From contig CP021423.1 in the NCBI GenBank assembly GCA_002162075.1, positions 2,790,001 to 2,854,000 of the forward strand: a stretch of 64,000 nt of DNA. Direction: 5' to 3'. Made by a program: the position numbers and the translations under genes. Positions 1 to 64,000 of this stretch are shown here, piece after piece. This DNA comes from Armatimonadetes bacterium Uphvl-Ar1 (GTDB lineage: Bacteria > Armatimonadota > Fimbriimonadia > Fimbriimonadales > Fimbriimonadaceae). Below the pieces are notes generated by a model. It saw only the letters and a list, made by a program, of their open reading frames with translations, was not told the DNA's origin and did no database searches. The first letter of the stretch is position 1. Each line of letters opens with the position of its first letter.

Positions 1-2
1 CG

Positions 3-80
3 ACTCGTCGAGGTGCAGATGTGAATGAGCTTGTTCCTTGGCTTGCTAAGGCTCGCAAAGAGGAGGCAGATCATGCTTAA
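3..80 (+). CDS. rpsE: 30S ribosomal protein S5, C-terminal end (partial)
   Basis: Reading from base 3 gives a 25-residue tail, [20 protein letters not shown] then EADHA and a TAA stop at 78-80. The RG-x-x-V-x-E pattern is typical of the S5 C-terminus, and S5 is the expected gene directly upstream of L30 in the spc operon. The gene starts before the window. It overlaps the L30 start by 8 bases, suggesting translational coupling. Confidence 0.8.
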
Positions 81-450
81 GGTCACCCTCGTCAAAAGCA
101 AGATCGGCAATACGCCGGCAAACCGAGCAACTGTCAAGGCACTTGGTTTGAACAAGATTGGGAGCAGCAACACATTTGAAGACAGTGCTTCGATCCGCGG
201 GATGATTCACAAAGTGAAGCATCTTTTGAAGGTTGAAGAAGTTGATGGTGTGGTTGTTCGACGTCGCCAAGATGGAAAAGCGGTCAGCGAAAAGCGGGCA
301 GCCAAGGCGGCAGGCGCAGTAGCTCCGGTCAAGGAAAAGGCTCCGGCAAAAGCAAAGGCTGAACCGAAGAAGGAAGCCGTGAAGGAAGAATCTGCTGAGG
401 CAAAGCCAAAGCGCACGACCAAGAAGAAGACTGAAGAGGCCAAATCATGA
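73..450 (+). CDS. rpmD: 50S ribosomal protein L30 with a long Lys/Ala/Glu tail
   Basis: The first ~60 residues are a normal L30 ([20 protein letters not shown], then a [10 protein letters not shown] helix). The ATG at 73 is preceded by AGGAGG at 61-66, which decides this start over the in-frame ATG at 25. Family members are about 60 aa; this one is 125 aa, because ~65 residues rich in K, A, E and P follow the core. The tail is low complexity and probably disordered, and may contact rRNA (inference). Order rpsE-rpmD-rplO is the standard spc operon. Confidence 0.93.
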
Positions 451-887
451 ATTTGAATGATCTTTCCCCCAATCCGGGATCAACCAAGCGCAAGCGTCGA
501 ATCGCTCGCGGTATTGGTTCCGGCATGGGTAAGACGGCAACCCGAGGAACCAAGGGGCAGAAGGCTCGACGCCAAATCCCGAACTGGTTTGAGGGTGGTC
601 AGACCCCGATTCACCGCCGATTGCCGGTGAAGAAGGGTTTCCGCAACATTAACCATAAGGAGTACGCGATTGTGAACTTGGACGACTTGGAGAAGTTCTT
701 CAAGGCGGGCGAGACGGTGAATCCGCAAGCGATTGTGGATCGCGGGATCATGAGCGACTTCAAGGACGGTTTGAAGGTTTTGGCTTTTGGCGAACTTTCG
801 ATTAAGTTGCGAGTCGAGGCTCACAAGTTCAGCAAGACGGCAGCGGCAGCAATTGAAAAGGCTGGCGGCGAGGTCGTTACTCTGTGA
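447..887 (+). CDS. rplO: 50S ribosomal protein L15
   Basis: A 146-aa protein beginning [20 protein letters not shown], with the Gly/Arg-rich N-terminal loop and the [21 protein letters not shown] core of L15. It binds 23S rRNA late in 50S assembly. ATG overlaps the rpmD stop (ATGA) and its own TGA overlaps the GTG of secY, so the three are translationally coupled. The length is normal. Confidence 0.97.
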
Positions 888-2232
888 GTTACGTGGGATC
901 GGGCGCAAGTAAAGGCGCAGGCGACAAGGGACTAAGATTCTCGCTTTTTGAGACTCTTCGTTTGGCCTGGGCGGATGAGGATTTGCGGGGTCGCTTGCAA
1001 TTCATCATCATGATCTTGACGATTTACGTCGTTGGGGTCAACATTGCGGTTCCGGTTCCGGGCATTAGCCCAGCAGCAATTGAAGATCTGGTCAAAAATA
1101 ACCCAGTTTTTCAATTGATTAACGCTTTGGGTGGAGGTGCGTTTAAGCGCATCTCCATCTTTGCGCTTGGTTTGAACCCTTATATTGTTGCTTCAATTAT
1201 TTTGCAAGTTTTGACCTACGGAAATCCGAAGTGGAAAGAGGAGATGAAGGAGGGGGGCGAATATGCTCGTCGCCAACAGAATCGCCGGACTCGGATTCTG
1301 ACGATCGTTCTTGCCTTTGCCCAAGGTTATGGGTTGATGACGGCGATGGGGTCAGCGATTGCCGAGGTTTTGCCCGCTTATCGCTTTATGATTGTTCTCT
1401 TCTGGACAGCGGGATCGATGTTCCTGTTGTGGTTGGGTGAACAAGTGAGCGAGCGTGGCGTGGGGAATGGAATTTCAATTTTGATTTTCACGGGGATCAT
1501 CATTTCGTTGCCATCAATTTTGGGAACGCTTGGAGCTGGTCTTGCGGGCGGAAACATTGCAATTTGGCAGATCGTTGCCTTGATTGCGCTGTTCTTCGCA
1601 ACGACTTGGTTTATCGTTCTCTTCACGGTTGCCCAGAGACGGATTCCGATCCAGCACATGCGTCGGAACTTTGGCACGAAGGCGATGGGTGGTCAGGTGA
1701 GTTACCTACCGATTGCGGTCGCGATGGCCGGGGTTATCCCGATCATCTTCGCGATTACATTGATCTATTTGCCAGCTCAGTTCCAGGCATGGTTCCCGGT
1801 TGATTCGGCAGGACACAGAATTCTTGGTGAGATTGCCGGATTTATGAATCCAGACTTCACGCGATGGCAGGGTTATGTCGGGGCGTTGATTTACATGGGG
1901 ATGATTTTCTTCTTCACGTATTTCTGGACGGCTTTGCAGTACAACGTTGAGGACATCGCGGACAACTTGAAGAAAGGCGGTAGCTACATTCAGGGGATTC
2001 GTCCGGGTCGGCAAACACGCGATTATTTGAACGGCGTTGTTTCTCGAATCACCTTCATTGGTGCGGTGTTTCTTGCGATTGCGGCTTTGACTCAGTTTGT
2101 GTTGCCGCTCGTCGTCCAAGCGCAGGGATTGGTTTGATTGCTGGTACCTCGCTTTTGATCATGGTCAGTGTTGCCCTTGAAACGATGCGTCAGCTTGAGG
2201 CAAACCTGATTACAAAGCAGTACGAGGGGTAA
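884..2232 (+). CDS. secY: Protein translocase subunit SecY (apparent frameshift near the 3' end)
   Basis: The GTG at 884 opens a multi-spanning membrane protein matching SecY, the channel subunit of SecYEG (RISIFALGLNPYIVASIILQ; WLGEQVSERGVGNGISILIF). The open frame stops at 2135-2137 after 417 codons, before the last membrane helix. The missing end lies one frame over at 2143-2232: GTSLLIMVSVALETMRQLEA then NLITKQYEG and TAA, a textbook SecY TM10 and tail. Adding one base between roughly 2113 and 2134 (for example in the GG at 2131-2132) restores a 449-aa protein. SecY is essential, so a base-calling or assembly error is the likeliest cause. Confidence 0.9.
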
Positions 2233-2235
2233 TTC

Positions 2236-2889
2236 ATGCCCCTCCGCATGATCTTGGTTGGCCCTCCGGGGGTTGGAAAAGGGACACAGTCTTCTCTTTT
2301 GGAGGCCCGACTTGGGGCGAAACCACTTTCTAGCGGGATGATATTTCGGGCTGAGATTGATGCTCAGACGGACCTTGGGGAATTAGCGAAAAGCTATATT
2401 GACCGGGGTGAATTGGTTCCGAACGGGGTGACGATTCAGATGATGTTGAAGCGGCTCCGGACATCCGAAGTTCAGCAGAAGGGGTTTATTCTGGATGGTT
2501 TTCCGCGCACGGTTCGCCAGGCTGAGGCTTTGGATGAAGAGCTAAGGAAGGCACAAATTGATTTGGATGTTGTGGTTTCGCTGGAAGTTGATGACCAAGT
2601 GATTGTTGATCGGCTTTCGGGGCGGTTGGGTTGTACAAAATGCGGGGCGATCTATCATCGGTTGAACAAGCCGCCGAAGCGCGAAGGTTTTTGTGACAAC
2701 TGCAACAGTCCGGTGATTGTTCGAGAGGATGATAACCCGGAGACGATCAAGGAGCGATTACGGGTTTTTCGGGAGAATACGGCTCCGGTTGTTGATCATT
2801 ATGCGGCGCAAGGCAAATTAGTGCGAGTTGAATCGAGTCGCGACCCAGAAGTTGTTTATGCGGATATTGTCGCGGGGATTGGATCATGA
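2236..2889 (+). CDS. adk: Adenylate kinase, zinc-lid type
   Basis: Converts ATP + AMP to 2 ADP in the cytoplasm. The P-loop GPPGVGKGT is at residues 9-17, the AMP-binding LDGFPRT at 86-92, and a four-cysteine zinc lid at Cys133, Cys136, Cys153 and Cys156. At 217 aa it is a long-form adenylate kinase. The start follows GAGGGG at 2224-2229, immediately after the true secY end; the secY-adk-map-infA order is classical. The stop overlaps the map start (ATGA). Confidence 0.97.
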   Translation: MPLRMILVGPPGVGKGTQSSLLEARLGAKPLSSGMIFRAEIDAQTDLGELAKSYIDRGELVPNGVTIQMMLKRLRTSEVQQKGFILDGFPRTVRQAEALDEELRKAQIDLDVVVSLEVDDQVIVDRLSGRLGCTKCGAIYHRLNKPPKREGFCDNCNSPVIVREDDNPETIKERLRVFRENTAPVVDHYAAQGKLVRVESSRDPEVVYADIVAGIGS

Positions 2890-3638
2890 TCCACTTGAAG
2901 AACGGCTCTGAGATTGCCAAGATGGGTTTGGCGGGAAAGATCATTGCCAAGACGATGCGTGAAGTCAGCGGCGCCATGGAGGCGGGAAAATCTTCTTTGA
3001 AGGATTTAGATGCTCATGCGGAGCGAATAATTCTGGCGGAGGGAGGGATTCCAAGTTTTAAAGGATATAAGGGATTTCCGGCGGCGGCTTGTATTGCGGT
3101 GAATGAGGGAGTTGTTCACGGGATTCCGACGGACTATGTTGTTCAGGAGGGGGATATTGTGACGCTCGATTTCGGGGTGATTTGGCAGGGGTGGCATGCG
3201 GATTCGGCTTGGACATTTGGGGTTGGGGAGATTGGGGAGAATGCTCGTCGGCTGATGAACGTGACGAAAGAGTCTTTGTATCAGGGGATTGGAAAGGCGC
3301 GGGTGGGGAATCGGGTGGGCGATATTTCTCACGCGGTTCAGAGTTACGTTGAGCGGAACGGTTACTCGGTTGTCCGTGATTTGGTGGGTCATGGGATTGG
3401 TCAGAATTTGCACGAAGAGCCGAGTGTGCCGAATTTTGGAAAGCCAAAGAAAGGGCCGGTGTTGCGGGCGGGAACGACGATTTGTATTGAGCCGATGGTG
3501 AACGAGGGTTCCCACCGCGTGATGACTTTGGACGATGACTGGACGGTTGTGACTCAAGACGGTAAACTGTCAGCACATTTTGAGCATACGGTGGCGGTGA
3601 CGAGTGACGGGCCAATGATTCTCACGATGGACGAGTAA
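2886..3638 (+). CDS. map: Methionine aminopeptidase type I
   Basis: Removes N-terminal methionine from nascent proteins. All five metal ligands are visible: Asp95, Asp106, His169, Glu202 and Glu233, plus the substrate-side His79 (VVHG). At 250 aa it has the standard length, without an SH3 or zinc-finger extension. It is coupled to adk by a 4-base overlap and followed 13 bases later by infA. Confidence 0.97.
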   Translation: MIHLKNGSEIAKMGLAGKIIAKTMREVSGAMEAGKSSLKDLDAHAERIILAEGGIPSFKGYKGFPAAACIAVNEGVVHGIPTDYVVQEGDIVTLDFGVIWQGWHADSAWTFGVGEIGENARRLMNVTKESLYQGIGKARVGNRVGDISHAVQSYVERNGYSVVRDLVGHGIGQNLHEEPSVPNFGKPKKGPVLRAGTTICIEPMVNEGSHRVMTLDDDWTVVTQDGKLSAHFEHTVAVTSDGPMILTMDE

Positions 3639-3651
3639 CCAAAGAGCATTT

Positions 3652-3942
3652 ATGGCGAGAAAGTTTTCAGGCGGACGAGGTGGTCGTGGCGGCGGTAAGC
3701 GCAAAGGGCCGGACGAGAGTAATAAGGAAGAGGGCATTCAGCTTGAGGGGATTATTTTGGAAATTTTGCCGAACCAGCAGTTTCGGATCAAGTTAGTTGA
3801 AACTCAGCAGGAAGTATTGGCTTATGTTGCAGGGAAGATGCGTCGCCATTGGATTCGGATCATGGTGGGTGACACGGTGACGGTTGAATTTTCGCCATAT
3901 GATATGGATCGTTGTCGAATCGTGTACCGTGCTCGGACTTGA
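3652..3942 (+). CDS. infA: Translation initiation factor IF-1 with a basic Gly-rich N-terminal extension
   Basis: The C-terminal ~70 residues are a canonical IF-1 OB fold (LEGIILEILPNQQFRIKL; GKMRRHWIRIMVGDTVTVEF; SPYDMDRCRIVYRAR). IF-1 binds the ribosomal A site during initiation. The family is about 72 aa; here 96 aa because of ~24 extra N-terminal residues rich in G, R and K. No start closer to the core is evident, since it begins directly with ATG GCG AGA AAG. The extension is probably disordered and RNA-binding (inference). Confidence 0.95.
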   Translation: MARKFSGGRGGRGGGKRKGPDESNKEEGIQLEGIILEILPNQQFRIKLVETQQEVLAYVAGKMRRHWIRIMVGDTVTVEFSPYDMDRCRIVYRART

Positions 3943-4031
3943 TTTATGGTTTGGGGGACGGATCAGCGGGTGTTTGCCGGGTCCTTCCTCCCGAAATATT
4001 TTTTAGCCCCGGTTCTACTGGGCTTGATTGG

Positions 4032-4037
4032 TATAAT
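4032..4037 (+). promoter_or_regulatory. Candidate -10 box for the rpmJ-rpsM-rpsK-rpoA operon
   Basis: A perfect TATAAT lies in the 197-base gap between infA and rpmJ, the largest gap in the ribosomal gene string. No good -35 sits 17 bases upstream, so this is suggestive only. It would give rpmJ a leader of about 95 bases. Confidence 0.4.
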
Positions 4038-4139
4038 TCTCCCTTGCGCCGGGTTGTAACAACGCGGCGGAAACCTCCCCTTCGTCTTTTGTGACGGTGT
4101 TGCGAAAGGAAACGATTCAGGTTGGTTGGTGACTCAGTT

Positions 4140-4253
4140 ATGAAAGTTCGGGCCAGTGTAAAGAAGATGTGCGACAAGTGCAAGATCGTGAAACGCCAAG
4201 GCGTGGTTCGCGTGATTTGTATTAACCCCAAGCATAAGCAGCGGCAGGGCTAA
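4140..4253 (+). CDS. rpmJ: 50S ribosomal protein L36
   Basis: A 37-aa protein, [20 protein letters not shown] followed by [17 protein letters not shown]. It has the L36 zinc ligands: CxxC (Cys11, Cys14), Cys27 and His32. Position between infA and rpsM is conserved in bacteria. ATG is at 4140. Confidence 0.96.
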
Positions 4254-4290
4254 GGCGACTGAGGAAAGAAAAGGAATTAAGTAGGAACAG

Positions 4291-4668
4291 ATGGCGCGAA
4301 TTGCAGGTGTAGACCTTCCTCGAGACAAGGGTGTTTATTACGGCATCCAGAGCATTTTTGGGATTGGCCCGAAGATGGCCTCCGAGATTATTGAGAAGAC
4401 GGGTTTGGATCCCCGCGTGAAAGTCCGTGATTTGACGGAAGAGCAAGTTGCTTTGTTGCGGAACGTGATCGACGAGGATTACCAAGTAGAGGGTGATCTT
4501 CGACGGGAGATCTTCTCGAATATTCGCCGCTTGATGGAAATTGGATGTTATCGCGGGTTGCGCCACCGCCGCGGACTTCCGGTTCATGGTCAACGCACGC
4601 GCAGTAATGCTCGAACTCGCAAAGGTAAAGCGAAGACGGTTGCGGGCAAGAAGAAGGCGAAGAAGTAA
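4291..4668 (+). CDS. rpsM: 30S ribosomal protein S13
   Basis: A 125-aa S13 ([40 protein letters not shown]; basic tail ending KKKAKK). It sits in the 30S head and contacts P-site tRNA and S19. The start is 37 bases after rpmJ; rpsK follows after 15 bases. Confidence 0.97.
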
Positions 4669-4683
4669 GGATTTTAAGAAGAC

Positions 4684-5076
4684 ATGGCACGAAAGAACAC
4701 ATCTCGCGGAAAGCAGGCCGAAAAGCGACAGGTCGCTCATGGCAATGCTTACATCCACGCTACGTTTAACAACACGATTGTTACGGTTACTGATCCTCAG
4801 GGCAACACTTTGTGCTGGGCAAGTGCAGGTCACGTTGGGTTCAAGGGAAGCCGAAAAGGTACTCCGTTTGCGGCTCAGCTTGCAGCGGAGAGCGCGGCCA
4901 AAAAGGCGGGTGCTCACGGCATGAAGTCGGTTGACATTTATGTTTCTGGCCCGGGTGGTGGTCGCGAAACGGCAATTCGGTCATTGAATCAGAACGGATT
5001 GGAAGTCAAGTCGCTTCGCGATGTGACCGCCGTTCCCCACAATGGATGCCGCCCTCCGAAGAAGCGCCGCGTCTAA
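4684..5076 (+). CDS. rpsK: 30S ribosomal protein S11
   Basis: A 130-aa S11 with the signatures [33 protein letters not shown] and the C-terminal [12 protein letters not shown]. It lies on the 30S platform. The next gene is rpoA; rpsD, which usually lies between rpsK and rpoA, is absent here. Confidence 0.97.
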
Positions 5077-5112
5077 CTTCACGATTTTCACAGATAACAA
5101 GAACGAACAGAT

Positions 5113-6096
5113 ATGCCTCACATTCAAACCCTCGAACTCGAAAAGGATTACGCAAAGTTTGTCCTGGAGCCGCTGGAGCGCGGTTATGGTCAGACTTTGG
5201 GGAACTCGCTTCGGCGTGTTTTGCTTAGCTCCATTGCGGGCGCGGCCGTTAATGCGGTTCGTATTGAGAAAGTTTTCCACGAATTTTCTGAGATTCCTGG
5301 TTTGAAGGAAGATGCGACTGAGTTCTTGTTGAATCTGAAGGATTTGGCGATTGCGGTTGATCCGGATATGAGTATTCCGGAAGAGATCGTTCTCAAGATT
5401 GATGTTAAAGGCCCGGGCCGAGTGACGGGTGCAGATATTCAGTGCCCCGAGGGAGTTGAGATCGTTAATTCCGAGGTCTACCTTGCAACGATCAGTGAAA
5501 AGGGGGCTTCTCTGACGGCTGAGCTATATGCGAGCTGGGGCTCCGGTTATGTTTTGCCGGAGAAGCAAGAGAAGTATAAGGGCATGATTGGAATCTTGAC
5601 CACCGGGAGCCAGCACACTCCGGTCAAGAAGGTCAACTATATTGTTGAAGCAACCCGGGTTGGTCAGCGCACGGACTACGAGCGATTGATTCTTGAGGTT
5701 TGGACAAATGGAGCACTGGGGCCGAATGATGCGGTGACCCAAGCTTCTCAGATTTTGGATCGGTATTTCCGGATGTTCTTCGATCTTGGTCGAGCGAGCA
5801 TTGAGGATATTGTTGAGGATGGTTCTTCGCTTGAAGAAGAAGTGAGTTCGGTTCCGGATATCAAGATTGAAGAACTTGATTTCAGCCAGCGCACGTTCAA
5901 CTGTTTGCGCCGGGCCGGGATTTTGAATTTGCGCCAATTGGCGTTGGTGACCGAGATGGACTTGAACGGTATCCGAGGCTTTGGTAAGAAGTCTTTGACC
6001 GAGGTTCGCGATCGGTTGGCTGACCATGGCATTGACTTGAAGCCGAGCAAGGGTGGCTACATCAACCTTGACGCGCTTGAGGATGACGATTTCTAA
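5113..6096 (+). CDS. rpoA: RNA polymerase subunit alpha
   Basis: A 327-aa alpha subunit. The N-terminal dimerisation domain (LEPLERGYGQTLGNSLRRVL near residues 16-35) is followed by an acidic linker and the C-terminal domain with its helix-hairpin-helix (RRAGILNLRQLALVTEMDLN; GFGKKSLTEVRDRL). It assembles the polymerase core and contacts UP elements and activators. Normal length, intact. Confidence 0.97.
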   Translation: MPHIQTLELEKDYAKFVLEPLERGYGQTLGNSLRRVLLSSIAGAAVNAVRIEKVFHEFSEIPGLKEDATEFLLNLKDLAIAVDPDMSIPEEIVLKIDVKGPGRVTGADIQCPEGVEIVNSEVYLATISEKGASLTAELYASWGSGYVLPEKQEKYKGMIGILTTGSQHTPVKKVNYIVEATRVGQRTDYERLILEVWTNGALGPNDAVTQASQILDRYFRMFFDLGRASIEDIVEDGSSLEEEVSSVPDIKIEELDFSQRTFNCLRRAGILNLRQLALVTEMDLNGIRGFGKKSLTEVRDRLADHGIDLKPSKGGYINLDALEDDDF

Positions 6097-6107
6097 GGAA
6101 AAGAGAT

Positions 6108-6557
6108 ATGCGACACAAGGTTGATCGACGAAAATTAGGTTTACCCAGCGACCAGCGCCGGGCTTTGCTGACTAACTTGGCTCGGCAGTTTGTCCGACAC
6201 GGGTTTGTTCATACAACTGAAGGTCGGGCAAAGGAATTGCGAAGAATTGTTGAGCGACTGATTACGCTGGGCAAGAAGGACACTTTGGTAGCTCGCCGCG
6301 AGGCCCGCAAGATTCTTGTTGGTCACTCCAAGAGTTCTCCGAAGCCTGAGCGATTGCTCGCAGGCAAGACGGACGCCGAGAAATTGGAAATTTTGGTTGA
6401 GCGGAGTTTGATCAACGGTGAAGATTTGGTTCAGCACTTGTTTGATCACGTGGCTCCTCGGTTCAAGGATCGCAACGGCGGCTACACTCGATTGACTAAG
6501 ACTGGTCAACGCCGAGGCGATGCAGCGGTTACCGCTGTCCTCGAACTTGTCGACTAA
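6108..6557 (+). CDS. rplQ: 50S ribosomal protein L17
   Basis: A 149-aa L17 ([57 protein letters not shown]). It ends the alpha operon core. The truA reading frame overlaps its last codons, implying coupling. Confidence 0.96.
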   Translation: MRHKVDRRKLGLPSDQRRALLTNLARQFVRHGFVHTTEGRAKELRRIVERLITLGKKDTLVARREARKILVGHSKSSPKPERLLAGKTDAEKLEILVERSLINGEDLVQHLFDHVAPRFKDRNGGYTRLTKTGQRRGDAAVTAVLELVD

Positions 6558-7362
6558 TCAACGAATTAAGTTAACCGTCGCTTATGACGGGACTAACTTT
6601 AGCGGCTGGGCGCCGCAAAGTGGACTGCGAACAGTCCAACGCACATTGAAAGATGGGCTTTGCCAAGTGATTGGCGAAGAGGTTGAACTTTGGGGCGCGA
6701 GTCGTACTGATGCAGGTGCGCACGCGCTGGGCCAGGTTTGTCATTTTGACTGTCCGGTGCCTTTACCCGTTGAGCGCATGGCTCGCGCCTTGAACAAGGT
6801 GATGCCACGCGATCTCTCGGTGGTGAAAGCGGAAACAGTTGCAGACGATTTCAGCGCTCGGTTCATGGCTCGAAAACGGCACTATGTCTATCGAGTTATG
6901 GTGAATGATCGCAATCCTCTGAGAATGAGGTTCGCGCATTATGTGCGGTACGGATTGGATCTGGATCGCATGAGAGCCGCGGCGAAGTTTCTTGAAGGTG
7001 AGCACGACTTTCTGTCGTTTAGCCAGGAGATGGAAGAGTCGGTGAACACGGTTCGAAGGCTGTTTCGAGTGAACTTGCATTGGGTTGACAACGAAGTGTT
7101 GATTCATGTTCACGGAACGGCGTTTGTTCGTGGCATGATGCGCCGAATTGCGGGAAGTCTGGTTGAGGTCGGGCGAGGAAATCGGAAGGTTGAGTGGATC
7201 CCCGAGCTCTTGGTAGCGCGAGATAAAAGTTCAATTGATTGGCCGCCGGTGTTACCGGCTTGTGGCCTCACCCTGGTTCGGGTGAAGTACGGTCGGTCTC
7301 CATCGGATCACAGATTTAGTGAGGGCTTGCCCTCGGAACAGGAAAAGGAAACTTATGAATAG
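6520..7362 (+). CDS. truA: tRNA pseudouridine(38-40) synthase
   Basis: Makes pseudouridine at tRNA positions 38-40. The catalytic aspartate is in [11 protein letters not shown] (Asp64 counted from 6520), with the family's [13 protein letters not shown] start and [18 protein letters not shown] motif. The ATG at 6520 would overlap rplQ by 38 bases; a TTG at 6547 is in frame, begins nearer the conserved core, and may be the real start. It is followed by rplM-rpsI, a common arrangement. Confidence 0.93.
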
Positions 7363-7798
7363 AACAACGACAACTAAGCCGGCTGAGGTCGAGCGTCAAT
7401 GGCACGTGGTGGACGCCACGGGTGTGCCAGTTGGTCGCTTGGCGGCTCAGGTCGCGCAGGTGCTTCGCGGAAAGCACAAACCGACATTTGCGTACCACGT
7501 TGATGCGGGTGATTTTGTTATCGTCGTCAATGCAGATAAGGCGTTGTTGACGGGCGGTAAAGGCAAGGAATTGCTGTACTGGCACACAGGTTGGCCGGGT
7601 GGAATTCGCAACATTAGCCGCGAAGACCTTTTGGAGAAGAATCCGGTTCGGTTGATCGAGAAGTCAGTTTGGGGCATGTTGCCGAAGGGACGACTCGGAC
7701 GCCAGATCGTCAAGAAATTGAAAGTTTATGCGGGCACTGAGCATCCTCATGCAGCGCAGAATCCAACTCCGTTGGATGTTACGAAGGTGAGATCATGA
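7355..7798 (+). CDS. rplM: 50S ribosomal protein L13
   Basis: A 147-aa L13 ([60 protein letters not shown]). The ATG at 7355 follows AAAAGGA and overlaps the truA stop region by 8 bases. Its stop overlaps the rpsI start (ATGA). Confidence 0.96.
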
Positions 7799-8196
7799 GA
7801 TTTGCAAATCCGAATCAGTCTTACGGCACGGGCCGACGCAAGAGCGCAATTGCTCGAGTTTGGGTCGAGCCAGGCGAGGGCAACATTACGATCAATGGTC
7901 GTGAGTTCTCCGCTTATCTTTGCCGACCAGTTTTGGCAATTTTGGTCAAAAGCCCGTTGACGGCAATTGACTCCGAAGGCAAGTACAACGTCAAGGCTCT
8001 CGTCAAGGGCGGCGGGGTTGTTGGTCAAGCGGGTGCGATTAAGCTGGGTATTGCTCGGGCTTTGGTTCAGCGTGACGAGAACTTGCGCAAGCCAATGCGC
8101 ATGGGTGGATTCTTGACCCGAGATGCTCGAGTCAAGGAAAGTAAGAAGTACGGTCGGAAGAAAGCCCGACGCGGCTTCCAGTTCGTCAAACGTTGA
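7795..8196 (+). CDS. rpsI: 30S ribosomal protein S9
   Basis: A 133-aa S9 ([19 protein letters not shown] near the start; [21 protein letters not shown]-terminal [12 protein letters not shown]). The final KR contacts P-site tRNA. It is the last gene of the ribosomal string and a strong terminator follows. Confidence 0.97.
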
Positions 8197-8217
8197 TCGT
8201 TTGGTGCTCCTTTTCCG

Positions 8218-8253
8218 GAAGCCGACTCCCAAATGGGAGTCGGCTTCTTTTTT
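8218..8253 (+). terminator. Rho-independent terminator after rpsI
   Basis: A 13-bp perfect stem (GAAGCCGACTCCC / GGGAGTCGGCTTC) with a 4-base loop is followed by six T. Its T tract abuts the end of the convergent rarA gene. Confidence 0.92.
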
Positions 8254-9553
8254 ATTTGCGATTTTGGCGTCGCTCGGTGATCTTGGCTTCGTATCCGATC
8301 GTGCTCGGTTCGTAATAGGGAGTTGACAGTGGGTGATTTTCTGGAAGATAGGGCTGCTTCACCCAGCCGCCGGGATAGTTGTGGGGGTAGAGATAGTTTT
8401 CGCCGTGGCCGTGATCTTTGAGTCCAGAATGGGCAGCATTTCTCAGATGGAGCGGCACAGGTTGCACGAGCCCAGCTTCTACATCACGTTGCGCACTATT
8501 AATTGCCATGTAAGAACGATTGCTTTTTGGAGCCTCGGCGAGGAAGGTGACGCATTGGGAGAGAATGATTCGACTTTCGGGCATGCCGACGGTCTGGACA
8601 GCAGTTAAGGTGCTGGTGGCGAGGATCAGGGCCAAGGGTTCGGCATTACCGATATCTTCGGAGGCAAGGATCAGGAGTCGGCGGGCGATGAATCTGGGGT
8701 CTTCCCCGGCGGCGATCATACGAGCAAGATAATGGAGCGCGGCGTCGGAATCTGATCCACGAATGGACTTGATGAACGCGCTAATCGTGTCGTAGTGACT
8801 ATCGCCCTTTTTGTCGTACTTGAGTGCAGGGCGTTGGAGGACTTGCTCGAGAAGCGGCAGCTCAATTGGTTCTCCGGGTTCGACCATGAGAGAGGCGGTT
8901 TCAAGGGCGTTCAGCATGAGTCGTGCGTCGCCTGAACTTAGGCGGATGAGGAACGCTTCGGCTTCATCGGTGAGTGTTGGTGCTTTGGGGGCGAGGCCAC
9001 GGTCTCCATCGGTGAGAGCAAGGTGGATCAGGTGCTTGAGATCCGATTCACCGAGGGGCTGAAGGGGCAGGACTCTGGCCCGGGAGAGAACAGCGTCGTT
9101 GAGAGCGAAGTAAGGGTTTTCGGTGGTGGCTCCGACCATCCGAAACGTGCCGTCCTCAAGATAGCCCAGAAGAGAGTCTTGTTGGGATTTGTTAAAGTGG
9201 TGAATTTCGTCGATGAGAAGGAGGGTGGGTTGCTCGGTAAGGCTGTAGCGTGATTTGGCTTCAGTTGCGGATTTGCGGATGTCGGCTACGCCGGCGGTTA
9301 CGGCACTTAGGCTGACTAGATGGGCGTTGCTGTAATGGGCGATGATATTGGCCAGGGTTGTTTTGCCGCATCCAGGAGGTGCCCAGAGGATCACAGAGCC
9401 GAGTTTTCCGGAGCGAATAGCTTGTTCAGTTGGTGAACCGGGGCCAAGAATATGTTGTTGCCCGACGTAATTGTCCAGCGTGGTCGGGCGCATACGTGTG
9501 GCGAGAGGGAGATTGGGATTTAGCGAATCGGTTGGGGATTCAAATAGGCTCAT
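8252..9553 (-). CDS. rarA: Replication-associated recombination protein A (AAA+ ATPase)
   Basis: A 433-aa RarA/MgsA family ATPase acting at stalled replication forks. Walker A APPGCGKTT is at residues 58-66 and Walker B LLLIDEIHHF at 111-120; the family's N-terminal RPTTLDNYVGQQHILG and the C-terminal tetramerisation region (LPLHLRNAAHSGLKDHGHG) are present. It overlaps the nusB stop by 14 bases and is the last gene of the minus-strand acc-nusB run. Confidence 0.93.
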   Translation of the reverse strand: MSLFESPTDSLNPNLPLATRMRPTTLDNYVGQQHILGPGSPTEQAIRSGKLGSVILWAPPGCGKTTLANIIAHYSNAHLVSLSAVTAGVADIRKSATEAKSRYSLTEQPTLLLIDEIHHFNKSQQDSLLGYLEDGTFRMVGATTENPYFALNDAVLSRARVLPLQPLGESDLKHLIHLALTDGDRGLAPKAPTLTDEAEAFLIRLSSGDARLMLNALETASLMVEPGEPIELPLLEQVLQRPALKYDKKGDSHYDTISAFIKSIRGSDSDAALHYLARMIAAGEDPRFIARRLLILASEDIGNAEPLALILATSTLTAVQTVGMPESRIILSQCVTFLAEAPKSNRSYMAINSAQRDVEAGLVQPVPLHLRNAAHSGLKDHGHGENYLYPHNYPGGWVKQPYLPENHPLSTPYYEPSTIGYEAKITERRQNRK

Positions 9554-10133
9554 CGTCTCGTTTGATGACCCATGATCCAGCGGTTACGGACTCTTCAATG
9601 GGTTCTTCAGTTGGCTCTTCGTCGGGATCGGGAGCGAAGTCGAGTTCGATGACTTCGGATTCGGGGATGGAATCATCAACGATGGGGGCTTCCCAGTTTG
9701 ATTTGGGTGATTGAACGAGGAGGTTGGCGAGGACACCGTTGACGAACCGACCGCTTTCGGCGGAGCCAAACCGTTTGGCTAGATCAACTGCTTGGGAGAT
9801 AGTGACTTTTGGGGGCATATCGGGCAAATGAAGGAGTTCATAGGCAGCGATATGAAGAATGACGTGGTCGGAAACGGCAATCCGGGAGAGTGTCCATCCT
9901 TCGGCGAGGAGGGGTTCCAGTTGTTGGTCGAGTGTTTCGTGCTCGGCGATTACTCCGGTGACAAGGTTTGTGATGAATTGTCTTGAGTCAGCGGAGAGGG
10001 TATGACGACTTTCCGCGATCTGTTGGGCTTCGGATTGGGAGAGTCCACCGATTTTTGCCATGTATAGGCTTTGGTAGGCGACTTCCCGGGCAAGTCGGCG
10101 CGAATTGCTGGGCGTTATATCGGATTCAGGCAT
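9540..10133 (-). CDS. nusB: Transcription antitermination factor NusB with an acidic C-terminal tail
   Basis: The NusB fold is clear (SRRLAREVAYQSLYMAKIGG; ISQAVDLAKRFGSAESGRFV; NGVLANLL). It binds boxA RNA with NusE/S10. The start MPESDIT at 10133 has AGGAAG nine bases upstream; a farther in-frame ATG at 10160 would overlap accC by 35 bases and is less likely. About 50 residues after the fold are acidic, rich in E, P and D, and unusual for NusB. Confidence 0.9.
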   Translation of the reverse strand: MPESDITPSNSRRLAREVAYQSLYMAKIGGLSQSEAQQIAESRHTLSADSRQFITNLVTGVIAEHETLDQQLEPLLAEGWTLSRIAVSDHVILHIAAYELLHLPDMPPKVTISQAVDLAKRFGSAESGRFVNGVLANLLVQSPKSNWEAPIVDDSIPESEVIELDFAPDPDEEPTEEPIEESVTAGSWVIKRDDEPI

Positions 10134-11487
10134 GGGTGGCGGCTTCCTGGAGGAATTCACCGACGAAAGCGGTGCTGACTTCCCCGGAGACGTAACGTTG
10201 ATCCCGAACTAGGCGACGGAGGAATGAGATATTGGTCTGGATTCCTTCGACATTGAATTCGTCGAGGGCGACTTGCAGTCGGCGCACCGCGAGTTCGCGA
10301 GTTTCTGCAGTGACGATCAACTTGGCAATCATCGGGTCGTAATAGGGTGAAACGGTGAAACCAGCATAGACATGGGTATCGAGTCGAACTCCTCGGAATC
10401 CAGGTGGTTCCCATCGGGTGATCTTTCCGGTGCACGGGGCGAAATCTTTATCCGGATCTTGGGCGGTAATGCGAGCTTCGATGGAGTGGCCATGGAGTTT
10501 GACTCCGGATTGGTCGAAGGGGAGTTTTTCGCCATTGGCGATGCGGATTTGCCATTGAACGAGGTCAAGTCCGCTGATCTGTTCGGTGACTGGGTGCTCA
10601 ACTTGGATCCGGGTGTTCATTTCGAGGAAGAAGAATTCGCCTCGGGCATCAAGGAGGAATTCGACGGTTCCAGCGTTGCTGTAGCCGACTTGCTTGGCGA
10701 CGCGGACGGCAGCGGCACCCATTTGATCACGGAGTTCGTTGGTAAGGACAACACACGGGGCTTCTTCGACAATTTTTTGGTGGCGCGGATTTTGGACTGA
10801 GCATTCTCGTTCTCCGATGTGGACTACGTTGCCGTGCTCGTCACCGAGGATTTGGATTTCGACGTGGCGGGGGAGGAGAACACACTTTTCGACGAGCATG
10901 TCGCCATTTCCGAAACTGGCTTGAGCCTCGGCTTGGGCGGTTTTGAATGCATGGGTAAGTTCCTCTTTACTGTCGACGCGTCGGATTCCTCGGCCTCCAC
11001 CCCCAGCGACGGCTTTCAGGAGGACGGGATAGCCAATTTTCTCGGCCCACTCCATGGCTTCGACTTCGCTGGGAACTGGTCCAGTTGAACCGGGGACAAC
11101 GGGGCAGTTGGCAATGATGGCGGCTTCTTTGGCTTTTGCTTTGTCCCCCATTGCTTCGATAGCGCTGACAGAGGGGCCGATAAATTTGATGCCCATTGAA
11201 GCGAGAGCTTCAGCGAAGCTGGGTCGCTCGCTGAAGTAGCCAAAACCTGGATGGACGGCTTCAGCTCCCGTGATTTCACATGCGGAGAGGACATTGGCGA
11301 GATTGAGATAGCTTTCAGTATTCGTTCCGGCCCCGATGCATACGGATTCGGTTGCCATATGGACGTGTCGGCTATCGGCATCAGCTTGGCTATAGACGGC
11401 GATTGATTCGATCCCAAGTTCGTGGCAGGCACGAATGACTCGACAGGCGATTTCGCCGCGATTGGCGATGAGGATTCTTTTGAACAT
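10126..11487 (-). CDS. accC: Acetyl-CoA carboxylase, biotin carboxylase subunit
   Basis: A 453-aa ATP-grasp enzyme that carboxylates biotin on BCCP. The start is MFKRILIANRGEIACRVIRA at 11487, where ATG overlaps the upstream gene's TGA by one base. The glycine-rich KAVAGGGGRGIRRV loop and EMNTRIQVEHPVTEQISGLD catalytic block are intact. It is preceded by a pilin-like gene and by an accB-like gene that lacks the biotinyl lysine, so its true BCCP partner may be encoded elsewhere. Confidence 0.95.
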   Translation of the reverse strand: MFKRILIANRGEIACRVIRACHELGIESIAVYSQADADSRHVHMATESVCIGAGTNTESYLNLANVLSACEITGAEAVHPGFGYFSERPSFAEALASMGIKFIGPSVSAIEAMGDKAKAKEAAIIANCPVVPGSTGPVPSEVEAMEWAEKIGYPVLLKAVAGGGGRGIRRVDSKEELTHAFKTAQAEAQASFGNGDMLVEKCVLLPRHVEIQILGDEHGNVVHIGERECSVQNPRHQKIVEEAPCVVLTNELRDQMGAAAVRVAKQVGYSNAGTVEFLLDARGEFFFLEMNTRIQVEHPVTEQISGLDLVQWQIRIANGEKLPFDQSGVKLHGHSIEARITAQDPDKDFAPCTGKITRWEPPGFRGVRLDTHVYAGFTVSPYYDPMIAKLIVTAETRELAVRRLQVALDEFNVEGIQTNISFLRRLVRDQRYVSGEVSTAFVGEFLQEAATHA

Positions 11488-11864
11488 CAGTATTTCTCGT
11501 GTCCTTTGTGGGGGCACTTGACGGTGCCGGTCGTGGGGTCGTATTCGTAGGGTTCTTTACCGACGGGACAGGAATAGAATTGGGTACCCAGTCGTGTTTC
11601 TTCGATTGTTTGAGGGAAGGTGTTCTCGACGGGATCGGTTGCAATGCTGATTCCTTGCCGAACTTGATTGAGGTTGGAGATACAGACGTCGTCTTTGGCG
11701 GCGTAGAGCGATTTGCCGATGAGAGTCTTGCCTTTGCCGTCAGCGCGTTCTTTTGATTCTCCACCGAGGAATTTGCCGCCGGTCACAAAGAAGACGGAGG
11801 CGAGAATGACGATGAATACGGCGACGAGGAGGCCGATCAAGCTGTTACCTGAGGTTGTTTTCAT
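11487..11864 (-). CDS. Pilin-like single-pass protein inserted between accB-like and accC
   Basis: 125 aa. The N-terminus MKTTSGNSLIGLLVAVFIVI continues as one hydrophobic helix, then a soluble domain with CISNLNQVRQGISIA (a stretch like those in type II pseudopilins) and a C-terminal YDPTTGTVKCPHKGHEKY. GNSLIGLL resembles a prepilin peptidase site (G|xxLIE) but residue +5 is Gly, not Glu, so processing is uncertain. It overlaps accB-like by 4 bases and accC by 1, so it is co-translated with them. Function unknown. Confidence 0.8.
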   Translation of the reverse strand: MKTTSGNSLIGLLVAVFIVILASVFFVTGGKFLGGESKERADGKGKTLIGKSLYAAKDDVCISNLNQVRQGISIATDPVENTFPQTIEETRLGTQFYSCPVGKEPYEYDPTTGTVKCPHKGHEKY

Positions 11865-12262
11865 GAGATTTCGATTTCCATGAGGTTGAGTCCGAACTCG
11901 ACGGGGTCACCATCCTTGACATTGACAGAATGGACTTTGCCGGCGGCGGGGGTTGTGATTTCGTTTGAGATGCCAAGGGCGAGGACTTCACCGACCGTTT
12001 GTCCGGCTTTGAGTTCGGTTCCGACTTGTGCGACTTCGGGGAGCCATTTGACGTATCCGACTACGGGGGCAGGTATGGCTTGGTATTGGGGGCCAGATGC
12101 CATTTCGGAGTCATCGTCCCAGGCTTCGCCCCATGTGAGGGCTTCTTCGGAGAGGGTTGCCTGAAATGATGTCTCTCCACTCCGGAGTTTGATACTTCGG
12201 AATCCGCCATCGCGGGCGGTGGTGAGAGCCTTCCGGATTGTTTCGGCGTTCAGCGGATTCAT
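11861..12262 (-). CDS. Biotin carboxyl carrier (AccB)-like protein lacking the biotinyl lysine
   Basis: 133 aa with AccB layout: helical N-terminus (MNPLNAETIRKALTTA), linker, and a C-terminal biotinyl domain (PAPVVGYVKWLPEVAQVGTE to the end). In BCCPs the loop reads EAMKMMNEI with biotin on the Lys; here the aligned stretch is LALGISNEI, so Lys is Gly and EAM/M are lost. The codon at this position is GGC, read directly. It therefore cannot be biotinylated at the usual site. It may be a regulatory or structural paralogue, as plant BADC proteins are for plastid ACCase (inference). First gene of the accC-nusB-rarA string. Confidence 0.85.
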   Translation of the reverse strand: MNPLNAETIRKALTTARDGGFRSIKLRSGETSFQATLSEEALTWGEAWDDDSEMASGPQYQAIPAPVVGYVKWLPEVAQVGTELKAGQTVGEVLALGISNEITTPAAGKVHSVNVKDGDPVEFGLNLMEIEIS

Positions 12263-12352
12263 AGTTGTCTTGATGTTATTTTACCGTTGGGATGGATTGG
12301 CACCAAATTCTTTTGGCGTAAGGTCAAAGTTGAGAAATTTGAGATAAAAAAG

Positions 12353-12388
12353 TGGGACTCGACTGGAGAGGAGCAACGCCGAGTCCCA
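12353..12388. repeat. Inverted repeat in the accB-like / cheC divergent intergenic region
   Basis: TGGGACTCG at 12353-12361 pairs perfectly with CGAGTCCCA at 12380-12388 over an 18-base loop. It lies in the 365-base gap between two divergent operons, where no gene ends, so it is not an obvious terminator. It could be a leader structure or protein-binding site. Apart from this I see no gene or clear promoter in 12263-12627. Confidence 0.5.
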
Positions 12389-12627
12389 AATTTTGGAGAG
12401 TTTTTTCAAACTCCGTCCTGCTCGTTCTCAAAGGAAGAGCTGTCGAAGTTCTTAACTCCTGGACAACATTGTAACGGATGTTTGGAAAAAATTGCCAGTG
12501 ATAAGGTTATATTGCGGATTTTTCCCCAATGATGAAGCGGTTTTGTTGCGGTGAATTGCTCAAGAAATGGTTGAGGATTTGGGTTGCAGGTTCCGAGATT
12601 AAGAAGAGACGGGGTTAATGGTGACTC

Positions 12628-13257
12628 ATGAGTGAACAGACGCATCAATTTGGGCTGATGGAGATGTCGGCGATACGCGAGATGTCGAACATCGGGTTGG
12701 GTCATGCCACGACGGCCTTGGCGAATATGACGGGTAAGTCTTTTAACATGGAGATTCCTAATGTTGAGACGGTCGCTTTGGAGCAGGTTCCATTGATGAT
12801 GGGGAATCCGGAAGAAGTGGCGGTTGGGATTTGTATGCCAATCGATGGAGATATTACGGGTCACACGGCCTTTCTATTCCCTTGGGAGAGTGCTCAAGAT
12901 TTGTGGCGGATGTTGATTGGGACGGCTCCAGAAACACCAGGGGACATTGATGAACTTGCGGCATCGGTGATGTTGGAGATTGGGAATATCGTCTCTTCGA
13001 GTTTCTTGAACGCGATAAGCGATATGTCGAATCTGAAACTTCATGCGACTCCGCCGATGGTTTCGGTTGATTTGGTTTATACGATAGCGGCTTCGATTGT
13101 GGCGGAAGCTGAGATGGATGAGGCGATTGCCTTGGCACTTGAAACGCGCTTGTACGGGATGGATGATTGTGCGACTACCGGGTATTTCCTGTGCGTACCT
13201 ACTCTGAGCGGTTTAAATCAGCTGTTCCGAGCCTTGGGCATTGCGGAGGCCGCCTAA
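12628..13257 (+). CDS. cheC: CheY-P phosphatase CheC
   Basis: 209 aa with two CheC phosphatase helices: AIREMSNIGLGHATTALANM near residue 15 and ELAASVMLEIGNIVSSSFLN near 112, both carrying the E-x-x-N core. Dephosphorylates CheY-P; in other bacteria CheC also binds CheD. First gene of the chemotaxis string, 5 bases before cheD. Confidence 0.93.
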   Translation: MSEQTHQFGLMEMSAIREMSNIGLGHATTALANMTGKSFNMEIPNVETVALEQVPLMMGNPEEVAVGICMPIDGDITGHTAFLFPWESAQDLWRMLIGTAPETPGDIDELAASVMLEIGNIVSSSFLNAISDMSNLKLHATPPMVSVDLVYTIAASIVAEAEMDEAIALALETRLYGMDDCATTGYFLCVPTLSGLNQLFRALGIAEAA

Positions 13258-13262
13258 GAGAG

Positions 13263-13793
13263 ATGTCGACCGGGACTCAGCTTTTGGTGGGGATGGCGGA
13301 TATCAAGGTCGCAAAAGGTCCAGCGACTTTCACGTGTTTGGGTCTGGGTTCCTGTATTGGATTGGTTGCCTTTGATGAGCAAGCGGACGTTTGGGGGATG
13401 GTGCACATTATGTTGCCCGAGGCGTTCAAAGACAAGCCGGTAGATAAGGTCGGCAAGTTTGCAAATACAGGAATTCCGGCGATGATTGCCGAAATGGAAA
13501 AGCTTGGGGCGAATCCGTCGCGGATGGTGATGGCATTGGCGGGCGGAGCCCAAGTTTTTAAGTTTGGATCGGCGGCGTCTTCACGCTTGGATGTAGGGGC
13601 GCGAAATGCCGAGGCGACTTTGGAGATTTTGCGGGGCATGAGAGCGAAAATTTCCGCCCAAGATACGGGGGGATCCAGTGGTCGCACGATGATTGTGAAG
13701 TCGGACACGGGGGTTGTTACAGTTCGAACCGTTCACGGGGGTGAGACGGAGTTGTGTTGTTTGCGACGGGGTCGGAGGAGTGTCGCAGCATGA
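13263..13793 (+). CDS. cheD: Chemoreceptor glutamine deamidase CheD
   Basis: 176 aa. The start ATG at 13263 lies just after cheC. The catalytic Cys31 (CLGLGSCIGL) and His48 (GMVHIMLPE) are present, and the GNAGGAQVF-like MALAGGAQVFKFG motif follows. Deamidates receptor glutamines and, with CheC, feeds back on CheY-P. The stop overlaps the next ATG (ATGA). Confidence 0.93.
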   Translation: MSTGTQLLVGMADIKVAKGPATFTCLGLGSCIGLVAFDEQADVWGMVHIMLPEAFKDKPVDKVGKFANTGIPAMIAEMEKLGANPSRMVMALAGGAQVFKFGSAASSRLDVGARNAEATLEILRGMRAKISAQDTGGSSGRTMIVKSDTGVVTVRTVHGGETELCCLRRGRRSVAA

Positions 13794-14653
13794 GCCATAC
13801 GGTAACGATTGAGCAGATTGTCAGCAAGACGAGTGACTTGCCGACAATTCCTGCAGCCGCATTGAAAGTCATGCGTGAAACGCAGAGTTCGAGTGCGAGT
13901 GCCGCCAGCGTTGCCCGAATCATCGTGACCGATCAGGCCTTGAGTGCTCGGGTTTTGCGGTTGGCAAACAGTGCGTTTTATGGATTGAGTCGAAAGATCA
14001 GCGATTTGCCAGAGGCAGTGGTTGTTCTTGGGATGAAATCAGTCAAGAATTTGGCCCTAGTGGCGGGGACTTATCCATGGATGAAGCGGCCATTGACCGG
14101 ATATTGTTTGGGACCGGAAGAAATGTGGCGGCATGCATTTGGGTGTGCGGCGGCGGCTCAGATTGTGGCGCGGATGAGCCGGAAATGTAGCGAGGATCTC
14201 GTTTTTACGGCCGGGTTGCTCCATGACATCGGCAAAGTTGCTTTGAGTGTTTGGCTTGAGAACAAGATGGGGGCGATTTTGCTCTATGCGGGTCGGGAAG
14301 AGATTTCATTTGATGAAGCTGAACGTCGGGTCTTGGGCTACGACCACTGTCAGGTGGGATTCCACTTAGCTACAAGTTGGAATTTGCCGGAGGAGATTTG
14401 CTCGGCGTGTTTGTATCACCACACCCCAGCCCAGGCGGCGGAGCACCAATCGGTGGTGGACTGCGTGCATGTTGGTGACTACATTTGTTCGGCGATGGGA
14501 TTTGGTTTGGGGGGCGATGGGATGCTCTATCCGTTTGACGAAGGGAGTTTGACTCGGCTCGGGCTCCGTCCAGAGCAAATTGACGCGATTACGGATGAGT
14601 TTGTGGAGAAGTTTGAGGAGTACGAGGCCTTGTTTTTGGAGATTGCCGCATGA
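13790..14653 (+). CDS. HDOD domain protein in the chemotaxis operon
   Basis: 287 aa. HDOD signature throughout: LPTIPAAALKVMRETQ, VTDQALSARVLRLANSAFYG, GLLHDIGKVALSVW and a YDHCQVGFHLATSWNLPEEI block. HDOD proteins are HD-fold signalling modules usually without proven hydrolase activity. It overlaps cheD and cheB by 4 bases each, so it is firmly part of the operon and probably acts in the same signalling pathway. Confidence 0.9.
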   Translation: MSHTVTIEQIVSKTSDLPTIPAAALKVMRETQSSSASAASVARIIVTDQALSARVLRLANSAFYGLSRKISDLPEAVVVLGMKSVKNLALVAGTYPWMKRPLTGYCLGPEEMWRHAFGCAAAAQIVARMSRKCSEDLVFTAGLLHDIGKVALSVWLENKMGAILLYAGREEISFDEAERRVLGYDHCQVGFHLATSWNLPEEICSACLYHHTPAQAAEHQSVVDCVHVGDYICSAMGFGLGGDGMLYPFDEGSLTRLGLRPEQIDAITDEFVEKFEEYEALFLEIAA

Positions 14654-15681
14654 AAAAGCAACGAATCTTGATTGTTGATGACTCGCCATTTGTTCGGCGG
14701 ATGATTTCGGACTGGATCAAAGATCAGCCGGACATGGAAGTCGTGGGTGTCGGCAAGAACGGTGAAGAGGGGGCACGTTTGGCACAGGAATTACGGCCCG
14801 ATTTGGTGACACTTGACGTCGAAATGCCCGTGATGACGGGGCTTGAAGCTTTGCCGGAAATCATTGGCTCTGGTGCCAAGGTCTTAATGGTTTCATCAGT
14901 CACCCAGGCGGGAGCAACTGCGACGCTCGAGGCGTTGGATCACGGTGCGTTTGACTTTGTAACCAAGCCGAACAATGCAACGAGTTTGCGTTTTGTTGAG
15001 TGCCGAGAAGAGACGCTGGAGAAGATTCGGGCGAGTCGTTACATTCGCTCTTCCGTCCGGCCCACGACTGTGATCTCGGCTCCACGGCCAAAAACGAAGA
15101 CCGATCGAGTGGTTTTGATTGCGAGTTCAACTGGTGGGCCTTCGACACTTCGCACGCTTTGGGAGGGATTACCGAAAGGATTCCCGGCCCCGATTGTGAT
15201 AGTTCAGCACATGCCAGTTGGGTTTACGGCCAGCTTGGCGAAGCGACTGGATGCAGCGGGAACGGTGCCGTGTCGTGAAGCGGTGAATGGTGACCCGCTT
15301 GTGCCGGGTCAGGCTTATGTTGCGCCAGGGGGTTGTCATTTGGTTTTGGATTCCAAATTGCATTTGCAAACCAATGACGATGAAAAGATCCATGGAGTCA
15401 AACCAGCGGCGGATTTCTTGTTTGAATCGGGGGCGAAGTTTCTCGGTTCGCGGGCTTTGGGAGTTGTTCTGACGGGAATGGGTCGGGATGGGGCAGCTGG
15501 AGCTTTGGCGATCAAGAAGGCTGGGGGATCAGTGATTGGTGAAGCGGAGTGCAGTTGCGTGATTTATGGAATGCCAAAAGCGGCAAAGGAGATTGGAGCA
15601 GTGGACGCGGAATTTAAGTTAGAAGAGATGGCTTCGGCGATTGTGGCGAATCTGAGTGGGAGGGTGGCCCGTGCTTCCTAA
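14650..15681 (+). CDS. cheB: Chemotaxis response regulator / protein-glutamate methylesterase CheB
   Basis: 343 aa. Receiver domain with phospho-acceptor Asp56 (LVTLDVEMPV) and C-terminal methylesterase with the triad Ser160 (ASSTGGPSTL), His187 (QHMPVGFTA) and Asp280 (TGMGRDGAAG). Removes methyl groups from chemoreceptors. Normal length. Confidence 0.96.
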   Translation: MKKQRILIVDDSPFVRRMISDWIKDQPDMEVVGVGKNGEEGARLAQELRPDLVTLDVEMPVMTGLEALPEIIGSGAKVLMVSSVTQAGATATLEALDHGAFDFVTKPNNATSLRFVECREETLEKIRASRYIRSSVRPTTVISAPRPKTKTDRVVLIASSTGGPSTLRTLWEGLPKGFPAPIVIVQHMPVGFTASLAKRLDAAGTVPCREAVNGDPLVPGQAYVAPGGCHLVLDSKLHLQTNDDEKIHGVKPAADFLFESGAKFLGSRALGVVLTGMGRDGAAGALAIKKAGGSVIGEAECSCVIYGMPKAAKEIGAVDAEFKLEEMASAIVANLSGRVARAS

Positions 15682-16480
15682 GCCAGCAGAGTGGCAAGAG
15701 TTTTACGCACAATTCAAGCGTAAGACAGGGCTTGATCTTGACCTTTATAAAGCGAATCAGTTGCAACGCCGGATTATTTCGATGGCGGGGCAGCATCAGT
15801 GCAAGTCGCTCGGCGAGTTTGCGCAGTGGGTGAATGCTACTCCGATGAATACGGAGTGGTTTTTGGATCGCTTGGCAATCAATGTCAGTGAGTTGTTCCG
15901 AAATCCAGAGAAGTGGACAGAGATGGAGAAGGACATTTTGCCTTTGCTTTTGAAGGGCACACCTCGATTGAAGATTTGGAGTGCGGGCTGCAGTTATGGT
16001 GCAGAAGCACATTCGTTGGCGATGATTCTGGACAAGAAATTTCCGGGCAGCCACCGAATTTTGGGGACTGATATTGATACTGCGGCTTTGAATCAGGCGA
16101 AGTCGGGATTGTTTTCAAAGAATGATTTGCGGTGTGTACCGAAGGAGTATCGCGAATATTTGGTGGAGTCAGGGGCTGAATTTCAGGCAGATGATCGGTT
16201 GAAGAAATATCTGTCTTTTCAGAAGGGGAATCTGTTGGCGGACCGGTTTGAAACCGGATTCGATCTCATCATGTGCCGTAATGTCGTGATCTATTTCACG
16301 GAAGAGGCTAAAGATGAGCTTTATGAAAAGTTTTTCCGATCATTGAAACCGGGAGGGATTCTCTTTGTTGGGAGTACCGAGCGGATTACTCGATCGGGAG
16401 AGATTGGTTTTAGTGCGGCGAAGCCGTTCTATTACCAGAAGCCCATAGCGGGGGAAAAAGCATGGCGAAACGCATCCTAA
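15671..16480 (+). CDS. cheR: Chemotaxis protein methyltransferase CheR
   Basis: About 269 aa from the GTG at 15671, which follows AGGG; another GTG at 15656 is possible. CheR N-domain (FKRKTGLDLDLYKANQLQRR) and SAM-binding domain (IWSAGCSYGAEAHSLAMIL; DLIMCRNVVIYFTEEAKDEL; FVGSTERI). Methylates receptor glutamates, opposing CheB. Overlaps both neighbours. Confidence 0.95.
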   Translation: MLPKPAEWQEFYAQFKRKTGLDLDLYKANQLQRRIISMAGQHQCKSLGEFAQWVNATPMNTEWFLDRLAINVSELFRNPEKWTEMEKDILPLLLKGTPRLKIWSAGCSYGAEAHSLAMILDKKFPGSHRILGTDIDTAALNQAKSGLFSKNDLRCVPKEYREYLVESGAEFQADDRLKKYLSFQKGNLLADRFETGFDLIMCRNVVIYFTEEAKDELYEKFFRSLKPGGILFVGSTERITRSGEIGFSAAKPFYYQKPIAGEKAWRNAS

Positions 16481-16827
16481 TTACAGATGACGCGCTTTTT
16501 ATGCGCGTGACGTTGAAGAACATTCTGACTTCAAACGGCTACGAGGTCGTTGGCGAGGCAGAAAACGGTGCCCAGGCGGTGAAGCTCTATGATGAGTTGA
16601 AACCGGATTTGGTGACGATGGACATCACGATGCCGGAGATGGACGGATTGGAGGCTTTGAAGCAGATCAAGGCGGCCGATGCGAACGCGAAGGTTGTGAT
16701 GTGTACGGCAATGGGTCAGAAAAACATGGTCGTCGAGGCGATCCAAAGTGGGGCCAAGGACTTCATTGTTAAACCGTTCCAACCAGATCGAGTCTTGGAG
16801 GCAGTCGGCAAACTTTTGGCGGCTTAA
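16462..16827 (+). CDS. cheY: CheY-type single-domain response regulator
   Basis: 121-aa stand-alone receiver: acidic pocket DD at 9-10, phospho-acceptor Asp54 (LVTMDITMPEMDG), Thr82 and Lys104 (FIVKPF). Output to the motor or a pilus. Overlaps cheR by 19 bases. Confidence 0.93.
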   Translation: MAKRILITDDALFMRVTLKNILTSNGYEVVGEAENGAQAVKLYDELKPDLVTMDITMPEMDGLEALKQIKAADANAKVVMCTAMGQKNMVVEAIQSGAKDFIVKPFQPDRVLEAVGKLLAA

Positions 16828-16851
16828 GCTGGGTTTGGTGATGGTAAGAAA

Positions 16852-17334
16852 ATGAAGGTTGAGTACGTGACTCCGTTTGTCAGCGCATCGAGCTCGGTCA
16901 TTCACACATTGATCGGTCTGAATGCGGAACGGGGCAAGCTTTCGGCTCGACCGCAACTGTTCACTTCGCAGCAGGTCAACATCGTTTGTGGGATTACGGG
17001 CGAGATTGAAGGTCAGGTCATTTATGGTATGTCGATGGTGACAGCCAAGAAAATGGCGAGCAAGATGCTTGGAGGTCAGCCAGTTCCGGAGTTTGATCAG
17101 TTGGCGGCTTCGGCAATCGCTGAGCTTGGCAACATGATTAGTGGCAGTTCATCGAATCAGCTGTTTCAGTCGGGATTCAAGACAGACATTACGCCTCCGA
17201 CGATTGTGAAGGGGCCGAACATTTCGATGTCGAATTTTGATATTCCGACGTTGGTCATTCCTTTGAATGTGCCGGAAGTTGGCGAGCTTGAGATTGCCGT
17301 GAGTCTGCGGCAGCGGAAGAAGCAAGCGGCGTAG
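16852..17334 (+). CDS. cheX: CheY-P phosphatase CheX
   Basis: 160 aa with one CheX/CheC-type phosphatase helix, QLAASAIAELGNMISGSSSN (E and N at the catalytic positions). Ends the operon. CheC and CheX together imply two CheY-P phosphatases; no cheA, cheW or receptor gene is in the window. Confidence 0.9.
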   Translation: MKVEYVTPFVSASSSVIHTLIGLNAERGKLSARPQLFTSQQVNIVCGITGEIEGQVIYGMSMVTAKKMASKMLGGQPVPEFDQLAASAIAELGNMISGSSSNQLFQSGFKTDITPPTIVKGPNISMSNFDIPTLVIPLNVPEVGELEIAVSLRQRKKQAA

Positions 17335-17356
17335 CTTGAATGAGAGTCCGATTCAT

Positions 17357-17390
17357 CAGCACGGAATCCCTCCCCGCGGGTTCCGTGCTG
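17357..17390 (+). terminator. Hairpin terminator after cheX
   Basis: CAGCACGGAA pairs with TTCCGTGCTG over a 14-base GC-rich loop, followed by a weak T run (GATTTGTTT). It separates cheX from the convergent PhzF gene and may serve both. Confidence 0.7.
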
Positions 17391-17397
17391 GATTTGT

Positions 17398-18174
17398 TTA
17401 TGGCAAACGAATTGTGCCGGTGATGAGGATGTTGCTTCGACCTTCGATGTAGACGCGATTCGTGCGAAGTTCAGTATGAAATTCCGCGCCTCGGGGTGAA
17501 AGTTGTTGGCTTCTAAGCTGAACTCGTTGTAGTTTTGTACACCAAAGCGGTGTGAGGTAGGTTTGAGCGGAGCCGGTGGCGTGGTCTTCAGGAACACCAG
17601 CTTGGGGGGCAAAGAAACGGTAGACGAAGTCTGAGTTGGAGCCGGGTGATGTGATGGAGAGACCTCGGCCTTCCAGCTTGCTGATTGCTTCGTAGTCCGG
17701 AATGCATTCGATTACTTCCTGCTCGGTTGAGAGCAGAGCGATCCAATCGTCACGGTCTTGGTAGGATTCTTGGCAGCGGGGGATCAGATTTTTGAGGGGG
17801 TTCTCGGCGACAAGTTGAGGCATGAACGTAGGAAAATCGAGTGCGAAGCCGGTGTTGGTGGGGTGGACTGTGAGCGGGCCTGATAAAGATTCAAAGGTGC
17901 TTGGTTGAGAGGGTTTGAGAACGGTTGCGGCGGCGAGAGTGGCGTGTCCACAGAGTCGGACTTCGGTGGTGGGTGTGAACCAGCGAATTCGTCGGGTGTC
18001 GCCGGATTCGGGGCAGACGAAGGCGGTTTCAGCTTGATTGATGGTGGCGGCGATTGATTGGAGCGCGGTGTCGGGAAGCCATTCTTGGAGGAGGACTACT
18101 CCAGCGGGATTGCCGGATGCGGGTTGGGAAGTGCAAAAGGCTTCGACGAGGGCAAACGGAGCGGAGTTGGACAC
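17398..18174 (-). CDS. PhzF family isomerase/epimerase
   Basis: 258 aa with the diaminopimelate-epimerase fold of PhzF: GNPAGVVLLQEW, NQAETAFV with the catalytic Glu (Glu49), LCGHATLAAA and DHATGSAQ. Family members isomerise small metabolites; the substrate cannot be read from sequence. Stand-alone, transcribed divergently from the M48 gene. Confidence 0.88.
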   Translation of the reverse strand: MSNSAPFALVEAFCTSQPASGNPAGVVLLQEWLPDTALQSIAATINQAETAFVCPESGDTRRIRWFTPTTEVRLCGHATLAAATVLKPSQPSTFESLSGPLTVHPTNTGFALDFPTFMPQLVAENPLKNLIPRCQESYQDRDDWIALLSTEQEVIECIPDYEAISKLEGRGLSITSPGSNSDFVYRFFAPQAGVPEDHATGSAQTYLTPLWCTKLQRVQLRSQQLSPRGAEFHTELRTNRVYIEGRSNILITGTIRLP

Positions 18175-18228
18175 GGCCCAGATTATGAAGCAACCTGGTG
18201 TGTGGTTTTGCGTAATAGGAAGTAACCC

Positions 18229-19100
18229 ATGGCACAGCGCACGGTTGAGACGATTGAGCGACGGACGTTTCCGGAGATTAGTTTGGATGCTTTTGTGGCC
18301 GAGACGGACCGCAAAGCTCTTGCGGCGTTGCAGCGGGTGCCGTTGCTACCCAAGGTGATTTCCAAGTTCCATGAGGCGGGGGCGGATCGGTGGATTTACT
18401 GTTGGAATATGGCGATGAGCGTTCGGTGCGGACCCAAGCAGTATGGGACGGTTTATCGGATTGTTGAAGAGTGCAGTGACATTTTGGATATGCCGACTCC
18501 GGAGCTTTATCTGACGAATAATCCTTTCCCGAATGCGTTTGCAGGGGGATTGATCGGCCCTACATTACTTTGCGTTCGAGCATCATTGATACTTTGAATG
18601 ATCAGCAGCTTTATCACATGATCGGGCATGAATTAGGGCATATCAAAGCGGGTCATATTTTGTACAAGTCGGTGGCGATGGTTTTGATGCCGCTTTTGGA
18701 GATGTTGGGTCGTCGGACATTCGGCTTGGGCGATGTGGCGCAGATCGCACTGGCTTCGGCGTTTTTTGAGTGGTCACGGCAGGCGGAGATTACGGCGGAT
18801 CGAGCGGGATTGCTCTGTTCCCAGGATTTTTCGACTTCTGCGAGTGCGAACATGATGTTGACGGGCGGTCCGAATCGGTTGGCGCATGAGGCGAATGAGG
18901 CGCAGTTTTTGGATCAGGCGCGGACGTATCAGGACATGAACTTTATGGATTCGATTGGGAAGATGATGGTGTTTTTGTACTATGGGATGGGCTCAACTCA
19001 TCCGATGCCGGTTCACCGGGTTCAGCAGTTGGAGCAGTGGTACGAGAGCGGGGCGTACGGCCGGATTTTGAGTGGCAACTACGTCAAAGAAACGGCTTGA
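18229..19100 (+). CDS. M48 family zinc metalloprotease (apparent frameshift)
   Basis: The ATG at 18229 reads to 18597, ending ...NPFPNAFAGG then nonsense. The continuation is one frame over: DRPYITLRSSIIDTLNDQQL, then MIGHELGHIKAGH with the HExxH zinc site and a downstream EITADRAG. Adding one G to the G5 run at 18544-18548 gives a continuous 290-aa protein reading AGGIDRPYI. Similar to cytoplasmic or soluble M48 peptidases. The break is probably an under-called homopolymer. Confidence 0.85.
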
Positions 19101-19101
19101 C

Positions 19102-20001
19102 TTACCAATCGCGTTGAACAGCGTATCGGGCGAGGGTGGCGAGAGAGCCGGAGGCGGGGCCGAGCGGGGTGATGAGGGCGAGGGCATCTTCGACGGTTTG
19201 GTGGGCGAGTTCGCGGCTGGCTTCGAGCCCGATGAGTCGGGGGTATGTGAGCTTGTTGAGGGCGGAGTCGCTGCCGACGGCTTTGCCGAGTTGTTCGGCG
19301 GTGGAAGTTTCGTTGAGAACATCGTCAGCGACTTGAAAGGCGAGGCCGACTTTTTCGCCGAAGTTTTTGAGGTCAGTTTGAATTTGGGGGTTGGCCCCAG
19401 CGAGAATGGCTCCGATTTCGCAGCAGGCACCGAGGAGGGCACCCGTTTTGCGGGCGTGGATCGTTTGGAGAAGAGCCATGTCGCCCGCTACGCCTTCGCT
19501 TTGGATATCGAGCACTTCTCCGCCGACGAGTCCGTGAGAGCCCGCGGCTTGGGCGAGAACGCGGATGGTTTGGCTTGTGCGGATGGGGTCGGCAGGGGAT
19601 TGGGCGAGGATTTCGAATGCGAGGGCGAAGAGAGCATCGCCAGCGAGGATGGCGAGGGCTTCGCCAAAGACTTTGTGGCAAGTGGGGCGGCCCCGGCGGA
19701 GGTCGTCGTTGTCGATCGCGGGGAGATCGTCGTGTATCAGGCTGAAACAATGGACGAGTTCGATGGAACAACCGGCGTCGAGGGCGATGTCAGGCCTTGA
19801 GCCGCAAGCTTGGGCGGCAGCGATGGTGAGGACGGGGCGGAGGCGCTTTCCGGGGGCGAGGGCGGAGTACCGCATGGCGCGGTGGAGGTCGGTGGGGTGA
19901 TCCGTTTCGGGGGGAAGAAGTTCGCTGATGCGCTTGTCAACCTGCTCGCGGAATGATTGCAAGAGGAGTTCACCGGGCACGATTTGGAGTGTACCAGCCA
20001 C
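19102..20001 (-). CDS. ispA: Polyprenyl (farnesyl/geranylgeranyl) diphosphate synthase
   Basis: 299 aa, GTG start. First aspartate-rich motif DDLPAIDNDDLRRGRP and a second motif FQVADDVLNE, where the usual terminal Asp is replaced (DDVLN), plus GGEVLDIQSEG. Condenses IPP with allylic diphosphates for quinone and undecaprenyl precursors. Chain length (C15 or C20) is not decidable here. The stop lies 2 bases from the M48 stop. Confidence 0.88.
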   Translation of the reverse strand: MAGTLQIVPGELLLQSFREQVDKRISELLPPETDHPTDLHRAMRYSALAPGKRLRPVLTIAAAQACGSRPDIALDAGCSIELVHCFSLIHDDLPAIDNDDLRRGRPTCHKVFGEALAILAGDALFALAFEILAQSPADPIRTSQTIRVLAQAAGSHGLVGGEVLDIQSEGVAGDMALLQTIHARKTGALLGACCEIGAILAGANPQIQTDLKNFGEKVGLAFQVADDVLNETSTAEQLGKAVGSDSALNKLTYPRLIGLEASRELAHQTVEDALALITPLGPASGSLATLARYAVQRDW

Positions 20002-20091
20002 GTTTTCTCTACGATTTGTTACAAGTGGGGGTTAGCGGGGGTGTGAGTGTCCCACAGGTTTGAGAAATTGGGGTGGTAACGTTTCCATACG

Positions 20092-21375
20092 ATGGCAACG
20101 ATTCGTCCTTTTTGTGGCCTGCGGTTCACAGTTGAACCGGAACGACTGGCGAAAATAGTTGCGCCGCCTTACGATGTGATCTCACCGGATCAGCGCGAGG
20201 ACTTGGCGGGTCAGGATGAATTGAACGTAGTTCGGCTCACCTTGCCGGAGCAGCACAAGGACGACCGCAGTAAGTTTGTGAAATATGCTCGCAGTGCGAG
20301 TCAGTTGGAGGAGTGGCGTCGCGATGGGGTGATTGCCCGAGAGGAAGTCCCTGCCTATTACCGGTACTCGCAGAAATTTAGTGTTCCCGGATCCCACGAA
20401 GTTTTTGAACGAACCAAGCTGGTCGCGACGATCAAGGTTGAGCCGTATTCGGAGAAAGTTGTTTTGCCGCACGAGCAGACATTTCCGAAGCACAAGGAAG
20501 ATCGCATGCGAATTTTGGAGGCCACTCGGAGCCATTTGGAGTGTATTTTTGGGCTGTATGAAGATGGGGATGGGAGTTTGCACGGTTTGGTGACCGGGGC
20601 TCCAGGGGAAATTGTCGCGGACATTACGACGTCGGATGATGGGATCGAACATTGTTTTGAGCGGATTTCAGATGGGGCGGCGATTGAGGCAATTACGGGG
20701 GCGATGGCGGATCGATCGGTATGGATTGCGGATGGTCACCACCGATACGAGACAGCTTTGGCCTTTCGGGAGGCGCTGGGCGAACGCGAAGGATTGGTTC
20801 CGGAGGATTTCATGATGATGGCATTGTGCAGCATCAGTGATCCCGGATTGGTGTTGTTGCCGACCCATCGGATTCTCAAGTCGATGCCCCTTTCGGCAGA
20901 AGAGCTACGAGCCAAGTTAGATTCTGAATTTGAGCTTGCTAATACGCCAAATCAGGAGATTTTTGGCCGATTGCAAGAAGTCGAAACTTCCGGTGGACGG
21001 GCGTTGGGAATTGCCTTGCCGGGGGGGACAGGGATTGTCGCGACAGTTCGTGATTTGGATCGTTTAGTGGCTCAGATGGGCGCGAGCGGGGGGGATGATC
21101 TCCAACGGTTGGACGTAACTATTCTGCATAGTTATGTTTTTGGTCAGATTTTGGGATTGACGGGACATGACTTCTTCAGTTACACCCGTTTGGAGCAGGA
21201 GGCCTTGGATTCAGTAGAGTCGGGCTCTCCGGCGGCGTTTTTGATGAACCCACCGACAGTGGACGATATGCGCCGGATTGCTGAGGGCGGCGACTTTATG
21301 CCTCAGAAGAGTACTTACTACTATCCAAAGTTGCTCAGCGGCATGGTGATGTGGTCTTTGAAGGACTTTGTCTGA
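20092..21375 (+). CDS. DUF1015 family protein
   Basis: 427 aa. Strong DUF1015 pattern: RPFCGLRFTVEPERLAKIVA, PPYDVISPDQRE, NVVRLTLPEQ, YYRYSQKF, WIADGHHRYETALAFRE and a C-terminal AAFLMNPPTVDDMRRIAEGG, MPQKSTYYYPKLLSG. The family is widespread but uncharacterised; it is sometimes found near serine biosynthesis genes, which are not here. It overlaps the next gene by 1 base. Confidence 0.9.
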   Translation: MATIRPFCGLRFTVEPERLAKIVAPPYDVISPDQREDLAGQDELNVVRLTLPEQHKDDRSKFVKYARSASQLEEWRRDGVIAREEVPAYYRYSQKFSVPGSHEVFERTKLVATIKVEPYSEKVVLPHEQTFPKHKEDRMRILEATRSHLECIFGLYEDGDGSLHGLVTGAPGEIVADITTSDDGIEHCFERISDGAAIEAITGAMADRSVWIADGHHRYETALAFREALGEREGLVPEDFMMMALCSISDPGLVLLPTHRILKSMPLSAEELRAKLDSEFELANTPNQEIFGRLQEVETSGGRALGIALPGGTGIVATVRDLDRLVAQMGASGGDDLQRLDVTILHSYVFGQILGLTGHDFFSYTRLEQEALDSVESGSPAAFLMNPPTVDDMRRIAEGGDFMPQKSTYYYPKLLSGMVMWSLKDFV

Positions 21376-22181
21376 TGAAGATTCAGCTTTTGGGGACGGG
21401 TGGGGCGGACGGGATACCGGGTCTTTATAGTGATTCTCGGGTGAGTCAACACGCCCGCGCCTTTGGAGGGAAGGATATTCGTTCGCGCAGTGCGGCTTTG
21501 GTAGATGATTGTTTGAAACTGGATTTGGGGCCCGACACCTGGAGCCAGATGGCGTTGTACGGGCTTGATGCTCGGGATTGGACAGCTCTGCTGTTCACGC
21601 ACTCTGATGCAGACCATTTTGCGCCAGACGAATTGATGTATACGCTTTATCCATTTAATGACTTTGAATTCGTAGGGTTCGTGGTTTATGCAAATTTACG
21701 GATTTGTCGGCGGATTTTGGAGAAGTTTCCGGAGTGGCCGGTGGAGATGCGGACAACGAAGAGTTTTGAGTCTTTCCAGCATGGGGGTTATGTGATCACT
21801 CCGGTTCGGGCGCACCACTTGGATGACGAGGATGCGCATAACTACTTGATTTCGGATGGTCGGAGCACTCTGCTTTACGGGACGGACACGGGGATTTGGG
21901 ATGAGCCGACATGGGAATACTTATCGGGGGTGAAATTAGACTGTTTGGTCTTGGAATGTTCAGAGGGGCTTGCTAGTACGGCTTATGATGGTCATTTAGA
22001 TGCGGCGGAGTTTGAGATGGTGTTGAATCGGCTGAGAAGAATGGGGACGGTGGTTGATGCGACTCAAGTTTGGACGACGCACCATAGCCAGCTCGGAGAA
22101 GCGACCCATTCGGAATTGGAAGCTCATTTCACTTCGATGGGCGTGAATATTGGGTTTGATGGGGTCGAGATTCAATTCTAG
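21375..22181 (+). CDS. MBL-fold metallo-hydrolase
   Basis: 268 aa, starting MKIQLLGTGGADGIPGLYSD where ATG overlaps the DUF1015 TGA. Metal motif THSDADHF, then HHLDDEDAHNYLI and TDTGIWDE, with a final THHSQL. Resembles PhnP / RNase Z-like hydrolases; the HxHxDH motif is reduced to HSDADH. Substrate unknown. Confidence 0.85.
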   Translation: MKIQLLGTGGADGIPGLYSDSRVSQHARAFGGKDIRSRSAALVDDCLKLDLGPDTWSQMALYGLDARDWTALLFTHSDADHFAPDELMYTLYPFNDFEFVGFVVYANLRICRRILEKFPEWPVEMRTTKSFESFQHGGYVITPVRAHHLDDEDAHNYLISDGRSTLLYGTDTGIWDEPTWEYLSGVKLDCLVLECSEGLASTAYDGHLDAAEFEMVLNRLRRMGTVVDATQVWTTHHSQLGEATHSELEAHFTSMGVNIGFDGVEIQF

Positions 22182-22191
22182 ACTGAATGAT

Positions 22192-23031
22192 CTAAGAAAA
22201 GCTTCGGAATTTATCGGGTTGACCGCTAGGGTCACGGAATATCCATGCGAGGACTCCGCCGATGACGCCAATGATGGCAACTACGCCAAGCAGTCCGACT
22301 CCGGGGAAAGCGATTGACGAGTAGGCTGCGGCGGGAAGGAGGAGGGCGATGAGGGCCCATCCGATGACGAGCTTGGCGAATGCGCCAGAACGAGTGCCTA
22401 CTTTACGGCTCAGAAGAAGCAAGTATGGTGCTTCGCAGTTGATGCAATTGATGAGGCCAGGGCGATTTTTTGCGCCGCATTTGGGGCAAGCAACGGGCAT
22501 ATGTCGTTTGGGGTTGGTGGCTTCAATTCGCCACTTTTTGATCATGATTTCTTCGCTCCGGTACATGTCGCGCATTGATCGGTTGTGAAATGCGTCGGGT
22601 TCAGAGGGAATTCTTTCGAGTGTTTGTTCGGCGATCGCGATGGCGTGTCCGTGGTATCCGGCTTGGAAGAGGCTGTCGGCAAGCTTGAACCAGGCAGGAA
22701 AGTTATCGTGGCGTGTGGAGAGTTCGAGGAAGGCGCGGTCGATATGTTCGCTATTGATTTCCCGGAGGTCATGCCGATCGAGATAATTCTGGGCGAATGG
22801 GAACATGACTACTAGGGATATAACGCCAATGACGGCGGTTCCCATGATGATCGGTGATTTGCTCATGAGGGCCATGAACATGGTGCCGATGAGCACGAAG
22901 ATGGTGAGGATGCCGGCGAGGGGATCGATGTCCCCGCTCACTGTCCATTTCATCACAATGAGACTGACGACGGCAAAAATCGGCACCAAGGCGACGATAC
23001 TAATGAGGGTGCCTAAAGCCTCTCCTATCAT
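22192..23031 (-). CDS. Multi-spanning membrane protein with a zinc-ribbon segment
   Basis: 279 aa, unrecognised family. Three or four hydrophobic segments at the N-terminus (first ~85 aa), a soluble middle with TPR-like helices (WFKLADSLFQAGYHGHAIAI), a CPKCG...CINCE zinc ribbon near 181-203 and two hydrophobic segments before a short tail. Last gene of the minus-strand run from the sigma factor. Confidence 0.75.
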   Translation of the reverse strand: MIGEALGTLISIVALVPIFAVVSLIVMKWTVSGDIDPLAGILTIFVLIGTMFMALMSKSPIIMGTAVIGVISLVVMFPFAQNYLDRHDLREINSEHIDRAFLELSTRHDNFPAWFKLADSLFQAGYHGHAIAIAEQTLERIPSEPDAFHNRSMRDMYRSEEIMIKKWRIEATNPKRHMPVACPKCGAKNRPGLINCINCEAPYLLLLSRKVGTRSGAFAKLVIGWALIALLLPAAAYSSIAFPGVGLLGVVAIIGVIGGVLAWIFRDPSGQPDKFRSFS

Positions 23032-23064
23032 GCCTTGTATTATACGGCGGTTTGAACGAAGTCG

Positions 23065-23397
23065 TTAAACTTTTTCGAGGTCTTGTTCACGAACGAGGAG
23101 GACGTAGTTGGGAGTGAAGTTTTGCTCCTCTTTGGAGAGCAACTTCTTGATTTCTTCGTTGGTGTTTTCCGCGAATTTTGTTCGGATTCGGTCGGTCGCG
23201 ACTTTGTGAACATCTTTGGGGATGTCAACGAGTGAGTCGATGTCGATGGTGACAGCAACTTCGTCTTTACCGTAGTGATTGGAGATAACTCCGACCATGC
23301 CTTGCATATGCTCAAAGAACATATGAACTTTACGATCCTCTTCTGTGACCGGTCGGGTGATGATTCGGACGCGATCGCCTTCTTTGAGTTTTGACAT
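23065..23397 (-). CDS. Small conserved-looking hypothetical protein
   Basis: 110 aa from MSKLKEGDRVRIITRPVTEE. The start is chosen at 23397 because a longer frame to 23619 would run through lpxA. KEGDRVRI and GVISNHYGKDEVAVTI look like a small SH3-like barrel (KOW style), followed by a helical part. It lies 10 bases after lpxA, in the same transcript. Function unknown. Confidence 0.7.
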   Translation of the reverse strand: MSKLKEGDRVRIITRPVTEEDRKVHMFFEHMQGMVGVISNHYGKDEVAVTIDIDSLVDIPKDVHKVATDRIRTKFAENTNEEIKKLLSKEEQNFTPNYVLLVREQDLEKV

Positions 23398-23407
23398 TGA
23401 GTTGAGT

Positions 23408-24196
23408 TTACCTTTGGTCGCCGCGACCATTTTTCCCCTGATAGAGCCGTTCCATGAATGCGATGAGGTACTTGACTTCTTCGGTTTGGGGGACTTCTCT
23501 TTGGACGATTTCGATGGCGTTACTGAGGGCGAGTTTGGACTTGAAGATGAGTTTGCAGGCTTTGTGGAGAGCCATGCGTTCGTCGGGTTTGATGCCGATC
23601 CGACGGAGTCCGATTGCATTGATATCGTAGACAGTTTGCTCGACCCCTTCGACGATCATGAACGGGGGAACATCGCGGGCGATTCGGCTCATTCCGCCGA
23701 CCATGGCCATTTTTCCGATGCGGACAAATTGGTGGACTCCGACCATTCCGCCGATGGTGGCTTTTTCTTCAATGGTGACGTGTCCGGCAATGGCGACGTT
23801 GTTTGTGATCGTGCAGTCGTCGGTGATGGTGCCGTTGTGGCCCATGTGCACAAATGCCATGATGTAGTTGCGATTCCCGACGATGGTTTTGTTACCCGCT
23901 CCAGTAGCCCGGTGGATGGTGACAAATTCGCCAATAAAATTATCGTCTCCGATTTCGAGGAAAGTTTCCTCTCCTGAGTATTTACGGTCTTGGGGGTCTC
24001 CGCCGAGGATGGCACCTTGATTGATGTAGTTTCGATCACCGAGGACGGTATTGGTTCGGATGGTGACGTGGGGACGGAGGATGCATCCGTTACCCAGAAC
24101 CGCTTTTGGTTCAACGATGCAAAATGGCCCGATTTCCACATCTTGAGCGATGTGGGCTTGGGGGCTGATGATTGCGGTCGGGTGGATGTTTTGCAA
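23408..24196 (-). CDS. lpxA: Acyl-ACP--UDP-N-acetylglucosamine O-acyltransferase
   Basis: 262 aa, left-handed beta helix with hexapeptide repeats (IHPTAIISPQAHIAQDVEIG onward). The catalytic His is in FVHMGHNGTI (His120). C-terminal helical domain RRIGIKPDERMALHKACKLI. First step of lipid A synthesis. Three bases after fabZ, as in many diderms. Confidence 0.95.
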   Translation of the reverse strand: MQNIHPTAIISPQAHIAQDVEIGPFCIVEPKAVLGNGCILRPHVTIRTNTVLGDRNYINQGAILGGDPQDRKYSGEETFLEIGDDNFIGEFVTIHRATGAGNKTIVGNRNYIMAFVHMGHNGTITDDCTITNNVAIAGHVTIEEKATIGGMVGVHQFVRIGKMAMVGGMSRIARDVPPFMIVEGVEQTVYDINAIGLRRIGIKPDERMALHKACKLIFKSKLALSNAIEIVQREVPQTEEVKYLIAFMERLYQGKNGRGDQR

Positions 24197-24199
24197 GGT

Positions 24200-24628
24200 T
24201 TACTCAGTTCTTAGAAGTTTGAAAGTGAGGAACATTTCAGCGGCGACCTGTCCATCGACGGTGGCGACTCCGCGAATTTTGCCAACGGATGTTTTGAATT
24301 TGAGCAGTTCAATTTCCATTCGGAGTTGATCACCGGGGACGACTTGCCTTCGGAATTTTATTTCGTCGATGGAGCCGATTACGGGGATCATGCCTTGCAG
24401 TTCGGGATCGGCGAGGAGGATGACGGCTCCACACTGGGCCATTGCTTCGACGATAAGGACTCCGGGCATGATTGGAAGTCCAGGATAGTGGCCTTGGAAA
24501 TGCGGTTCATTGATCGTGACATTTTTGATGCCGACACACCGCTTACGAGGCTCGACCTCAATGATCCTGTCGACCATGAGGATGGGGTAGCGGTGGGGGA
24601 GATACCGCATGATTTCTTGGATATCCAT
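24200..24628 (-). CDS. fabZ: 3-hydroxyacyl-ACP dehydratase
   Basis: 142 aa hot-dog fold. Catalytic His47 (HFQGHYPGLPIMPGV) and Glu61 (VLIVEAMAQ). The start MDIQEIMRYLPHRYP at 24628 is preferred over the upstream ATG at 24691, which overlaps the 3' end of the DedA gene. Dehydrates 3-hydroxyacyl-ACP, the pool shared with LpxA. Confidence 0.95.
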   Translation of the reverse strand: MDIQEIMRYLPHRYPILMVDRIIEVEPRKRCVGIKNVTINEPHFQGHYPGLPIMPGVLIVEAMAQCGAVILLADPELQGMIPVIGSIDEIKFRRQVVPGDQLRMEIELLKFKTSVGKIRGVATVDGQVAAEMFLTFKLLRTE

Positions 24629-24659
24629 AGCTTCCAAAACGAGACTATTATGGCTTGAT

Positions 24660-25346
24660 TTAGGTTGCGGTGTTAAGGTCCGCTTTTTCACTTTCTTCCG
24701 GCTCAGATATGGGAGAAGATTTTGCGGCTCTTTTCTCTTTAATGACTTCTTTTACAATCGCGACGAGACTGAGGAGGATGACGCCGAGGATGACTTTTTC
24801 AAAGTTCTCGTGAACCCAGGGAATCTCCCCGAGGAGGTATCCGGCACCAACACAAATCCAGACCCAGAGGAAACTTCCAAGTATGCATTTGGGGAGGTAT
24901 TCCCTAAAGGGCATTGCATCCATACCGGCAACAAATGGTGCAACGGTTCGGACGATGGGGACAAATCGTCCCATGATGATGGTTTTGCTGCCGTGTTTTT
25001 TGTAGAACGCTTGAGTCCGGCTGAGCCAGTGGGGATTAAAAAATTTGGCTTTGAATAGGAACCGTTTGCCAAAGAACTTGCCGCAATGAAAATTCACTGT
25101 GTCACCGAGAACGGCGGCGAATGGGAGCCCGAAAAGAAGAAGTGGAAGGGAAAAGCCTTTGCCAGGATGGGCGAAGAGTCCAGCGGCAAAGAGAAGAGAG
25201 TCGCCGGGCAGGAATGGCATGATGACAACCCCTGTTTCCACGAAGAGTATTGCGAAGAGAAATCCGTGGGCGAGGAATCCGTATTGGGTGATGAGGATCT
25301 GAAGTTGCTCGTCGATGTGAAGGATGAAGTGGATGAGATTGCCCAT
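24660..25346 (-). CDS. DedA family membrane protein
   Basis: 228 aa, several membrane helices. DedA/SNARE-associated signature: FLPGDSLLFAAGLFA, FGKRFLFKAKFFNPHWLSRT, FVPIVRTVAPFVAGMDAMPF with the conserved Arg. Members handle polyprenyl-phosphate or phosphatidylethanolamine flipping. Lies between a sigma factor and fabZ-lpxA. Confidence 0.9.
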   Translation of the reverse strand: MGNLIHFILHIDEQLQILITQYGFLAHGFLFAILFVETGVVIMPFLPGDSLLFAAGLFAHPGKGFSLPLLLFGLPFAAVLGDTVNFHCGKFFGKRFLFKAKFFNPHWLSRTQAFYKKHGSKTIIMGRFVPIVRTVAPFVAGMDAMPFREYLPKCILGSFLWVWICVGAGYLLGEIPWVHENFEKVILGVILLSLVAIVKEVIKEKRAAKSSPISEPEESEKADLNTAT

Positions 25347-25392
25347 TGGCCGACCAGATAATGAGTGTTACAAATTGGATGTCGATTCTGTT

Positions 25393-26259
25393 TTAGCTTA
25401 AGAATTCTCGGGTCTTTCGGCGACTTGCCAGGGTGCGGAGTTTTTTGATCGCCTGGATTTCGATTTGCCGGACTCGTTCGCGTGTAATTTTGAGTTCTTG
25501 GCTGAGCTCATCGCGGAAGCTAGTGGTGCCATCATCGTTTCGGAGTCGGTAGGTGACAACCCTTCGCTCTCGGTCAGAGAGGAGGTTGAGGAATTCATGG
25601 AGCTCTTCGATTATTTCGCTCTCGAGAATAATGGCTTCTGGGTTACGGGCAGCGCTGTCGGGAAGTAGGCTGCCGAGGGTGGAGCTTTCCCCATCGCCAA
25701 CCCGAATATCTAGGCTGATTAAGTCCTGAGAGGCTTGGACGAGCGAGTTCAGTTTTTTCACAGTCATTCCTAGCTCGCGGGCGATTTGCTCGGGGGTTGG
25801 CTCTTCCCCGTTGGCTTGAGTGAGATCAGTTCGTGCTTTTTCGACTCGTCGGAGGGCTTGACTGATGTGAGACGGGAGTCGAATGGTCTTGGCTTTGCAG
25901 TCTACGGCGCGACCAATGGATTGTTTGATCCAGTGGGTAGCGTAGGTGGAGAATCTAAAGCCTTTGTTCGGGTCGAACCGGCTGATTGCGGTGATGAGAC
26001 CGATGATTCCTTCTTGGATCAAGTCTTCGAGCGGGATACTTCGAGAATAGTATGATTTTGCGATGTTGATGACGAGTCGGATATTTGATTCGATGAGACG
26101 TTCTTTTGCATCTGCCGAACCGTTCTGCGCGGCGACCGTGAGTTCTTTTTCTTCTTCAGCACTAAGGAGTGGGGCTTGGGTGAGCCTATTTAGGTAGGTG
26201 GCGAGTGAAGAATCTTGGACGGTGTGATGTCTGTGCATTCCTGCGCTACTGTTATCCAC
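25393..26259 (-). CDS. RNA polymerase sigma factor, RpoD/RpoS-like group
   Basis: 288 aa. Region 1.2 (DSSLATYLNRLTQAPLLSAE), 2.2-2.4 (RLVINIAKSYYSRSIPLEDL; TYATHWIKQSIGRAVD), region 3, and a complete region 4 (RERRVVTYRLRNDDG; ITRERVRQIEIQAIKKLRTL). It lacks the large 1.1 domain, so it is a group 2 type rather than the primary factor. GTG start; an in-frame ATG lies at 26238. TATAAA on the minus strand at 26268-26273 is 8 bases upstream of the GTG. Confidence 0.9.
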   Translation of the reverse strand: MDNSSAGMHRHHTVQDSSLATYLNRLTQAPLLSAEEEKELTVAAQNGSADAKERLIESNIRLVINIAKSYYSRSIPLEDLIQEGIIGLITAISRFDPNKGFRFSTYATHWIKQSIGRAVDCKAKTIRLPSHISQALRRVEKARTDLTQANGEEPTPEQIARELGMTVKKLNSLVQASQDLISLDIRVGDGESSTLGSLLPDSAARNPEAIILESEIIEELHEFLNLLSDRERRVVTYRLRNDDGTTSFRDELSQELKITRERVRQIEIQAIKKLRTLASRRKTREFLS

Positions 26260-26439
26260 GGAATCTTTTTATAAAGGTTTCGCGGGTAGTCATTCGGGGA
26301 GCAATCCCTGTGCCAAGTCTGGTTGGTACAAGATTTCTCGGGGGACGGGGTACTTATTTGACGTTCGGTGGGGGTTAAAGTTCTCGTTTTGGATCGGCTG
26401 GACATTGGGATTCGGTCAAAATGAGGTTGGTCGGAAGGG

Positions 26440-27429
26440 ATGGCGTTTAACGAAGAGCAGTTTTTGCAACAGCGGATCCAAGGGTGGACTCGTTTGTCGA
26501 TGTTGTGTGAGAAGGCTGCGCGTACGTTTCGGGATTTGTCGGGGGCGGAAATTGTCGAGTATGTTCGGCTTTACCGCCAGGCGTCAGGGGATTTGGCTTA
26601 TATGTCTTCACATTCCACGAATCGTGATGTCGTTGTTTACTTAAATGCACTAGTTAGTCGGGCTTATGGTCAGCTTTATCGTTCGCGAGTGGCGAAGTTT
26701 GGGACAGTTGTTCAGCAGGGGTTGTGGCTTGCGGCAGATACATTCCGGCGCCGGATTTGGTTCTTTGTTTTGTCGGCGGCAATCTTTTTTGGGGCAGCGT
26801 TTTATGCAGCGGGGATGATGACGATTCGACCGGAGACAAAGGGATATTTCATTTCGCCGGAGATGGAGCCGCTGTTTGACGGGTGGAAAGAAGGGAAATT
26901 TGATGGGCGGTCAGCGGATGAGGGGCTGATGATGACGGGGTTTTATGCGAGTAACAACCCAAGGGTTGGGATTATCACGATTGGAGTTGCCGCCGGAACA
27001 GTGGGGATCGGTTCAACGATTTTGATTTGGCAAAATGGCGTAATGCTCGGCTCTTTAGGCAAAGAGATGAATGATGTGGGTCAATTGGGATTTTTGCTAA
27101 GTTCGGTTGCTCCGCATGGGGTTAGTGAGATAGGAGGGATATTTGTGGCTGGTGCGGCGGGATATGTTTTGGCTTTTGGGATTTTGGCTCCGGGTCGCCG
27201 GCGATGGATTGATTCGTTGAAATACGCGGGGAAGGATGGGTTTGTGTTAGCGGTGCTGGCGTTGATATTGATTGCGGCAGCGGCTCCGATTGAGGGCTTT
27301 TTTAGTTTTAACCCTGCTGTGCCCCAGATTGCGAAAACGGTTTTTGCCTTAATCGCATTGACGGGTTGGACAGCGTTTTTTGGACTCTATGGTCGGAACA
27401 AAACTGCGGCGGATATGGGATTAGAGTAA
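26440..27429 (+). CDS. SpoIIM / stage II sporulation protein M family membrane protein
   Basis: 329 aa, start after GGAAGGG. Soluble N-terminal third (FLQQRIQGWTRLSMLCEKAA; VVYLNALVSRAYGQLYRS), then about five membrane helices. SSVAPHGVSEIGGIFVAGAA is the SpoIIM (DUF95) motif. In Bacillus SpoIIM acts with SpoIID/P in peptidoglycan remodelling; in non-sporulating bacteria its role is unclear. The 3' end overlaps the convergent glycosyltransferase by 9 bases. Confidence 0.82.
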   Translation: MAFNEEQFLQQRIQGWTRLSMLCEKAARTFRDLSGAEIVEYVRLYRQASGDLAYMSSHSTNRDVVVYLNALVSRAYGQLYRSRVAKFGTVVQQGLWLAADTFRRRIWFFVLSAAIFFGAAFYAAGMMTIRPETKGYFISPEMEPLFDGWKEGKFDGRSADEGLMMTGFYASNNPRVGIITIGVAAGTVGIGSTILIWQNGVMLGSLGKEMNDVGQLGFLLSSVAPHGVSEIGGIFVAGAAGYVLAFGILAPGRRRWIDSLKYAGKDGFVLAVLALILIAAAAPIEGFFSFNPAVPQIAKTVFALIALTGWTAFFGLYGRNKTAADMGLE

Positions 27430-28338
27430 TTTGCGAAAGAGCTTTGCGGGGAGATAGGTTGCGAGGATACGGGCGCGGGATTTCCAACGGGTGGGGTCGA
27501 AGCGGAGGGATTCTCGGTATGAGATTCTGGCCATTTGGGGGTCTCCGGTGAGAGCCTGAACTGTGCCTAAGCAAGCGAAATTGTGAGCCCGGGCTTTTGT
27601 GAGCTCTGATTCAGTGAATCTGTTTGTGTAGCTGTCAATTCGGGGGGAAATCCACGTTCGGAGTTTGAGGTCGTCGCGCCAAATTCGGTCAAGTTTGTGG
27701 CTTGCATTGGCTCCGTGGACACGGTAGAGGGTGAGTGGATCGGCGATATAGCCTACGTGCCAGTGTTCGGCAATGCGGTACCACATCTCCCAGTCGCCGG
27801 AGCCGAAGTAATCCGGGTTAAATCCGCCAAGTTGGTCGAAGCACTCTCGGTGAGCAAGAACCGCGCTGGCGATGATGGAATTGGCATAGATGAGAGCGAG
27901 GAGAATGTCGCCGGTTTCTGTTCGAGGAAAGTCGAATCCGAGGGGTGAGTCGTGTCTTTCTAGTCCTTCTCCATCGATAAAGTATCCGTCAGTGTGGACG
28001 AGTCCGATTTTTGGGTTGGAATCGAGGAGAGCAATTTGCTGCTCCAGCTTGGTCGGGAGCCAGACGTCATCGTCGTTGAAGACGGCAATAAATTCACCTT
28101 GGGCGGCCTGGAGGCCCACATTGAGAGTGCCGTATGTTCCGAGATTGGACTCGTTGAAAATGAGTTTGAGACGCGGATGATTTTGGGATTCGAGCCACTG
28201 GCGAGTGCCGTCGGTCGAGCCGTCGTCGAGGGCGATGATTTCGTAATCTTGGAACGTTTGGTCTAAAATGGATTGGAATGCAATTGGGAGATATTTGATG
28301 TGATTGTAACACGTGAGGAGGATTGAAACGCGGGGCAT
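27421..28338 (-). CDS. Glycosyltransferase family 2
   Basis: 305 aa GT-A enzyme: PRVSILLTCYNHIKYLPIAF, EIIALDDGSTDGT, and the metal-binding FNDDDVWLP (DXD type), then GGFNPDYFGSGDWEMWYRIA. Transfers a sugar from a nucleotide donor, probably to surface glycans. Followed upstream by a lipoprotein gene 6 bases away. Confidence 0.9.
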   Translation of the reverse strand: MPRVSILLTCYNHIKYLPIAFQSILDQTFQDYEIIALDDGSTDGTRQWLESQNHPRLKLIFNESNLGTYGTLNVGLQAAQGEFIAVFNDDDVWLPTKLEQQIALLDSNPKIGLVHTDGYFIDGEGLERHDSPLGFDFPRTETGDILLALIYANSIIASAVLAHRECFDQLGGFNPDYFGSGDWEMWYRIAEHWHVGYIADPLTLYRVHGANASHKLDRIWRDDLKLRTWISPRIDSYTNRFTESELTKARAHNFACLGTVQALTGDPQMARISYRESLRFDPTRWKSRARILATYLPAKLFRKLL

Positions 28339-28344
28339 TTGCGG

Positions 28345-29046
28345 CTACTGGATTCTTAATTCGACTGACCAGTCTACAATGTCGAGGTCGGGATCAGGGG
28401 TGTCGCCTTGTGGTTCTTGGAAGACTTGGTTTTGGTTGTTGTAGATTTGGCTTGAATTGAGACGAACCGTGAGGGGCGAGTTGATTTGGGTCGGTTGAAG
28501 ACCGTCCCCAAGAGCATCCCAGAATCGACCACCGCCAGATGTGTTGATGTTGTTCATTGTAAGAAAGTTGATTTGGACTGATTCGAAATCAGGGACTTCA
28601 ACGACGGGAACAAGTTGGGAAAGGTCGATTTCAAATTGGATTTCGCGGTCACCTTCATTGGTCGGGATGAAGGTGACGGGGATTCCGGTTTGGAAGTATT
28701 CGTTGAGAGTGGGATTGCGAAACTGAAAAATTTGGAATTGGGGTTGCGCAAGGGGATTCCAGAGGATGAAATGGGTTGCGTTGCCATCCACGATTCCGTT
28801 GCCACCAGGGACGACGATGGGGATTGGCCCGGTGGTGGTGGGTACGGCGTCTTTTGAGAGATTGAGCGCAATGACGTAGACGTACGGAAGTCCGGACTGG
28901 CCTACTCCTTGCCCGGTGCGGAGCTGCCCATCGACGCGCAATTTGAAGCTGAGGCGTTTGGTGTTGCCGATATTGGGGTTAGCCGGAAATTTCGCACATC
29001 CGACAAGAACAAACAAGGTGAGAATGAGTGCGAGAGTGCGGATCAT
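28345..29046 (-). CDS. Predicted lipoprotein
   Basis: 233 aa starting MIRTLALILTLFVLVGCAKF: signal peptide with lipobox LVGC, lipidated Cys17. The start is chosen at 29046 because it overlaps the upstream stop by 4 bases. The mature part is beta-rich (KRLSFKLRVDGQL; EIQFEIDLSQLVPVVEVP). No family recognised. Confidence 0.8.
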   Translation of the reverse strand: MIRTLALILTLFVLVGCAKFPANPNIGNTKRLSFKLRVDGQLRTGQGVGQSGLPYVYVIALNLSKDAVPTTTGPIPIVVPGGNGIVDGNATHFILWNPLAQPQFQIFQFRNPTLNEYFQTGIPVTFIPTNEGDREIQFEIDLSQLVPVVEVPDFESVQINFLTMNNINTSGGGRFWDALGDGLQPTQINSPLTVRLNSSQIYNNQNQVFQEPQGDTPDPDLDIVDWSVELRIQ

Positions 29047-29768
29047 GACTCGATTGCTTCCTCGCGGTAGAACAGGATTCGGCGGCAGGATTCGCATTGT
29101 TGGATTTTGCCATCGCGAACGAATTCGCGGGTTTTTTCGGGAGTATCGATGCCGCATGCTTGGCAGCGATGTTGCATGGTTATGAGCGCGAGTCCGGTGC
29201 TCCCGGTGAGCTTACGGGCGTTGTTGTATGTCTTGAGGATATCTGCTCGTACAGCAGCTTCGCGTTCGGGGCGTTTTGCTCCGGTTTCAGCGAATGCCTT
29301 CTTGAGTTCGACATGGTCGATTTCCGCTTGCTTGCGTTTGGCTTCTGATTGGGCTTCGAGTTCCTCAATTTTAGCGTTGATTTTGCTCACTCTTTTGCTA
29401 AGGGACTGGTTTTCGGCTTCGAGTTGTTCGATCTTGAGTTCAGCGTCCATGCCGATTTCCTCGAGCATTTGGATTTCTTTTGTGAGATTATTGATTTCTT
29501 TGCTAGCGGTGACGGAGCCGTCATAGAGTTGTGCGTTGAACTTTTTGATTTTCTCAGCCGCTTGATCGGCGCGAATTCGTTCGGTGTTGAGTTGAGTTTG
29601 AAGTTCTTTGTAGTGGGCTAGATCGTCTGCGTAGTCCGCCTGGACTTTTTTGATCGCGGCTTTTTCTCGCTTACCGAGATCGAGGTGTTCAGCGCGGTTT
29701 TTGATCGTGATGAGCTGTTCGTCGATTTCGTGGAGTTTGAACAGTTGGTAGAGGGCCTCATCCTTCAT
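29043..29768 (-). CDS. Coiled-coil protein with C-terminal C4 zinc ribbon (DUF164 / CdsZ type)
   Basis: 241 aa. A long coiled coil (YQLFKLHEIDEQLITIKNRA to about residue 180) ends in a zinc ribbon, RCQACGIDTPEK...QQCESCRRILFY. This layout matches the DUF164 zinc-ribbon family found widely in bacteria, linked to flagellar or type III secretion in some. Within a minus-strand string with the acyltransferase. Confidence 0.85.
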   Translation of the reverse strand: MKDEALYQLFKLHEIDEQLITIKNRAEHLDLGKREKAAIKKVQADYADDLAHYKELQTQLNTERIRADQAAEKIKKFNAQLYDGSVTASKEINNLTKEIQMLEEIGMDAELKIEQLEAENQSLSKRVSKINAKIEELEAQSEAKRKQAEIDHVELKKAFAETGAKRPEREAAVRADILKTYNNARKLTGSTGLALITMQHRCQACGIDTPEKTREFVRDGKIQQCESCRRILFYREEAIES

Positions 29769-29782
29769 GTTTTGTGAATTGA

Positions 29783-30466
29783 TTATGGTCCGGTATGAGC
29801 TTCTGGTGAGTGCCAGTCGGGTTTGGGGTGTCCGAAGATTGCTTCGGCTTCGGTTTCCAGGCGGTGCATTTCTTGTTCAAGTTGGATGCGGATGGATTCA
29901 ACTTCTTCGTCGGTTGCATCAGAAGGAATGGTTACTGGCTCGCCGAAGATCATGATGCCTTTTGCGAACGGTTTGGGGATCATGTAGCGATCCCAGCTTT
30001 TGAACAGCCATCTTCGGTTGGTCGAGACTCCACAGGGGATGAGGGGGCATCCGGATTTTTTGGCCATGACGAGCATTCCGCCTTGGAGGACTCCGGAGGG
30101 GCCCCTCGGTCCATCGGGGGTGAGGGCAAAGATTCCGCCTTTTTTGAGGGCTTTGATGGCTTCGAGGAGAGCTTTCATGCCGCCGCGTCCCGTGGAGCCG
30201 CGAATGATGTTGTAGCCGAGTTTGGTGAAGATGCGGTTTTGCATTTCGCCATCACGGGAGTGGCTGATCATCGCCCAATAGCCTCGGTTGCGGAAGACTT
30301 TGGTAGCGAGGATGACTCGCCCATGCCAGCCGAGGAGGATAGCACCGGATTTGGGTTCGGAAAAGTTGCGGACTTCGACGGTGACGGTGCTCATCAGCAG
30401 TCGGATGATGCCGAGGACGAGTGGGGGGAGGAGGTAGGGGCGTATTCTGCGCCACCAGGCTTTCAT
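29783..30466 (-). CDS. DUF374 family lysophospholipid acyltransferase-like protein
   Basis: 227 aa. GAILLGWHGRVILATKVF, ISHSRDGEMQNRIFTKLGYN, RGSTGRGGMKALLEAI and ALTPDGPRGPSGVLQGGMLV are the DUF374 motifs; family members are LPLAT-like and may acylate lipid A precursors. The start overlaps the rhomboid stop (ATGA). Confidence 0.88.
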   Translation of the reverse strand: MKAWWRRIRPYLLPPLVLGIIRLLMSTVTVEVRNFSEPKSGAILLGWHGRVILATKVFRNRGYWAMISHSRDGEMQNRIFTKLGYNIIRGSTGRGGMKALLEAIKALKKGGIFALTPDGPRGPSGVLQGGMLVMAKKSGCPLIPCGVSTNRRWLFKSWDRYMIPKPFAKGIMIFGEPVTIPSDATDEEVESIRIQLEQEMHRLETEAEAIFGHPKPDWHSPEAHTGP

Positions 30467-31557
30467 TTAAGGAATCCTCTTTGTCGGGCGGATTCTGTTG
30501 CGGGATGGTGGGGATAGAGGGTTTCGAGGTGATTAGCAGTGGATTTGTATTCTTCGGAATCAGGATCGGGGAGAAGGGTAAGGAGCGACACGAGGGCATC
30601 GGGTTGGCGGAGATCGTTTTCTTGATCCGCAACGGATTGGATCAGCTTGAGTTGAAGTTCGGGATGAGTTCCGGCCAGCTGGTCGGCATATTTGAGTCGG
30701 CTGACAGAGCGAATGGTATCGAGGGCGTTTCGTTCGCTGAGGATGGTGAGAGCCTGAGCGAGTTCTAAGGGGGTTGCTTTGACGATGAATTTGTCAATTG
30801 CGGCGAGGCATTTTTGGCCTTCATCGAGGCCATGGAGGGCTTCGATGCGTTGCCATTGGGCGGTGCGGTTTTGGGGTTGTTGGTTGAGGATGGCTTCGGC
30901 GGCGGTGAGAGTTGCGGCCGGACCCCGGATATTCATCCGTTCGAGGACTTCATGGCCGTACTGGTGGCGGGCATCGCGGAGACCGCCGAAGATGAACGCA
31001 AAGGCGAGTCCAGCGAGGAATCCGCCTAGGTGCGCCCAGTATGCGGTGCCGCCTCGGAGTTGTTCCCCAACTTGAATGAATGATCCAGCGACTTGGATCA
31101 AAAGCCAAAGGATGGCGATTGCTTCTACGGGAACTCCGAAATTGGGGGCAAGGGGCACTTTTGTTCGGGCGAACCTGATGGCGCAGTATCCGACAACACT
31201 TGCGACGGCGGCACTGGCCCCGAGGAGCGGGGTTCCGGGCGGGGTGAGGAGGCAATAGAAGTAGTGGGCGTTGACGCCGAGGAGTCCGCCAGCGAGATAG
31301 ATGACGGCGAATCTCCATCCGCCGCGTGTGAATTCGACCAGGGGCCCCACGGCAGCGAGGAAGATCATGTTGCCGAGGAGGTGGACGAGGTTTTGGTGGG
31401 CGAAGAGGCAGAGGAGGGGGGAGAGGGGGGTGATCCTTCTGGGATCAAACATTGTGGTGTCAATGAGTTGGGGGAAGAAGACGATGGCGAAGGCCATCGC
31501 GAGGTTTGCGACGATGAGGCCGAGGGTGACCCATGGGGTTCGGCTGTTTTCGCTCAC
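30463..31557 (-). CDS. Rhomboid family intramembrane serine protease
   Basis: 364 aa. Rhomboid core with catalytic Ser115 in LLGASAAVAS and His176 in AYWAHLGGFLAG; FAHQNLVHLLGNMIFL supplies the oxyanion-side His/Asn. The usual GxSGA is GASAA, which is tolerated in the family. The last ~150 residues are soluble and TPR-like (LEPTIL-type helices). First gene of the minus-strand string. Confidence 0.88.
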   Translation of the reverse strand: MSENSRTPWVTLGLIVANLAMAFAIVFFPQLIDTTMFDPRRITPLSPLLCLFAHQNLVHLLGNMIFLAAVGPLVEFTRGGWRFAVIYLAGGLLGVNAHYFYCLLTPPGTPLLGASAAVASVVGYCAIRFARTKVPLAPNFGVPVEAIAILWLLIQVAGSFIQVGEQLRGGTAYWAHLGGFLAGLAFAFIFGGLRDARHQYGHEVLERMNIRGPAATLTAAEAILNQQPQNRTAQWQRIEALHGLDEGQKCLAAIDKFIVKATPLELAQALTILSERNALDTIRSVSRLKYADQLAGTHPELQLKLIQSVADQENDLRQPDALVSLLTLLPDPDSEEYKSTANHLETLYPHHPATESARQRGFLK

Positions 31558-31733
31558 GGGGTTAGTTTAGCTGAATTGGGGCAGTTGGGGTTTTGGGGGG
31601 TGCTTTGCACTCTTCCCTTTGGTTTGGGGAAGTGGATTTGGTAACTGTTCCGATTATGAGAAGGTTATTGCAATTTAATTTTGAATAGTTTTTCGTTTTT
31701 CATGGATTTTTCATGAGTTTTTTTAGGAGGTTG

Positions 31734-31762
31734 TTGACAATTATATTGCAGTTCAGTTAATT
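31734..31762 (+). promoter_or_regulatory. Candidate sigma-70 promoter for the RHS gene
   Basis: A perfect -35 TTGACA (31734-31739), 17-base spacer and -10-like TTAATT (31757-31762), about 37 bases upstream of the RHS start codon. The surrounding 31.56-31.80 kb gap is AT-rich compared with its neighbours and holds no gene. Confidence 0.6.
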
Positions 31763-31798
31763 TATGTTTATCCGCAGAAATGCGAGGGAACACAAGAT

Positions 31799-34700
31799 AT
31801 GTCCATTTCCAAGATTCATGAGTACTCCGGTCGACCAGTTACCCGGATTTTGTGCACGGGCCTTGCGCTGATGATGTTTTACAGCGCGTCGGCTTTGGGG
31901 GTGGATAGTCTTATTGAGGAAGTGTCGGCGGAGGCGCAGCAGCGGTTTGAGCAGATTGCGCGCAAGCCTCGGGGGCATTACACTGAGTCGCCGACCAAGG
32001 TGTTTTTGGGGGCAAATCCGGGCCGGGATGAGATTGGCCGGGGTGGGATTTGGACGCCGAAGCTGCGGGCGGATTTAGCGAGGGTGAAAGCGAAGGAACG
32101 GGCAGAGGCTCCGATTCGACCTTCGGATTTGATGCTTTCAATCACACCCTTGATCGGAATGCTCTTGAATCCTCCGGGTGGAGAGGGCGGTGAAGGAGAT
32201 TTGCCGGGTGAAGAGCCGGGTTCAGGGGGCGGAAGCGGTGGGGGCGGGAGCACAAGCCAACTCAATACGAACACGGGGAATCGGTATGTGAATTACCCGA
32301 TTGTGAGCTGGACGGCGCGGGGGGATTCCGGGGTGAATTTCACGCTTCACCACAACTCCAAGGGAAATTACAGCTTTGATTTGGGTTATGGGTGGAGCCA
32401 TGGCTATGACGTGAAAGTGACATATTCTCCGGGGGCACCAGGTTCGGCGATTGTTCGATATGGCGATGGGACGCAGCACCCTTACACCGAGACAACTCCG
32501 GGGGTATTTGATGCTCCTCCCGGGATTCACGACACGCTCGTTAAGAACTCCAATAACACCTGGACGATTACGTCCAAAGATCGCTCGAAACTAGAATTCA
32601 ATACGGCGGGTAGGTTGACCGCGGTCAAAGACAAGAACAATAACACGGTCACAGTTACGCGGAATGCGGGCCAGAAGATTACTTCTATATCAGATGGGAC
32701 GGGTCGCTCGCTCACCTTCACTTATGATTCGTGGGGCCTGATTGCGACAGTCACAGATCCAACGAGCCGAGTTTGGTCGCTGACTCATGACTGGAACAAC
32801 GACTTGACGGGGATTACTTATCCGAGTCTAAACAGCCAGTTGCATACGCGGGGCTTTACCTATGATGGCCTGAGCAACATTCAGACGGAAACGGATTTGC
32901 GGGGGAAGGTTTGGAGTTTCGGTTATGACAGTTCGGAGCGACTGACAGGGTTCATGAACCCGCTGGGGCAGAGTTGGAGTTGGAGCTACACGAATACGGC
33001 GTCAACGATGACCCAGCCAAACGGCAAGACGGTGGTTCATAACTATTCCAGTGGCCTCATTGCCTCGAAGGTTGACCAGGCGGGGTTTAGTACGGCTTAT
33101 GTTTATGATGCTGACCGGAATGTGACGAGCTTCACGGACAAGCGGGGGAAGGTGTGGACTTCGACATATGACGCGAATGGGAACCGGCTGAGCAGCACGA
33201 ATCCGCTCGCGAAAACAACGACTTACACGTACTCAGCGGGTCATGATCTCTTATCGGTAACCGACCCTCTGGGGAATGTGAGTTCGTTTACTTATAGTTC
33301 GACGGGGAATTTGCTGACGAGCGTTGACCCGCTGGCGCGGACGTCGGCAGTGATGACTTACAACTCTTTTGGTGAGCTCGCTACAGCAACTGATGCGCTG
33401 GGTCGGCAGTCCACTATTGCTTATAACGGTCAGGGTGATGTTGTCCAGACGACGGCTCCAGGGAATGTGAATGCCTGGGCGACTTATGATGTGATGGGCC
33501 GGGTTTTGACTTCGACGGATGCGGCGGGGAGTGTTTCAGCTATTGCTTATGATAATTGGGGGCGTGTGGATACGGCGACGGAGCCGGGGGGCGCGGTTTC
33601 TTCGATTGACTATGATTTGGAAGGGAATATTGTATCGGCGACGGATCCGCTGGGTCGGACTGGTTCTCGGATTCTGGATGATCTTGGCCGGACAACTTCG
33701 GCGACGAACGCGAAGAACGAAACAACTTCGTATGCTTACAACTCGGTTGGCTATGTGACCTCAATTACCAATGGTCGGGGGTTTGCCCGGAGTTACACCT
33801 ATACCGACCGGGGTCAGGTGGCATCGCTTACTTTGGCGGATGGGACGGTTGAGAGCTGGGCTTACAACGGGAATGGTGAGACAACGGCTTATGTGAATCC
33901 GCTTGGCCAGACGATTAACTATGTTTTTGACAATGCGGGGCAGATGACGGGAGTGGATTACCCGGTTGGGTTGACGGACACCTCGTTTAGTTATGACAAT
34001 GCGGGTCGTCAGGTCTCGATGGTGGATGGGACGGGGACCTCATCTTGGAGTTACAACGCGGCGGGAGAGATTACGGGGCTGAATACGCCTCAGGGGAATC
34101 TTACTTACGCTTATAACCTGGCGGGTCAGATCTCTTCGATGGTGGATGTTGGGGTGGGGACGACTTCGACGAGTTATGATTCGGCGGGCCGACCGGTTTC
34201 GGTGACCGACGCTTTTGGTGATGTTTCAAGCTATGTTTATGATGCGGCGGGGCGGCTCGCGCGGAAGAACAATCCGAACGGCACTTATGAGGTTTATAGC
34301 TACGATTCTCGAAACCGGGTGACGAGCATTGTTACGAAGAACTCTTCGAATGTGACTTTGCAATCTCGTTCATACACTTTTGATTTGGCTTCTCAGGTGA
34401 CTCAAGTTGTTGAGGGCTCGCTGACGACGAGTTATGGCTATGATGCGATTGGGCAACTCACGTCAGAGTCGAAGTCTAGCGGTTACTCGGCGGCTTACAC
34501 TTATGATGCGAATGGGAACCGCTTGACGCGGACGGTGAATGGAGTGACGGAGAGTTACTCTTATGATTCGGGGGACAAGCTTCTCTCGGTTACGGGGGGA
34601 AGCGATCCACGAACGTTTGCTTATGATGCGGCGGGTAGGACAACGGGGATTGTTCGGAGTTCTGGGACGACGGCCTTTTCTTATGACTATGAGTCCCGGG

Positions 34701-35767
34701 TGACGAGCATTATGAAGCCGGGGATGACCACCAACACATTCACCTACAACGGTTTGGATACTCGTGTTGGGATGACGGATTCTTCGGGGTCGAAGAGTTT
34801 TAAGCGGAACGGGGTTTATGTGACGGATCCGGTTCTGAGTGATGGGACGGCGAGTTTTACTCCGAGTGGTGAGGTTCGGGGTGGGGTGAAGACGACTTCT
34901 AGCTCTGCGCTCAAGAACTCGGATATCCAGACGAATTCGGCGCAGAGCGTTGTTGCAAGCAAGGTTTACGATGCCTTTGGCAACCAGTTGTCTTCAACTG
35001 GAACCTGGGCGGGTCAGTTCCAATATGCGGGCAAGTTTGGCTACCATCAGGATCCTGATTCTGGGCTGAAGCTGCTCGGGCATCGGTATTACGATTCAAG
35101 TACGGGGCGGTTTTTGACTCGTGATCCAATTAAGGATGGGCGGAATTGGTATTTGTATTGTGGAAATAGTCCGGTGAGTCGAGTTGACGCTAATGGTCTT
35201 GAGGCAGTTTTGGTTCAAGGCGATGTAGATTTCCTTGCTGGGATGGGCGATCACCTTTCGACGGGAGGAATTCTTCCTGGTTTATTGAAAGATCGGAGTA
35301 TGACGCGGTTTGTCCGCCGTTGGATTGGTGTTGACGACCAGATTGACTATGGTTCACGCGCTTATCGAAATGGCGAAATTGCCGGGATAATTTTGGAACT
35401 TGCGATGCCGCTCCCTCCTGCAGCATCTGCACTGAAGGGGCTCAGAAGGGTCAAGCATGCGGAAATGCTTGAACCACCAACGACAAAAATTATTGGTGGA
35501 AGACGGGGCGGAGTTCTTCATCGCCAAGCTGTTGAGCATGCCGAGAAGGACTTCAAGGATGCAGGATACGAACATACGGCAGGTGGTACTTTACGCGAAA
35601 AGATGTTCGGAAGACGGTACCCAGATTTGGTCTTCTCGAAAGATGGTCGAAGTACCTTCGTCCAGGTTGGTAAACGAAACAAAAATGGCACTCCGGTTGC
35701 GCGTGAGGTAGATGCAGCTGGTGACCTGATTGAATTTGCGGATGTGATCTTCATACCGTATAATTGA
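31799..35767 (+). CDS. Full-length secreted RHS-repeat polymorphic toxin
   Basis: 1322 aa. An N-terminal signal peptide (RILCTGLALMMFYSASALG), a Gly/Ser-rich linker near 120-150, then ~950 residues of YD/RHS repeats forming a beta-cocoon. The core closes with GHRYYDSSTGRFLTRDPI, a CGNSP motif and DANGL, after which residues ~1137-1322 form the variable tip. The tip ends with RYPDLVFSKDG...FVQVGKRNKNGTPVAREVD, the pattern of restriction-endonuclease-fold (PD-(D/E)xK) toxins. A small gene follows 7 bases later, likely its immunity partner. The only RHS gene here with its own promoter and start. Confidence 0.93.
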   Translation: MSISKIHEYSGRPVTRILCTGLALMMFYSASALGVDSLIEEVSAEAQQRFEQIARKPRGHYTESPTKVFLGANPGRDEIGRGGIWTPKLRADLARVKAKERAEAPIRPSDLMLSITPLIGMLLNPPGGEGGEGDLPGEEPGSGGGSGGGGSTSQLNTNTGNRYVNYPIVSWTARGDSGVNFTLHHNSKGNYSFDLGYGWSHGYDVKVTYSPGAPGSAIVRYGDGTQHPYTETTPGVFDAPPGIHDTLVKNSNNTWTITSKDRSKLEFNTAGRLTAVKDKNNNTVTVTRNAGQKITSISDGTGRSLTFTYDSWGLIATVTDPTSRVWSLTHDWNNDLTGITYPSLNSQLHTRGFTYDGLSNIQTETDLRGKVWSFGYDSSERLTGFMNPLGQSWSWSYTNTASTMTQPNGKTVVHNYSSGLIASKVDQAGFSTAYVYDADRNVTSFTDKRGKVWTSTYDANGNRLSSTNPLAKTTTYTYSAGHDLLSVTDPLGNVSSFTYSSTGNLLTSVDPLARTSAVMTYNSFGELATATDALGRQSTIAYNGQGDVVQTTAPGNVNAWATYDVMGRVLTSTDAAGSVSAIAYDNWGRVDTATEPGGAVSSIDYDLEGNIVSATDPLGRTGSRILDDLGRTTSATNAKNETTSYAYNSVGYVTSITNGRGFARSYTYTDRGQVASLTLADGTVESWAYNGNGETTAYVNPLGQTINYVFDNAGQMTGVDYPVGLTDTSFSYDNAGRQVSMVDGTGTSSWSYNAAGEITGLNTPQGNLTYAYNLAGQISSMVDVGVGTTSTSYDSAGRPVSVTDAFGDVSSYVYDAAGRLARKNNPNGTYEVYSYDSRNRVTSIVTKNSSNVTLQSRSYTFDLASQVTQVVEGSLTTSYGYDAIGQLTSESKSSGYSAAYTYDANGNRLTRTVNGVTESYSYDSGDKLLSVTGGSDPRTFAYDAAGRTTGIVRSSGTTAFSYDYESRVTSIMKPGMTTNTFTYNGLDTRVGMTDSSGSKSFKRNGVYVTDPVLSDGTASFTPSGEVRGGVKTTSSSALKNSDIQTNSAQSVVASKVYDAFGNQLSSTGTWAGQFQYAGKFGYHQDPDSGLKLLGHRYYDSSTGRFLTRDPIKDGRNWYLYCGNSPVSRVDANGLEAVLVQGDVDFLAGMGDHLSTGGILPGLLKDRSMTRFVRRWIGVDDQIDYGSRAYRNGEIAGIILELAMPLPPAASALKGLRRVKHAEMLEPPTTKIIGGRRGGVLHRQAVEHAEKDFKDAGYEHTAGGTLREKMFGRRYPDLVFSKDGRSTFVQVGKRNKNGTPVAREVDAAGDLIEFADVIFIPYN
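34643..35097. repeat. 455-bp tract identical to 38238-38692
   Basis: Base-by-base reading shows no difference from cassette 3 over 455 bases, offset 3595. Upstream the two copies differ at many third positions; downstream they diverge within 2 bases and then completely at the tip. Confidence 0.95.
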
Positions 35768-35774
35768 GAGTAAG

Positions 35775-36281
35775 ATGCCCTGGTTCAATTTTATCTGCGA
35801 AGCGGAAGAACTGCTCTCGATCTTGAAGGAACAAGAAGTAAGAAGTAGATTAGTCGGATTTAAATTTATGGGAAGGAACAAAACATCAACTCAGTTGGAA
35901 ATTTTAGCAGACACGCTACTCAAAGGAGAAGTATCAACAATATACTTTGGGCTTGAGCCTGATCGGGGAGATAGAGAATTTCGGATGTTGAAGGGCCGGT
36001 ATGCGGGCATATGCCATATGCTTATTCCGGAGATGGTTAATGGCAAAGTACTGCCAGGAAGTATTTCTTACGATGACAAGGCGTTGGAATATGATTTCCC
36101 CCCTGCCGAGGAAGTATACAAACTTCTCAGGAAAAAGTTAAAGAAAATATGTCCTTTAACAGTTAGTGGCAAGCAAGTTGAGAGCGGAGGTTTCCCTCGG
36201 GTATCCGAGAGAATCTGGAATTTGATATCGGATGCTGGCGGCATAGACGGACTGGCGGGAAGCCGATATTATGCTGAGTAG
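35775..36281 (+). CDS. Probable immunity protein for the RHS tip 1 toxin
   Basis: 168 aa, no family recognised. Starts MPWFNFICEAEELLSILKEQ; no signal peptide or membrane segment, as expected for a cytosolic antidote to a nuclease. It lies 7 bases after the RHS stop on the same strand and is more AT-rich than the RHS core. The function is inferred from position only. Confidence 0.6.
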   Translation: MPWFNFICEAEELLSILKEQEVRSRLVGFKFMGRNKTSTQLEILADTLLKGEVSTIYFGLEPDRGDREFRMLKGRYAGICHMLIPEMVNGKVLPGSISYDDKALEYDFPPAEEVYKLLRKKLKKICPLTVSGKQVESGGFPRVSERIWNLISDAGGIDGLAGSRYYAE

Positions 36282-36284
36282 CAA

Positions 36285-36653
36285 GTGCGTTTTAAGTGTG
36301 AAGATTGCGGAGTGCATTCTACAACAATGAGAATGCCTCAAGTCAGGCAGGAAATACTGGGTACTTTGGAGTTTTTGGCGACATTCGAAGAAGAGCTAGC
36401 ACCGTACTCTGGCTTGAGAGCTTCATTCTATGATCTCGAACATTGGGAAGTCATACTTGAAGATCGCATGAATGCAATGACGGATTTCCTTAAAGCTGAG
36501 GCAGAGTACGAGACATTATTTGAGGTGGTTCGGTCGTTCAATGAACTGTGCAAAGAACTTGGTGCTGAGTTCTCTTGGGAAGAGTTTGTAGTGCATCCGT
36601 TGTTTAAGGTTCTTCAAGAGCGTTGCCGTGATGCTTTGAGCATCATGTTGTAG
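36285..36653 (+). CDS. Small hypothetical protein in the RHS island (second immunity candidate)
   Basis: 122 aa, GTG at 36285 just after the preceding stop; an internal ATG lies at 36330. Mostly helical (TLEFLATFEEELAPYSGLRA; VVRSFNELCKELGAEF). The first residues contain FKCEDCGVH, a possible short zinc knuckle. It may be an immunity gene left from an earlier tip. No homology recognised. Confidence 0.5.
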   Translation: MRFKCEDCGVHSTTMRMPQVRQEILGTLEFLATFEEELAPYSGLRASFYDLEHWEVILEDRMNAMTDFLKAEAEYETLFEVVRSFNELCKELGAEFSWEEFVVHPLFKVLQERCRDALSIML

Positions 36654-36659
36654 TCTCCA

Positions 36660-37710
36660 AGGGACTTGTGGGGCTTTTAGTTATGACTATGAGTCTCGGG
36701 TGACGAGCATTACTAAGCCGGGGATGGTGACGAATACATTCACTTACAACGGTTTGGATACCCGGGTGGGGATGGTGGACTCTTCTGGGTCGAAGAGTTT
36801 TAAGCGGAACGGGGTTTATGTGACGGATCCAGTTCTGAGTGATGGGACGGCGAGTTTTACTCCGAGTGGTGAGGTTCGGGGTGGGGTGAAGACGACTTTT
36901 CACGCTGGGCTTAAGAATGATGATGTTCAGAGTTCGGCATCGCAGGTGATTGGGGCGGCGAAGGTGTTTGATGCTTTTGGGAAAGAGCTTTCTTCGACGG
37001 GGGCATGGAAGAGTCAGTTTGGTTATGCCGGGAAGTTTGGCTACCAACAAGACCCTGATTCTGGGTTGAAGCTGCTGGGGCATCGGTACTACGATTCTTC
37101 GACGGGGCGGTTTTTGACCAGAGATCCGATTAAAGATGGGCGGAATTGGTATGGATACTGCGGCAACAGTCCGGTAAGCGCTATGGATAACGATGGCCTG
37201 AGAGTTATCAGAATTGAGGCTGGAGCTGGAGGTATCGGTGTTCTGGGCTCTGGCACGGTTTCGGTTGGCATTGGAATTGATTTGGATACGGGTCATATTG
37301 GACTTGAAGTTGGAACTGGGCTCGGACTAGGCATGGGTGTTGCGATTGGGACGGGAGTGGGAGTTTCTTATGATCACAGTGGCACGTACGATAACAATAC
37401 TGGGCCGACCTCGGGAACATCTGCTGGTGGTCTAGTCGGCCCAATCAGCATGGAGCAAACTTATGACAATGATGGAAATCCAACTGGCCCGACTGTGGCA
37501 GGTGGCTTGGGCGGAGGCGAAAACCCATTTGGTTTTGGATTCTTTCACCATTGGAACTTTGGCTACCAATATGACCTTACGGACATACTCACGGACCTCT
37601 GGAATTCAATTTCCAATGGTGTGGATAGTTCGATTAATAGGTGGCGGGAGAGTGTTGCACGTGGGGGTCGAATGATGTTCGAACACGTGATGAAGGATGT
37701 TCTTGAATGA
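36660..37710 (+). CDS. Headless RHS 3' cassette 2 with Gly-rich tip (likely silent)
   Basis: Open from about 36652 without a proper start (first GTG at 36700). It reproduces the last ~180 codons of the RHS core (SYDYESRVTSI; SKSFKRNGVYVTDP; GHRYYDSSTGRFLTRDPI; DNDGL), then a new tip of ~168 residues. The tip begins with alternating Gly and hydrophobic residues (VGIGIDLDTGHIGLEVGTGL) and ends in amphipathic helices (LTDLWNSISNGVDSSINRW). Such a tip suggests membrane insertion (inference). It lacks a signal peptide and promoter, so it would need recombination into the full-length gene to be delivered. Its stop overlaps its partner gene. Confidence 0.75.
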
Positions 37711-37997
37711 CTTCGCTTACTAGTAACATTATAGTTTTGATAGTGTGCATTGCATTTTATATATTGGAATCGGAGAAAGCTTATGAAGCAGTACTGATTA
37801 AGCACGAGTATCAAATCTTCACAAACAAGCAGGTGTCGATTATTGCCAGGGGAGGTGCTGTGTTTGGATGTGCAACTTTTATTGCTAGTTCTTATGTTGG
37901 GTATCCGGTTTTTATTGCTTTTGGAATCCTGGCACTGCTGATCGAAATAGGAGTAAGAGTACTTATTCAAAAATACCACAGGCAACCAATCCGCTGA
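37707..37997 (+). CDS. Small membrane protein, likely immunity for RHS tip 2
   Basis: 96 aa with about three hydrophobic segments (LTSNIIVLIVCIAFYILE; SIIARGGAVFGCATFIASSY; VFIAFGILALLIEIGV). The ATG overlaps the cassette 2 stop (ATGA). Membrane-embedded immunity proteins typically guard against membrane-active toxins, which fits the Gly-rich tip 2. No family recognised. Confidence 0.6.
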   Translation: MTSLTSNIIVLIVCIAFYILESEKAYEAVLIKHEYQIFTNKQVSIIARGGAVFGCATFIASSYVGYPVFIAFGILALLIEIGVRVLIQKYHRQPIR

Positions 37998-38030
37998 CTA
38001 GTTTTTAATCTATCTGGGTGAAGACACTGA

Positions 38031-39269
38031 GTCTATGATGCGATTGGCCAGCTGACGAGCGAGTCGAAGAGTTCTGGGTATTCGGCTTCTTATTCTTACG
38101 ATGCGAATGGCAACCGGCTGACGCGGACAGTCAATGGCGTGACGGAGAGTTACTCCTATGACTCTGGGGACAAGTTGCTTTCGGTTACAGGGGGCAGTGA
38201 TCCGCGGACGTTTGCTTATGATGCGGCGGGGCGGACGACGGGGATTGTTCGGAGTTCTGGGACGACGGCCTTTTCTTATGACTATGAGTCCCGGGTGACG
38301 AGCATTATGAAGCCGGGGATGACCACCAACACATTCACCTACAACGGTTTGGATACTCGTGTTGGGATGACGGATTCTTCGGGGTCGAAGAGTTTTAAGC
38401 GGAACGGGGTTTATGTGACGGATCCGGTTCTGAGTGATGGGACGGCGAGTTTTACTCCGAGTGGTGAGGTTCGGGGTGGGGTGAAGACGACTTCTAGCTC
38501 TGCGCTCAAGAACTCGGATATCCAGACGAATTCGGCGCAGAGCGTTGTTGCAAGCAAGGTTTACGATGCCTTTGGCAACCAGTTGTCTTCAACTGGAACC
38601 TGGGCGGGTCAGTTCCAATATGCGGGCAAGTTTGGCTACCATCAGGATCCTGATTCTGGGCTGAAGCTGCTCGGGCATCGGTATTACGATTCGAGTACGG
38701 GGCGGTTCTTGACTCGTGATCCGATAAAGGATGGGCGGAATTGGTATTCGTATTGTGGGAATCGGTCAGTGGGTCACTTTGATGAAGACGGCCTCAGGGT
38801 GGTCGCTTTGTATAAATTGGTAGATAATGCGACGGAAGAAATCATGAAATGGGGAGAAACTTGGCACGAAAAGACGCGATACACAAAGAACTGGCTCAAA
38901 GATAAAGGAGTGCGGCTGGAGGTTATTGCATACTATGACACAAAGATTGAGGCAAAGATTGATGAGAGGGTTTTAGAATCTGAAATGCCAGGAAAATGGA
39001 ACAATACACCTTGGGCTAAGAAAGCGAAGGAAAAGGGCTTTAAAGCGACGAATGCAATTGGGATGGGATCAGCTGCAAATCATGCCAAGGAGCATAGAGA
39101 AGATATACGCAAGCATCAACCTGATCTGGAAAACATCAAGAATACGCCATTCTTGGTTTCCGAAGTGGTATCCGTATTCGAGGGTCTTGGCAATTGGATC
39201 AATGATCTTGGAGCAGATGTAGTTGGTTCTAGGATGCAGGCACATGATGAGATGTTATCAGTAGAATGA
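38031..39269 (+). CDS. Headless RHS 3' cassette 3 with GIY-YIG-like tip (likely silent)
   Basis: RHS homology starts at about 38034, directly after an in-frame TGA at 38028-38030, so there is no upstream head. First usable start is GTG at 38139. About 250 codons of RHS core are followed by DEDGL and a ~156-aa tip. The tip reads VVALYKLVDNATEEIMKWGE, then Arg in EKTRYTKNW and Glu in ERVLESE; this order resembles GIY-YIG (URI) nucleases, but the match is loose. The middle 455 bp are identical to the expressed RHS gene. Its stop overlaps the next gene. Confidence 0.75.
   Translation, partial: VYDAIGQLTSESKSSGYSASYSYDANGNRLTRTVNGVTESYSYDSGDKLLSVTGGSDPRTFAYDAAGRTTGIVRSSGTTAFSYDYESRVTSIMKPGMTTNTFTYNGLDTRVGMTDSSGSKSFKRNGVYVTDPVLSDGTASFTPSGEVRGGVKTTSSSALKNSDIQTNSAQSVVASKVYDAFGNQLSSTGTWAGQFQYAGKFGYHQDPDSGLKLLGHRYYDSSTGRFLTRDPIKDGRNWYSYCGNRSVGHFDEDGLRVVALYKLVDNATEEIMKWGETWHEKTRYTKNWLKDKGVRLEVIAYYDTKIEAKIDERVLESEMPGKWNNTPWAKKAKEKGFKATNAIGMGSAANHAKEHREDIRKHQPDLENIKNTPFLVSEVVSVFEGLGNWINDLGADVVGSRMQAHDEMLSVE
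38238..38692. repeat. 455-bp tract identical to 34643-35097
   Basis: Second copy of the identical tract, inside cassette 3. Flanking RHS sequence at 38034-38237 is homologous to 34439-34642 but clearly diverged, so the identity is local and recent. Confidence 0.95.
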
Positions 39270-39709
39270 GTCAGTTACCGATTAAGATCGTACTCAGTGG
39301 GCGTCAGTATGGACCTCGGCATGAAGTGATGGGTTTCAAGAAGATTGAGTTTGCATTTTGGCAATCGGTTTTTCGGCACTTGCCGCAAAGAGACTCTTCG
39401 GGACTTTTCCGTATCGGCTACTACGTCGAAATTTCTGGCGAGTTTGATCGGGAAGTGATTACAACTGGAGTCGGTGAATGTTACAGTTTGAGGAGCGATG
39501 ATTTTGGTGTTGATCTAAACATTGGGCCGGAGAATCATCTTTTCAGTAAGTCGGAGTATATGGTGAAGTGGGTTGAGATGCTCAAAGAAGGGACTCGCAA
39601 GATCATGGCGACTTATGCAGACCGCTTGGCGTCGTTAGATTTGGATTTGGAGGAGTTGATTGCTCTTTACGATCCGGCCTTGGAAGAAGTCCTTAGAACT
39701 TTAGATTAA
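39266..39709 (+). CDS. Probable immunity protein for RHS tip 3
   Basis: 147 aa, ATG overlapping the cassette 3 stop (ATGA). Soluble, mixed alpha/beta: LPIKIVLSGRQYGPRH, FRIGYYVEISGEFDREVI, and an acidic helical C-terminus (ADRLASLDLDLEELIALYDP). No family recognised; role inferred from position. Confidence 0.6.
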   Translation: MSQLPIKIVLSGRQYGPRHEVMGFKKIEFAFWQSVFRHLPQRDSSGLFRIGYYVEISGEFDREVITTGVGECYSLRSDDFGVDLNIGPENHLFSKSEYMVKWVEMLKEGTRKIMATYADRLASLDLDLEELIALYDPALEEVLRTLD

Positions 39710-39767
39710 AGACTGGGCTCTCTGCGCCGTACTCTGCAGTGGGCGCAGTTAGGTCAAGGTTTAGTGA

Positions 39768-40088
39768 TTTTCAGTTGGTGGGGTCGGGGGTGGTGTGAAG
39801 ACGACTTTTCACGCTGGCTTGAAGAGTGATGATGTTCAGACTTCTGCTTCGCAGGTGATTGGTGGGGCGAAAATGTATGATGCGTTTGAAAATGAGCTTT
39901 CGAGTTCTGGGGCTTGGAAGAGTCAGTTTGGCTATGCCGGGAAGTTTGGGTATCAGCGCGATCCTGATTCTGGGCTGAAGTTGCTTGGTCATCGGTATTA
40001 CGATTCGAGTATAGGGCGGTTGTTTCCCAGATCGAATACGAAGTGTAGGTACACTTTTCTTCTGATGCACACCAGGCCCTGCAGGTGA
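39768..40088 (+). pseudogene. Decayed RHS 3' cassette 4 (tip lost)
   Basis: About 85 codons resemble cassette 2 (TTFHAGLKSDDVQTSASQVI; GAWKSQFGYAGKFGYQRDPD; GHRYYDSSIGR). Homology fails at the TRDP region: FLTRDPIKDG is replaced by LFPRSNTKCRY and the frame stops at 40086-40088. No toxin tip remains. Start and head are missing. A remnant whose downstream immunity-like genes survive. Confidence 0.75.
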
Positions 40089-40092
40089 GATA

Positions 40093-40413
40093 GTGAAAGT
40101 TTATTCGGATGAAGAGATAGTTGGCAAGAGATTAAGTTTTAGACATGACAACGATATTGATCGATGGGATCTCATCGTGCTAGGTACGGTAGCAGTGAAT
40201 CTGGACATAATCGGGATCCATGTAAAGCGGGCTGATGCTGATGTTCAAAGTGTGGAGTATGTGGTTGTGCCTTATTTTGCCGGGGACAATATTTTGGAAT
40301 TTGAACAATGTGGATCAGTGCAGCCCGTTCGAGTATTTGAGCATCATGCAGGTAAGCTACTGTTAGATGAGAAGAATTATTTGGGAAGGGGAACTATTAC
40401 ACTCAGTGGTTAA
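40093..40413 (+). CDS. Orphan immunity-like protein in the RHS island
   Basis: 106 aa from a GTG at 40093. Beta-rich (KRLSFRHDNDIDRWDLIVLG; VEYVVVPYFAGDNILEF) with no membrane segment. It directly follows the decayed cassette 4, so it may be the antidote of a lost tip. No family recognised. Confidence 0.5.
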   Translation: MKVYSDEEIVGKRLSFRHDNDIDRWDLIVLGTVAVNLDIIGIHVKRADADVQSVEYVVVPYFAGDNILEFEQCGSVQPVRVFEHHAGKLLLDEKNYLGRGTITLSG

Positions 40414-40463
40414 AAAAGTAGCCATAAATTCATGTAACAGAATACTGTTCACTTCAAACCCAA

Positions 40464-41081
40464 ATGAGACTCGATGATCTGCTGAGGTATCCAAAAATGC
40501 CCCAAACATCCGAGGATGCTTGGATGTTGGCATGTAGTTTTTACTGTGCTGGGCATAGAAAAGTCGCAGTTGAACTCTACAAAACCGATTTCGTTTGTTC
40601 GATCAGTGTAGAGAAGTTGGAAAGGCTTCTCACAAGCTTTGCATTTGACGCTAGAGAGTACGATATTGTTTTTCGATGCCTTAGTGAGTCTGTCGGCCAT
40701 AACCGCTCTGACTTTGATGAGTTGATTGAGAATGGCGGAGGATTGGTCGAGTTGCCATCTTATGATCTTGTTGAATCAGCATTTCGAAGCGTTCCTAATG
40801 CATCAAAGGAAAAAGCTGTAATACTCAAGTCGATCTGTGAATCGACTGATATCAGTGGGTTAGCACTTGCTTACTTGATAAAACACCTAGCAGAAAACAA
40901 CATCAGAGTTTTCATAGAAAAACGAGTTGTAGCAAAAAAATTCTATTCGATACCATTTCTTGTAGCGGCTTCTCAGTATGCTTCATTAACTCCTTCGCTT
41001 CGAACTCAGATTTTCTGCAGGTTAATTTTATTTAGGATCGTTTTCTTCTATATATGCGCAAGAATAGTATTGAATAAGTAG
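40464..41081 (+). CDS. Hypothetical protein at the end of the RHS island
   Basis: 205 aa, helical and repeat-like (MLACSFYCAGHRKVAVELYK; LKSICESTDISGLALAYLIK). The last ~25 residues are hydrophobic (LILFRIVFFYICARIVL), possibly a tail anchor. AT-rich like the tips. A second orphan-immunity candidate; function unknown. Confidence 0.5.
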   Translation: MRLDDLLRYPKMPQTSEDAWMLACSFYCAGHRKVAVELYKTDFVCSISVEKLERLLTSFAFDAREYDIVFRCLSESVGHNRSDFDELIENGGGLVELPSYDLVESAFRSVPNASKEKAVILKSICESTDISGLALAYLIKHLAENNIRVFIEKRVVAKKFYSIPFLVAASQYASLTPSLRTQIFCRLILFRIVFFYICARIVLNK

Positions 41082-41152
41082 TTCATATCTGTCCCAAAAA
41101 AGCTATGCTCAATGTATAGCGAGGTTTGTTCATGGGTCTATACCAATGACCC

Positions 41153-41284
41153 ATGGCGCTCAATCGCCGGTATCCGGCTGAAGTTGCTCCGCCGACCCCG
41201 CACCGGGCAAATCACAACTATCTCGACGAACCGAGGTCGACGAGGCTGGAGTTAAGGTTTCCCGAAGTTGTTGATCAACAGTAA
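41153..41284 (+). CDS. Possible 43-aa ORF in the RHS/yebC gap
   Basis: ATG at 41153 to TAA at 41282-41284 gives MALNRRYPAEVAPPTPHRAN and 23 more residues, Pro/Arg-rich. No RBS and no homology recognised. The composition is like the host core rather than the AT-rich tips. Could be a gene remnant or chance. Nothing else is visible in 41082-41312. Confidence 0.2.
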   Translation: MALNRRYPAEVAPPTPHRANHNYLDEPRSTRLELRFPEVVDQQ

Positions 41285-41315
41285 CTACTCGGAGATTTGA
41301 CCAGTTTGGACTTGG

Positions 41316-42059
41316 TTAGTCTTCGTCGAAGAGGTCGTCGGGGATGTCGACATTGATGTAGGTTTCTTTGACATCGTCAAGGTCTTCGAGGGCGTCGAGG
41401 AGTTTGACGACTTTGAGCAGGTCATCGCGTTCCAGTTCGATTTTATTGGTTGGCATGTAGACGAGGCTGATTTCAGAAGTGGTAACTCCGGCGGCGTTGA
41501 GGGCGTCGTTGCAGGCGTGGAGGTCGCCGATTTCGGTGATGACGGTGAACCCGTCGCCTTCATCGATGACATCGGATGCACCGGCTTCGAGAGCGGCGAG
41601 GGTGATGGTTTCTTCATCGCCTTGATCTTTGCCAATGGTGATGTTGCCGGCGTGTTTGAATTGCCAGGAGACGGAGCCATTTTCGCCGAGGGCACCGCCA
41701 TTTTTGGAAAATGTATGGCGAAGTTCGGGGACGGTGCGGTTGCGGTTTTCGGAATAGACTTCGACCAGGACACCGACTCCGCCGGGGGCCTTTCCTTCGT
41801 ACAGGAGTTCTTCGTAGTTTTCTCCTTCGACGTCTCCGGAGCCACGGGCGATGGCTCGGTCGATGTTATCTTTGGGGAGGGAAGCTTCTTTGGCTTTTTC
41901 GATGGCGACGCGGAGTCTGGCGTTGGTGGCCGGGTCACCGCCGCCCATTTTTGCGGCGACGATTATTTCTCGCGCCATTTTGGTGAAGAGTTTGCCGCGA
42001 ATGGCGTCTTGTTTGCCTTTCCGGATTCGGATGTTCTTCCACTTACTGTGCCCAGCCAT
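41316..42059 (-). CDS. yebC: YebC/PmpR family transcriptional/translation regulator
   Basis: 247 aa. MAGHSKWKNIRIRKGKQDAI, MAREIIVAAKMGGGDPATNA, LPKDNIDRAIARGSG and YEGKAPGGVGVLVE are the family signature. Members bind DNA, and some act on ribosomes stalled at proline stretches. Length is normal. Stand-alone on the minus strand. Confidence 0.96.
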   Translation of the reverse strand: MAGHSKWKNIRIRKGKQDAIRGKLFTKMAREIIVAAKMGGGDPATNARLRVAIEKAKEASLPKDNIDRAIARGSGDVEGENYEELLYEGKAPGGVGVLVEVYSENRNRTVPELRHTFSKNGGALGENGSVSWQFKHAGNITIGKDQGDEETITLAALEAGASDVIDEGDGFTVITEIGDLHACNDALNAAGVTTSEISLVYMPTNKIELERDDLLKVVKLLDALEDLDDVKETYINVDIPDDLFDED

Positions 42060-42147
42060 AGTTAAGAGCTATTTTGGCACGGGACGTTTCGCGTCCCGTT
42101 GCAATAGAGTTGCCGGTGGTTTTTGGCGATGGAGGCAGGATGGGTTC

Positions 42148-42774
42148 ATGAGAGCATTTTCTGTTTTCGGTCTGGCGTTGCTGGGGGGCCTTTGCGTGGC
42201 TCAGAGCGGCGGAACGGCTGTCCCGACGTGAACGGGCTGACCAGGCGAAGGCCGGTTCCTCGGTTCGGGGGACATTGAATATCAGTGGCAGTTGACGGGT
42301 CGTTTTGTTGATACGGCGATTGAGCGTCCGCGGTGGCGGTTCAATTTATTGTATCGGGTGACGCCTCGGTTGGGAGTTGGGATTGAGTACAACCCGGTGG
42401 TTGATGAAGTGGTTCCGAATTTCAACTGGGTGGCGATGACAGAGACAGAGTCGCGTCCGCTTTTGACATTTGGCGTGAGTAGTGACCGAATCTTCACGGA
42501 CGAGGGGAACTACGCATACATGATGACTATTGCTAAGGGCATTCCGGGCACCAGTTTGGCTCCTTATGTTGGCTTGAGTTATAGTGAAGCGGAGAAGGGA
42601 TTTCTATTCCCAGCGGGGGTGAATTGGACGATTGACGACCATTGGACTTTGATGCCGATGTTTGACGGGCGGAATGGACATTTGATGTTGACTTATTCTC
42701 AGGCGAACTGGAATGTGACGGGTTTGTACTTGAAAGGTCAGCGTTGGGGGATCAGCTTCGGGATTGGGTTTTAG
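42148..42774 (+). pseudogene. Secreted beta-rich (outer-membrane-like) protein interrupted by stops
   Basis: ATG at 42148 gives a signal peptide (MRAFSVFGLALLGGLCVAQS) and 7 more residues, then in-frame stops at 42229 and 42238. The same frame then stays open to 42774: GDIEYQWQLTGRFVDTAIER, alternating strands, and a final GQRWGISFGIGF, a C-terminus ending in Phe typical of outer-membrane barrels. The total of 208 codons would make one protein. Unlike the other broken genes a single inserted base does not repair it; it needs two compensating changes or reversion of both stops. Family not recognised. Confidence 0.65.
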
Positions 42775-42798
42775 TAGGACTTGATTGCTGGTATGAGT

Positions 42799-42828
42799 GC
42801 GGGGATTTTGTGTCCCCGCGCTTTTTTT
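42799..42828 (+). terminator. Rho-independent terminator
   Basis: GCGGGGA pairs with TCCCCGC over a 7-base loop, followed by GC and seven T. It closes the 42148-42774 gene. Confidence 0.9.
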
Positions 42829-42922
42829 GTGGAAATAGGGTGATGAAGGGGTTTGTCGGTTGCCGACAATCCTCTTTGGGTCGGAGTAGCGCAAGGAGCT
42901 ACTTCGAGGAGATTCTGGCCAA

Positions 42923-44125
42923 ATGCCTTATTTCGCATACACAGCAATGGACACATCCGGGCGGCAAGTAAAAGCCGTGATGGAGGCAGACCACGAAGCA
43001 TCGGTTTTGAACCGTCTTCGGGAGCAGCAGCTCCAAGCGGTTGATATTAAGGAGCTGAAGAAGAAGAAAGCGGCGACGATGGGTAAGGGGAAGGTGAAGA
43101 TGAAATCCTTGGTCGTCTTCAGCCGGCAGTTTGCAACGATGATTGATGCGGGGATTCCGATTTTACGATGTTTGGAAATTTTGAGTAATCAGTGTAAGGA
43201 TCCGGTTTTGAAGCCGGCTTTGGAAATGGTTTGTTTGGATGTTAAGGGTGGGATGTCATTGAATGAGTCTTTGGCGAAGCATCCGAATATCTTTTCGAAG
43301 CTCTATGTGAATATGATTCGGGCGGCGGAAATTGGGGGGATTTTGGATACGATTCTGGATCGCTTGAGCGGATTTTTGGAGTACGAATCTGAGGTTCGGA
43401 GCAAGATCAAGAGTGCGATGATGTATCCGGTCTTGGTGTTGGTTTTCTCGCAGGTGATGTTGTTTGTATTGTTTAGTTTTGTTTTGCCCAAGTTCAAGGA
43501 GATTTTTGATGGGATGGACGTTGAGTTGCCAGCGATTACGGCGGCCTTGTTCTCTCTTGGCGACTTCATGCAGAAGTCTTGGTGGATGATTTTGATCGCG
43601 TTGGCGGCAGCTTTCGTTGGGTTGAAGTCTTATGCGAAGACTCCGAAAGGGAAGTACCAGACGGACTTCATTAAGTTGAAAATCCCGGTTGTGGGTGAGT
43701 TGACGCTGAAGATGAGCGTGGCTCGATTCTGCCGAACTTTGGGGACGTTGATCAACTCTGGGGTTCCGATGATGCGGAGCTTGGAGATTGTCAGCGAGAC
43801 CTTGGGGAACCAGGTTTTGACGAGTGCGGTTGACCAAACGCGGTTGGCGATTCGGGAAGGGAACAAGTTGAGTATGCCTTTGGCGAATTCTGGATTGTTC
43901 CCAACGATGGTCACGCAGATGATTGACATTGGGGAAGAGTCGGGCCGCCTCAGCGAGATGCTGGTGAAGGTGGGCGACTTTTATGACGGGGAAGTGGAGG
44001 CAACGGTCAAGGGTTTGACCTCAATGATTGAGCCGTTGCTGATTATCTTCCTTGGGGTTGTGGTTGGATTTATTGCGATTTCGGTTATGACTCCGATCTT
44101 CAAACTGGTGAACAGCGTTCGCTAG
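42923..44125 (+). CDS. pilC: Type IV pilus / type II secretion inner-membrane protein PilC/GspF
   Basis: 400 aa. MPYFAYTAMDTSGRQVKAVM is the T2SSF N-terminus. Two repeats of the T2SSF domain (FSRQFATMIDAGIPILRCLE; FCRTLGTLINSGVPMMRSLE), each followed by membrane helices, and the final helix FLGVVVGFIAISVMTPIFKL. Platform protein of pilus assembly. The assembly ATPase and pilins are not adjacent. Confidence 0.94.
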   Translation: MPYFAYTAMDTSGRQVKAVMEADHEASVLNRLREQQLQAVDIKELKKKKAATMGKGKVKMKSLVVFSRQFATMIDAGIPILRCLEILSNQCKDPVLKPALEMVCLDVKGGMSLNESLAKHPNIFSKLYVNMIRAAEIGGILDTILDRLSGFLEYESEVRSKIKSAMMYPVLVLVFSQVMLFVLFSFVLPKFKEIFDGMDVELPAITAALFSLGDFMQKSWWMILIALAAAFVGLKSYAKTPKGKYQTDFIKLKIPVVGELTLKMSVARFCRTLGTLINSGVPMMRSLEIVSETLGNQVLTSAVDQTRLAIREGNKLSMPLANSGLFPTMVTQMIDIGEESGRLSEMLVKVGDFYDGEVEATVKGLTSMIEPLLIIFLGVVVGFIAISVMTPIFKLVNSVR

Positions 44126-44295
44126 GGTTGGGATTGGCAACGACAAGAGGGTGGGGAAACCACCCCGAAAGACAACTGAATAATTACTGATCAGATCAAG
44201 GCAGGATGCGGCGATTAGATCGAACTAGCTGACGGGTGACCGGAGGCTGGTGCGGAGGGAAAGGATTCCTTTCGCAAAACTTCAATGGAGTGAAG

Positions 44296-45569
44296 ATGTC
44301 AGAAGCAATAGCTAAAAATACGGTTGATGCAGAAGCTTTGGTACTGAAGTACCTTGCGGATCCACGACCTGACCTGAAGGACTTGATTATTGTCCATTAC
44401 GCAGGGATGGTTGAACGGATTGCGCGGCGCTATGCGGGCACGGAGCCTTTGGACGATTTGGCTCAGGTGGGCTACATTGGTTTGCTCAATGCGTTAAGCA
44501 AATTTGATGCCTCGGTGGGCGTTCAGTTTAATACCTATGCAACGCACTTGATTGCGGGGGAGATCAAGCACTATTTGCGCGATCGAGCGCAGACAATTCG
44601 CCATCCGGCCTGGTTGCAAGAGTTGCGACATAAGGTGAACAAGGCGACCCAGGCTCTTCAGGGTGAGCTTCAGCGAGTGCCAACGGAGCGAGAAATTGCT
44701 GAGCGTGTGGGAATAAGTGAGGCATCGGTTCAAGAAGTTTTGGCGAGTTTGGAAACCGTTAAGCTGGCTTCGCTCGATGTATCCCCGGGTGATGACGGCG
44801 AAGGTGATTCTGATCTGGATAAGTTGGATGCGGCGTTGAGCAGCATTGAGCAGGTCAGCGTTGAGGACCGCGTTTTGCTGGAATCGGCGATGGAGCAGTT
44901 GCGCGATTTGGAGCGTGAGGTTCTATGCTTGTTCCACTTTGATGCTTTGAACCAGACCGAGATTGCAAACCGGTTGGGGATTAGCTGCAACTATGTTTCG
45001 CACATATTGCGTCAGTCGCTAAGCAAATTGCGCAAGATTTTGAGCCAAGACGAAAAGGATGAACGAAGTCTCCGGGCGGTTGGATCTGATGAGCGGACGG
45101 TTCTGGACTCTGAGATCGGGATTTATGATGAAGATTATTTCCGGACTCGACTCAGTGAGGAAGCGCACCGTGCGGTTTCGACTGAAGGCACCGTGAGTGT
45201 GGTTTTGGTTGAGATTGACGGACTTCATGCCTTGAAGGGCTTTTATGGCGAAGACACGGTTCGGGATTTCTTGATTGACACGGCGGCTTTTTGAAGCAGT
45301 CGGTTCGGGCTTTGGATTTGGTATGTCGGAACGGTTCGACAGGCTTTGGCTTGATTCTGCCGGGAACTGGTCCAAACGTTTTGATGATTAAGGATCGGAT
45401 TGTGAAGCGGGTTGATCAATGGCTGGTGACTCGGATGTCCGGTCAGGGTGCGATTCGATTCAGCTTTGGCTGGGCGACGACTCCGGACGAGGCTCGTGGC
45501 GGCGCGGATTTGATCAAGATCGCGATGCGTCGGTTGGACGAGGGCGAAGACATTCGCCGCGCGGCTTAG
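44296..45569 (+). CDS. Sigma-70 family factor fused to a degenerate GGDEF-like domain (apparent frameshift)
   Basis: Residues 1-~255 are a SigB/FliA-like sigma factor: region 2 (ERIARRYAGTEPLDDLAQVG; NTYATHLIAGEIKHYLRD), region 3, region 4 (LEREVLCLFHFDALNQTEIA; GISCNYVSHILRQSLSKLRK). Then a linker and a GGDEF-fold start (TVSVVLVEIDGLHALKGFYG). The frame stops at 45292-45294; adding one T to the T5 run at 45288-45292 continues into LKQSVRALDLVCRNGSTGFG and on to 45569, 424 aa total. The GG(D/E)EF position reads NGSTGFG, so the cyclase site is lost; it may bind a nucleotide or act as a dimer module (inference). The ATG at 44296 follows GGAGTGAAG. Confidence 0.82.
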
Positions 45570-45601
45570 TTAGAGAATTTCATCACTCCTGATTTGCGAT
45601 T

Positions 45602-45632
45602 GCCTGGGCGCGCTTTGCGCCTGGGCTTTTTT
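45602..45632 (+). terminator. Rho-independent terminator after the sigma-GGDEF gene
   Basis: GCCTGGGCGC pairs with GCGCCTGGGC, with two G-T pairs, over a GCTTT loop and is followed by six T. Confidence 0.85.
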
Positions 45633-45670
45633 CGTTTGTGCCCATCTAAAGTAGGGAAGATAGTCAGAAT

Positions 45671-46273
45671 ATGTCTATGGTAATCAAAGTTGCGCATGAC
45701 TATAACTGCCCGTGGTGCTGGATTGGAATCAAGCAGATGGAACGGCTCAGCGAGGAGTTTGGGGTGGAGTTTGATTTGTGCGGCTACGAATTGATGCCAG
45801 AGGAGTTGCCGTGGGTTGATGCGAGCCCTTTGCCTGATCCGCCGGCGAATAAGCCCAAGACCCCGAGCCGGATGGACTTGGCATATGCGGCGAGTGGGGT
45901 TGAGAAACCGCCTCAGGGAGTTCAGCCCAAGAAAATGCGGACGCATAATGCGCTCCTTGCGACGGAGTATGCGAAGTCGGTGGGCGTGGGGATGGCATTT
46001 GCGCGGCGGCTTTATGAAGGGTATTGGCTGGAGGGATTGGTGATCAACGAAATTGAGGTTTTGGAGGAACTTGCTCAGGGGATTGTTCCGGATGTTGATG
46101 CTTTTGTTCAGTCGGTGGCGAGTCAAGAATTTGAAGCGAAGATTGTGAAGTTTGACGATGACGCTTATGCGGCGGGGGTCTTCAATGTGCCGACCTTCTT
46201 TATTGGCGGGGAGAGGTACGCGGAGCAGCCTTATGCGGTTTTGGCGGAGGCGATCCGGGCGGAACAGGGATGA
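45671..46273 (+). CDS. DsbA family (FrnE-like) thiol oxidoreductase
   Basis: 200 aa. Thioredoxin fold with the active-site NCPWCW (Cys14, Cys17), a helical insert, and a cis-Pro loop FNVPTFFIGGERYAEQP. No signal peptide, so cytoplasmic. FrnE-type enzymes act as disulfide isomerases or in small-molecule redox. The stop overlaps the next start (ATGA). Confidence 0.88.
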   Translation: MSMVIKVAHDYNCPWCWIGIKQMERLSEEFGVEFDLCGYELMPEELPWVDASPLPDPPANKPKTPSRMDLAYAASGVEKPPQGVQPKKMRTHNALLATEYAKSVGVGMAFARRLYEGYWLEGLVINEIEVLEELAQGIVPDVDAFVQSVASQEFEAKIVKFDDDAYAAGVFNVPTFFIGGERYAEQPYAVLAEAIRAEQG

Positions 46274-46939
46274 GCGATGGGGTTTATCCCGAGCTGAGCT
46301 TTCCGGAGCCACCAGAGGGGCGGCCTTATGTGTTCATCAATATGGTGAGCACGATTGACGGGAAAATTGTGATGGGGAATCGGGATGAGCCGGTACAGGA
46401 TTTGGGGTCCGCGATTGATCATGCGACGATGCGCCAGATTCAGGCTCATGCGGATGGGATTTTGATTGGGGCGGGGACTTTGCGATCTACACCCAAGCTT
46501 TGGTATCCAGAGGGGAAATATCGTTTCGTGGCGAGTCGGAGCGGAGCGGTTGATCCGTTCGTGCGGTTTTTAGTGATGATGAAAGTCGGGCTTTTGTGGT
46601 GACTTCGGTTGCGGGAGCGGAACGGGTTCCAGAGGACGCGCAGGCGATTTGTGTGGGGGAGGAGGAGCTTGACTTTGAGGAGTTGCTCGGAATTATGCGA
46701 AGTGAGATGGATATTCGGTATTTGTTGGTGGAGGGGGGAGTCATTTGAATGCCGAGTTGTTTGGATTAGGGTTAGTGGACGAGATTTTCTTGACTTTTGC
46801 GCCGAAGATTAAGCTGGGTGAGGATGTGCCGACGATTGCGGACGGAAAGGCATTAGATCGTTCGGATGTGCAGGATTTTGAGTTGGTGAGTGTGAAGCCA
46901 GTGGCAAGTGAACTGTTTTTGCGCTATCGCCGGGTGTGA
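46270..46939 (+). pseudogene. RibD C-terminal / dihydrofolate-reductase-like protein with two apparent frameshifts
   Basis: Begins MSDGVYPELSFPEPPEGRPY, then VFINMVSTIDGKIVMGNRDE and ADGILIGAGTLRSTPKLW, the RibD_C fold. The frame is lost at a T5 run (46567-46571); the next part, SDDESRAFVVTSVAG to RYLLVEGG, is one frame over. It is lost again at a G6 run (46733-46738), after which SHLNAELFGLGLVDEIFLTF runs to 46939. Adding one base at each run gives one 223-aa protein with every motif in order. The protein is probably intact in the organism; otherwise it is a recent pseudogene. Probably an NADPH-dependent reductase; substrate unknown. Confidence 0.8.
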
Positions 46940-46961
46940 GTTCGTAGTGCATTGAGGAGAT

Positions 46962-48127
46962 ATGGCAGACGCAGGCTCAGGATCGCGATCAAATCCGCTG
47001 GCAGCGTCGGTTTATTTACGCCGAAATTTGAGTAAGACAGCCCCGTTGATGGGGTGATTGTGCTTGCGGTGATGTTGATCGCCGGGATTGTGAGTTTGAT
47101 CAATTCTATTCCGCTTTCGATAAAGGTGATTTATGCCTACAGCAAGCAATATGTCGCAGTGACGCCTCGAGGTAATCCGTTCTTGACGCCCCTTTTCATG
47201 AAGGTTGTTGAAGAAGAGTCGCCGGTGGAGTTGGAGCGAGTAATGGTGATTCGGGGCTCGGGGGTGGAAGTTAAGAGCATCGTCGGGAATTGGCCGTTTG
47301 TGGTTTTGGGTTTAGAGCACTCGGATATGGATTACTATTTGGATCGAATGTCGTCGGAGGTGGTCGAGGGGCGATTGCCTGAGGCGGGAAAGCCGGAGGC
47401 GGTCATCAGTGAGACAATGTCACGGAATTTGGGGTTGGGGATTGGGGGGATTTTGCAGAAACCGGATGAGGCGGAGAGTTTTTCGCCAATGCCTGTGAAG
47501 GTTGTGGGGATAGCAGACGGAGAGAATTGGTTTGCCTTTACTTCGATTGAATATCAGCTGGAGAATCACTTTCCTAACATTGATGCGTTTATGGCTTTTG
47601 CGAAGAGCCCGGCTGATCAGTTGAAATTGGACAACTGGACGGAGGAGCAATTGGCGGGACAGAATGCGCAGGTGTTTACCTATCGACAGTTGGAGGAGCA
47701 AGCAGATACGATGTTCACGATTTTGTATCAAATTTTGAATGTTGTGATTGGCACGCTCGTGGTCGTGATCACTTTGATGATGGGGATGTTGATCAATATC
47801 TTTCTCAGTCAACGGGTTCAAGAATTCGGTTTGTTGCAGGCATTGGGTTATACGAAGCGTGGGCTGCTCCGCCGGGTTTTGGTGGAAACGACGATTTTTG
47901 TTGTGGGTGGTTGGTTCCTAGGGTTGGCGGTTGCGTTTGGACTCTTAAATTTGGTGAAGGTTGTGTTGATGGATCCGAAGGCGTTTGCCTTGGACACGAC
48001 GGATTGGTCGGCTTACTCTTATTCTTTGCCGGTTCCGGTGGCGATCTTTGTTGTGAGCTTGGTGACAGTGTGGGTGAAGTTCAAGAAGTTTGATCCCGTT
48101 GGGATTGTTGAACGGAGGCTGGTGTGA
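46962..48127 (+). CDS. ABC transporter permease, FtsX/LolC (MacB) type (apparent frameshift)
   Basis: ATG at 46962 follows GAGGAGA and reads MADAGSGSRSNPLAASVYLR to a stop at 47055. Adding one G to the G4 run at 47051-47054 continues into GVIVLAVMLIAGIVSLINSI and a 388-aa permease. It has an N-terminal helix, a large periplasmic domain, and C-terminal helices (LYQILNVVIGTLVVVITLMM; RVQEFGLLQALGYTKRGLLR), the FtsX core. Its stop overlaps the ATPase GTG. Confidence 0.88.
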
Positions 48128-48768
48128 TTTCTCTGGAGCGAGTTTCGTTGGTTTATGAAGATCACGGGCGGGAGGTTCACGCATGTCGGGAAGTGACTTT
48201 GGACGTTCAGCCGGGAGAATTTTTGGGAATTTTGGGTCCAAGTGGGAGCGGGAAGAGTTCTCTGCTTTATCTGATGAGCGGTTTGAAAGTGCCAACGAGT
48301 GGGAGTGTTCATTGGCGCGGGGATGATTTGGCGGGTATGGGGGATGAGGTTCGGGCGCAGATCCGGTTAAAGGAGTTTGGGTTTGTCTTTCAGTATCCTT
48401 ACCTGATTGGCTATTTGACGGCTTTGGAGAATGTCTTGGTTGCGCTACCGGGTGAAGATCGAGTTTCAGAGGCAGAACGACTGCTCACGGCTTTGGGGTT
48501 ATCGGAGCATATGCGCCGGTATCCTCACCAGCTCAGCGGGGGCCAGAAGCAGCGCGTTTGTGTTGCGCGGGCATTGTTGGGTTCACCAGCGGCGGTTTTT
48601 GCGGATGAGCCGACGGCGGCTTTGGATCATACGAGTGGTCGGGGAGTGATGGGATTGCTGAATGAGCATCGGGGGGCGGGGGCTTTGGTGGTGGTGACTC
48701 ATGACCCTGTGATGCTGGAGGGGGCGGATCGGGTGATTGAGATGGAAGACGGGGCGATTGTTTCCTAA
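48124..48768 (+). CDS. ABC transporter ATP-binding protein, LolD/MacB type
   Basis: 214 aa, GTG start overlapping the permease stop. Walker A GPSGSGKSSLLYL, Q-loop FVFQYPYLIG, signature LSGGQKQRVCVARALL, Walker B AVFADEPTAALDH and the His in VVVTHDP. Partner of the upstream permease in lipoprotein or substrate extrusion across the inner membrane. Confidence 0.93.
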   Translation: MISLERVSLVYEDHGREVHACREVTLDVQPGEFLGILGPSGSGKSSLLYLMSGLKVPTSGSVHWRGDDLAGMGDEVRAQIRLKEFGFVFQYPYLIGYLTALENVLVALPGEDRVSEAERLLTALGLSEHMRRYPHQLSGGQKQRVCVARALLGSPAAVFADEPTAALDHTSGRGVMGLLNEHRGAGALVVVTHDPVMLEGADRVIEMEDGAIVS

Positions 48769-48892
48769 GATAAATAGTCCTAAAGGTTGATCAAATGGCT
48801 TATGTTTTGCTTCTAAGGTATTAAGCAAACGGGACCTTCTTTCATTCGTAAGTGAAGTCGGTATCATTTGCGTTGAGCGTTAGCAATCGGCA

Positions 48893-49072
48893 TGCCGACC
48901 CGCTGGCGCCAAGAGGTAGGGGCCATCTTTGCTTAATCGAGCGGAGAACAGCTTAATGAACTGGTGCGTTATCGTCCGGGGTTCATTGATCTGTCGGGCT
49001 TCACGAACGGCTTGCAGGGCCCTACCTTACCGTTCGGGTTGTATGGGTTGGGTGTGAACCCCGCCTTCGGCA
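48893..49072 (+). ncRNA. Candidate structured RNA upstream of speD
   Basis: A nested set of stems: TGCCGA (48893-48898) with TCGGCA (49067-49072); AGGTAGGGGCC (48914-48924) with GGCCCTACCT (49018-49027), one bulged G; ACAG (48948-48951) with CTGT (48991-48994) and AATGAAC (48955-48961) with GTTCATT (48981-48987). The 3' side of the large internal loop holds a small hairpin, GGGTT/AACCC (49045-49061). This 180-nt rod with an asymmetric loop recalls 6S RNA architecture, but I recognise no conserved primary motif. It could equally be a speD leader. The remaining gap sequence (48769-48892) shows nothing else. Confidence 0.45.
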
Positions 49073-49101
49073 GAGTCAAGGAAACACGAGGAAAACAGAG
49101 A

Positions 49102-49716
49102 TTGCTAGAACTTAAGACGCTTATCATTCCGGCCATGGTGGCCGTTACGGTTCCGTTAGTTGCGCGCACAAAGTCCGGTTTGTGGCAGCGCCTGGTCAAA
49201 TCATTGAAAAAGGAGCCCGCAGTTGCAGTAGCTCCGCCATTGATTGATAACGACGCGGGCTGGGCCTTGATCCATTCGGATGATGTTGATGCTTTTGAGC
49301 ATTGGATTCAGAAAGATCCGGACGGATTGCCTCGATTGAAGGGTGAAGAGCCTTCCTTGGGTAGCCACATTTTGATTGAACTTTTTGATTGTGATAAGAA
49401 GGCTTTAGAGCTGGAGAATACAGTTGGAAAGGCGATGCGGGATGCAGCGGTGGCGAGTGAAGCCACGGTTGTTACGGATTCGTTCCACGAATTTAAACCC
49501 TATGGCGTGTCCGGTGCGGTGATTATCCAAGAATCCCATTACACGATTCATACTTGGCCGGAGCATGGCTACGCAGCGGTGGACTTGTTCTATTGCGGCG
49601 GGACAATTTATGTCGACCGTGCGATTGAGGAGTTGAGAACCCAGTTTCAGCCGAAGCGGATCAAGTTCTTGGTTGTTCGGCGCGGATTGCAAAGCGACGT
49701 GGAATCGACCGTGTGA
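49102..49716 (+). CDS. speD: S-adenosylmethionine decarboxylase proenzyme with N-terminal extension
   Basis: The C-terminal ~120 residues are a bacterial SpeD: SLGSHILIELFDCD, the self-cleavage site QESHYTIHTWPEHGYAAVDL (cut before Ser, forming the pyruvoyl group), and LFYCGG. Makes the aminopropyl donor for SpeE. The family is 115-140 aa; here 204 aa from a TTG at 49102 (GAGGA 9 bases upstream), or 193 aa from ATG 49135. The extra N-terminus has a hydrophobic stretch (LIIPAMVAVTVPLVA) and a linker. The open frame goes back to 48964 but that part overlaps the structured RNA. Confidence 0.88.
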   Translation: MLELKTLIIPAMVAVTVPLVARTKSGLWQRLVKSLKKEPAVAVAPPLIDNDAGWALIHSDDVDAFEHWIQKDPDGLPRLKGEEPSLGSHILIELFDCDKKALELENTVGKAMRDAAVASEATVVTDSFHEFKPYGVSGAVIIQESHYTIHTWPEHGYAAVDLFYCGGTIYVDRAIEELRTQFQPKRIKFLVVRRGLQSDVESTV

Positions 49717-49737
49717 CGGCTGATTAAAGATCAGAAA

Positions 49738-50076
49738 TTAAGGGCTATCTTCTTTGAGATAGCCTTTTTCTTTGAGTGCAGCTCGCACGGCTTTTTCTGA
49801 GAGATCGAAGTGGTGGGCGATCTGATCGATTCGATACCCTTTGGCATAGAGGCTAGTCAGCGTTTCGATAGTGTGAGTTTGCGTTTGCTGTATTTGCTGA
49901 ATAAGGGAAGTAACAAGCTCTTTTGCTTCAGATATTGAGAGATGAGCGTTGAAGGCGGGGGACTCTCCTTCAGATTGTTCGATGAGGATTCCTGTACCAA
50001 GGGGACACGGCTTGACGGACAGGCCCCTCATCGCGAGTCGCGATGGCGGTTCATTGTTTTTCTCTCCCTTACTCAT
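49738..50076 (-). CDS. Small protein with C-terminal helix-turn-helix
   Basis: 112 aa. After a variable N-terminus, residues ~85-108 (LYAKGYRIDQIAHHFDLSEK then AVRAALKEKGY) form a helix-turn-helix like those of small DNA-binding or transposase-type domains. No family recognised. The + strand speD terminator lies within its last codons. Confidence 0.65.
   Translation of the reverse strand: MSKGEKNNEPPSRLAMRGLSVKPCPLGTGILIEQSEGESPAFNAHLSISEAKELVTSLIQQIQQTQTHTIETLTSLYAKGYRIDQIAHHFDLSEKAVRAALKEKGYLKEDSP
49743..49769 (+). terminator. speD terminator, inside the end of the convergent gene
   Basis: GGCTATCT pairs with AGATAGCC over a 6-base loop, followed by five T. It is encoded in the last dozen codons of the minus-strand gene. 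Confidence 0.8.
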
Positions 50077-50125
50077 TCGACTCTATTCTGAATTTAGCTG
50101 ATTTCCGGGTCAAAGTCAACGTCAT

Positions 50126-50157
50126 GAAAAAACGTGAGGTGATCATTCACCTCACGT
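50126..50157 (-). terminator. Terminator of the minus-strand 50185-51129 gene
   Basis: On the minus strand ACGTGAGGTG pairs with CACCTCACGT over 6 bases and is followed by six T (the A run at 50126-50131 on the + strand). Confidence 0.85.
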
Positions 50158-50184
50158 TTCATCGTTTTCTTTGCCGATGGGGGT

Positions 50185-51129
50185 TCAGACCGATTCGGCG
50201 GGTTCTTCCGCTTCTTCGGGAGTGACAACAGCCTCTTCAACGGGCTTAGGATTCTTGTGAATCTCTTTTGTCGCTTCGAGGACTTGAGGAAGTCGCTTGG
50301 CGGCTTCGGCGATTTGCCATGTTTCGACCTTGGCGCTTGGATCCATGTTCCACCAGGGGACATAGAACTGTCCTTCGGAGAGGGCGCGGACTCGGGAGTT
50401 GAATCCTCGTTGTTGGTCGTCTCCGACTTTGAGGTCGTAGTCGCCAAAGAGTCGGTAGAGCCATGTTTCAACCGATGAGATGCTGATCACGAGATCGCGC
50501 TTAGCATCTTCTTCAAGGTCGGTAGTGGCTTCAACCCATTCGAGCGAATCAGCCGCCACGGCCATGAGCCGGTAGGCGTCTCCTAGCTGTGACCAGACTT
50601 CGGGTTGGTGCTGTCGGCGCATACTGAATCCGTAGAATGGAATCTCTGGATTCTCTTCTTCGAACCGGTCTTTGAGGTCCCGAAGGGCATCAGCAAGTTC
50701 GGTTGTTTCGAGTTCCAGAGTTAGGGCTTGAAGCAGTAAGGCGCGAAGATCACATACAGTTGCTTTGCAGAGGCAGGTGTCGGCTTGACTCCAGGCATCT
50801 TTGTTAAACAGCTCATCGGTGACGTTGAGGGCATTGTCGATTTCACGGGTTGTGATTTCGACGCGCTCTTCTTTTGTCAGCGGCTTTGCGGATGCTTCGC
50901 TCGGCGCGGTTGCGGCGAGTTTGGCGATCTTGTTTCGCGTGTCCTTAATGGCGAGGATGACTTGTTCGACTTCACGCCATTGGTCGGTGAGTTTTTCAAC
51001 GAGGCGTGGGTCTTCCGCTTGGAAGGCCTGTGCTCCGAGCATCTTGAGATGATCTCGATATCCAGAAAGATCGCCAGAGATCTCTTCCCAACTCTGGTGA
51101 TTGACGAGGGCTTGTAATGTTTCGTTCAT
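50185..51129 (-). CDS. Hypothetical all-helical protein
   Basis: About 314 aa from ATG 51129 (MNETLQALVNHQSWEEISGD); an in-frame TTG at 51165 adds 12 residues. Helical throughout, with no signal peptide or membrane segment, a Cys pair in DTCLCKATVCDLRALL and an acidic tail (VVTPEEAEEPAESV). No family recognised. Flanked by speD and speE but on the opposite strand. Confidence 0.75.
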   Translation of the reverse strand: MNETLQALVNHQSWEEISGDLSGYRDHLKMLGAQAFQAEDPRLVEKLTDQWREVEQVILAIKDTRNKIAKLAATAPSEASAKPLTKEERVEITTREIDNALNVTDELFNKDAWSQADTCLCKATVCDLRALLLQALTLELETTELADALRDLKDRFEEENPEIPFYGFSMRRQHQPEVWSQLGDAYRLMAVAADSLEWVEATTDLEEDAKRDLVISISSVETWLYRLFGDYDLKVGDDQQRGFNSRVRALSEGQFYVPWWNMDPSAKVETWQIAEAAKRLPQVLEATKEIHKNPKPVEEAVVTPEEAEEPAESV

Positions 51130-51293
51130 TTTAATAGCAAGCAAAGAAGGGTCTAGGTTACTCAATTGAGACTCGGTGAATGCATGTTCGTTCGGATTTC
51201 CCGGGACCGTTACGAAAAAAGTCGCAAGAAATTATGAGATCGTTATCAGGACGGGGGTCGGAATTGGCGAGTAGGTAGGATTTTGGGAGTCAG

Positions 51294-52235
51294 ATGTCAG
51301 ACCGACTTTTTTCTCAGAGCACCGGCATGTTCATTGCCGAGACCCACACGGATGCCGTGACTTGGTTCTTTTCCGTGGACAAATTTCTTGTGGAGGGCAA
51401 GACGCAGTATCAGCAGTACCAGATTGTGGAAATGCCAACTTTTGGGAAGACACTCTTTTTGGATTACAAGATTCAGTCGAGCTTGCTTGACGAATATGTT
51501 TATCACGAGAGCATGGTTCAGCCGGCGATGACTTTGCATCCGAATCCGAAGAAGGTTTTGGTCTGTGGCGGCGGAGAGGGGAGTACGTTGAGTCATGCGT
51601 TGTCGCACAACACGGTCGAGTCAGCGACGATGGTGGACTTGGACGAAGAATTGATTGATATGGTCAAGGTGCACATGCCCGAGTGGCACCGTGGTGCATT
51701 TGATGATCCCCGAACAACGTTGGTTCATCAGGATGCCCGGAAGTGGGTTGAGGATCACAAAGGCGAGGGGTACGACGTCATTTTGAGTGACCTTCCAGGT
51801 CCGATTGAGGGAGGGCCTGCACTCTACTTGTACACGCAAGAGTACTTTAAGCATGTTGCTGAAGCCTTGAGTGACGATGGGGTGTTCGTTCTACAGGCAG
51901 GAGCTTGCAATGAGACCTATCCGTATTGCTTTGCTTGCGTCCACAAGACACTTGAGGCATTGAAAGAGGAGTTTCCGGTTGTTCGGGGCTATTACGGATT
52001 GGTGACGACCTTCCAGATGCCTTGGGGCTTCATTTTGGCGAGCAAGAAGCATGATCCGATGGATTTGACCCCTGAATTGGTGGCGGAGCGATTGACCGAG
52101 CGAGGCGTTACGAATCGTTACTACACACCTCGGTTCCACCAAACGATGTTCACTTTGCCGGAATACATGATCTCAGCGATTGAAAAGCACGGTCGGGTTT
52201 TGACAGATGCGGAGCCGTTTATTTGGGATGCATAA
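51294..52235 (+). CDS. speE: Aminopropyltransferase (thermospermine-synthase-like SpeE)
   Basis: 313 aa. N-terminal beta domain, then a Rossmann SAM-type site GGGEGS (92-97) and acidic VDLDEEL. The catalytic Asp166 is in SDLPGPIEGGPALYLYTQEY. That EGGP-x3-LYT pattern matches plant ACL5 thermospermine synthases rather than the DSTDP-type loop of spermidine synthases, as I recall them. Uses decarboxylated SAM made by SpeD 1.6 kb upstream. Product not decidable from sequence. Confidence 0.87.
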   Translation: MSDRLFSQSTGMFIAETHTDAVTWFFSVDKFLVEGKTQYQQYQIVEMPTFGKTLFLDYKIQSSLLDEYVYHESMVQPAMTLHPNPKKVLVCGGGEGSTLSHALSHNTVESATMVDLDEELIDMVKVHMPEWHRGAFDDPRTTLVHQDARKWVEDHKGEGYDVILSDLPGPIEGGPALYLYTQEYFKHVAEALSDDGVFVLQAGACNETYPYCFACVHKTLEALKEEFPVVRGYYGLVTTFQMPWGFILASKKHDPMDLTPELVAERLTERGVTNRYYTPRFHQTMFTLPEYMISAIEKHGRVLTDAEPFIWDA

Positions 52236-52302
52236 GTTGAGCTAGGATGGGTCTGAAGAGGCTGGTAGAATTGACCGAAGATTTGCGGAGGCAAGTGGAA
52301 CA

Positions 52303-52611
52303 ATGAAGTTTCGAAAACTATACTGGGTAACGGAGCAGGTCGGTGAATCGGGTGATTCCAAGGTGATTGGAGTCTTTACTTCGATTCATGACATTCGCAC
52401 CAAGGGCATTAAGTGGAACGAAGAGTGTGGTCATCGAGCCGGGTTCCGCGTGAGTTTGATCAAGTTGGATAGCAGCGGGATGCCGCTGGGCTCTTGGATT
52501 GGTCCGGATTTTGAGGGTTTGCCCGAAGATCTGCAGCAGTTTGTAGCGACGGGTGAGTTTGACGGCCCGAGTATTGACCTGCTAGTAGCTGATCTTCGCG
52601 GTTTGAACTAA
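52303..52611 (+). CDS. Small hypothetical protein
   Basis: 102 aa, MKFRKLYWVTEQVGESGDSK, mixed alpha/beta with an acidic C-terminus (LPEDLQQFVATGEFDGPSID). The GGAGGC just upstream supports this start. No family recognised. Lies after speE with its own terminator and could be co-transcribed. Confidence 0.7.
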   Translation: MKFRKLYWVTEQVGESGDSKVIGVFTSIHDIRTKGIKWNEECGHRAGFRVSLIKLDSSGMPLGSWIGPDFEGLPEDLQQFVATGEFDGPSIDLLVADLRGLN

Positions 52612-52621
52612 TCGCCAATAA

Positions 52622-52657
52622 AGAAGCCCCTCGGTTTTCGACCGAGGGGCTTCTTTT
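52622..52657. terminator. Bidirectional terminator between convergent genes
   Basis: AGAAGCCCCTCGGT pairs with ACCGAGGGGCTTCT over a TTTCG loop; T runs follow in both directions. Confidence 0.92.
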
Positions 52658-52668
52658 GATTTCTGGAC

Positions 52669-53727
52669 TTACTGTCCGGTTCCTTCGTTTTGTTGGCCTT
52701 GAACGGGCGATGAACTGCCGGGAGCCGTGACATCAGATTTCTTGAGGTTCTCTTCAAACTTCTTCCAGAGGTCTTTGAGAGCAGGATCGGTGACATCGAT
52801 CTTGGCTTCTTTGAGCATGGCTTGGAGTTTTTCGTTGATATCCTTAGTTTGTTGTCCTCGGGCGACGGCCAATCCTCGCTTGACGAGCTTTTTGCGGCTT
52901 TCAGTGATTTCCTGAGGTCGGGCTTCGGTTTTGCGAATGATGCTGAATTTGGCGAACATTCCTTGTTGGTTTGGAATGGGAACCCACTCTGTAACTTTGC
53001 CGGGGGAAGTTTTTTCAACTGCGGCTCGGAAGTCCGGCCCGAGTTGGGTGAGAGGGACACCGGTTGGGAACTGTCGCGCTCCGAACTTTCCTCCGGTCGT
53101 TTTGGCTTCTGGGTCGAGACTCAGTTTAACTGCTGCGTCGGTAAACTTAGCTCCCTCGACCAGGGCTTTATCGACTTGTGGTCGGCTCTGGTTGTTGGCG
53201 ACGATCCAGTACATGTCGGCTTTGGCGGGATCTTCAAATTCAGCCTTGTTGTCCTTGATGTACTTATCAACTTCTTCGTCGGAAATTGTGATGCCTTTTG
53301 AGATCAGGTTTTGTTGGGCCAAATCAACTTCAACTTGATCTTTGATGCCTTTCATGGACAGGCCACGGGCTTGGAGATTTTTGACATATCCGGGGCTGAC
53401 ATCGCCGAGGAGTTTGATGTGATTCTCGACGTCATCGGGGGTGGGTGCAACGCCTTCATTCTTTGCCATTTGAAGGACAAGCTTGCGAACGACGAGGTCT
53501 TGCATAGCTTGAAAGGCCAGGGTGTCTTGCACTTGAACATTGACTGGTTGACCTTGGATGCTGGCTCGAACGGTTTGCTTGGCTTCGAGATATTCGAGTA
53601 GTTCAGCGTTGGTGATTGGGGCACCGTTGACATTGGCGAACCCACCGGCAGCGGCTTTATCGCCGCATCCGACGAGGGTCAGAGCCATCGCAGCGGTGGC
53701 GATGATGAGTAATCCTTTGAATTTCAT
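52669..53727 (-). CDS. SurA/PrsA-like peptidyl-prolyl isomerase lipoprotein
   Basis: 352 aa. Signal peptide with lipobox (LIIATAAMALTLVGCGDKAA, Cys21), a SurA_N-like helical chaperone domain (FANVNGAPITNAELLEYLEA) and a parvulin-like stretch (DMYWIVANNQSRPQVDKALV; TGGKFGARQFPTGVPLTQLG). Folds exported proteins at the membrane. The tail is Pro/Gln/Ser-rich. Confidence 0.85.
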   Translation of the reverse strand: MKFKGLLIIATAAMALTLVGCGDKAAAGGFANVNGAPITNAELLEYLEAKQTVRASIQGQPVNVQVQDTLAFQAMQDLVVRKLVLQMAKNEGVAPTPDDVENHIKLLGDVSPGYVKNLQARGLSMKGIKDQVEVDLAQQNLISKGITISDEEVDKYIKDNKAEFEDPAKADMYWIVANNQSRPQVDKALVEGAKFTDAAVKLSLDPEAKTTGGKFGARQFPTGVPLTQLGPDFRAAVEKTSPGKVTEWVPIPNQQGMFAKFSIIRKTEARPQEITESRKKLVKRGLAVARGQQTKDINEKLQAMLKEAKIDVTDPALKDLWKKFEENLKKSDVTAPGSSSPVQGQQNEGTGQ

Positions 53728-53815
53728 GGTGGTGTGTGTCCGACAGTGATTTTGGAAGCATTATCGCTTCCGTGTGTTTGTTCAACACCTATCGTGCATA
53801 AAGTGTGCCATAAAG

Positions 53816-54049
53816 CTAGGCCGAGATATCGAGACTTGGGTGACACTCGGGATCGACAGGGTTGATGTGTAGGATATTGGCTTGTTCGGTGAGCTCTTCG
53901 GGCGATAGAGTCAACTCAACGGAATCTTGGTCTGAATCAGTGGGTGGTTGGTCGTGCTGGGGGGACTGTTCCCGCTTGGAATTGCGGGGATTGACCGTGT
54001 TTTGGGGCGTTATGCGGTAGGTTGCACTGATTTCTCGGATGTCGCCCAT
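53816..54049 (-). CDS. Small hypothetical protein downstream of the WhiG-type sigma gene
   Basis: 77 aa, MGDIREISATYRITPQNTVN, with a polar disordered middle and an amphipathic LTLSPEELTEQANILH near residue 45. It follows the sigma gene by 24 bases on the same strand. A small partner next to a FliA/WhiG factor could be an anti-sigma of FlgM type, but no motif proves this. Confidence 0.5.
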   Translation of the reverse strand: MGDIREISATYRITPQNTVNPRNSKREQSPQHDQPPTDSDQDSVELTLSPEELTEQANILHINPVDPECHPSLDISA

Positions 54050-54073
54050 GGTTTGGGCCCTCCTTGATTGGAT

Positions 54074-54859
54074 TTATGCGACGTGGGGCACTCCTTCATC
54101 TTTCAGGTAGGAGCGGAGTCGGCCCATGGCTTGGGTGTGGAGTTGGTAGACGCGGCTTTCGGAAACACCGAGTACCTTGCCAATTTCTTTGAAAGTGAGT
54201 CCTTCAAAGTAGTAGAGGGCAATAACGAGGCGTTCTCGTTCGGGGAGGCGATCTACACCGGCGGACATGGCTCGGCGGAGTTCTTTGCCGTCCATTTGGT
54301 CTTCGGTATCGGCGTCTTCGTCCACGATCATTTCGATAAAGTGGATGTGGTCTTCGCCTTCTCCGGAACCACCACCGACGACGTCGTCGAGCGAATAGAC
54401 ATTGGTTTTGCCGACCCGGACGAGGAGATCGCTGACTTCTTTTTCGGACATTCCCAGGAAGTTGGAGAGTTCTCGTTGATCGGCGGGGCGACCGTATTCT
54501 TTTTCAAGATGTTTTTGGGCTTTGTCGAGGGCTTTGAGTTTTTCGCGGATGGATCGGGGCACCCAGTCTTCGTCGCGAAGCATTTCGAGAATTGCGCCTC
54601 GGACGAGCGCGATAGCGTAGGTTTCAAATTTAACGTCTCGGGTTGGGTCGTATTGGTCAACCGCTTTGATAAGACCGATTACACCGGCGGAGACGAGGTC
54701 ATCTCGGTCGAGGCCGTTGGGGACTGAGGTGACTAGGCGTCCGGAGGTGATTTTTACGAGATAGGAGTAATGGTTGATGAGTTCAGATCGTGCACCGGGG
54801 CTTTTGTAGACCTTGTATTCAATCCAAGTTCTCTGTAAGGTTTCGGGTGATAGCGGCAT
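54074..54859 (-). CDS. FliA/WhiG family RNA polymerase sigma factor
   Basis: 261 aa. Group 3 sigma: region 2 (LINHYSYLVKITSGRLVTSV; LVSAGVIGLIKAVDQYDPTR; FETYAIALVRGAILEMLRDE), then DWVPRSIREK typical of FliA/WhiG, region 3 and region 4 (LPERERLVIALYYFEGLTFK; VSESRVYQLHTQAMGRLRSY). Directs flagellar or developmental genes in relatives. Flanked by two small genes on the same strand. Confidence 0.92.
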   Translation of the reverse strand: MPLSPETLQRTWIEYKVYKSPGARSELINHYSYLVKITSGRLVTSVPNGLDRDDLVSAGVIGLIKAVDQYDPTRDVKFETYAIALVRGAILEMLRDEDWVPRSIREKLKALDKAQKHLEKEYGRPADQRELSNFLGMSEKEVSDLLVRVGKTNVYSLDDVVGGGSGEGEDHIHFIEMIVDEDADTEDQMDGKELRRAMSAGVDRLPERERLVIALYYFEGLTFKEIGKVLGVSESRVYQLHTQAMGRLRSYLKDEGVPHVA

Positions 54860-54880
54860 GATGTGGCGAACTCCTGTTGT

Positions 54881-55129
54881 TTATGCTGCGGCTTCTTCGG
54901 GAGGATCGAGGTTGTCTTCGTTTGGCTTCGACTCATTTGGGATGAGTGAGCTTGCCTCAACAACTGTTCCACCTGGCTGTCCAAAGAAGCTTTCCCAGAG
55001 AGCTCCGGCCAGGTGTCCGACAAAGAATGCCACCAATCCACGGACGGTGGAAGTCCATGGTTCGATTCCATTGACGATACAAACCGCCAATGCGACAAAC
55101 GCAAACAATCCGCCTAAGAGCTTAGGCAT
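54881..55129 (-). CDS. Small membrane protein upstream of the WhiG-type sigma gene
   Basis: 82 aa with two hydrophobic segments (LLGGLFAFVALAVCIVNGI; VRGLVAFFVGHLAGALW) and an acidic C-terminal tail (NESKPNEDNLDPPEEAAA). It precedes the sigma gene by 21 bases on the same strand, so it is likely in the operon. No family recognised. Confidence 0.65.
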   Translation of the reverse strand: MPKLLGGLFAFVALAVCIVNGIEPWTSTVRGLVAFFVGHLAGALWESFFGQPGGTVVEASSLIPNESKPNEDNLDPPEEAAA

Positions 55130-55222
55130 GATTGACCTCGGGAGAGGAGAATTTTGCGATTGTCACAGTATTGATACTGGCACTCGGACTTTTGTTCCTT
55201 AGGGTGAAGTTGATTTTTTACT

Positions 55223-56014
55223 TCAGGTTTTTTCGGCTGGAGGCTCATGGTTGATTTCAATTTTGAGTCCGTCGTAGGCGAGTCGGATGTTGGGAGGGAG
55301 CGAAGATTCGGTTAAAGAATGGTCGTAATCGTCCGATAGGTGGGTGAAAAATGTGGTTTCAGCGGCGAGTTCTTGTGCTACATGAAGAGATTTTTCGAAA
55401 TGGAAGTGGTTTGGATGGGGGGCGAGGCGAACGGCATCGAGGACGAGGGTTTTGAGACCTTCGAGATGGGGCCAGACGGACTCGGGGATGTGGCTGACGT
55501 CGGTGACATAGGCGAAATCGCCGATGCGGAAGGCGAGGCATGGGATAGGGCCATGTTCGACCCAGAATGTTTGGAATGTGACCCCGCCCAGTGTGATTTG
55601 ATCGGGAATATCGATGAGATCGAGTCGCGGCACCCATATTCCGGGAGGATAGTCACGAAATGCGTAGGAGAAGACCCGCCGAATATCTTCTTGGTATTGG
55701 GGAGAAGTGTAGACGGGAATTGAAGTTTGATATTTGAGACAGAAAGCCCGGACATCATCCATTCCCATGATGTGGTCTGCATGGGTGTGAGTGATGATGA
55801 CGGCTTCAATATCCTTGATCCCTTCCCGGAGAAGCTGCAGGCGCATTTCGGGGGCGCAGTCAACGAGAATGTTTCCAGTTGGTCCTTGGATGAGGCAGCT
55901 GGGGCGGGTGCGATGATTTTTAGAGTCAGCCAGGAAGGAATCGGGGTAGTCCTTTCCGAGCGTGGGCACGCCGTTGCTGGTGCCCGACCCGAGAATGATC
56001 GCGGAGGATTTCAT
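55223..56014 (-). CDS. MBL-fold hydrolase, PhnP-like
   Basis: 263 aa. GSGTSNGVPTLG N-terminus, metal motif THTHADHIMGMDDVR with the full HxHxDH, then VTDVSHIPE and a final HLSDDYDH. Close to PhnP phosphodiesterases and RNase Z relatives. Overlaps the upstream gene by 4 bases (ATGA). No phosphonate genes are nearby. Confidence 0.88.
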   Translation of the reverse strand: MKSSAIILGSGTSNGVPTLGKDYPDSFLADSKNHRTRPSCLIQGPTGNILVDCAPEMRLQLLREGIKDIEAVIITHTHADHIMGMDDVRAFCLKYQTSIPVYTSPQYQEDIRRVFSYAFRDYPPGIWVPRLDLIDIPDQITLGGVTFQTFWVEHGPIPCLAFRIGDFAYVTDVSHIPESVWPHLEGLKTLVLDAVRLAPHPNHFHFEKSLHVAQELAAETTFFTHLSDDYDHSLTESSLPPNIRLAYDGLKIEINHEPPAEKT

Positions 56015-56619
56015 CCGGCGAACGATTTTTCAAGAACCTTGAGAGCGACAAAGGTGCTCGGAAGTTCGGTGTACTGGGCAATTCGTTCGAGGCATCGGGC
56101 GTAGTTCCGCTCGGCGAGGTCATCATTGATGGGAGTTTCGATGAGTGCGTCAGCAACGATTTCGATGGCTTCTTGGAAATACCTTGCGCGATTTTGGGGA
56201 AGCGACCGGTTTTGGGTTTCGGCGTGCTTCCGGCTGAGTTGTTCGTAGATGGTGTCCCAGCTCTTGCCGGCGATGATTTCGGCTTTTTGGCGAGCGAGGG
56301 CTTGATCTTGGAGTTTGCGCCGTTCGACTTGTCGCTTTTTCTCAGTTTCCCAATCGGCTTCGGTGGTGCCGTTGATCACGATGAGGTTGACGCGCTGGTT
56401 GAGACGTCGGCCCATCTCCGATTCGACGGCGGATCGCACCTGGGGGAGCTTGAGGTGCCCGATCAGTTGGGAGTCTGAGCCAGGGAGCCCGAGAACGAGT
56501 GAATCTTCTTCGAGTGCGACAGGAACCGAGGATTTGAGTGCGGTCCAGACGCCGACTCCGGTGACTCGGTTCATGATTACCGGTAGAGTTTCTTTCCACG
56601 CTTCCGCAACTGCCGCCAT
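56011..56619 (-). CDS. Hypothetical protein with a DnaA N-terminal-like domain
   Basis: 202 aa. Residues ~7-82 (WKETLPVIMNRVTGVGVWTA; VALEEDSLVLGLPGSDSQLI; AVESEMGRRLNQRVNLIVIN) follow the pattern of the DnaA domain I fold: Trp, helix, strand -LVLGLP-, C-terminal helix and strand. The rest is basic and helical with no AAA+ or DNA-binding motif. It may interact with helicase-loading or replication partners (inference). The identification is loose. Confidence 0.6.
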   Translation of the reverse strand: MAAVAEAWKETLPVIMNRVTGVGVWTALKSSVPVALEEDSLVLGLPGSDSQLIGHLKLPQVRSAVESEMGRRLNQRVNLIVINGTTEADWETEKKRQVERRKLQDQALARQKAEIIAGKSWDTIYEQLSRKHAETQNRSLPQNRARYFQEAIEIVADALIETPINDDLAERNYARCLERIAQYTELPSTFVALKVLEKSFAG

Positions 56620-56659
56620 GATCTCTTATTATGGTTGGTTTTTGCTGTCGTTTGCCTTA

Positions 56660-57103
56660 TTAGGATTTCGTTTCTGGGTCGGGCGTGAATTCGAGAAGTT
56701 CGTACCCTCGGATTTTTGCGGTTCCGGTGGCACCGGGGGTGAGGGAATCAGCCAGGGATTGCTCAAGTCGGAGCGGGTGCTTATCACCGTTGCGGAAGCG
56801 GATGAGAACGATGAGCTGACCTTTTTCCGTCCGGCTGAGATTGAGGATTCGACTTTTTGGCTCGTTGGTTTCCCGGACTTCGGATTTGTAGTAGCCCCGT
56901 TCGTTCCACCCGATGATGACGGCGATGATGAAGCAAAGGATGCCGAGGACGGCGATGGACAGGGTGAGCGGCAGAAATATTGGACGCACCACGGAGATTT
57001 CCTTGTCGTTGGCGGCTTGAACGAGATTAGTGACGGTGGCTCCAAGGAGGAGTATCCAGCCGAGGATCATGAGACTGTAAGCGGCTTTTCGTCGGGAGGT
57101 CAT
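56660..57103 (-). CDS. Hypothetical two-helix membrane protein
   Basis: 147 aa. Two hydrophobic segments (SLMILGWILLLGATVTNLV; LPLTLSIAVLGILCFIIAVI) then a soluble C-terminal part (GQLIVLIRFRNGDKHPLRLE). No family recognised. Confidence 0.7.
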   Translation of the reverse strand: MTSRRKAAYSLMILGWILLLGATVTNLVQAANDKEISVVRPIFLPLTLSIAVLGILCFIIAVIIGWNERGYYKSEVRETNEPKSRILNLSRTEKGQLIVLIRFRNGDKHPLRLEQSLADSLTPGATGTAKIRGYELLEFTPDPETKS

Positions 57104-57155
57104 GGGATCTAGCTTTAGTCTACGGAATTCGATTGGTGGGGTGCAGGATGGTGAA

Positions 57156-57674
57156 CTAGCGAAGGAGTGCTTGGAGGATGAGGACTACGGAGCCGACGAG
57201 GATCAATACGGCAAAAAAGGTGGCGACGAGGGATGCGGTTCGTTCAGTTGCGGTTGGTTCTAGCGCTTTACTTTTTCTCTTGATGAGTTCCGATTTTGGG
57301 AGAAGGCGATCGAGGATTGTATTGATTTGCTCAATGCGGATGAGGGGCGCAGAGGGATCAGGGCGATGGTGTCCGGGGCGTTCGACGGAATAGAGCGGTT
57401 CTTCAAGTTCTCGAAGTCGGGTTGAGATTCGTGATGCAAGTTCCTGGCGGCGAAGGTCGTGAAGTAGGGCGGAGATTTCAGCTTCGTTGTGGCCAGTGGC
57501 TTCGCAGATTGCGGCGATGGTGACCCACTCGTCGTAGGGTGAAATTTTATGAGTTTCTTGGGCCAGGGACTCTTCTTGCAGGGAGTGAAGGACGGATTGG
57601 AGTTCTTGATCAGAAACGAGAGGGGAATTGAGGGTTGCTTCGGTTCCGTCGAAAGGTTGGTGTTTGAGGGACAT
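57156..57674 (-). CDS. Hypothetical tail-anchored protein
   Basis: 172 aa. A soluble N-terminal part with a winged-helix-like EWVTIAAICEATGHNEAEIS stretch, a linker, and a C-terminal membrane helix (TASLVATFFAVLILVGSVVL) at the very end. Divergent from lpxB with a 27-base gap. No family recognised. Confidence 0.65.
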   Translation of the reverse strand: MSLKHQPFDGTEATLNSPLVSDQELQSVLHSLQEESLAQETHKISPYDEWVTIAAICEATGHNEAEISALLHDLRRQELASRISTRLRELEEPLYSVERPGHHRPDPSAPLIRIEQINTILDRLLPKSELIKRKSKALEPTATERTASLVATFFAVLILVGSVVLILQALLR

Positions 57675-57701
57675 GGAATTGAGAAGAGTTACGCTGAGAT
57701 T

Positions 57702-58805
57702 ATGACCGTAAGGGGTAATTTGGAAGAGATGCGTCTGTTTTTTTCGACGGGTGAAGCGAGTGGAGATGCTTATGCAGCGGCTTTAGCGAAGCGTTTTCGG
57801 GGGGATGTTGTACGTGCGGAGGGTGTTGTTGGAGCTCGGGGCAGGGCGATGGGAATTGACGTTGTGGCGGACAACCGAGATTGGGGTTCGATCGGAATTT
57901 TTGAGAGTTTGCGGGTTGCTCCTCGGGTGTTGCGAGGCTATCGAACGGCGTTGGCGGCTTTGGCCCAGGGGGAGCCCGGGGTGTGCATTCCGATTGATTA
58001 TGGGTACATGAATATCAAGTTAGCGCGGCGGGCTAAGGAGATGGGGTGGAAAGTGCTTTACTTTGTGCCCCCAGGGAGTTGGAGAAAGACAAAGCAAGGG
58101 TCAGACTTGCCGGAGATTACGCATGAGATCGTAACGCCGTTTGAATGGAGTGCGGAGATTTTGAACAAGATGGGGGGGAGTGCTCATTGGTTCGGGCATC
58201 CTTTGCGGCAGATGGTGGCCGAGTCAGGCGATGAAGGTGGGGTTCGAGAGGGGATCGCTGTTTTGCCGGGGAGTCGGATGCATGAGATTGAGAGTAATGT
58301 TCCGGCGATCGCGGCAGCGTTGCAAAACTGGACAGGACGAGTGAGGGTGAGTCGTGCGCCGAATATTGATTCAGGGGCGTTGCGCGACGTTTGGCGGAAG
58401 GCCGGAGTCGTGGAAATTGAACTTGAGACCGAGTTGTATCCGCTGTTAAAGAGTTCGGAAGTAGCGATTGTTTGTTCGGGAACTGCGACTTTGGAGAGTG
58501 CGCTCTGCGATTGTCCAAGCGTTGTGGTTTACCGAGGTAACAAAATCATGGAGTTGGAATATCGCATTCGGAAGCCGAAATTTGACTACATTAGCTTGCC
58601 GAATATTTTGTTGGGCCAGGGGTTGTTACCGGAGTTGATTCAGTGGGACGCGGAACCGGGGAAGATTTGGAACGAAGTTGAGGATTTGTTGGGAGGTGGT
58701 GCGGAGCGACAACGAATTGGGTTTCGGGAACTGGAGGAGATTTTGGGACCGGCAGATGCATTGGATCGGTCGGCGGATTTGATTCGAGACTTGGCGGGTC
58801 GCTGA
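57702..58805 (+). CDS. lpxB: Lipid-A-disaccharide synthase-like protein
   Basis: 367 aa from ATG 57702; the core starts at MRLFFSTGEASGDAYAAALA (57729). GT-B fold of LpxB: STGEASGD, PIDYGYMNIKLARRAKEMGW, ILNKMGGSAHWFGHPLRQMV, AVLPGSRMHEIESNVPAIAA, CSGTATLESALCDCPSVVVY. Some LpxB hallmark residues are changed (PIDY for IDAPDFN), so the assignment is by family. Agrees with lpxA and fabZ in the same window. Confidence 0.88.
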   Translation: MTVRGNLEEMRLFFSTGEASGDAYAAALAKRFRGDVVRAEGVVGARGRAMGIDVVADNRDWGSIGIFESLRVAPRVLRGYRTALAALAQGEPGVCIPIDYGYMNIKLARRAKEMGWKVLYFVPPGSWRKTKQGSDLPEITHEIVTPFEWSAEILNKMGGSAHWFGHPLRQMVAESGDEGGVREGIAVLPGSRMHEIESNVPAIAAALQNWTGRVRVSRAPNIDSGALRDVWRKAGVVEIELETELYPLLKSSEVAIVCSGTATLESALCDCPSVVVYRGNKIMELEYRIRKPKFDYISLPNILLGQGLLPELIQWDAEPGKIWNEVEDLLGGGAERQRIGFRELEEILGPADALDRSADLIRDLAGR

Positions 58806-58918
58806 GGACTTTTTTTGGGACTGGGAACCAGATCGGGAATTCGCTTGTTGGTTAGTTCATAGACAACCAGTCGAGGCCATGAGCCAAGTCCAAGGTTAGC
58901 GAAGCAGAGCAAGATCAT

Positions 58919-58957
58919 TGCGGGGTGACTCCGAACCAGAGTTCCCCGCATTTTTTT
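58919..58957 (+). terminator. Terminator 115 bases after lpxB
   Basis: TGCGGGG-x-GACTC pairs with GAGT-x-CCCCGCA and is followed by seven T. In the 368-base gap 58806-59173 no gene is visible; a second terminator follows at 59111. Confidence 0.85.
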
Positions 58958-59110
58958 GTGTCTTTGCTGGTATCGGTACGGGGTTTGGTCAAGTTGCCCT
59001 GCAGAAATTTTTGCGTTGACCAATTGTTAAACACGGAAGACGTCCGGGCAGACTACACGACTTGATCGTTGTGGATGACCTGGAAGATGTAACCACACCA
59101 ACGCAATTCG

Positions 59111-59151
59111 CCGGCTGAGATTTGTCCTCTCCTTCTCAGTCGGTGTTTTTT
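59111..59151 (+). terminator. Second terminator in the lpxB / GNAT gap
   Basis: CCGGCTGAGA pairs with TCTCAGTCGG (one G-T) over 13 bases, then six T at 59146-59151. The 150 bases between the two terminators may encode a small RNA. Confidence 0.8.
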
Positions 59152-59162
59152 ATTTGCCGGGC

Positions 59163-59168
59163 TATAAT
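59163..59168 (+). promoter_or_regulatory. -10 box placed for a leaderless transcript
   Basis: TATAAT ends 5 bases before the ATG of the GNAT gene, so transcription would start at or next to the start codon. No Shine-Dalgarno sequence is present between them. No clear -35 (position overlaps the terminator stem). Confidence 0.6.
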
Positions 59169-59173
59169 TCTCT

Positions 59174-59737
59174 ATGGCGATTGGTTGGGAAAGTGATCGG
59201 GTTCGGCTTGCGCCGATGAATCGGGCGCGGCACTTTGAGAATTGTTTGAATTGGGTGAATGACCCAGATGTGACGGAGTGGCTTTGCATTGGGGATTATC
59301 CAACAGGAGAGAAGAGCCAATCGGAGTGGTTTGACCGGATGACAGGAGACACACGGACTGATGTGGTCTTCGCGATTGAGCTTTTGGACGGAACTCATAT
59401 TGGTCAGACGGGGATTCATGAAATCAATCGGTCGGATGCATATGGTTCTACGGGGAGCTTTATTGGTGTTCCGGAGATGCGGGGGAAGGGCTACGGAACT
59501 GAAGCAGCGAAGCTGAGGGCATGGTATTGCTTTGAGGTTCTGGGGTTCCGGATGATCATGAGCGGCTACTTCTCGGGCAACGATCGGAGTGCGCGCATGA
59601 GTGAGAAAGCTGGCTACGTGGAATATGGTCGGATTCCGGGTCAGTTTTGGAAGCGCGGGGCTTATCGGGATCATGTTTTGACCTTGTTGACGCGGGATCG
59701 TTGGATGGAGTTGAGTCAGGGTCAGAAGAACTGGTAG
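59174..59737 (+). CDS. GNAT family N-acetyltransferase (RimJ-like)
   Basis: 187 aa. GWESDRVRLAPMNRARHFEN, acetyl-CoA loop MRGKGYGTEAAKLRAWYCFE and SGYFSGNDRSARMSEKAGYV are the GNAT_3 / RimJ-RimL signatures. Acetylates a small molecule or N-terminus. Transcribed from an apparent leaderless promoter; the transketolase gene follows 50 bases later. Confidence 0.88.
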   Translation: MAIGWESDRVRLAPMNRARHFENCLNWVNDPDVTEWLCIGDYPTGEKSQSEWFDRMTGDTRTDVVFAIELLDGTHIGQTGIHEINRSDAYGSTGSFIGVPEMRGKGYGTEAAKLRAWYCFEVLGFRMIMSGYFSGNDRSARMSEKAGYVEYGRIPGQFWKRGAYRDHVLTLLTRDRWMELSQGQKNW

Positions 59738-59787
59738 CTGGTGAAAAGTTCCGGGGTCGGAATTGGAGCGGGTGATACACTTGCGGC

Positions 59788-61776
59788 GTGGCGATGAGAC
59801 CTGCGGATGCGAGTACGGATGAGTTGATGATTAACGTTCTTCGGTGCCTTTCGATGGATATGGTGCAGGCGGCGAATAGCGGTCATCCGGGGCTCCCGCT
59901 CGGAGCGGCACCGATGGCTTATACGCTGTATTCCAAGTTTATGCGCTTTGATCCCGCGCGTCCGGATTGGTTCAACCGTGATCGCTTCATTTTGTCGCCG
60001 GGGCATGGATCATCTTTGCTGTATTCGGTTTTGCACCAGTTCGGATTTGATCTTCCGCTTGATGAACTGAAGCAGTTTCGGCAACTGGGAAGTAAGACTC
60101 CGGGCCACCCTGAGGTGGGTTTGACGGCGGGAGTGGAATGTACAACGGGTCCGCTTGGTCAGGGGTTTGCAAATGGGGTCGGAATGGCGATCGCTGAACG
60201 ATGGTTGAATCACCGATTCGGTGACATTGTTAACCATAAGGTTTATGCAATTGTGAGCGACGGTGACTTGATGGAGGGCGTTGCGGTGGAAGCGGCAAGT
60301 CTGGCGGGACATTTAGGATTGGGCAATTTGATTTATCTTTATGATTCAAACGACATTAGTTTGGATGGACCTTGCGACAAGGCCTACACGGAGAATGTTG
60401 GTGCGAAATTCCGGGCTATGGGGTGGCATGTGATCGAGGTTGCGGATGGTAATGACTTGCTTACTTTGAACCATGCGGTGGAAACAGCTCGAAACGAAAA
60501 TACTAAGCCAAGTTTGGTGATTGTGAAGACGATCATTGGATTTGCGAGTCCGTTGGCGGGATCCAGTAAGTCCCACGGTGCGCCATTAGGGCTGGAGAAT
60601 GTTGCTTCGACTAAACAGGCACTTGGATACCCGAGTACGGAGCCGTTTTTTGTGCCTGAGGGGTTTGAGAATGTTGCTGCTGAGGCTCGGAATAAGGGTA
60701 CGGCGTTGAGCGGTGAGTGGGATGAACGATTCGCAGCTTTCCAATCGGAGAATCCCGAACTGGCGTCAGAGTTGAGTTGCTTGATCTCAGGAGGATTGCC
60801 GGCGGGTTGGTCGGATGAAGTCCGAGCATTGAAGTGGGATGATGGAAAAGTAGCGACTCGTGACGCGGGCCAGGCGGTTCTGAACGCCGTGGCGAATTCG
60901 GTGCCCTGGGTTGTGGGAGGAACGGCAGATTTGGGATCATCAACTAAAGCGGTGATCAAGAATTCTGGGGACTTTTCAATCGGAAACCAACCGGATGGTC
61001 GAAACGTGTGGTTTGGTGTTCGGGAACATGCGATGGGGGCAATAGTAAACGGAATGTGTTTGAGTGGGTTGCGATCGTTTGGCTCAACTTTCTTGGTATT
61101 CAGCGATTATATGCGCGGTTCTATTCGGCTGGCTTCGCTCTCGCACTTGAGTTCACTATTCATTTTCAGTCACGATTCGGTCTTTGTGGGTGAAGATGGT
61201 CCGACCCACCAACCGGTTGAACATGTTGAAAGCTTGCGGATTATTCCGGGTTTGCAGGTGTTCCGTCCGGCGGACGCTTTGGAGACGGCGGCGTGCTATG
61301 AGGTAGCGGTGGGCTCGGGAAGGGCCTCGGCTTTAGTCTTGACTCGGCAGGGCGTTCCGGTTTTGAATGCTTTTTCTGATAGGATTGGGACGGGTGTTGC
61401 TCACGGTGGGTATGTCCTGGCGGAGGGTGATGACATTGCATTGATTGCTTGTGGAAGCGAGGTTGGCTTGGCGTTGGATGCGCGGGCGGCTTTGGCCGAG
61501 CAGGGGATTGGGGCGCGCGTGGTTTCTGTCCCGTGCCGTGAGGTGTTTATGGCTCAGGATGAGGTGTATCGGCTCGCGGTGTTGCCAATGGGTGTTCCCC
61601 AGGTCGTTGTCGAGGCGGGTGTGACCTCCGGCTGGCTGGGACTTGGGGCGAGCAATCGATCCGCAGTTGGAATCAATCGCTTTGGCGAATCAGCACCGGG
61701 GGATACAGTCTATGCTCATCTCGGCATGACTGTTGACCATGTAGTGGATGCTGCGAAGGCTTTAGTCGGGCGGTAA
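59788..61776 (+). CDS. tkt: Transketolase
   Basis: 662 aa, GTG start. TPP enzyme: [40 protein letters not shown], the metal-binding [54 protein letters not shown] and the C-terminal domain. Moves C2 units in the pentose phosphate pathway. TACACT lies 6 bases upstream of the GTG, another possible leaderless start. The end overlaps the convergent HD gene by 15 bases. Confidence 0.96.
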
Positions 61777-62319
61777 GAGCCCGAGTAAATTTGCCTCGCC
61801 TTCCATTGCGGTGATGCAGTTTGTGATGTGATCTGAGAGTTCGAGACCAAGCAACTCTGCGCCTCGGTGAACATCGTCTCGGTTGACACCAGCGGCGAAG
61901 TTTGCGGTCTTGAGCTTTTTGAGAACGCTTTTTGCCGTGAGGCCACGGATTCGTTCGGGCCGGACATAGCAACAGGCGGTGATGAACCCACTGAGTTCGT
62001 CGCATGCGAAGAGGGTACGTTCGAGAGGAGAATCTGGTTCGATGCCGGTTTTGGCCGGATAGTGCGCGGCAATTGCTCGGATGATGGTGTAATCAACCTT
62101 TTGGTTTGTCAAATATTCCATTGCCCAGAGGGGATGTTCTTCGGGGTGAAGCTCGTAGTCAAAGTCATGAAGGAGTCCGGCAATCCGGTATGGAGTTTCG
62201 TCGGCGTTGGTGAGATGCGCGTAATGGGCCATGCAGACTTCAACTCCGAGCATGTGCCGCTGAAGGGCTTCGCTCGGGGTGTGCTCAATCATGAGTTGGA
62301 GGGCTTCGTCGCGGGTCAT
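61762..62319 (-). CDS. HD domain hydrolase
   Basis: 185 aa. Helical HD fold: [20 protein letters not shown], the HD pair in [31 protein letters not shown] and [20 protein letters not shown]. Probable metal-dependent phosphohydrolase; substrate unknown. Overlaps the AlbA_2 gene by 4 bases. Confidence 0.9.
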
Positions 62320-63347
62320 GAGGTTGAGTTTAGCTGTTTCAAGTAGTCCTGTTGAGCTTGGTTTTTGAGTTGGAGCGTGCGATTGTTTGACCTGATGTAG
62401 AGAGCGGGTTCTTCGCCACTGTTCTGGAGCATGTGAGGTCGGTTGGGACTGGGTTTGACTTGGATCGTGAGGAGAAGATGGGGGCCATAGTTAACGATTT
62501 GCATAAGGTAGTAACCATGGGGATAGGGCACGATCCGCTGTTTGATTGCTTCGCTCACAATTTGGAGAAATGTGTCCTGAGGGTCGGGGGAGTTGAGAAG
62601 GGAGAAGTCACCGGCTAGACCGATGGGATTGAGAGCGTTGTCTATGCCGATGATCAGGGTGCCACCTTCTGAATTAAGGAATGCACAGATTGTTTTGAGG
62701 CAGGCCGTTTCTTGGTGTTTGTTCTTCTGCTGGGCGGCGGTGTCGAATCGGAATGTGGCTTTATATTCTCGGGTCATGCTTTCGGGGGGGAAGTACCCTT
62801 TGAGGTGTTCAGCTGAAGGATCGAACTGGCAAAGTTCTGGATTTTGGTGAAGATAGGCTTTGAGTCGAAGAGCGTTCTTGCTGGCGGAAAGGAGAACCTT
62901 TTGGTTGAGAAAATTTCCGGAGACGTGTTGCGGGAAGTGGGGGATAAAATCTTCGAGGCACATTTGCGTAGCGAGGTTGAAGAGTAGTGGATAGTGATCA
63001 GCGGGCAGTGTGAGGGGTGAGTTATTGAGACTTGCTGTTTCATCCCACCATTCAGTTGATTCAAGTGGTGTGCAGATGAAGTTCGATTCAGGAATGGGTG
63101 AGGGGAGTCGCGATTTTTGGAGGGTGCTTGGCTCGTGGAGACCCCGTTCAAAGGTGAGCCTGATTAACTGAAATGGAGTGTAGGGTGATTCAGGGTTAGA
63201 GGTGTTTGATTGGAGAATTTGGAATGCATTTGGATCAACTTGACGCAGAAAAACTAGGCGGATGATCCAGGCTAAGACAATTTCTCTTTGGTGATACGGT
63301 GGTAGGTTACCATCCAGACTTTGCCCGAGATGTTCAAGTTCATCCAT
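62316..63347 (-). CDS. AlbA_2 / Schlafen-type putative DNA-binding protein
   Basis: 343 aa. The C-terminal ~150 residues carry the AlbA_2 signature: TREYKATFRFD, ACLKTICAFLNSEGGTLIIG, IDNALNPIG, FLQIVSEAIKQRIVPYPH and PALYIRSNNRTLQLK. The N-terminal ~190 residues are unassigned. Function unknown; in other bacteria some relatives act in defence. 9 bases after the partial gene upstream. Confidence 0.82.
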   Translation of the reverse strand: MDELEHLGQSLDGNLPPYHQREIVLAWIIRLVFLRQVDPNAFQILQSNTSNPESPYTPFQLIRLTFERGLHEPSTLQKSRLPSPIPESNFICTPLESTEWWDETASLNNSPLTLPADHYPLLFNLATQMCLEDFIPHFPQHVSGNFLNQKVLLSASKNALRLKAYLHQNPELCQFDPSAEHLKGYFPPESMTREYKATFRFDTAAQQKNKHQETACLKTICAFLNSEGGTLIIGIDNALNPIGLAGDFSLLNSPDPQDTFLQIVSEAIKQRIVPYPHGYYLMQIVNYGPHLLLTIQVKPSPNRPHMLQNSGEEPALYIRSNNRTLQLKNQAQQDYLKQLNSTS

Positions 63348-63356
63348 AAGGTGGAG

Positions 63357-64000
63357 TTATGGCTGGCTCCACCGGGCGAGGGTTCGGAAGGAGGTACTGG
63401 AATAGAGGGCGGCAGCTTTGGGTTTTTGGGCAGGTGTCCAAAGGAGGATTCCTGAACTGATTGATTCGATGCCGCAATCGTTTGGGATAACGATTTCTGA
63501 TCCTGAACTGAGGCTGAAGAGGATGCTTCGGCTATTGGATTTGTAATGCAATACGGATGGGGCATAGAGTCCGGCGATTGCGCCTCTAATTTCGCCGACG
63601 GCTTGGGATGTTTTGGTTTCTCGGTCGATGAGGCTTATGATAAAGGTTTGGGCCGGAGTTTTTTGGATTCCGAGTCCGGAAAGGCTTCCGGGGACGAGTT
63701 TTGCGTCAACGAATTTGGCCCCGAGTGCACTCTTTGTGAACGACTTGGACTCTGTGGAATAGGATTCGAGTAGAGAGACGTCTCCGCTATGGGTGACGGT
63801 TGAGAGTTCTCCGTTCTCGAAGATGAGTTTGTCGTTGACTCTCCCGGTGGCTTGAGTGAAAGAGTCAAATCGACCGAGGTAGGTCGCGGTTGGTTTGCCT
63901 TTGGGGAATTCAAATCGCATAAGAACTTCGAGCCAGGGCTTTCCGGCTTTGTCATCCCAGCGGAGGATGATAAATGCTGAGTCATTGACTTTTTCCCAGC
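63357..64000 (-). CDS. Hypothetical protein, 5' end beyond the window
   Basis: Open on the minus strand from the window edge (WEKVNDSAFIILRWDDKAGK) to a stop at 63357; the ATG at 63920 is probably internal, since the same frame is open to 64000. Beta-rich repeats (SRSILFSLSSGSEIVIPNDC; GIESISSGILLWTPAQKPKA) resemble a propeller-like protein. No family recognised. Confidence 0.6.
   Translation of the reverse strand, partial: WEKVNDSAFIILRWDDKAGKPWLEVLMRFEFPKGKPTATYLGRFDSFTQATGRVNDKLIFENGELSTVTHSGDVSLLESYSTESKSFTKSALGAKFVDAKLVPGSLSGLGIQKTPAQTFIISLIDRETKTSQAVGEIRGAIAGLYAPSVLHYKSNSRSILFSLSSGSEIVIPNDCGIESISSGILLWTPAQKPKAAALYSSTSFRTLARWSQP

Follow-up and report, generated by a model that had tools for sequence, protein, structure and literature searches.

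The window, that is, the whole stretch of 64,000 nucleotides that was analysed, carries on its minus strand four genes, accB1, a pseudopilin-like gene, accC and nusB, which overlap successively by a few bases and of which accB1 is the first:

11861–12262, minus strand: accB1, encoding a BCCP-type protein of 133 residues without the biotin-attachment lysine (ORF, Pfam, NCBIfam, profile, AlphaFold2)
12154–12262, minus strand: N-terminal region of AccB1, with helix 6–19 and hairpin 23–36 (AlphaFold2 and profile alignment to E. coli BCCP)
11972–11974, minus strand: codon GGC, Gly97, where the biotinylated lysine belongs (gapless alignment)
11866–12088, minus strand: biotinyl-like barrel of AccB1, approximately residues 59–132, pLDDT about 93 (AlphaFold2, Foldseek)
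11487–11864, minus strand: gene for a pseudopilin-like single-span protein between accB1 and accC, overlapping accB1 (ATGA) and accC (TGATG)
10126–11487, minus strand: accC, the only biotin carboxylase of the acetyl-CoA carboxylase (ACC) type in the genome (Pfam, NCBIfam)
9540–10133, minus strand: nusB, overlapping accC (ATG inside the end of accC); same order across the phylum

The initial annotation had placed accB1 in the accC operon. Operon membership stood, but the two genes are not contiguous, since the pseudopilin-like gene intervenes. This gene is found between accB1 and accC in the loci of the home order where accC is adjacent, and its product is kept through most of the phylum. The protein consists of a pilin-type N-terminal span, a long helix and then the motif CPxGxxxYxYDPxTGxVxCxHPGHE; some relatives (L184, L212, L028, L041 and L047) have a lipobox at the N-terminus instead. 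No match to it was found in Pfam or NCBIfam. Given its pilin or lipobox N-terminus, it is unlikely to be a cytosolic partner of ACC. Furthermore, since this intervening gene appears to encode an extracytoplasmic protein, operon membership is by itself no proof of a complex.

A DNA pattern from a neighbouring gene led to Fimbriimonadaceae, Fimbriimonas, Uphvl-Ar2, Chthonomonadaceae and other Armatimonadetes/Armatimonadota, and from these named relatives we infer Fimbriimonadales (Armatimonadota) to be the home clade. An apparent chemotaxis cluster runs divergently to the accB1 operon at 12628–17334 on the plus strand and was recognised by ORF reading only (CheC-like, CheD-like, HDOD, CheB-like, CheR-like, CheY-like and CheX-like frames). 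Its CheC-like member recurs next to the operon in many home-family loci.

The accB1 reading frame starts with ATG and encodes an N-terminal helix and hairpin, a linker and a biotinyl barrel. Residues 77–130 scored 33.8 bits with Pfam Biotin_lipoyl (PF00364; cut-off 22.1), and AlphaFold2 and Foldseek agreed with this assignment of AccB1 to the biotinyl/lipoyl domain superfamily. The top NCBIfam model was BCCP (TIGR00531), at 40.1 bits and thus well below the equivalog cut-off of 115.2. A profile of AccB1 orthologues aligned with full-length E. coli BCCP (4hr7_B; E = 4e-22) from profile position 3 to 133 and chain position 20 to 176, which indicates that the N-terminal region is homologous too. 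The structure predicted by AlphaFold2 had a linker of low confidence and a confident barrel, and Foldseek matches comprised BCCP biotinyl domains, including E. coli 1BDO/4HR7 and Arabidopsis BCCP1 9A87.

The biotin loop of AccB1 reads VGEVLALGISNEI (EVLALGISNEI). Its comparison with the AccB of the same genome (GLIEAMKVFNEI; segment of the canonical AccB used as alignment reference, VGLIEAMKVFNEI) required no gaps and placed Gly97 at the lysine position. This confirmed the claim, made initially from the DNA, of an AccB-like protein with a glycine codon in place of that of the biotin lysine. In the AlphaFold2 model, Gly97 lies in the turn between strands 89–95 and 98–103, the turn that holds the biotinyl-lysine in BCCPs. 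A shift of the lysine to an adjacent residue was ruled out by the gapless alignment and by the lack of a conserved lysine in the loop. AccB1 therefore lacks the biotin-accepting lysine in E-x-M-K-x that characterizes a canonical BCCP, and it also lacks the full thumb, which is reduced to 11 residues (GYVKWLPEVAQ) from 16 in AccB2, the canonical paralogue described below. It shares with bacterial AccB/BCCP (TIGR00531; E. coli 4HR7) homology over the whole length, the fold and the operon slot, but differs in its lysine-free loop, its short thumb and its score (40 bits vs the equivalog cut-off of 115). AccB1 is a paralogue of AccB but, since the defining lysine is absent, it is not a BCCP in function.

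Eight places in the genome were found with PF00364. One of them, away from accB1, encodes a canonical AccB (AccB2) with EAMKVFNEI and a full thumb, and another a separate carrier of the PCC/MCC type (EAMKMQQP); the remaining ones correspond to lipoyl domains of E2 enzymes and to one HlyD-like protein. The second biotin carboxylase of the genome is of another type, and accA and accD are located elsewhere. The possibility that AccB1 is the sole BCCP of the genome was rejected, as a canonical, EAMK-bearing AccB is present. The second BCCP presupposed by the initial annotation thus exists, and a match to the AccB2 profile was obtained in 60 of the 61 relatives searched.

Among the 60 closest genomes, 35 of the 36 other home-family members had a match to AccB1. 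The lysine position was occupied by glycine in all 36 home-family proteins and in 17 of 18 proteins from the order's remaining families, where a single protein had threonine (53/54 glycine in total); the loop motif in the order is xLG[LI]xN[DE]. None of these close relatives has lysine at this position; the residue reappears in classes of the phylum that are further removed, and only there. For accB1, one close pair gave a dN/dS of 0.066 and another a dN/dS of 0.037, and the gene is under purifying selection. A sequencing error, a frameshift or a decaying pseudogene is ruled out, with hardly any probability left to it, by the agreement of the relatives (53/54), the dN/dS of 0.04–0.07 and the intact barrel confidently predicted by AlphaFold2, and the initial statement that the gene is not decaying holds.

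Family f2 of the order includes a protein (L093) with EAMG, in which the lysine is the sole change. The lysine-less gene of this family is mostly away from accC. In seven of its loci (L083, L084, L086, L089, L090, L094 and L097) the lysine-less AccB mostly reads EVLGIPNEV and accC is absent from the fetched flanks; in L083 the gene stands between a ClpB/ClpC-like gene and one for a UPF0182 membrane protein. In two home-family genomes of 1.5 Mb (G036 and G145), AccB1 had no match and the AccB2 profile matched only weakly; these genomes possibly have no ACC of the AccB1/AccB2 type. The weak match in G145 (L244) reads EAMKTQQT and resembles the carrier of another carboxylase.

A profile search of 237 genomes gave matches in 233, mostly two apiece. 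In 38 genomes outside the order, AccB1 occupied the same slot, usually efp–(gene)–accB1–pseudopilin-like gene–accC–nusB–folD; the order efp–accB1–pseudopilin–accC–nusB–folD represents the ancestral accB slot, taken by AccB1. The lysine column of AccB1 in these 38 genomes comprised 23 K, 6 G, 3 R, 2 D, 2 T, 1 S and 1 H, and a distinct AccB2 with AMK was present in all of the 29 genomes sampled outside the order. A tree was built from 80 AccB1 and 36 AccB2 sequences, with exclusion of one hit (L095, EAMKT) that looks like an MCC/PCC-type domain. One branch (SH-aLRT 96) separated the two paralogues, and for this reason the duplication of accB looks older than the sampled phylum.

On the AccC tree (65 loci), the lysine state of AccB1 changed at least 8 times, 5 of the changes being forced by well-supported branches. 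Since a variety of residues took the place of the lysine (G, R, D, N, H, S, T), and since the motif is unlikely to have been regained exactly, we read these changes as repeated losses, at least 5–8 in number. The lysine and the 16-residue thumb were both found in 36 of the 36 AccB2 sampled. The thumb was shortened, mostly to 11 residues, in most AccB1, including 19 of the 26 that still have the lysine. The title of Cronan 2001, as cited in PMC3048393, presents the thumb as essential in E. coli. Taken together, the short thumb of lysine-bearing AccB1 and the reported need for the thumb in E. coli suggest that the carrier role was relaxed first, and that AccB1 ceased to be a working carrier before it lost the lysine. 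Several loci (L121, L128, L130, L131 and similar ones) have an AccB1 with lysine (ESMKL) and a short thumb beside a canonical AccB2.

The search was extended to other phyla, where loci were the best matches to the lysine-less profile, so that the following fractions indicate occurrence, not frequency. Among the 30 best matches in a Chloroflexota sample, the lysine column contained 14 G, 8 K, 6 N, 1 R and 1 Q, and the second AccB copies from the sampled genomes had K in 17/17. The 30 best matches of a third phylum-level group, which adjoin accC, comprised 24 G, 2 R, 2 S, 1 K and 1 N, with K in the three second copies that were read. In Chloroflexota, ORF reading placed the lysine-less gene in the order accD–accA–accB–(fabD)–accC or accD–accA–accB–accC–fabZ in two loci (L262, L285), and in many others it was not seen adjoining accC. 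By contrast, none of the 30 best matches in a fourth group, around a Limnochordaceae genome, was lysine-less: all had K and full thumbs. The best match was likewise a canonical AccB in five further genomes of other lineages. These last results show that loss of the lysine is not general noise in AccB; it accompanies a second, lysine-bearing AccB. A cross-phylum tree separated accC-linked from other copies by one branch, but support was poor for most of its deep forks and we do not, for this reason, claim a single origin across phyla. In most loci of the phylum of G242 (L337–L366), the canonical AccB domain is part of open frames of about 610–700 residues, which suggests a fusion of AccB with another carboxylase domain. 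The occurrence of lysine-less AccB is thus wider than initially noted: it is phylum-wide and recurrent, and extends to two further lineages.

ACC carries out the committed step in the synthesis of fatty acids, and plants depend on BADC for the assembly of this enzyme. In the crystal structure of the E. coli BC–BCCP complex, four BCCPs hold two BC dimers together, with their cores acting as a clamp; the BC tetramer of Chloroflexus is built by the N-terminal hairpin of its BCCP domain (PMC11077971). As AccB1 kept the parts that make contacts and lost the part that performs the chemistry, we propose, with a probability of roughly 0.6, that it is a dedicated non-carrier subunit of ACC, which would pair with AccC, AccB2 or both and serve in the assembly or tuning of the complex. 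That the gene was kept beside that of its partner in a phylum and in at least two other lineages, although the lysine was lost, also points to AccB1 being probably an extra non-carrier subunit. The ancient duplication would have produced AccB2, the biotin carrier that always kept lysine and thumb, and AccB1, which would have remained beside accC, undergone shortening of its thumb and then repeatedly lost the lysine. With its N-terminal helix/hairpin and barrel, the parts used by BCCPs to pair mutually and with biotin carboxylase, AccB1 may take the position of a second AccB in binding to AccC, to AccB2 or to both. This binding would assemble, stabilise or tune the AccC–AccB2 complex, as BADC does in plant plastids. 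Both the existence of such a complex and its influence on ACC activity are inferred.

The sequence distances of AccB1 co-varied significantly with those of AccC, though this measure is confounded by the species tree; the partial r was 0.53 for AccB1 and 0.70 for AccB2, and 0.27 vs 0.58, equally subject to this confounding, when each was also controlled for the other. As co-variation with AccC was weaker for AccB1 than for AccB2, an exclusive AccB1–AccC partnership is not indicated. A subunit role also sits less easily with family f2, whose lysine-less gene mostly stands apart from accC, and with the two 1.5-Mb home-family genomes that gave no AccB1 match.

Plant BADC1–3 of the plastid heteromeric ACCase and AccB1 are both BCCP-like proteins that have no biotinylation motif or lysine and coexist with a true BCCP. 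BADC has been found experimentally to interact with BC and BCCP, and the earlier view of BADC as a negative regulator of ACC, on which the initial annotation relied, has since shifted towards a promotion of BC–BCCP assembly (PMC11926652, PMC12873504). Unlike BADC, AccB1 is bacterial, operon-linked to accC, shortened in its thumb and known from sequence alone. As far as can be judged on this basis, it appears BADC-like in kind, a likeness by description that implies no claim of descent. The bacterial BADC analogue proposed initially is therefore apt as an analogy for a conserved lysine-less AccB, whereas the regulation or scaffolding of AccC that went with it would follow from homology, synteny and the coexistence of AccB2. 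Some bacterial acyl-CoA carboxylases have non-catalytic 'glue' subunits that help the holoenzyme to assemble (PMC11926652). Compared by description, these share with AccB1 a non-catalytic role, proposed in the case of AccB1, but they are not described as BCCP-derived.

We considered the possibility that AccB1 acts mainly outside the enzyme, as a biotin-free AccB that represses or autoregulates expression of the accC operon. Such transcriptional autoregulation is the main rival to a subunit role, though an unlikely one. To go by the citation of James and Cronan (2004) in PMC11602165, E. coli AccB, which has no DNA-binding motif, has been proposed to control the transcription of its own operon, accBC. 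The leading position of accB1 in the accB1–pilin–accC–nusB set would also fit. Yet, many loci of Chloroflexota, as well as family f2, were not seen to have the lysine-less gene beside accC. Furthermore, autoregulation by E. coli AccB is ascribed to its N-terminal part, whereas in AccB1 the conservation of the barrel is no weaker than that of the remainder.

It is rather improbable that AccB1 lowers ACC activity as an inhibitor or decoy, by competing with AccB2 for AccC or by occupying BirA as a non-substrate. AccB1 has retained the barrel that ligases recognise (AlphaFold2, Foldseek), and BADC was itself initially described as a negative regulator (PMC12873504); against this, the overlapping accB1, pseudopilin and accC genes suit a subunit better than a conditional inhibitor, and the N-terminal region, which is conserved, would be superfluous in a pure decoy. 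We see even less reason to place AccB1 outside the ACC pathway, in the service of an unrelated protein such as the pseudopilin-like neighbour, with the accC linkage as a leftover of an old operon. This neighbour persists across the phylum and has no Pfam match, as such a role would allow, but it looks extracytoplasmic, with a pilin or lipoprotein N-terminus, whereas AccB1 has no signal sequence. Moreover, in Chloroflexota, where no pilin-like match turned up, the lysine-less AccB can sit with accD, accA, accC and fabZ.

If AccB1 is indeed a non-carrier subunit of ACC, a bacterial, operon-encoded and repeatedly evolved counterpart of BADC would offer a simple system in which to test a biotin-free carrier in ACC, and the accC-adjacent gene would often be wrongly annotated as biotin carrier in these phyla. 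In a limited search of the open-access literature, we found no description of a lysine-less AccB in bacteria; in a paper of 2025 (PMC11926652), BADC is still presented as being 'unique to the plant' enzyme. The repeated loss of the lysine from AccB1, set against its full retention in AccB2, provides a natural experiment on the division of labour after duplication. We suggest, more tentatively, that Armatimonadota, Chloroflexota and the third group might have a five-subunit acetyl-CoA carboxylase, with a biotin-free AccB paralogue as a standing structural subunit. Were this so, the four-subunit enzyme of E. coli would not stand for bacteria in general, and the BADC arrangement of plants would have an independent or even ancestral counterpart in bacteria.
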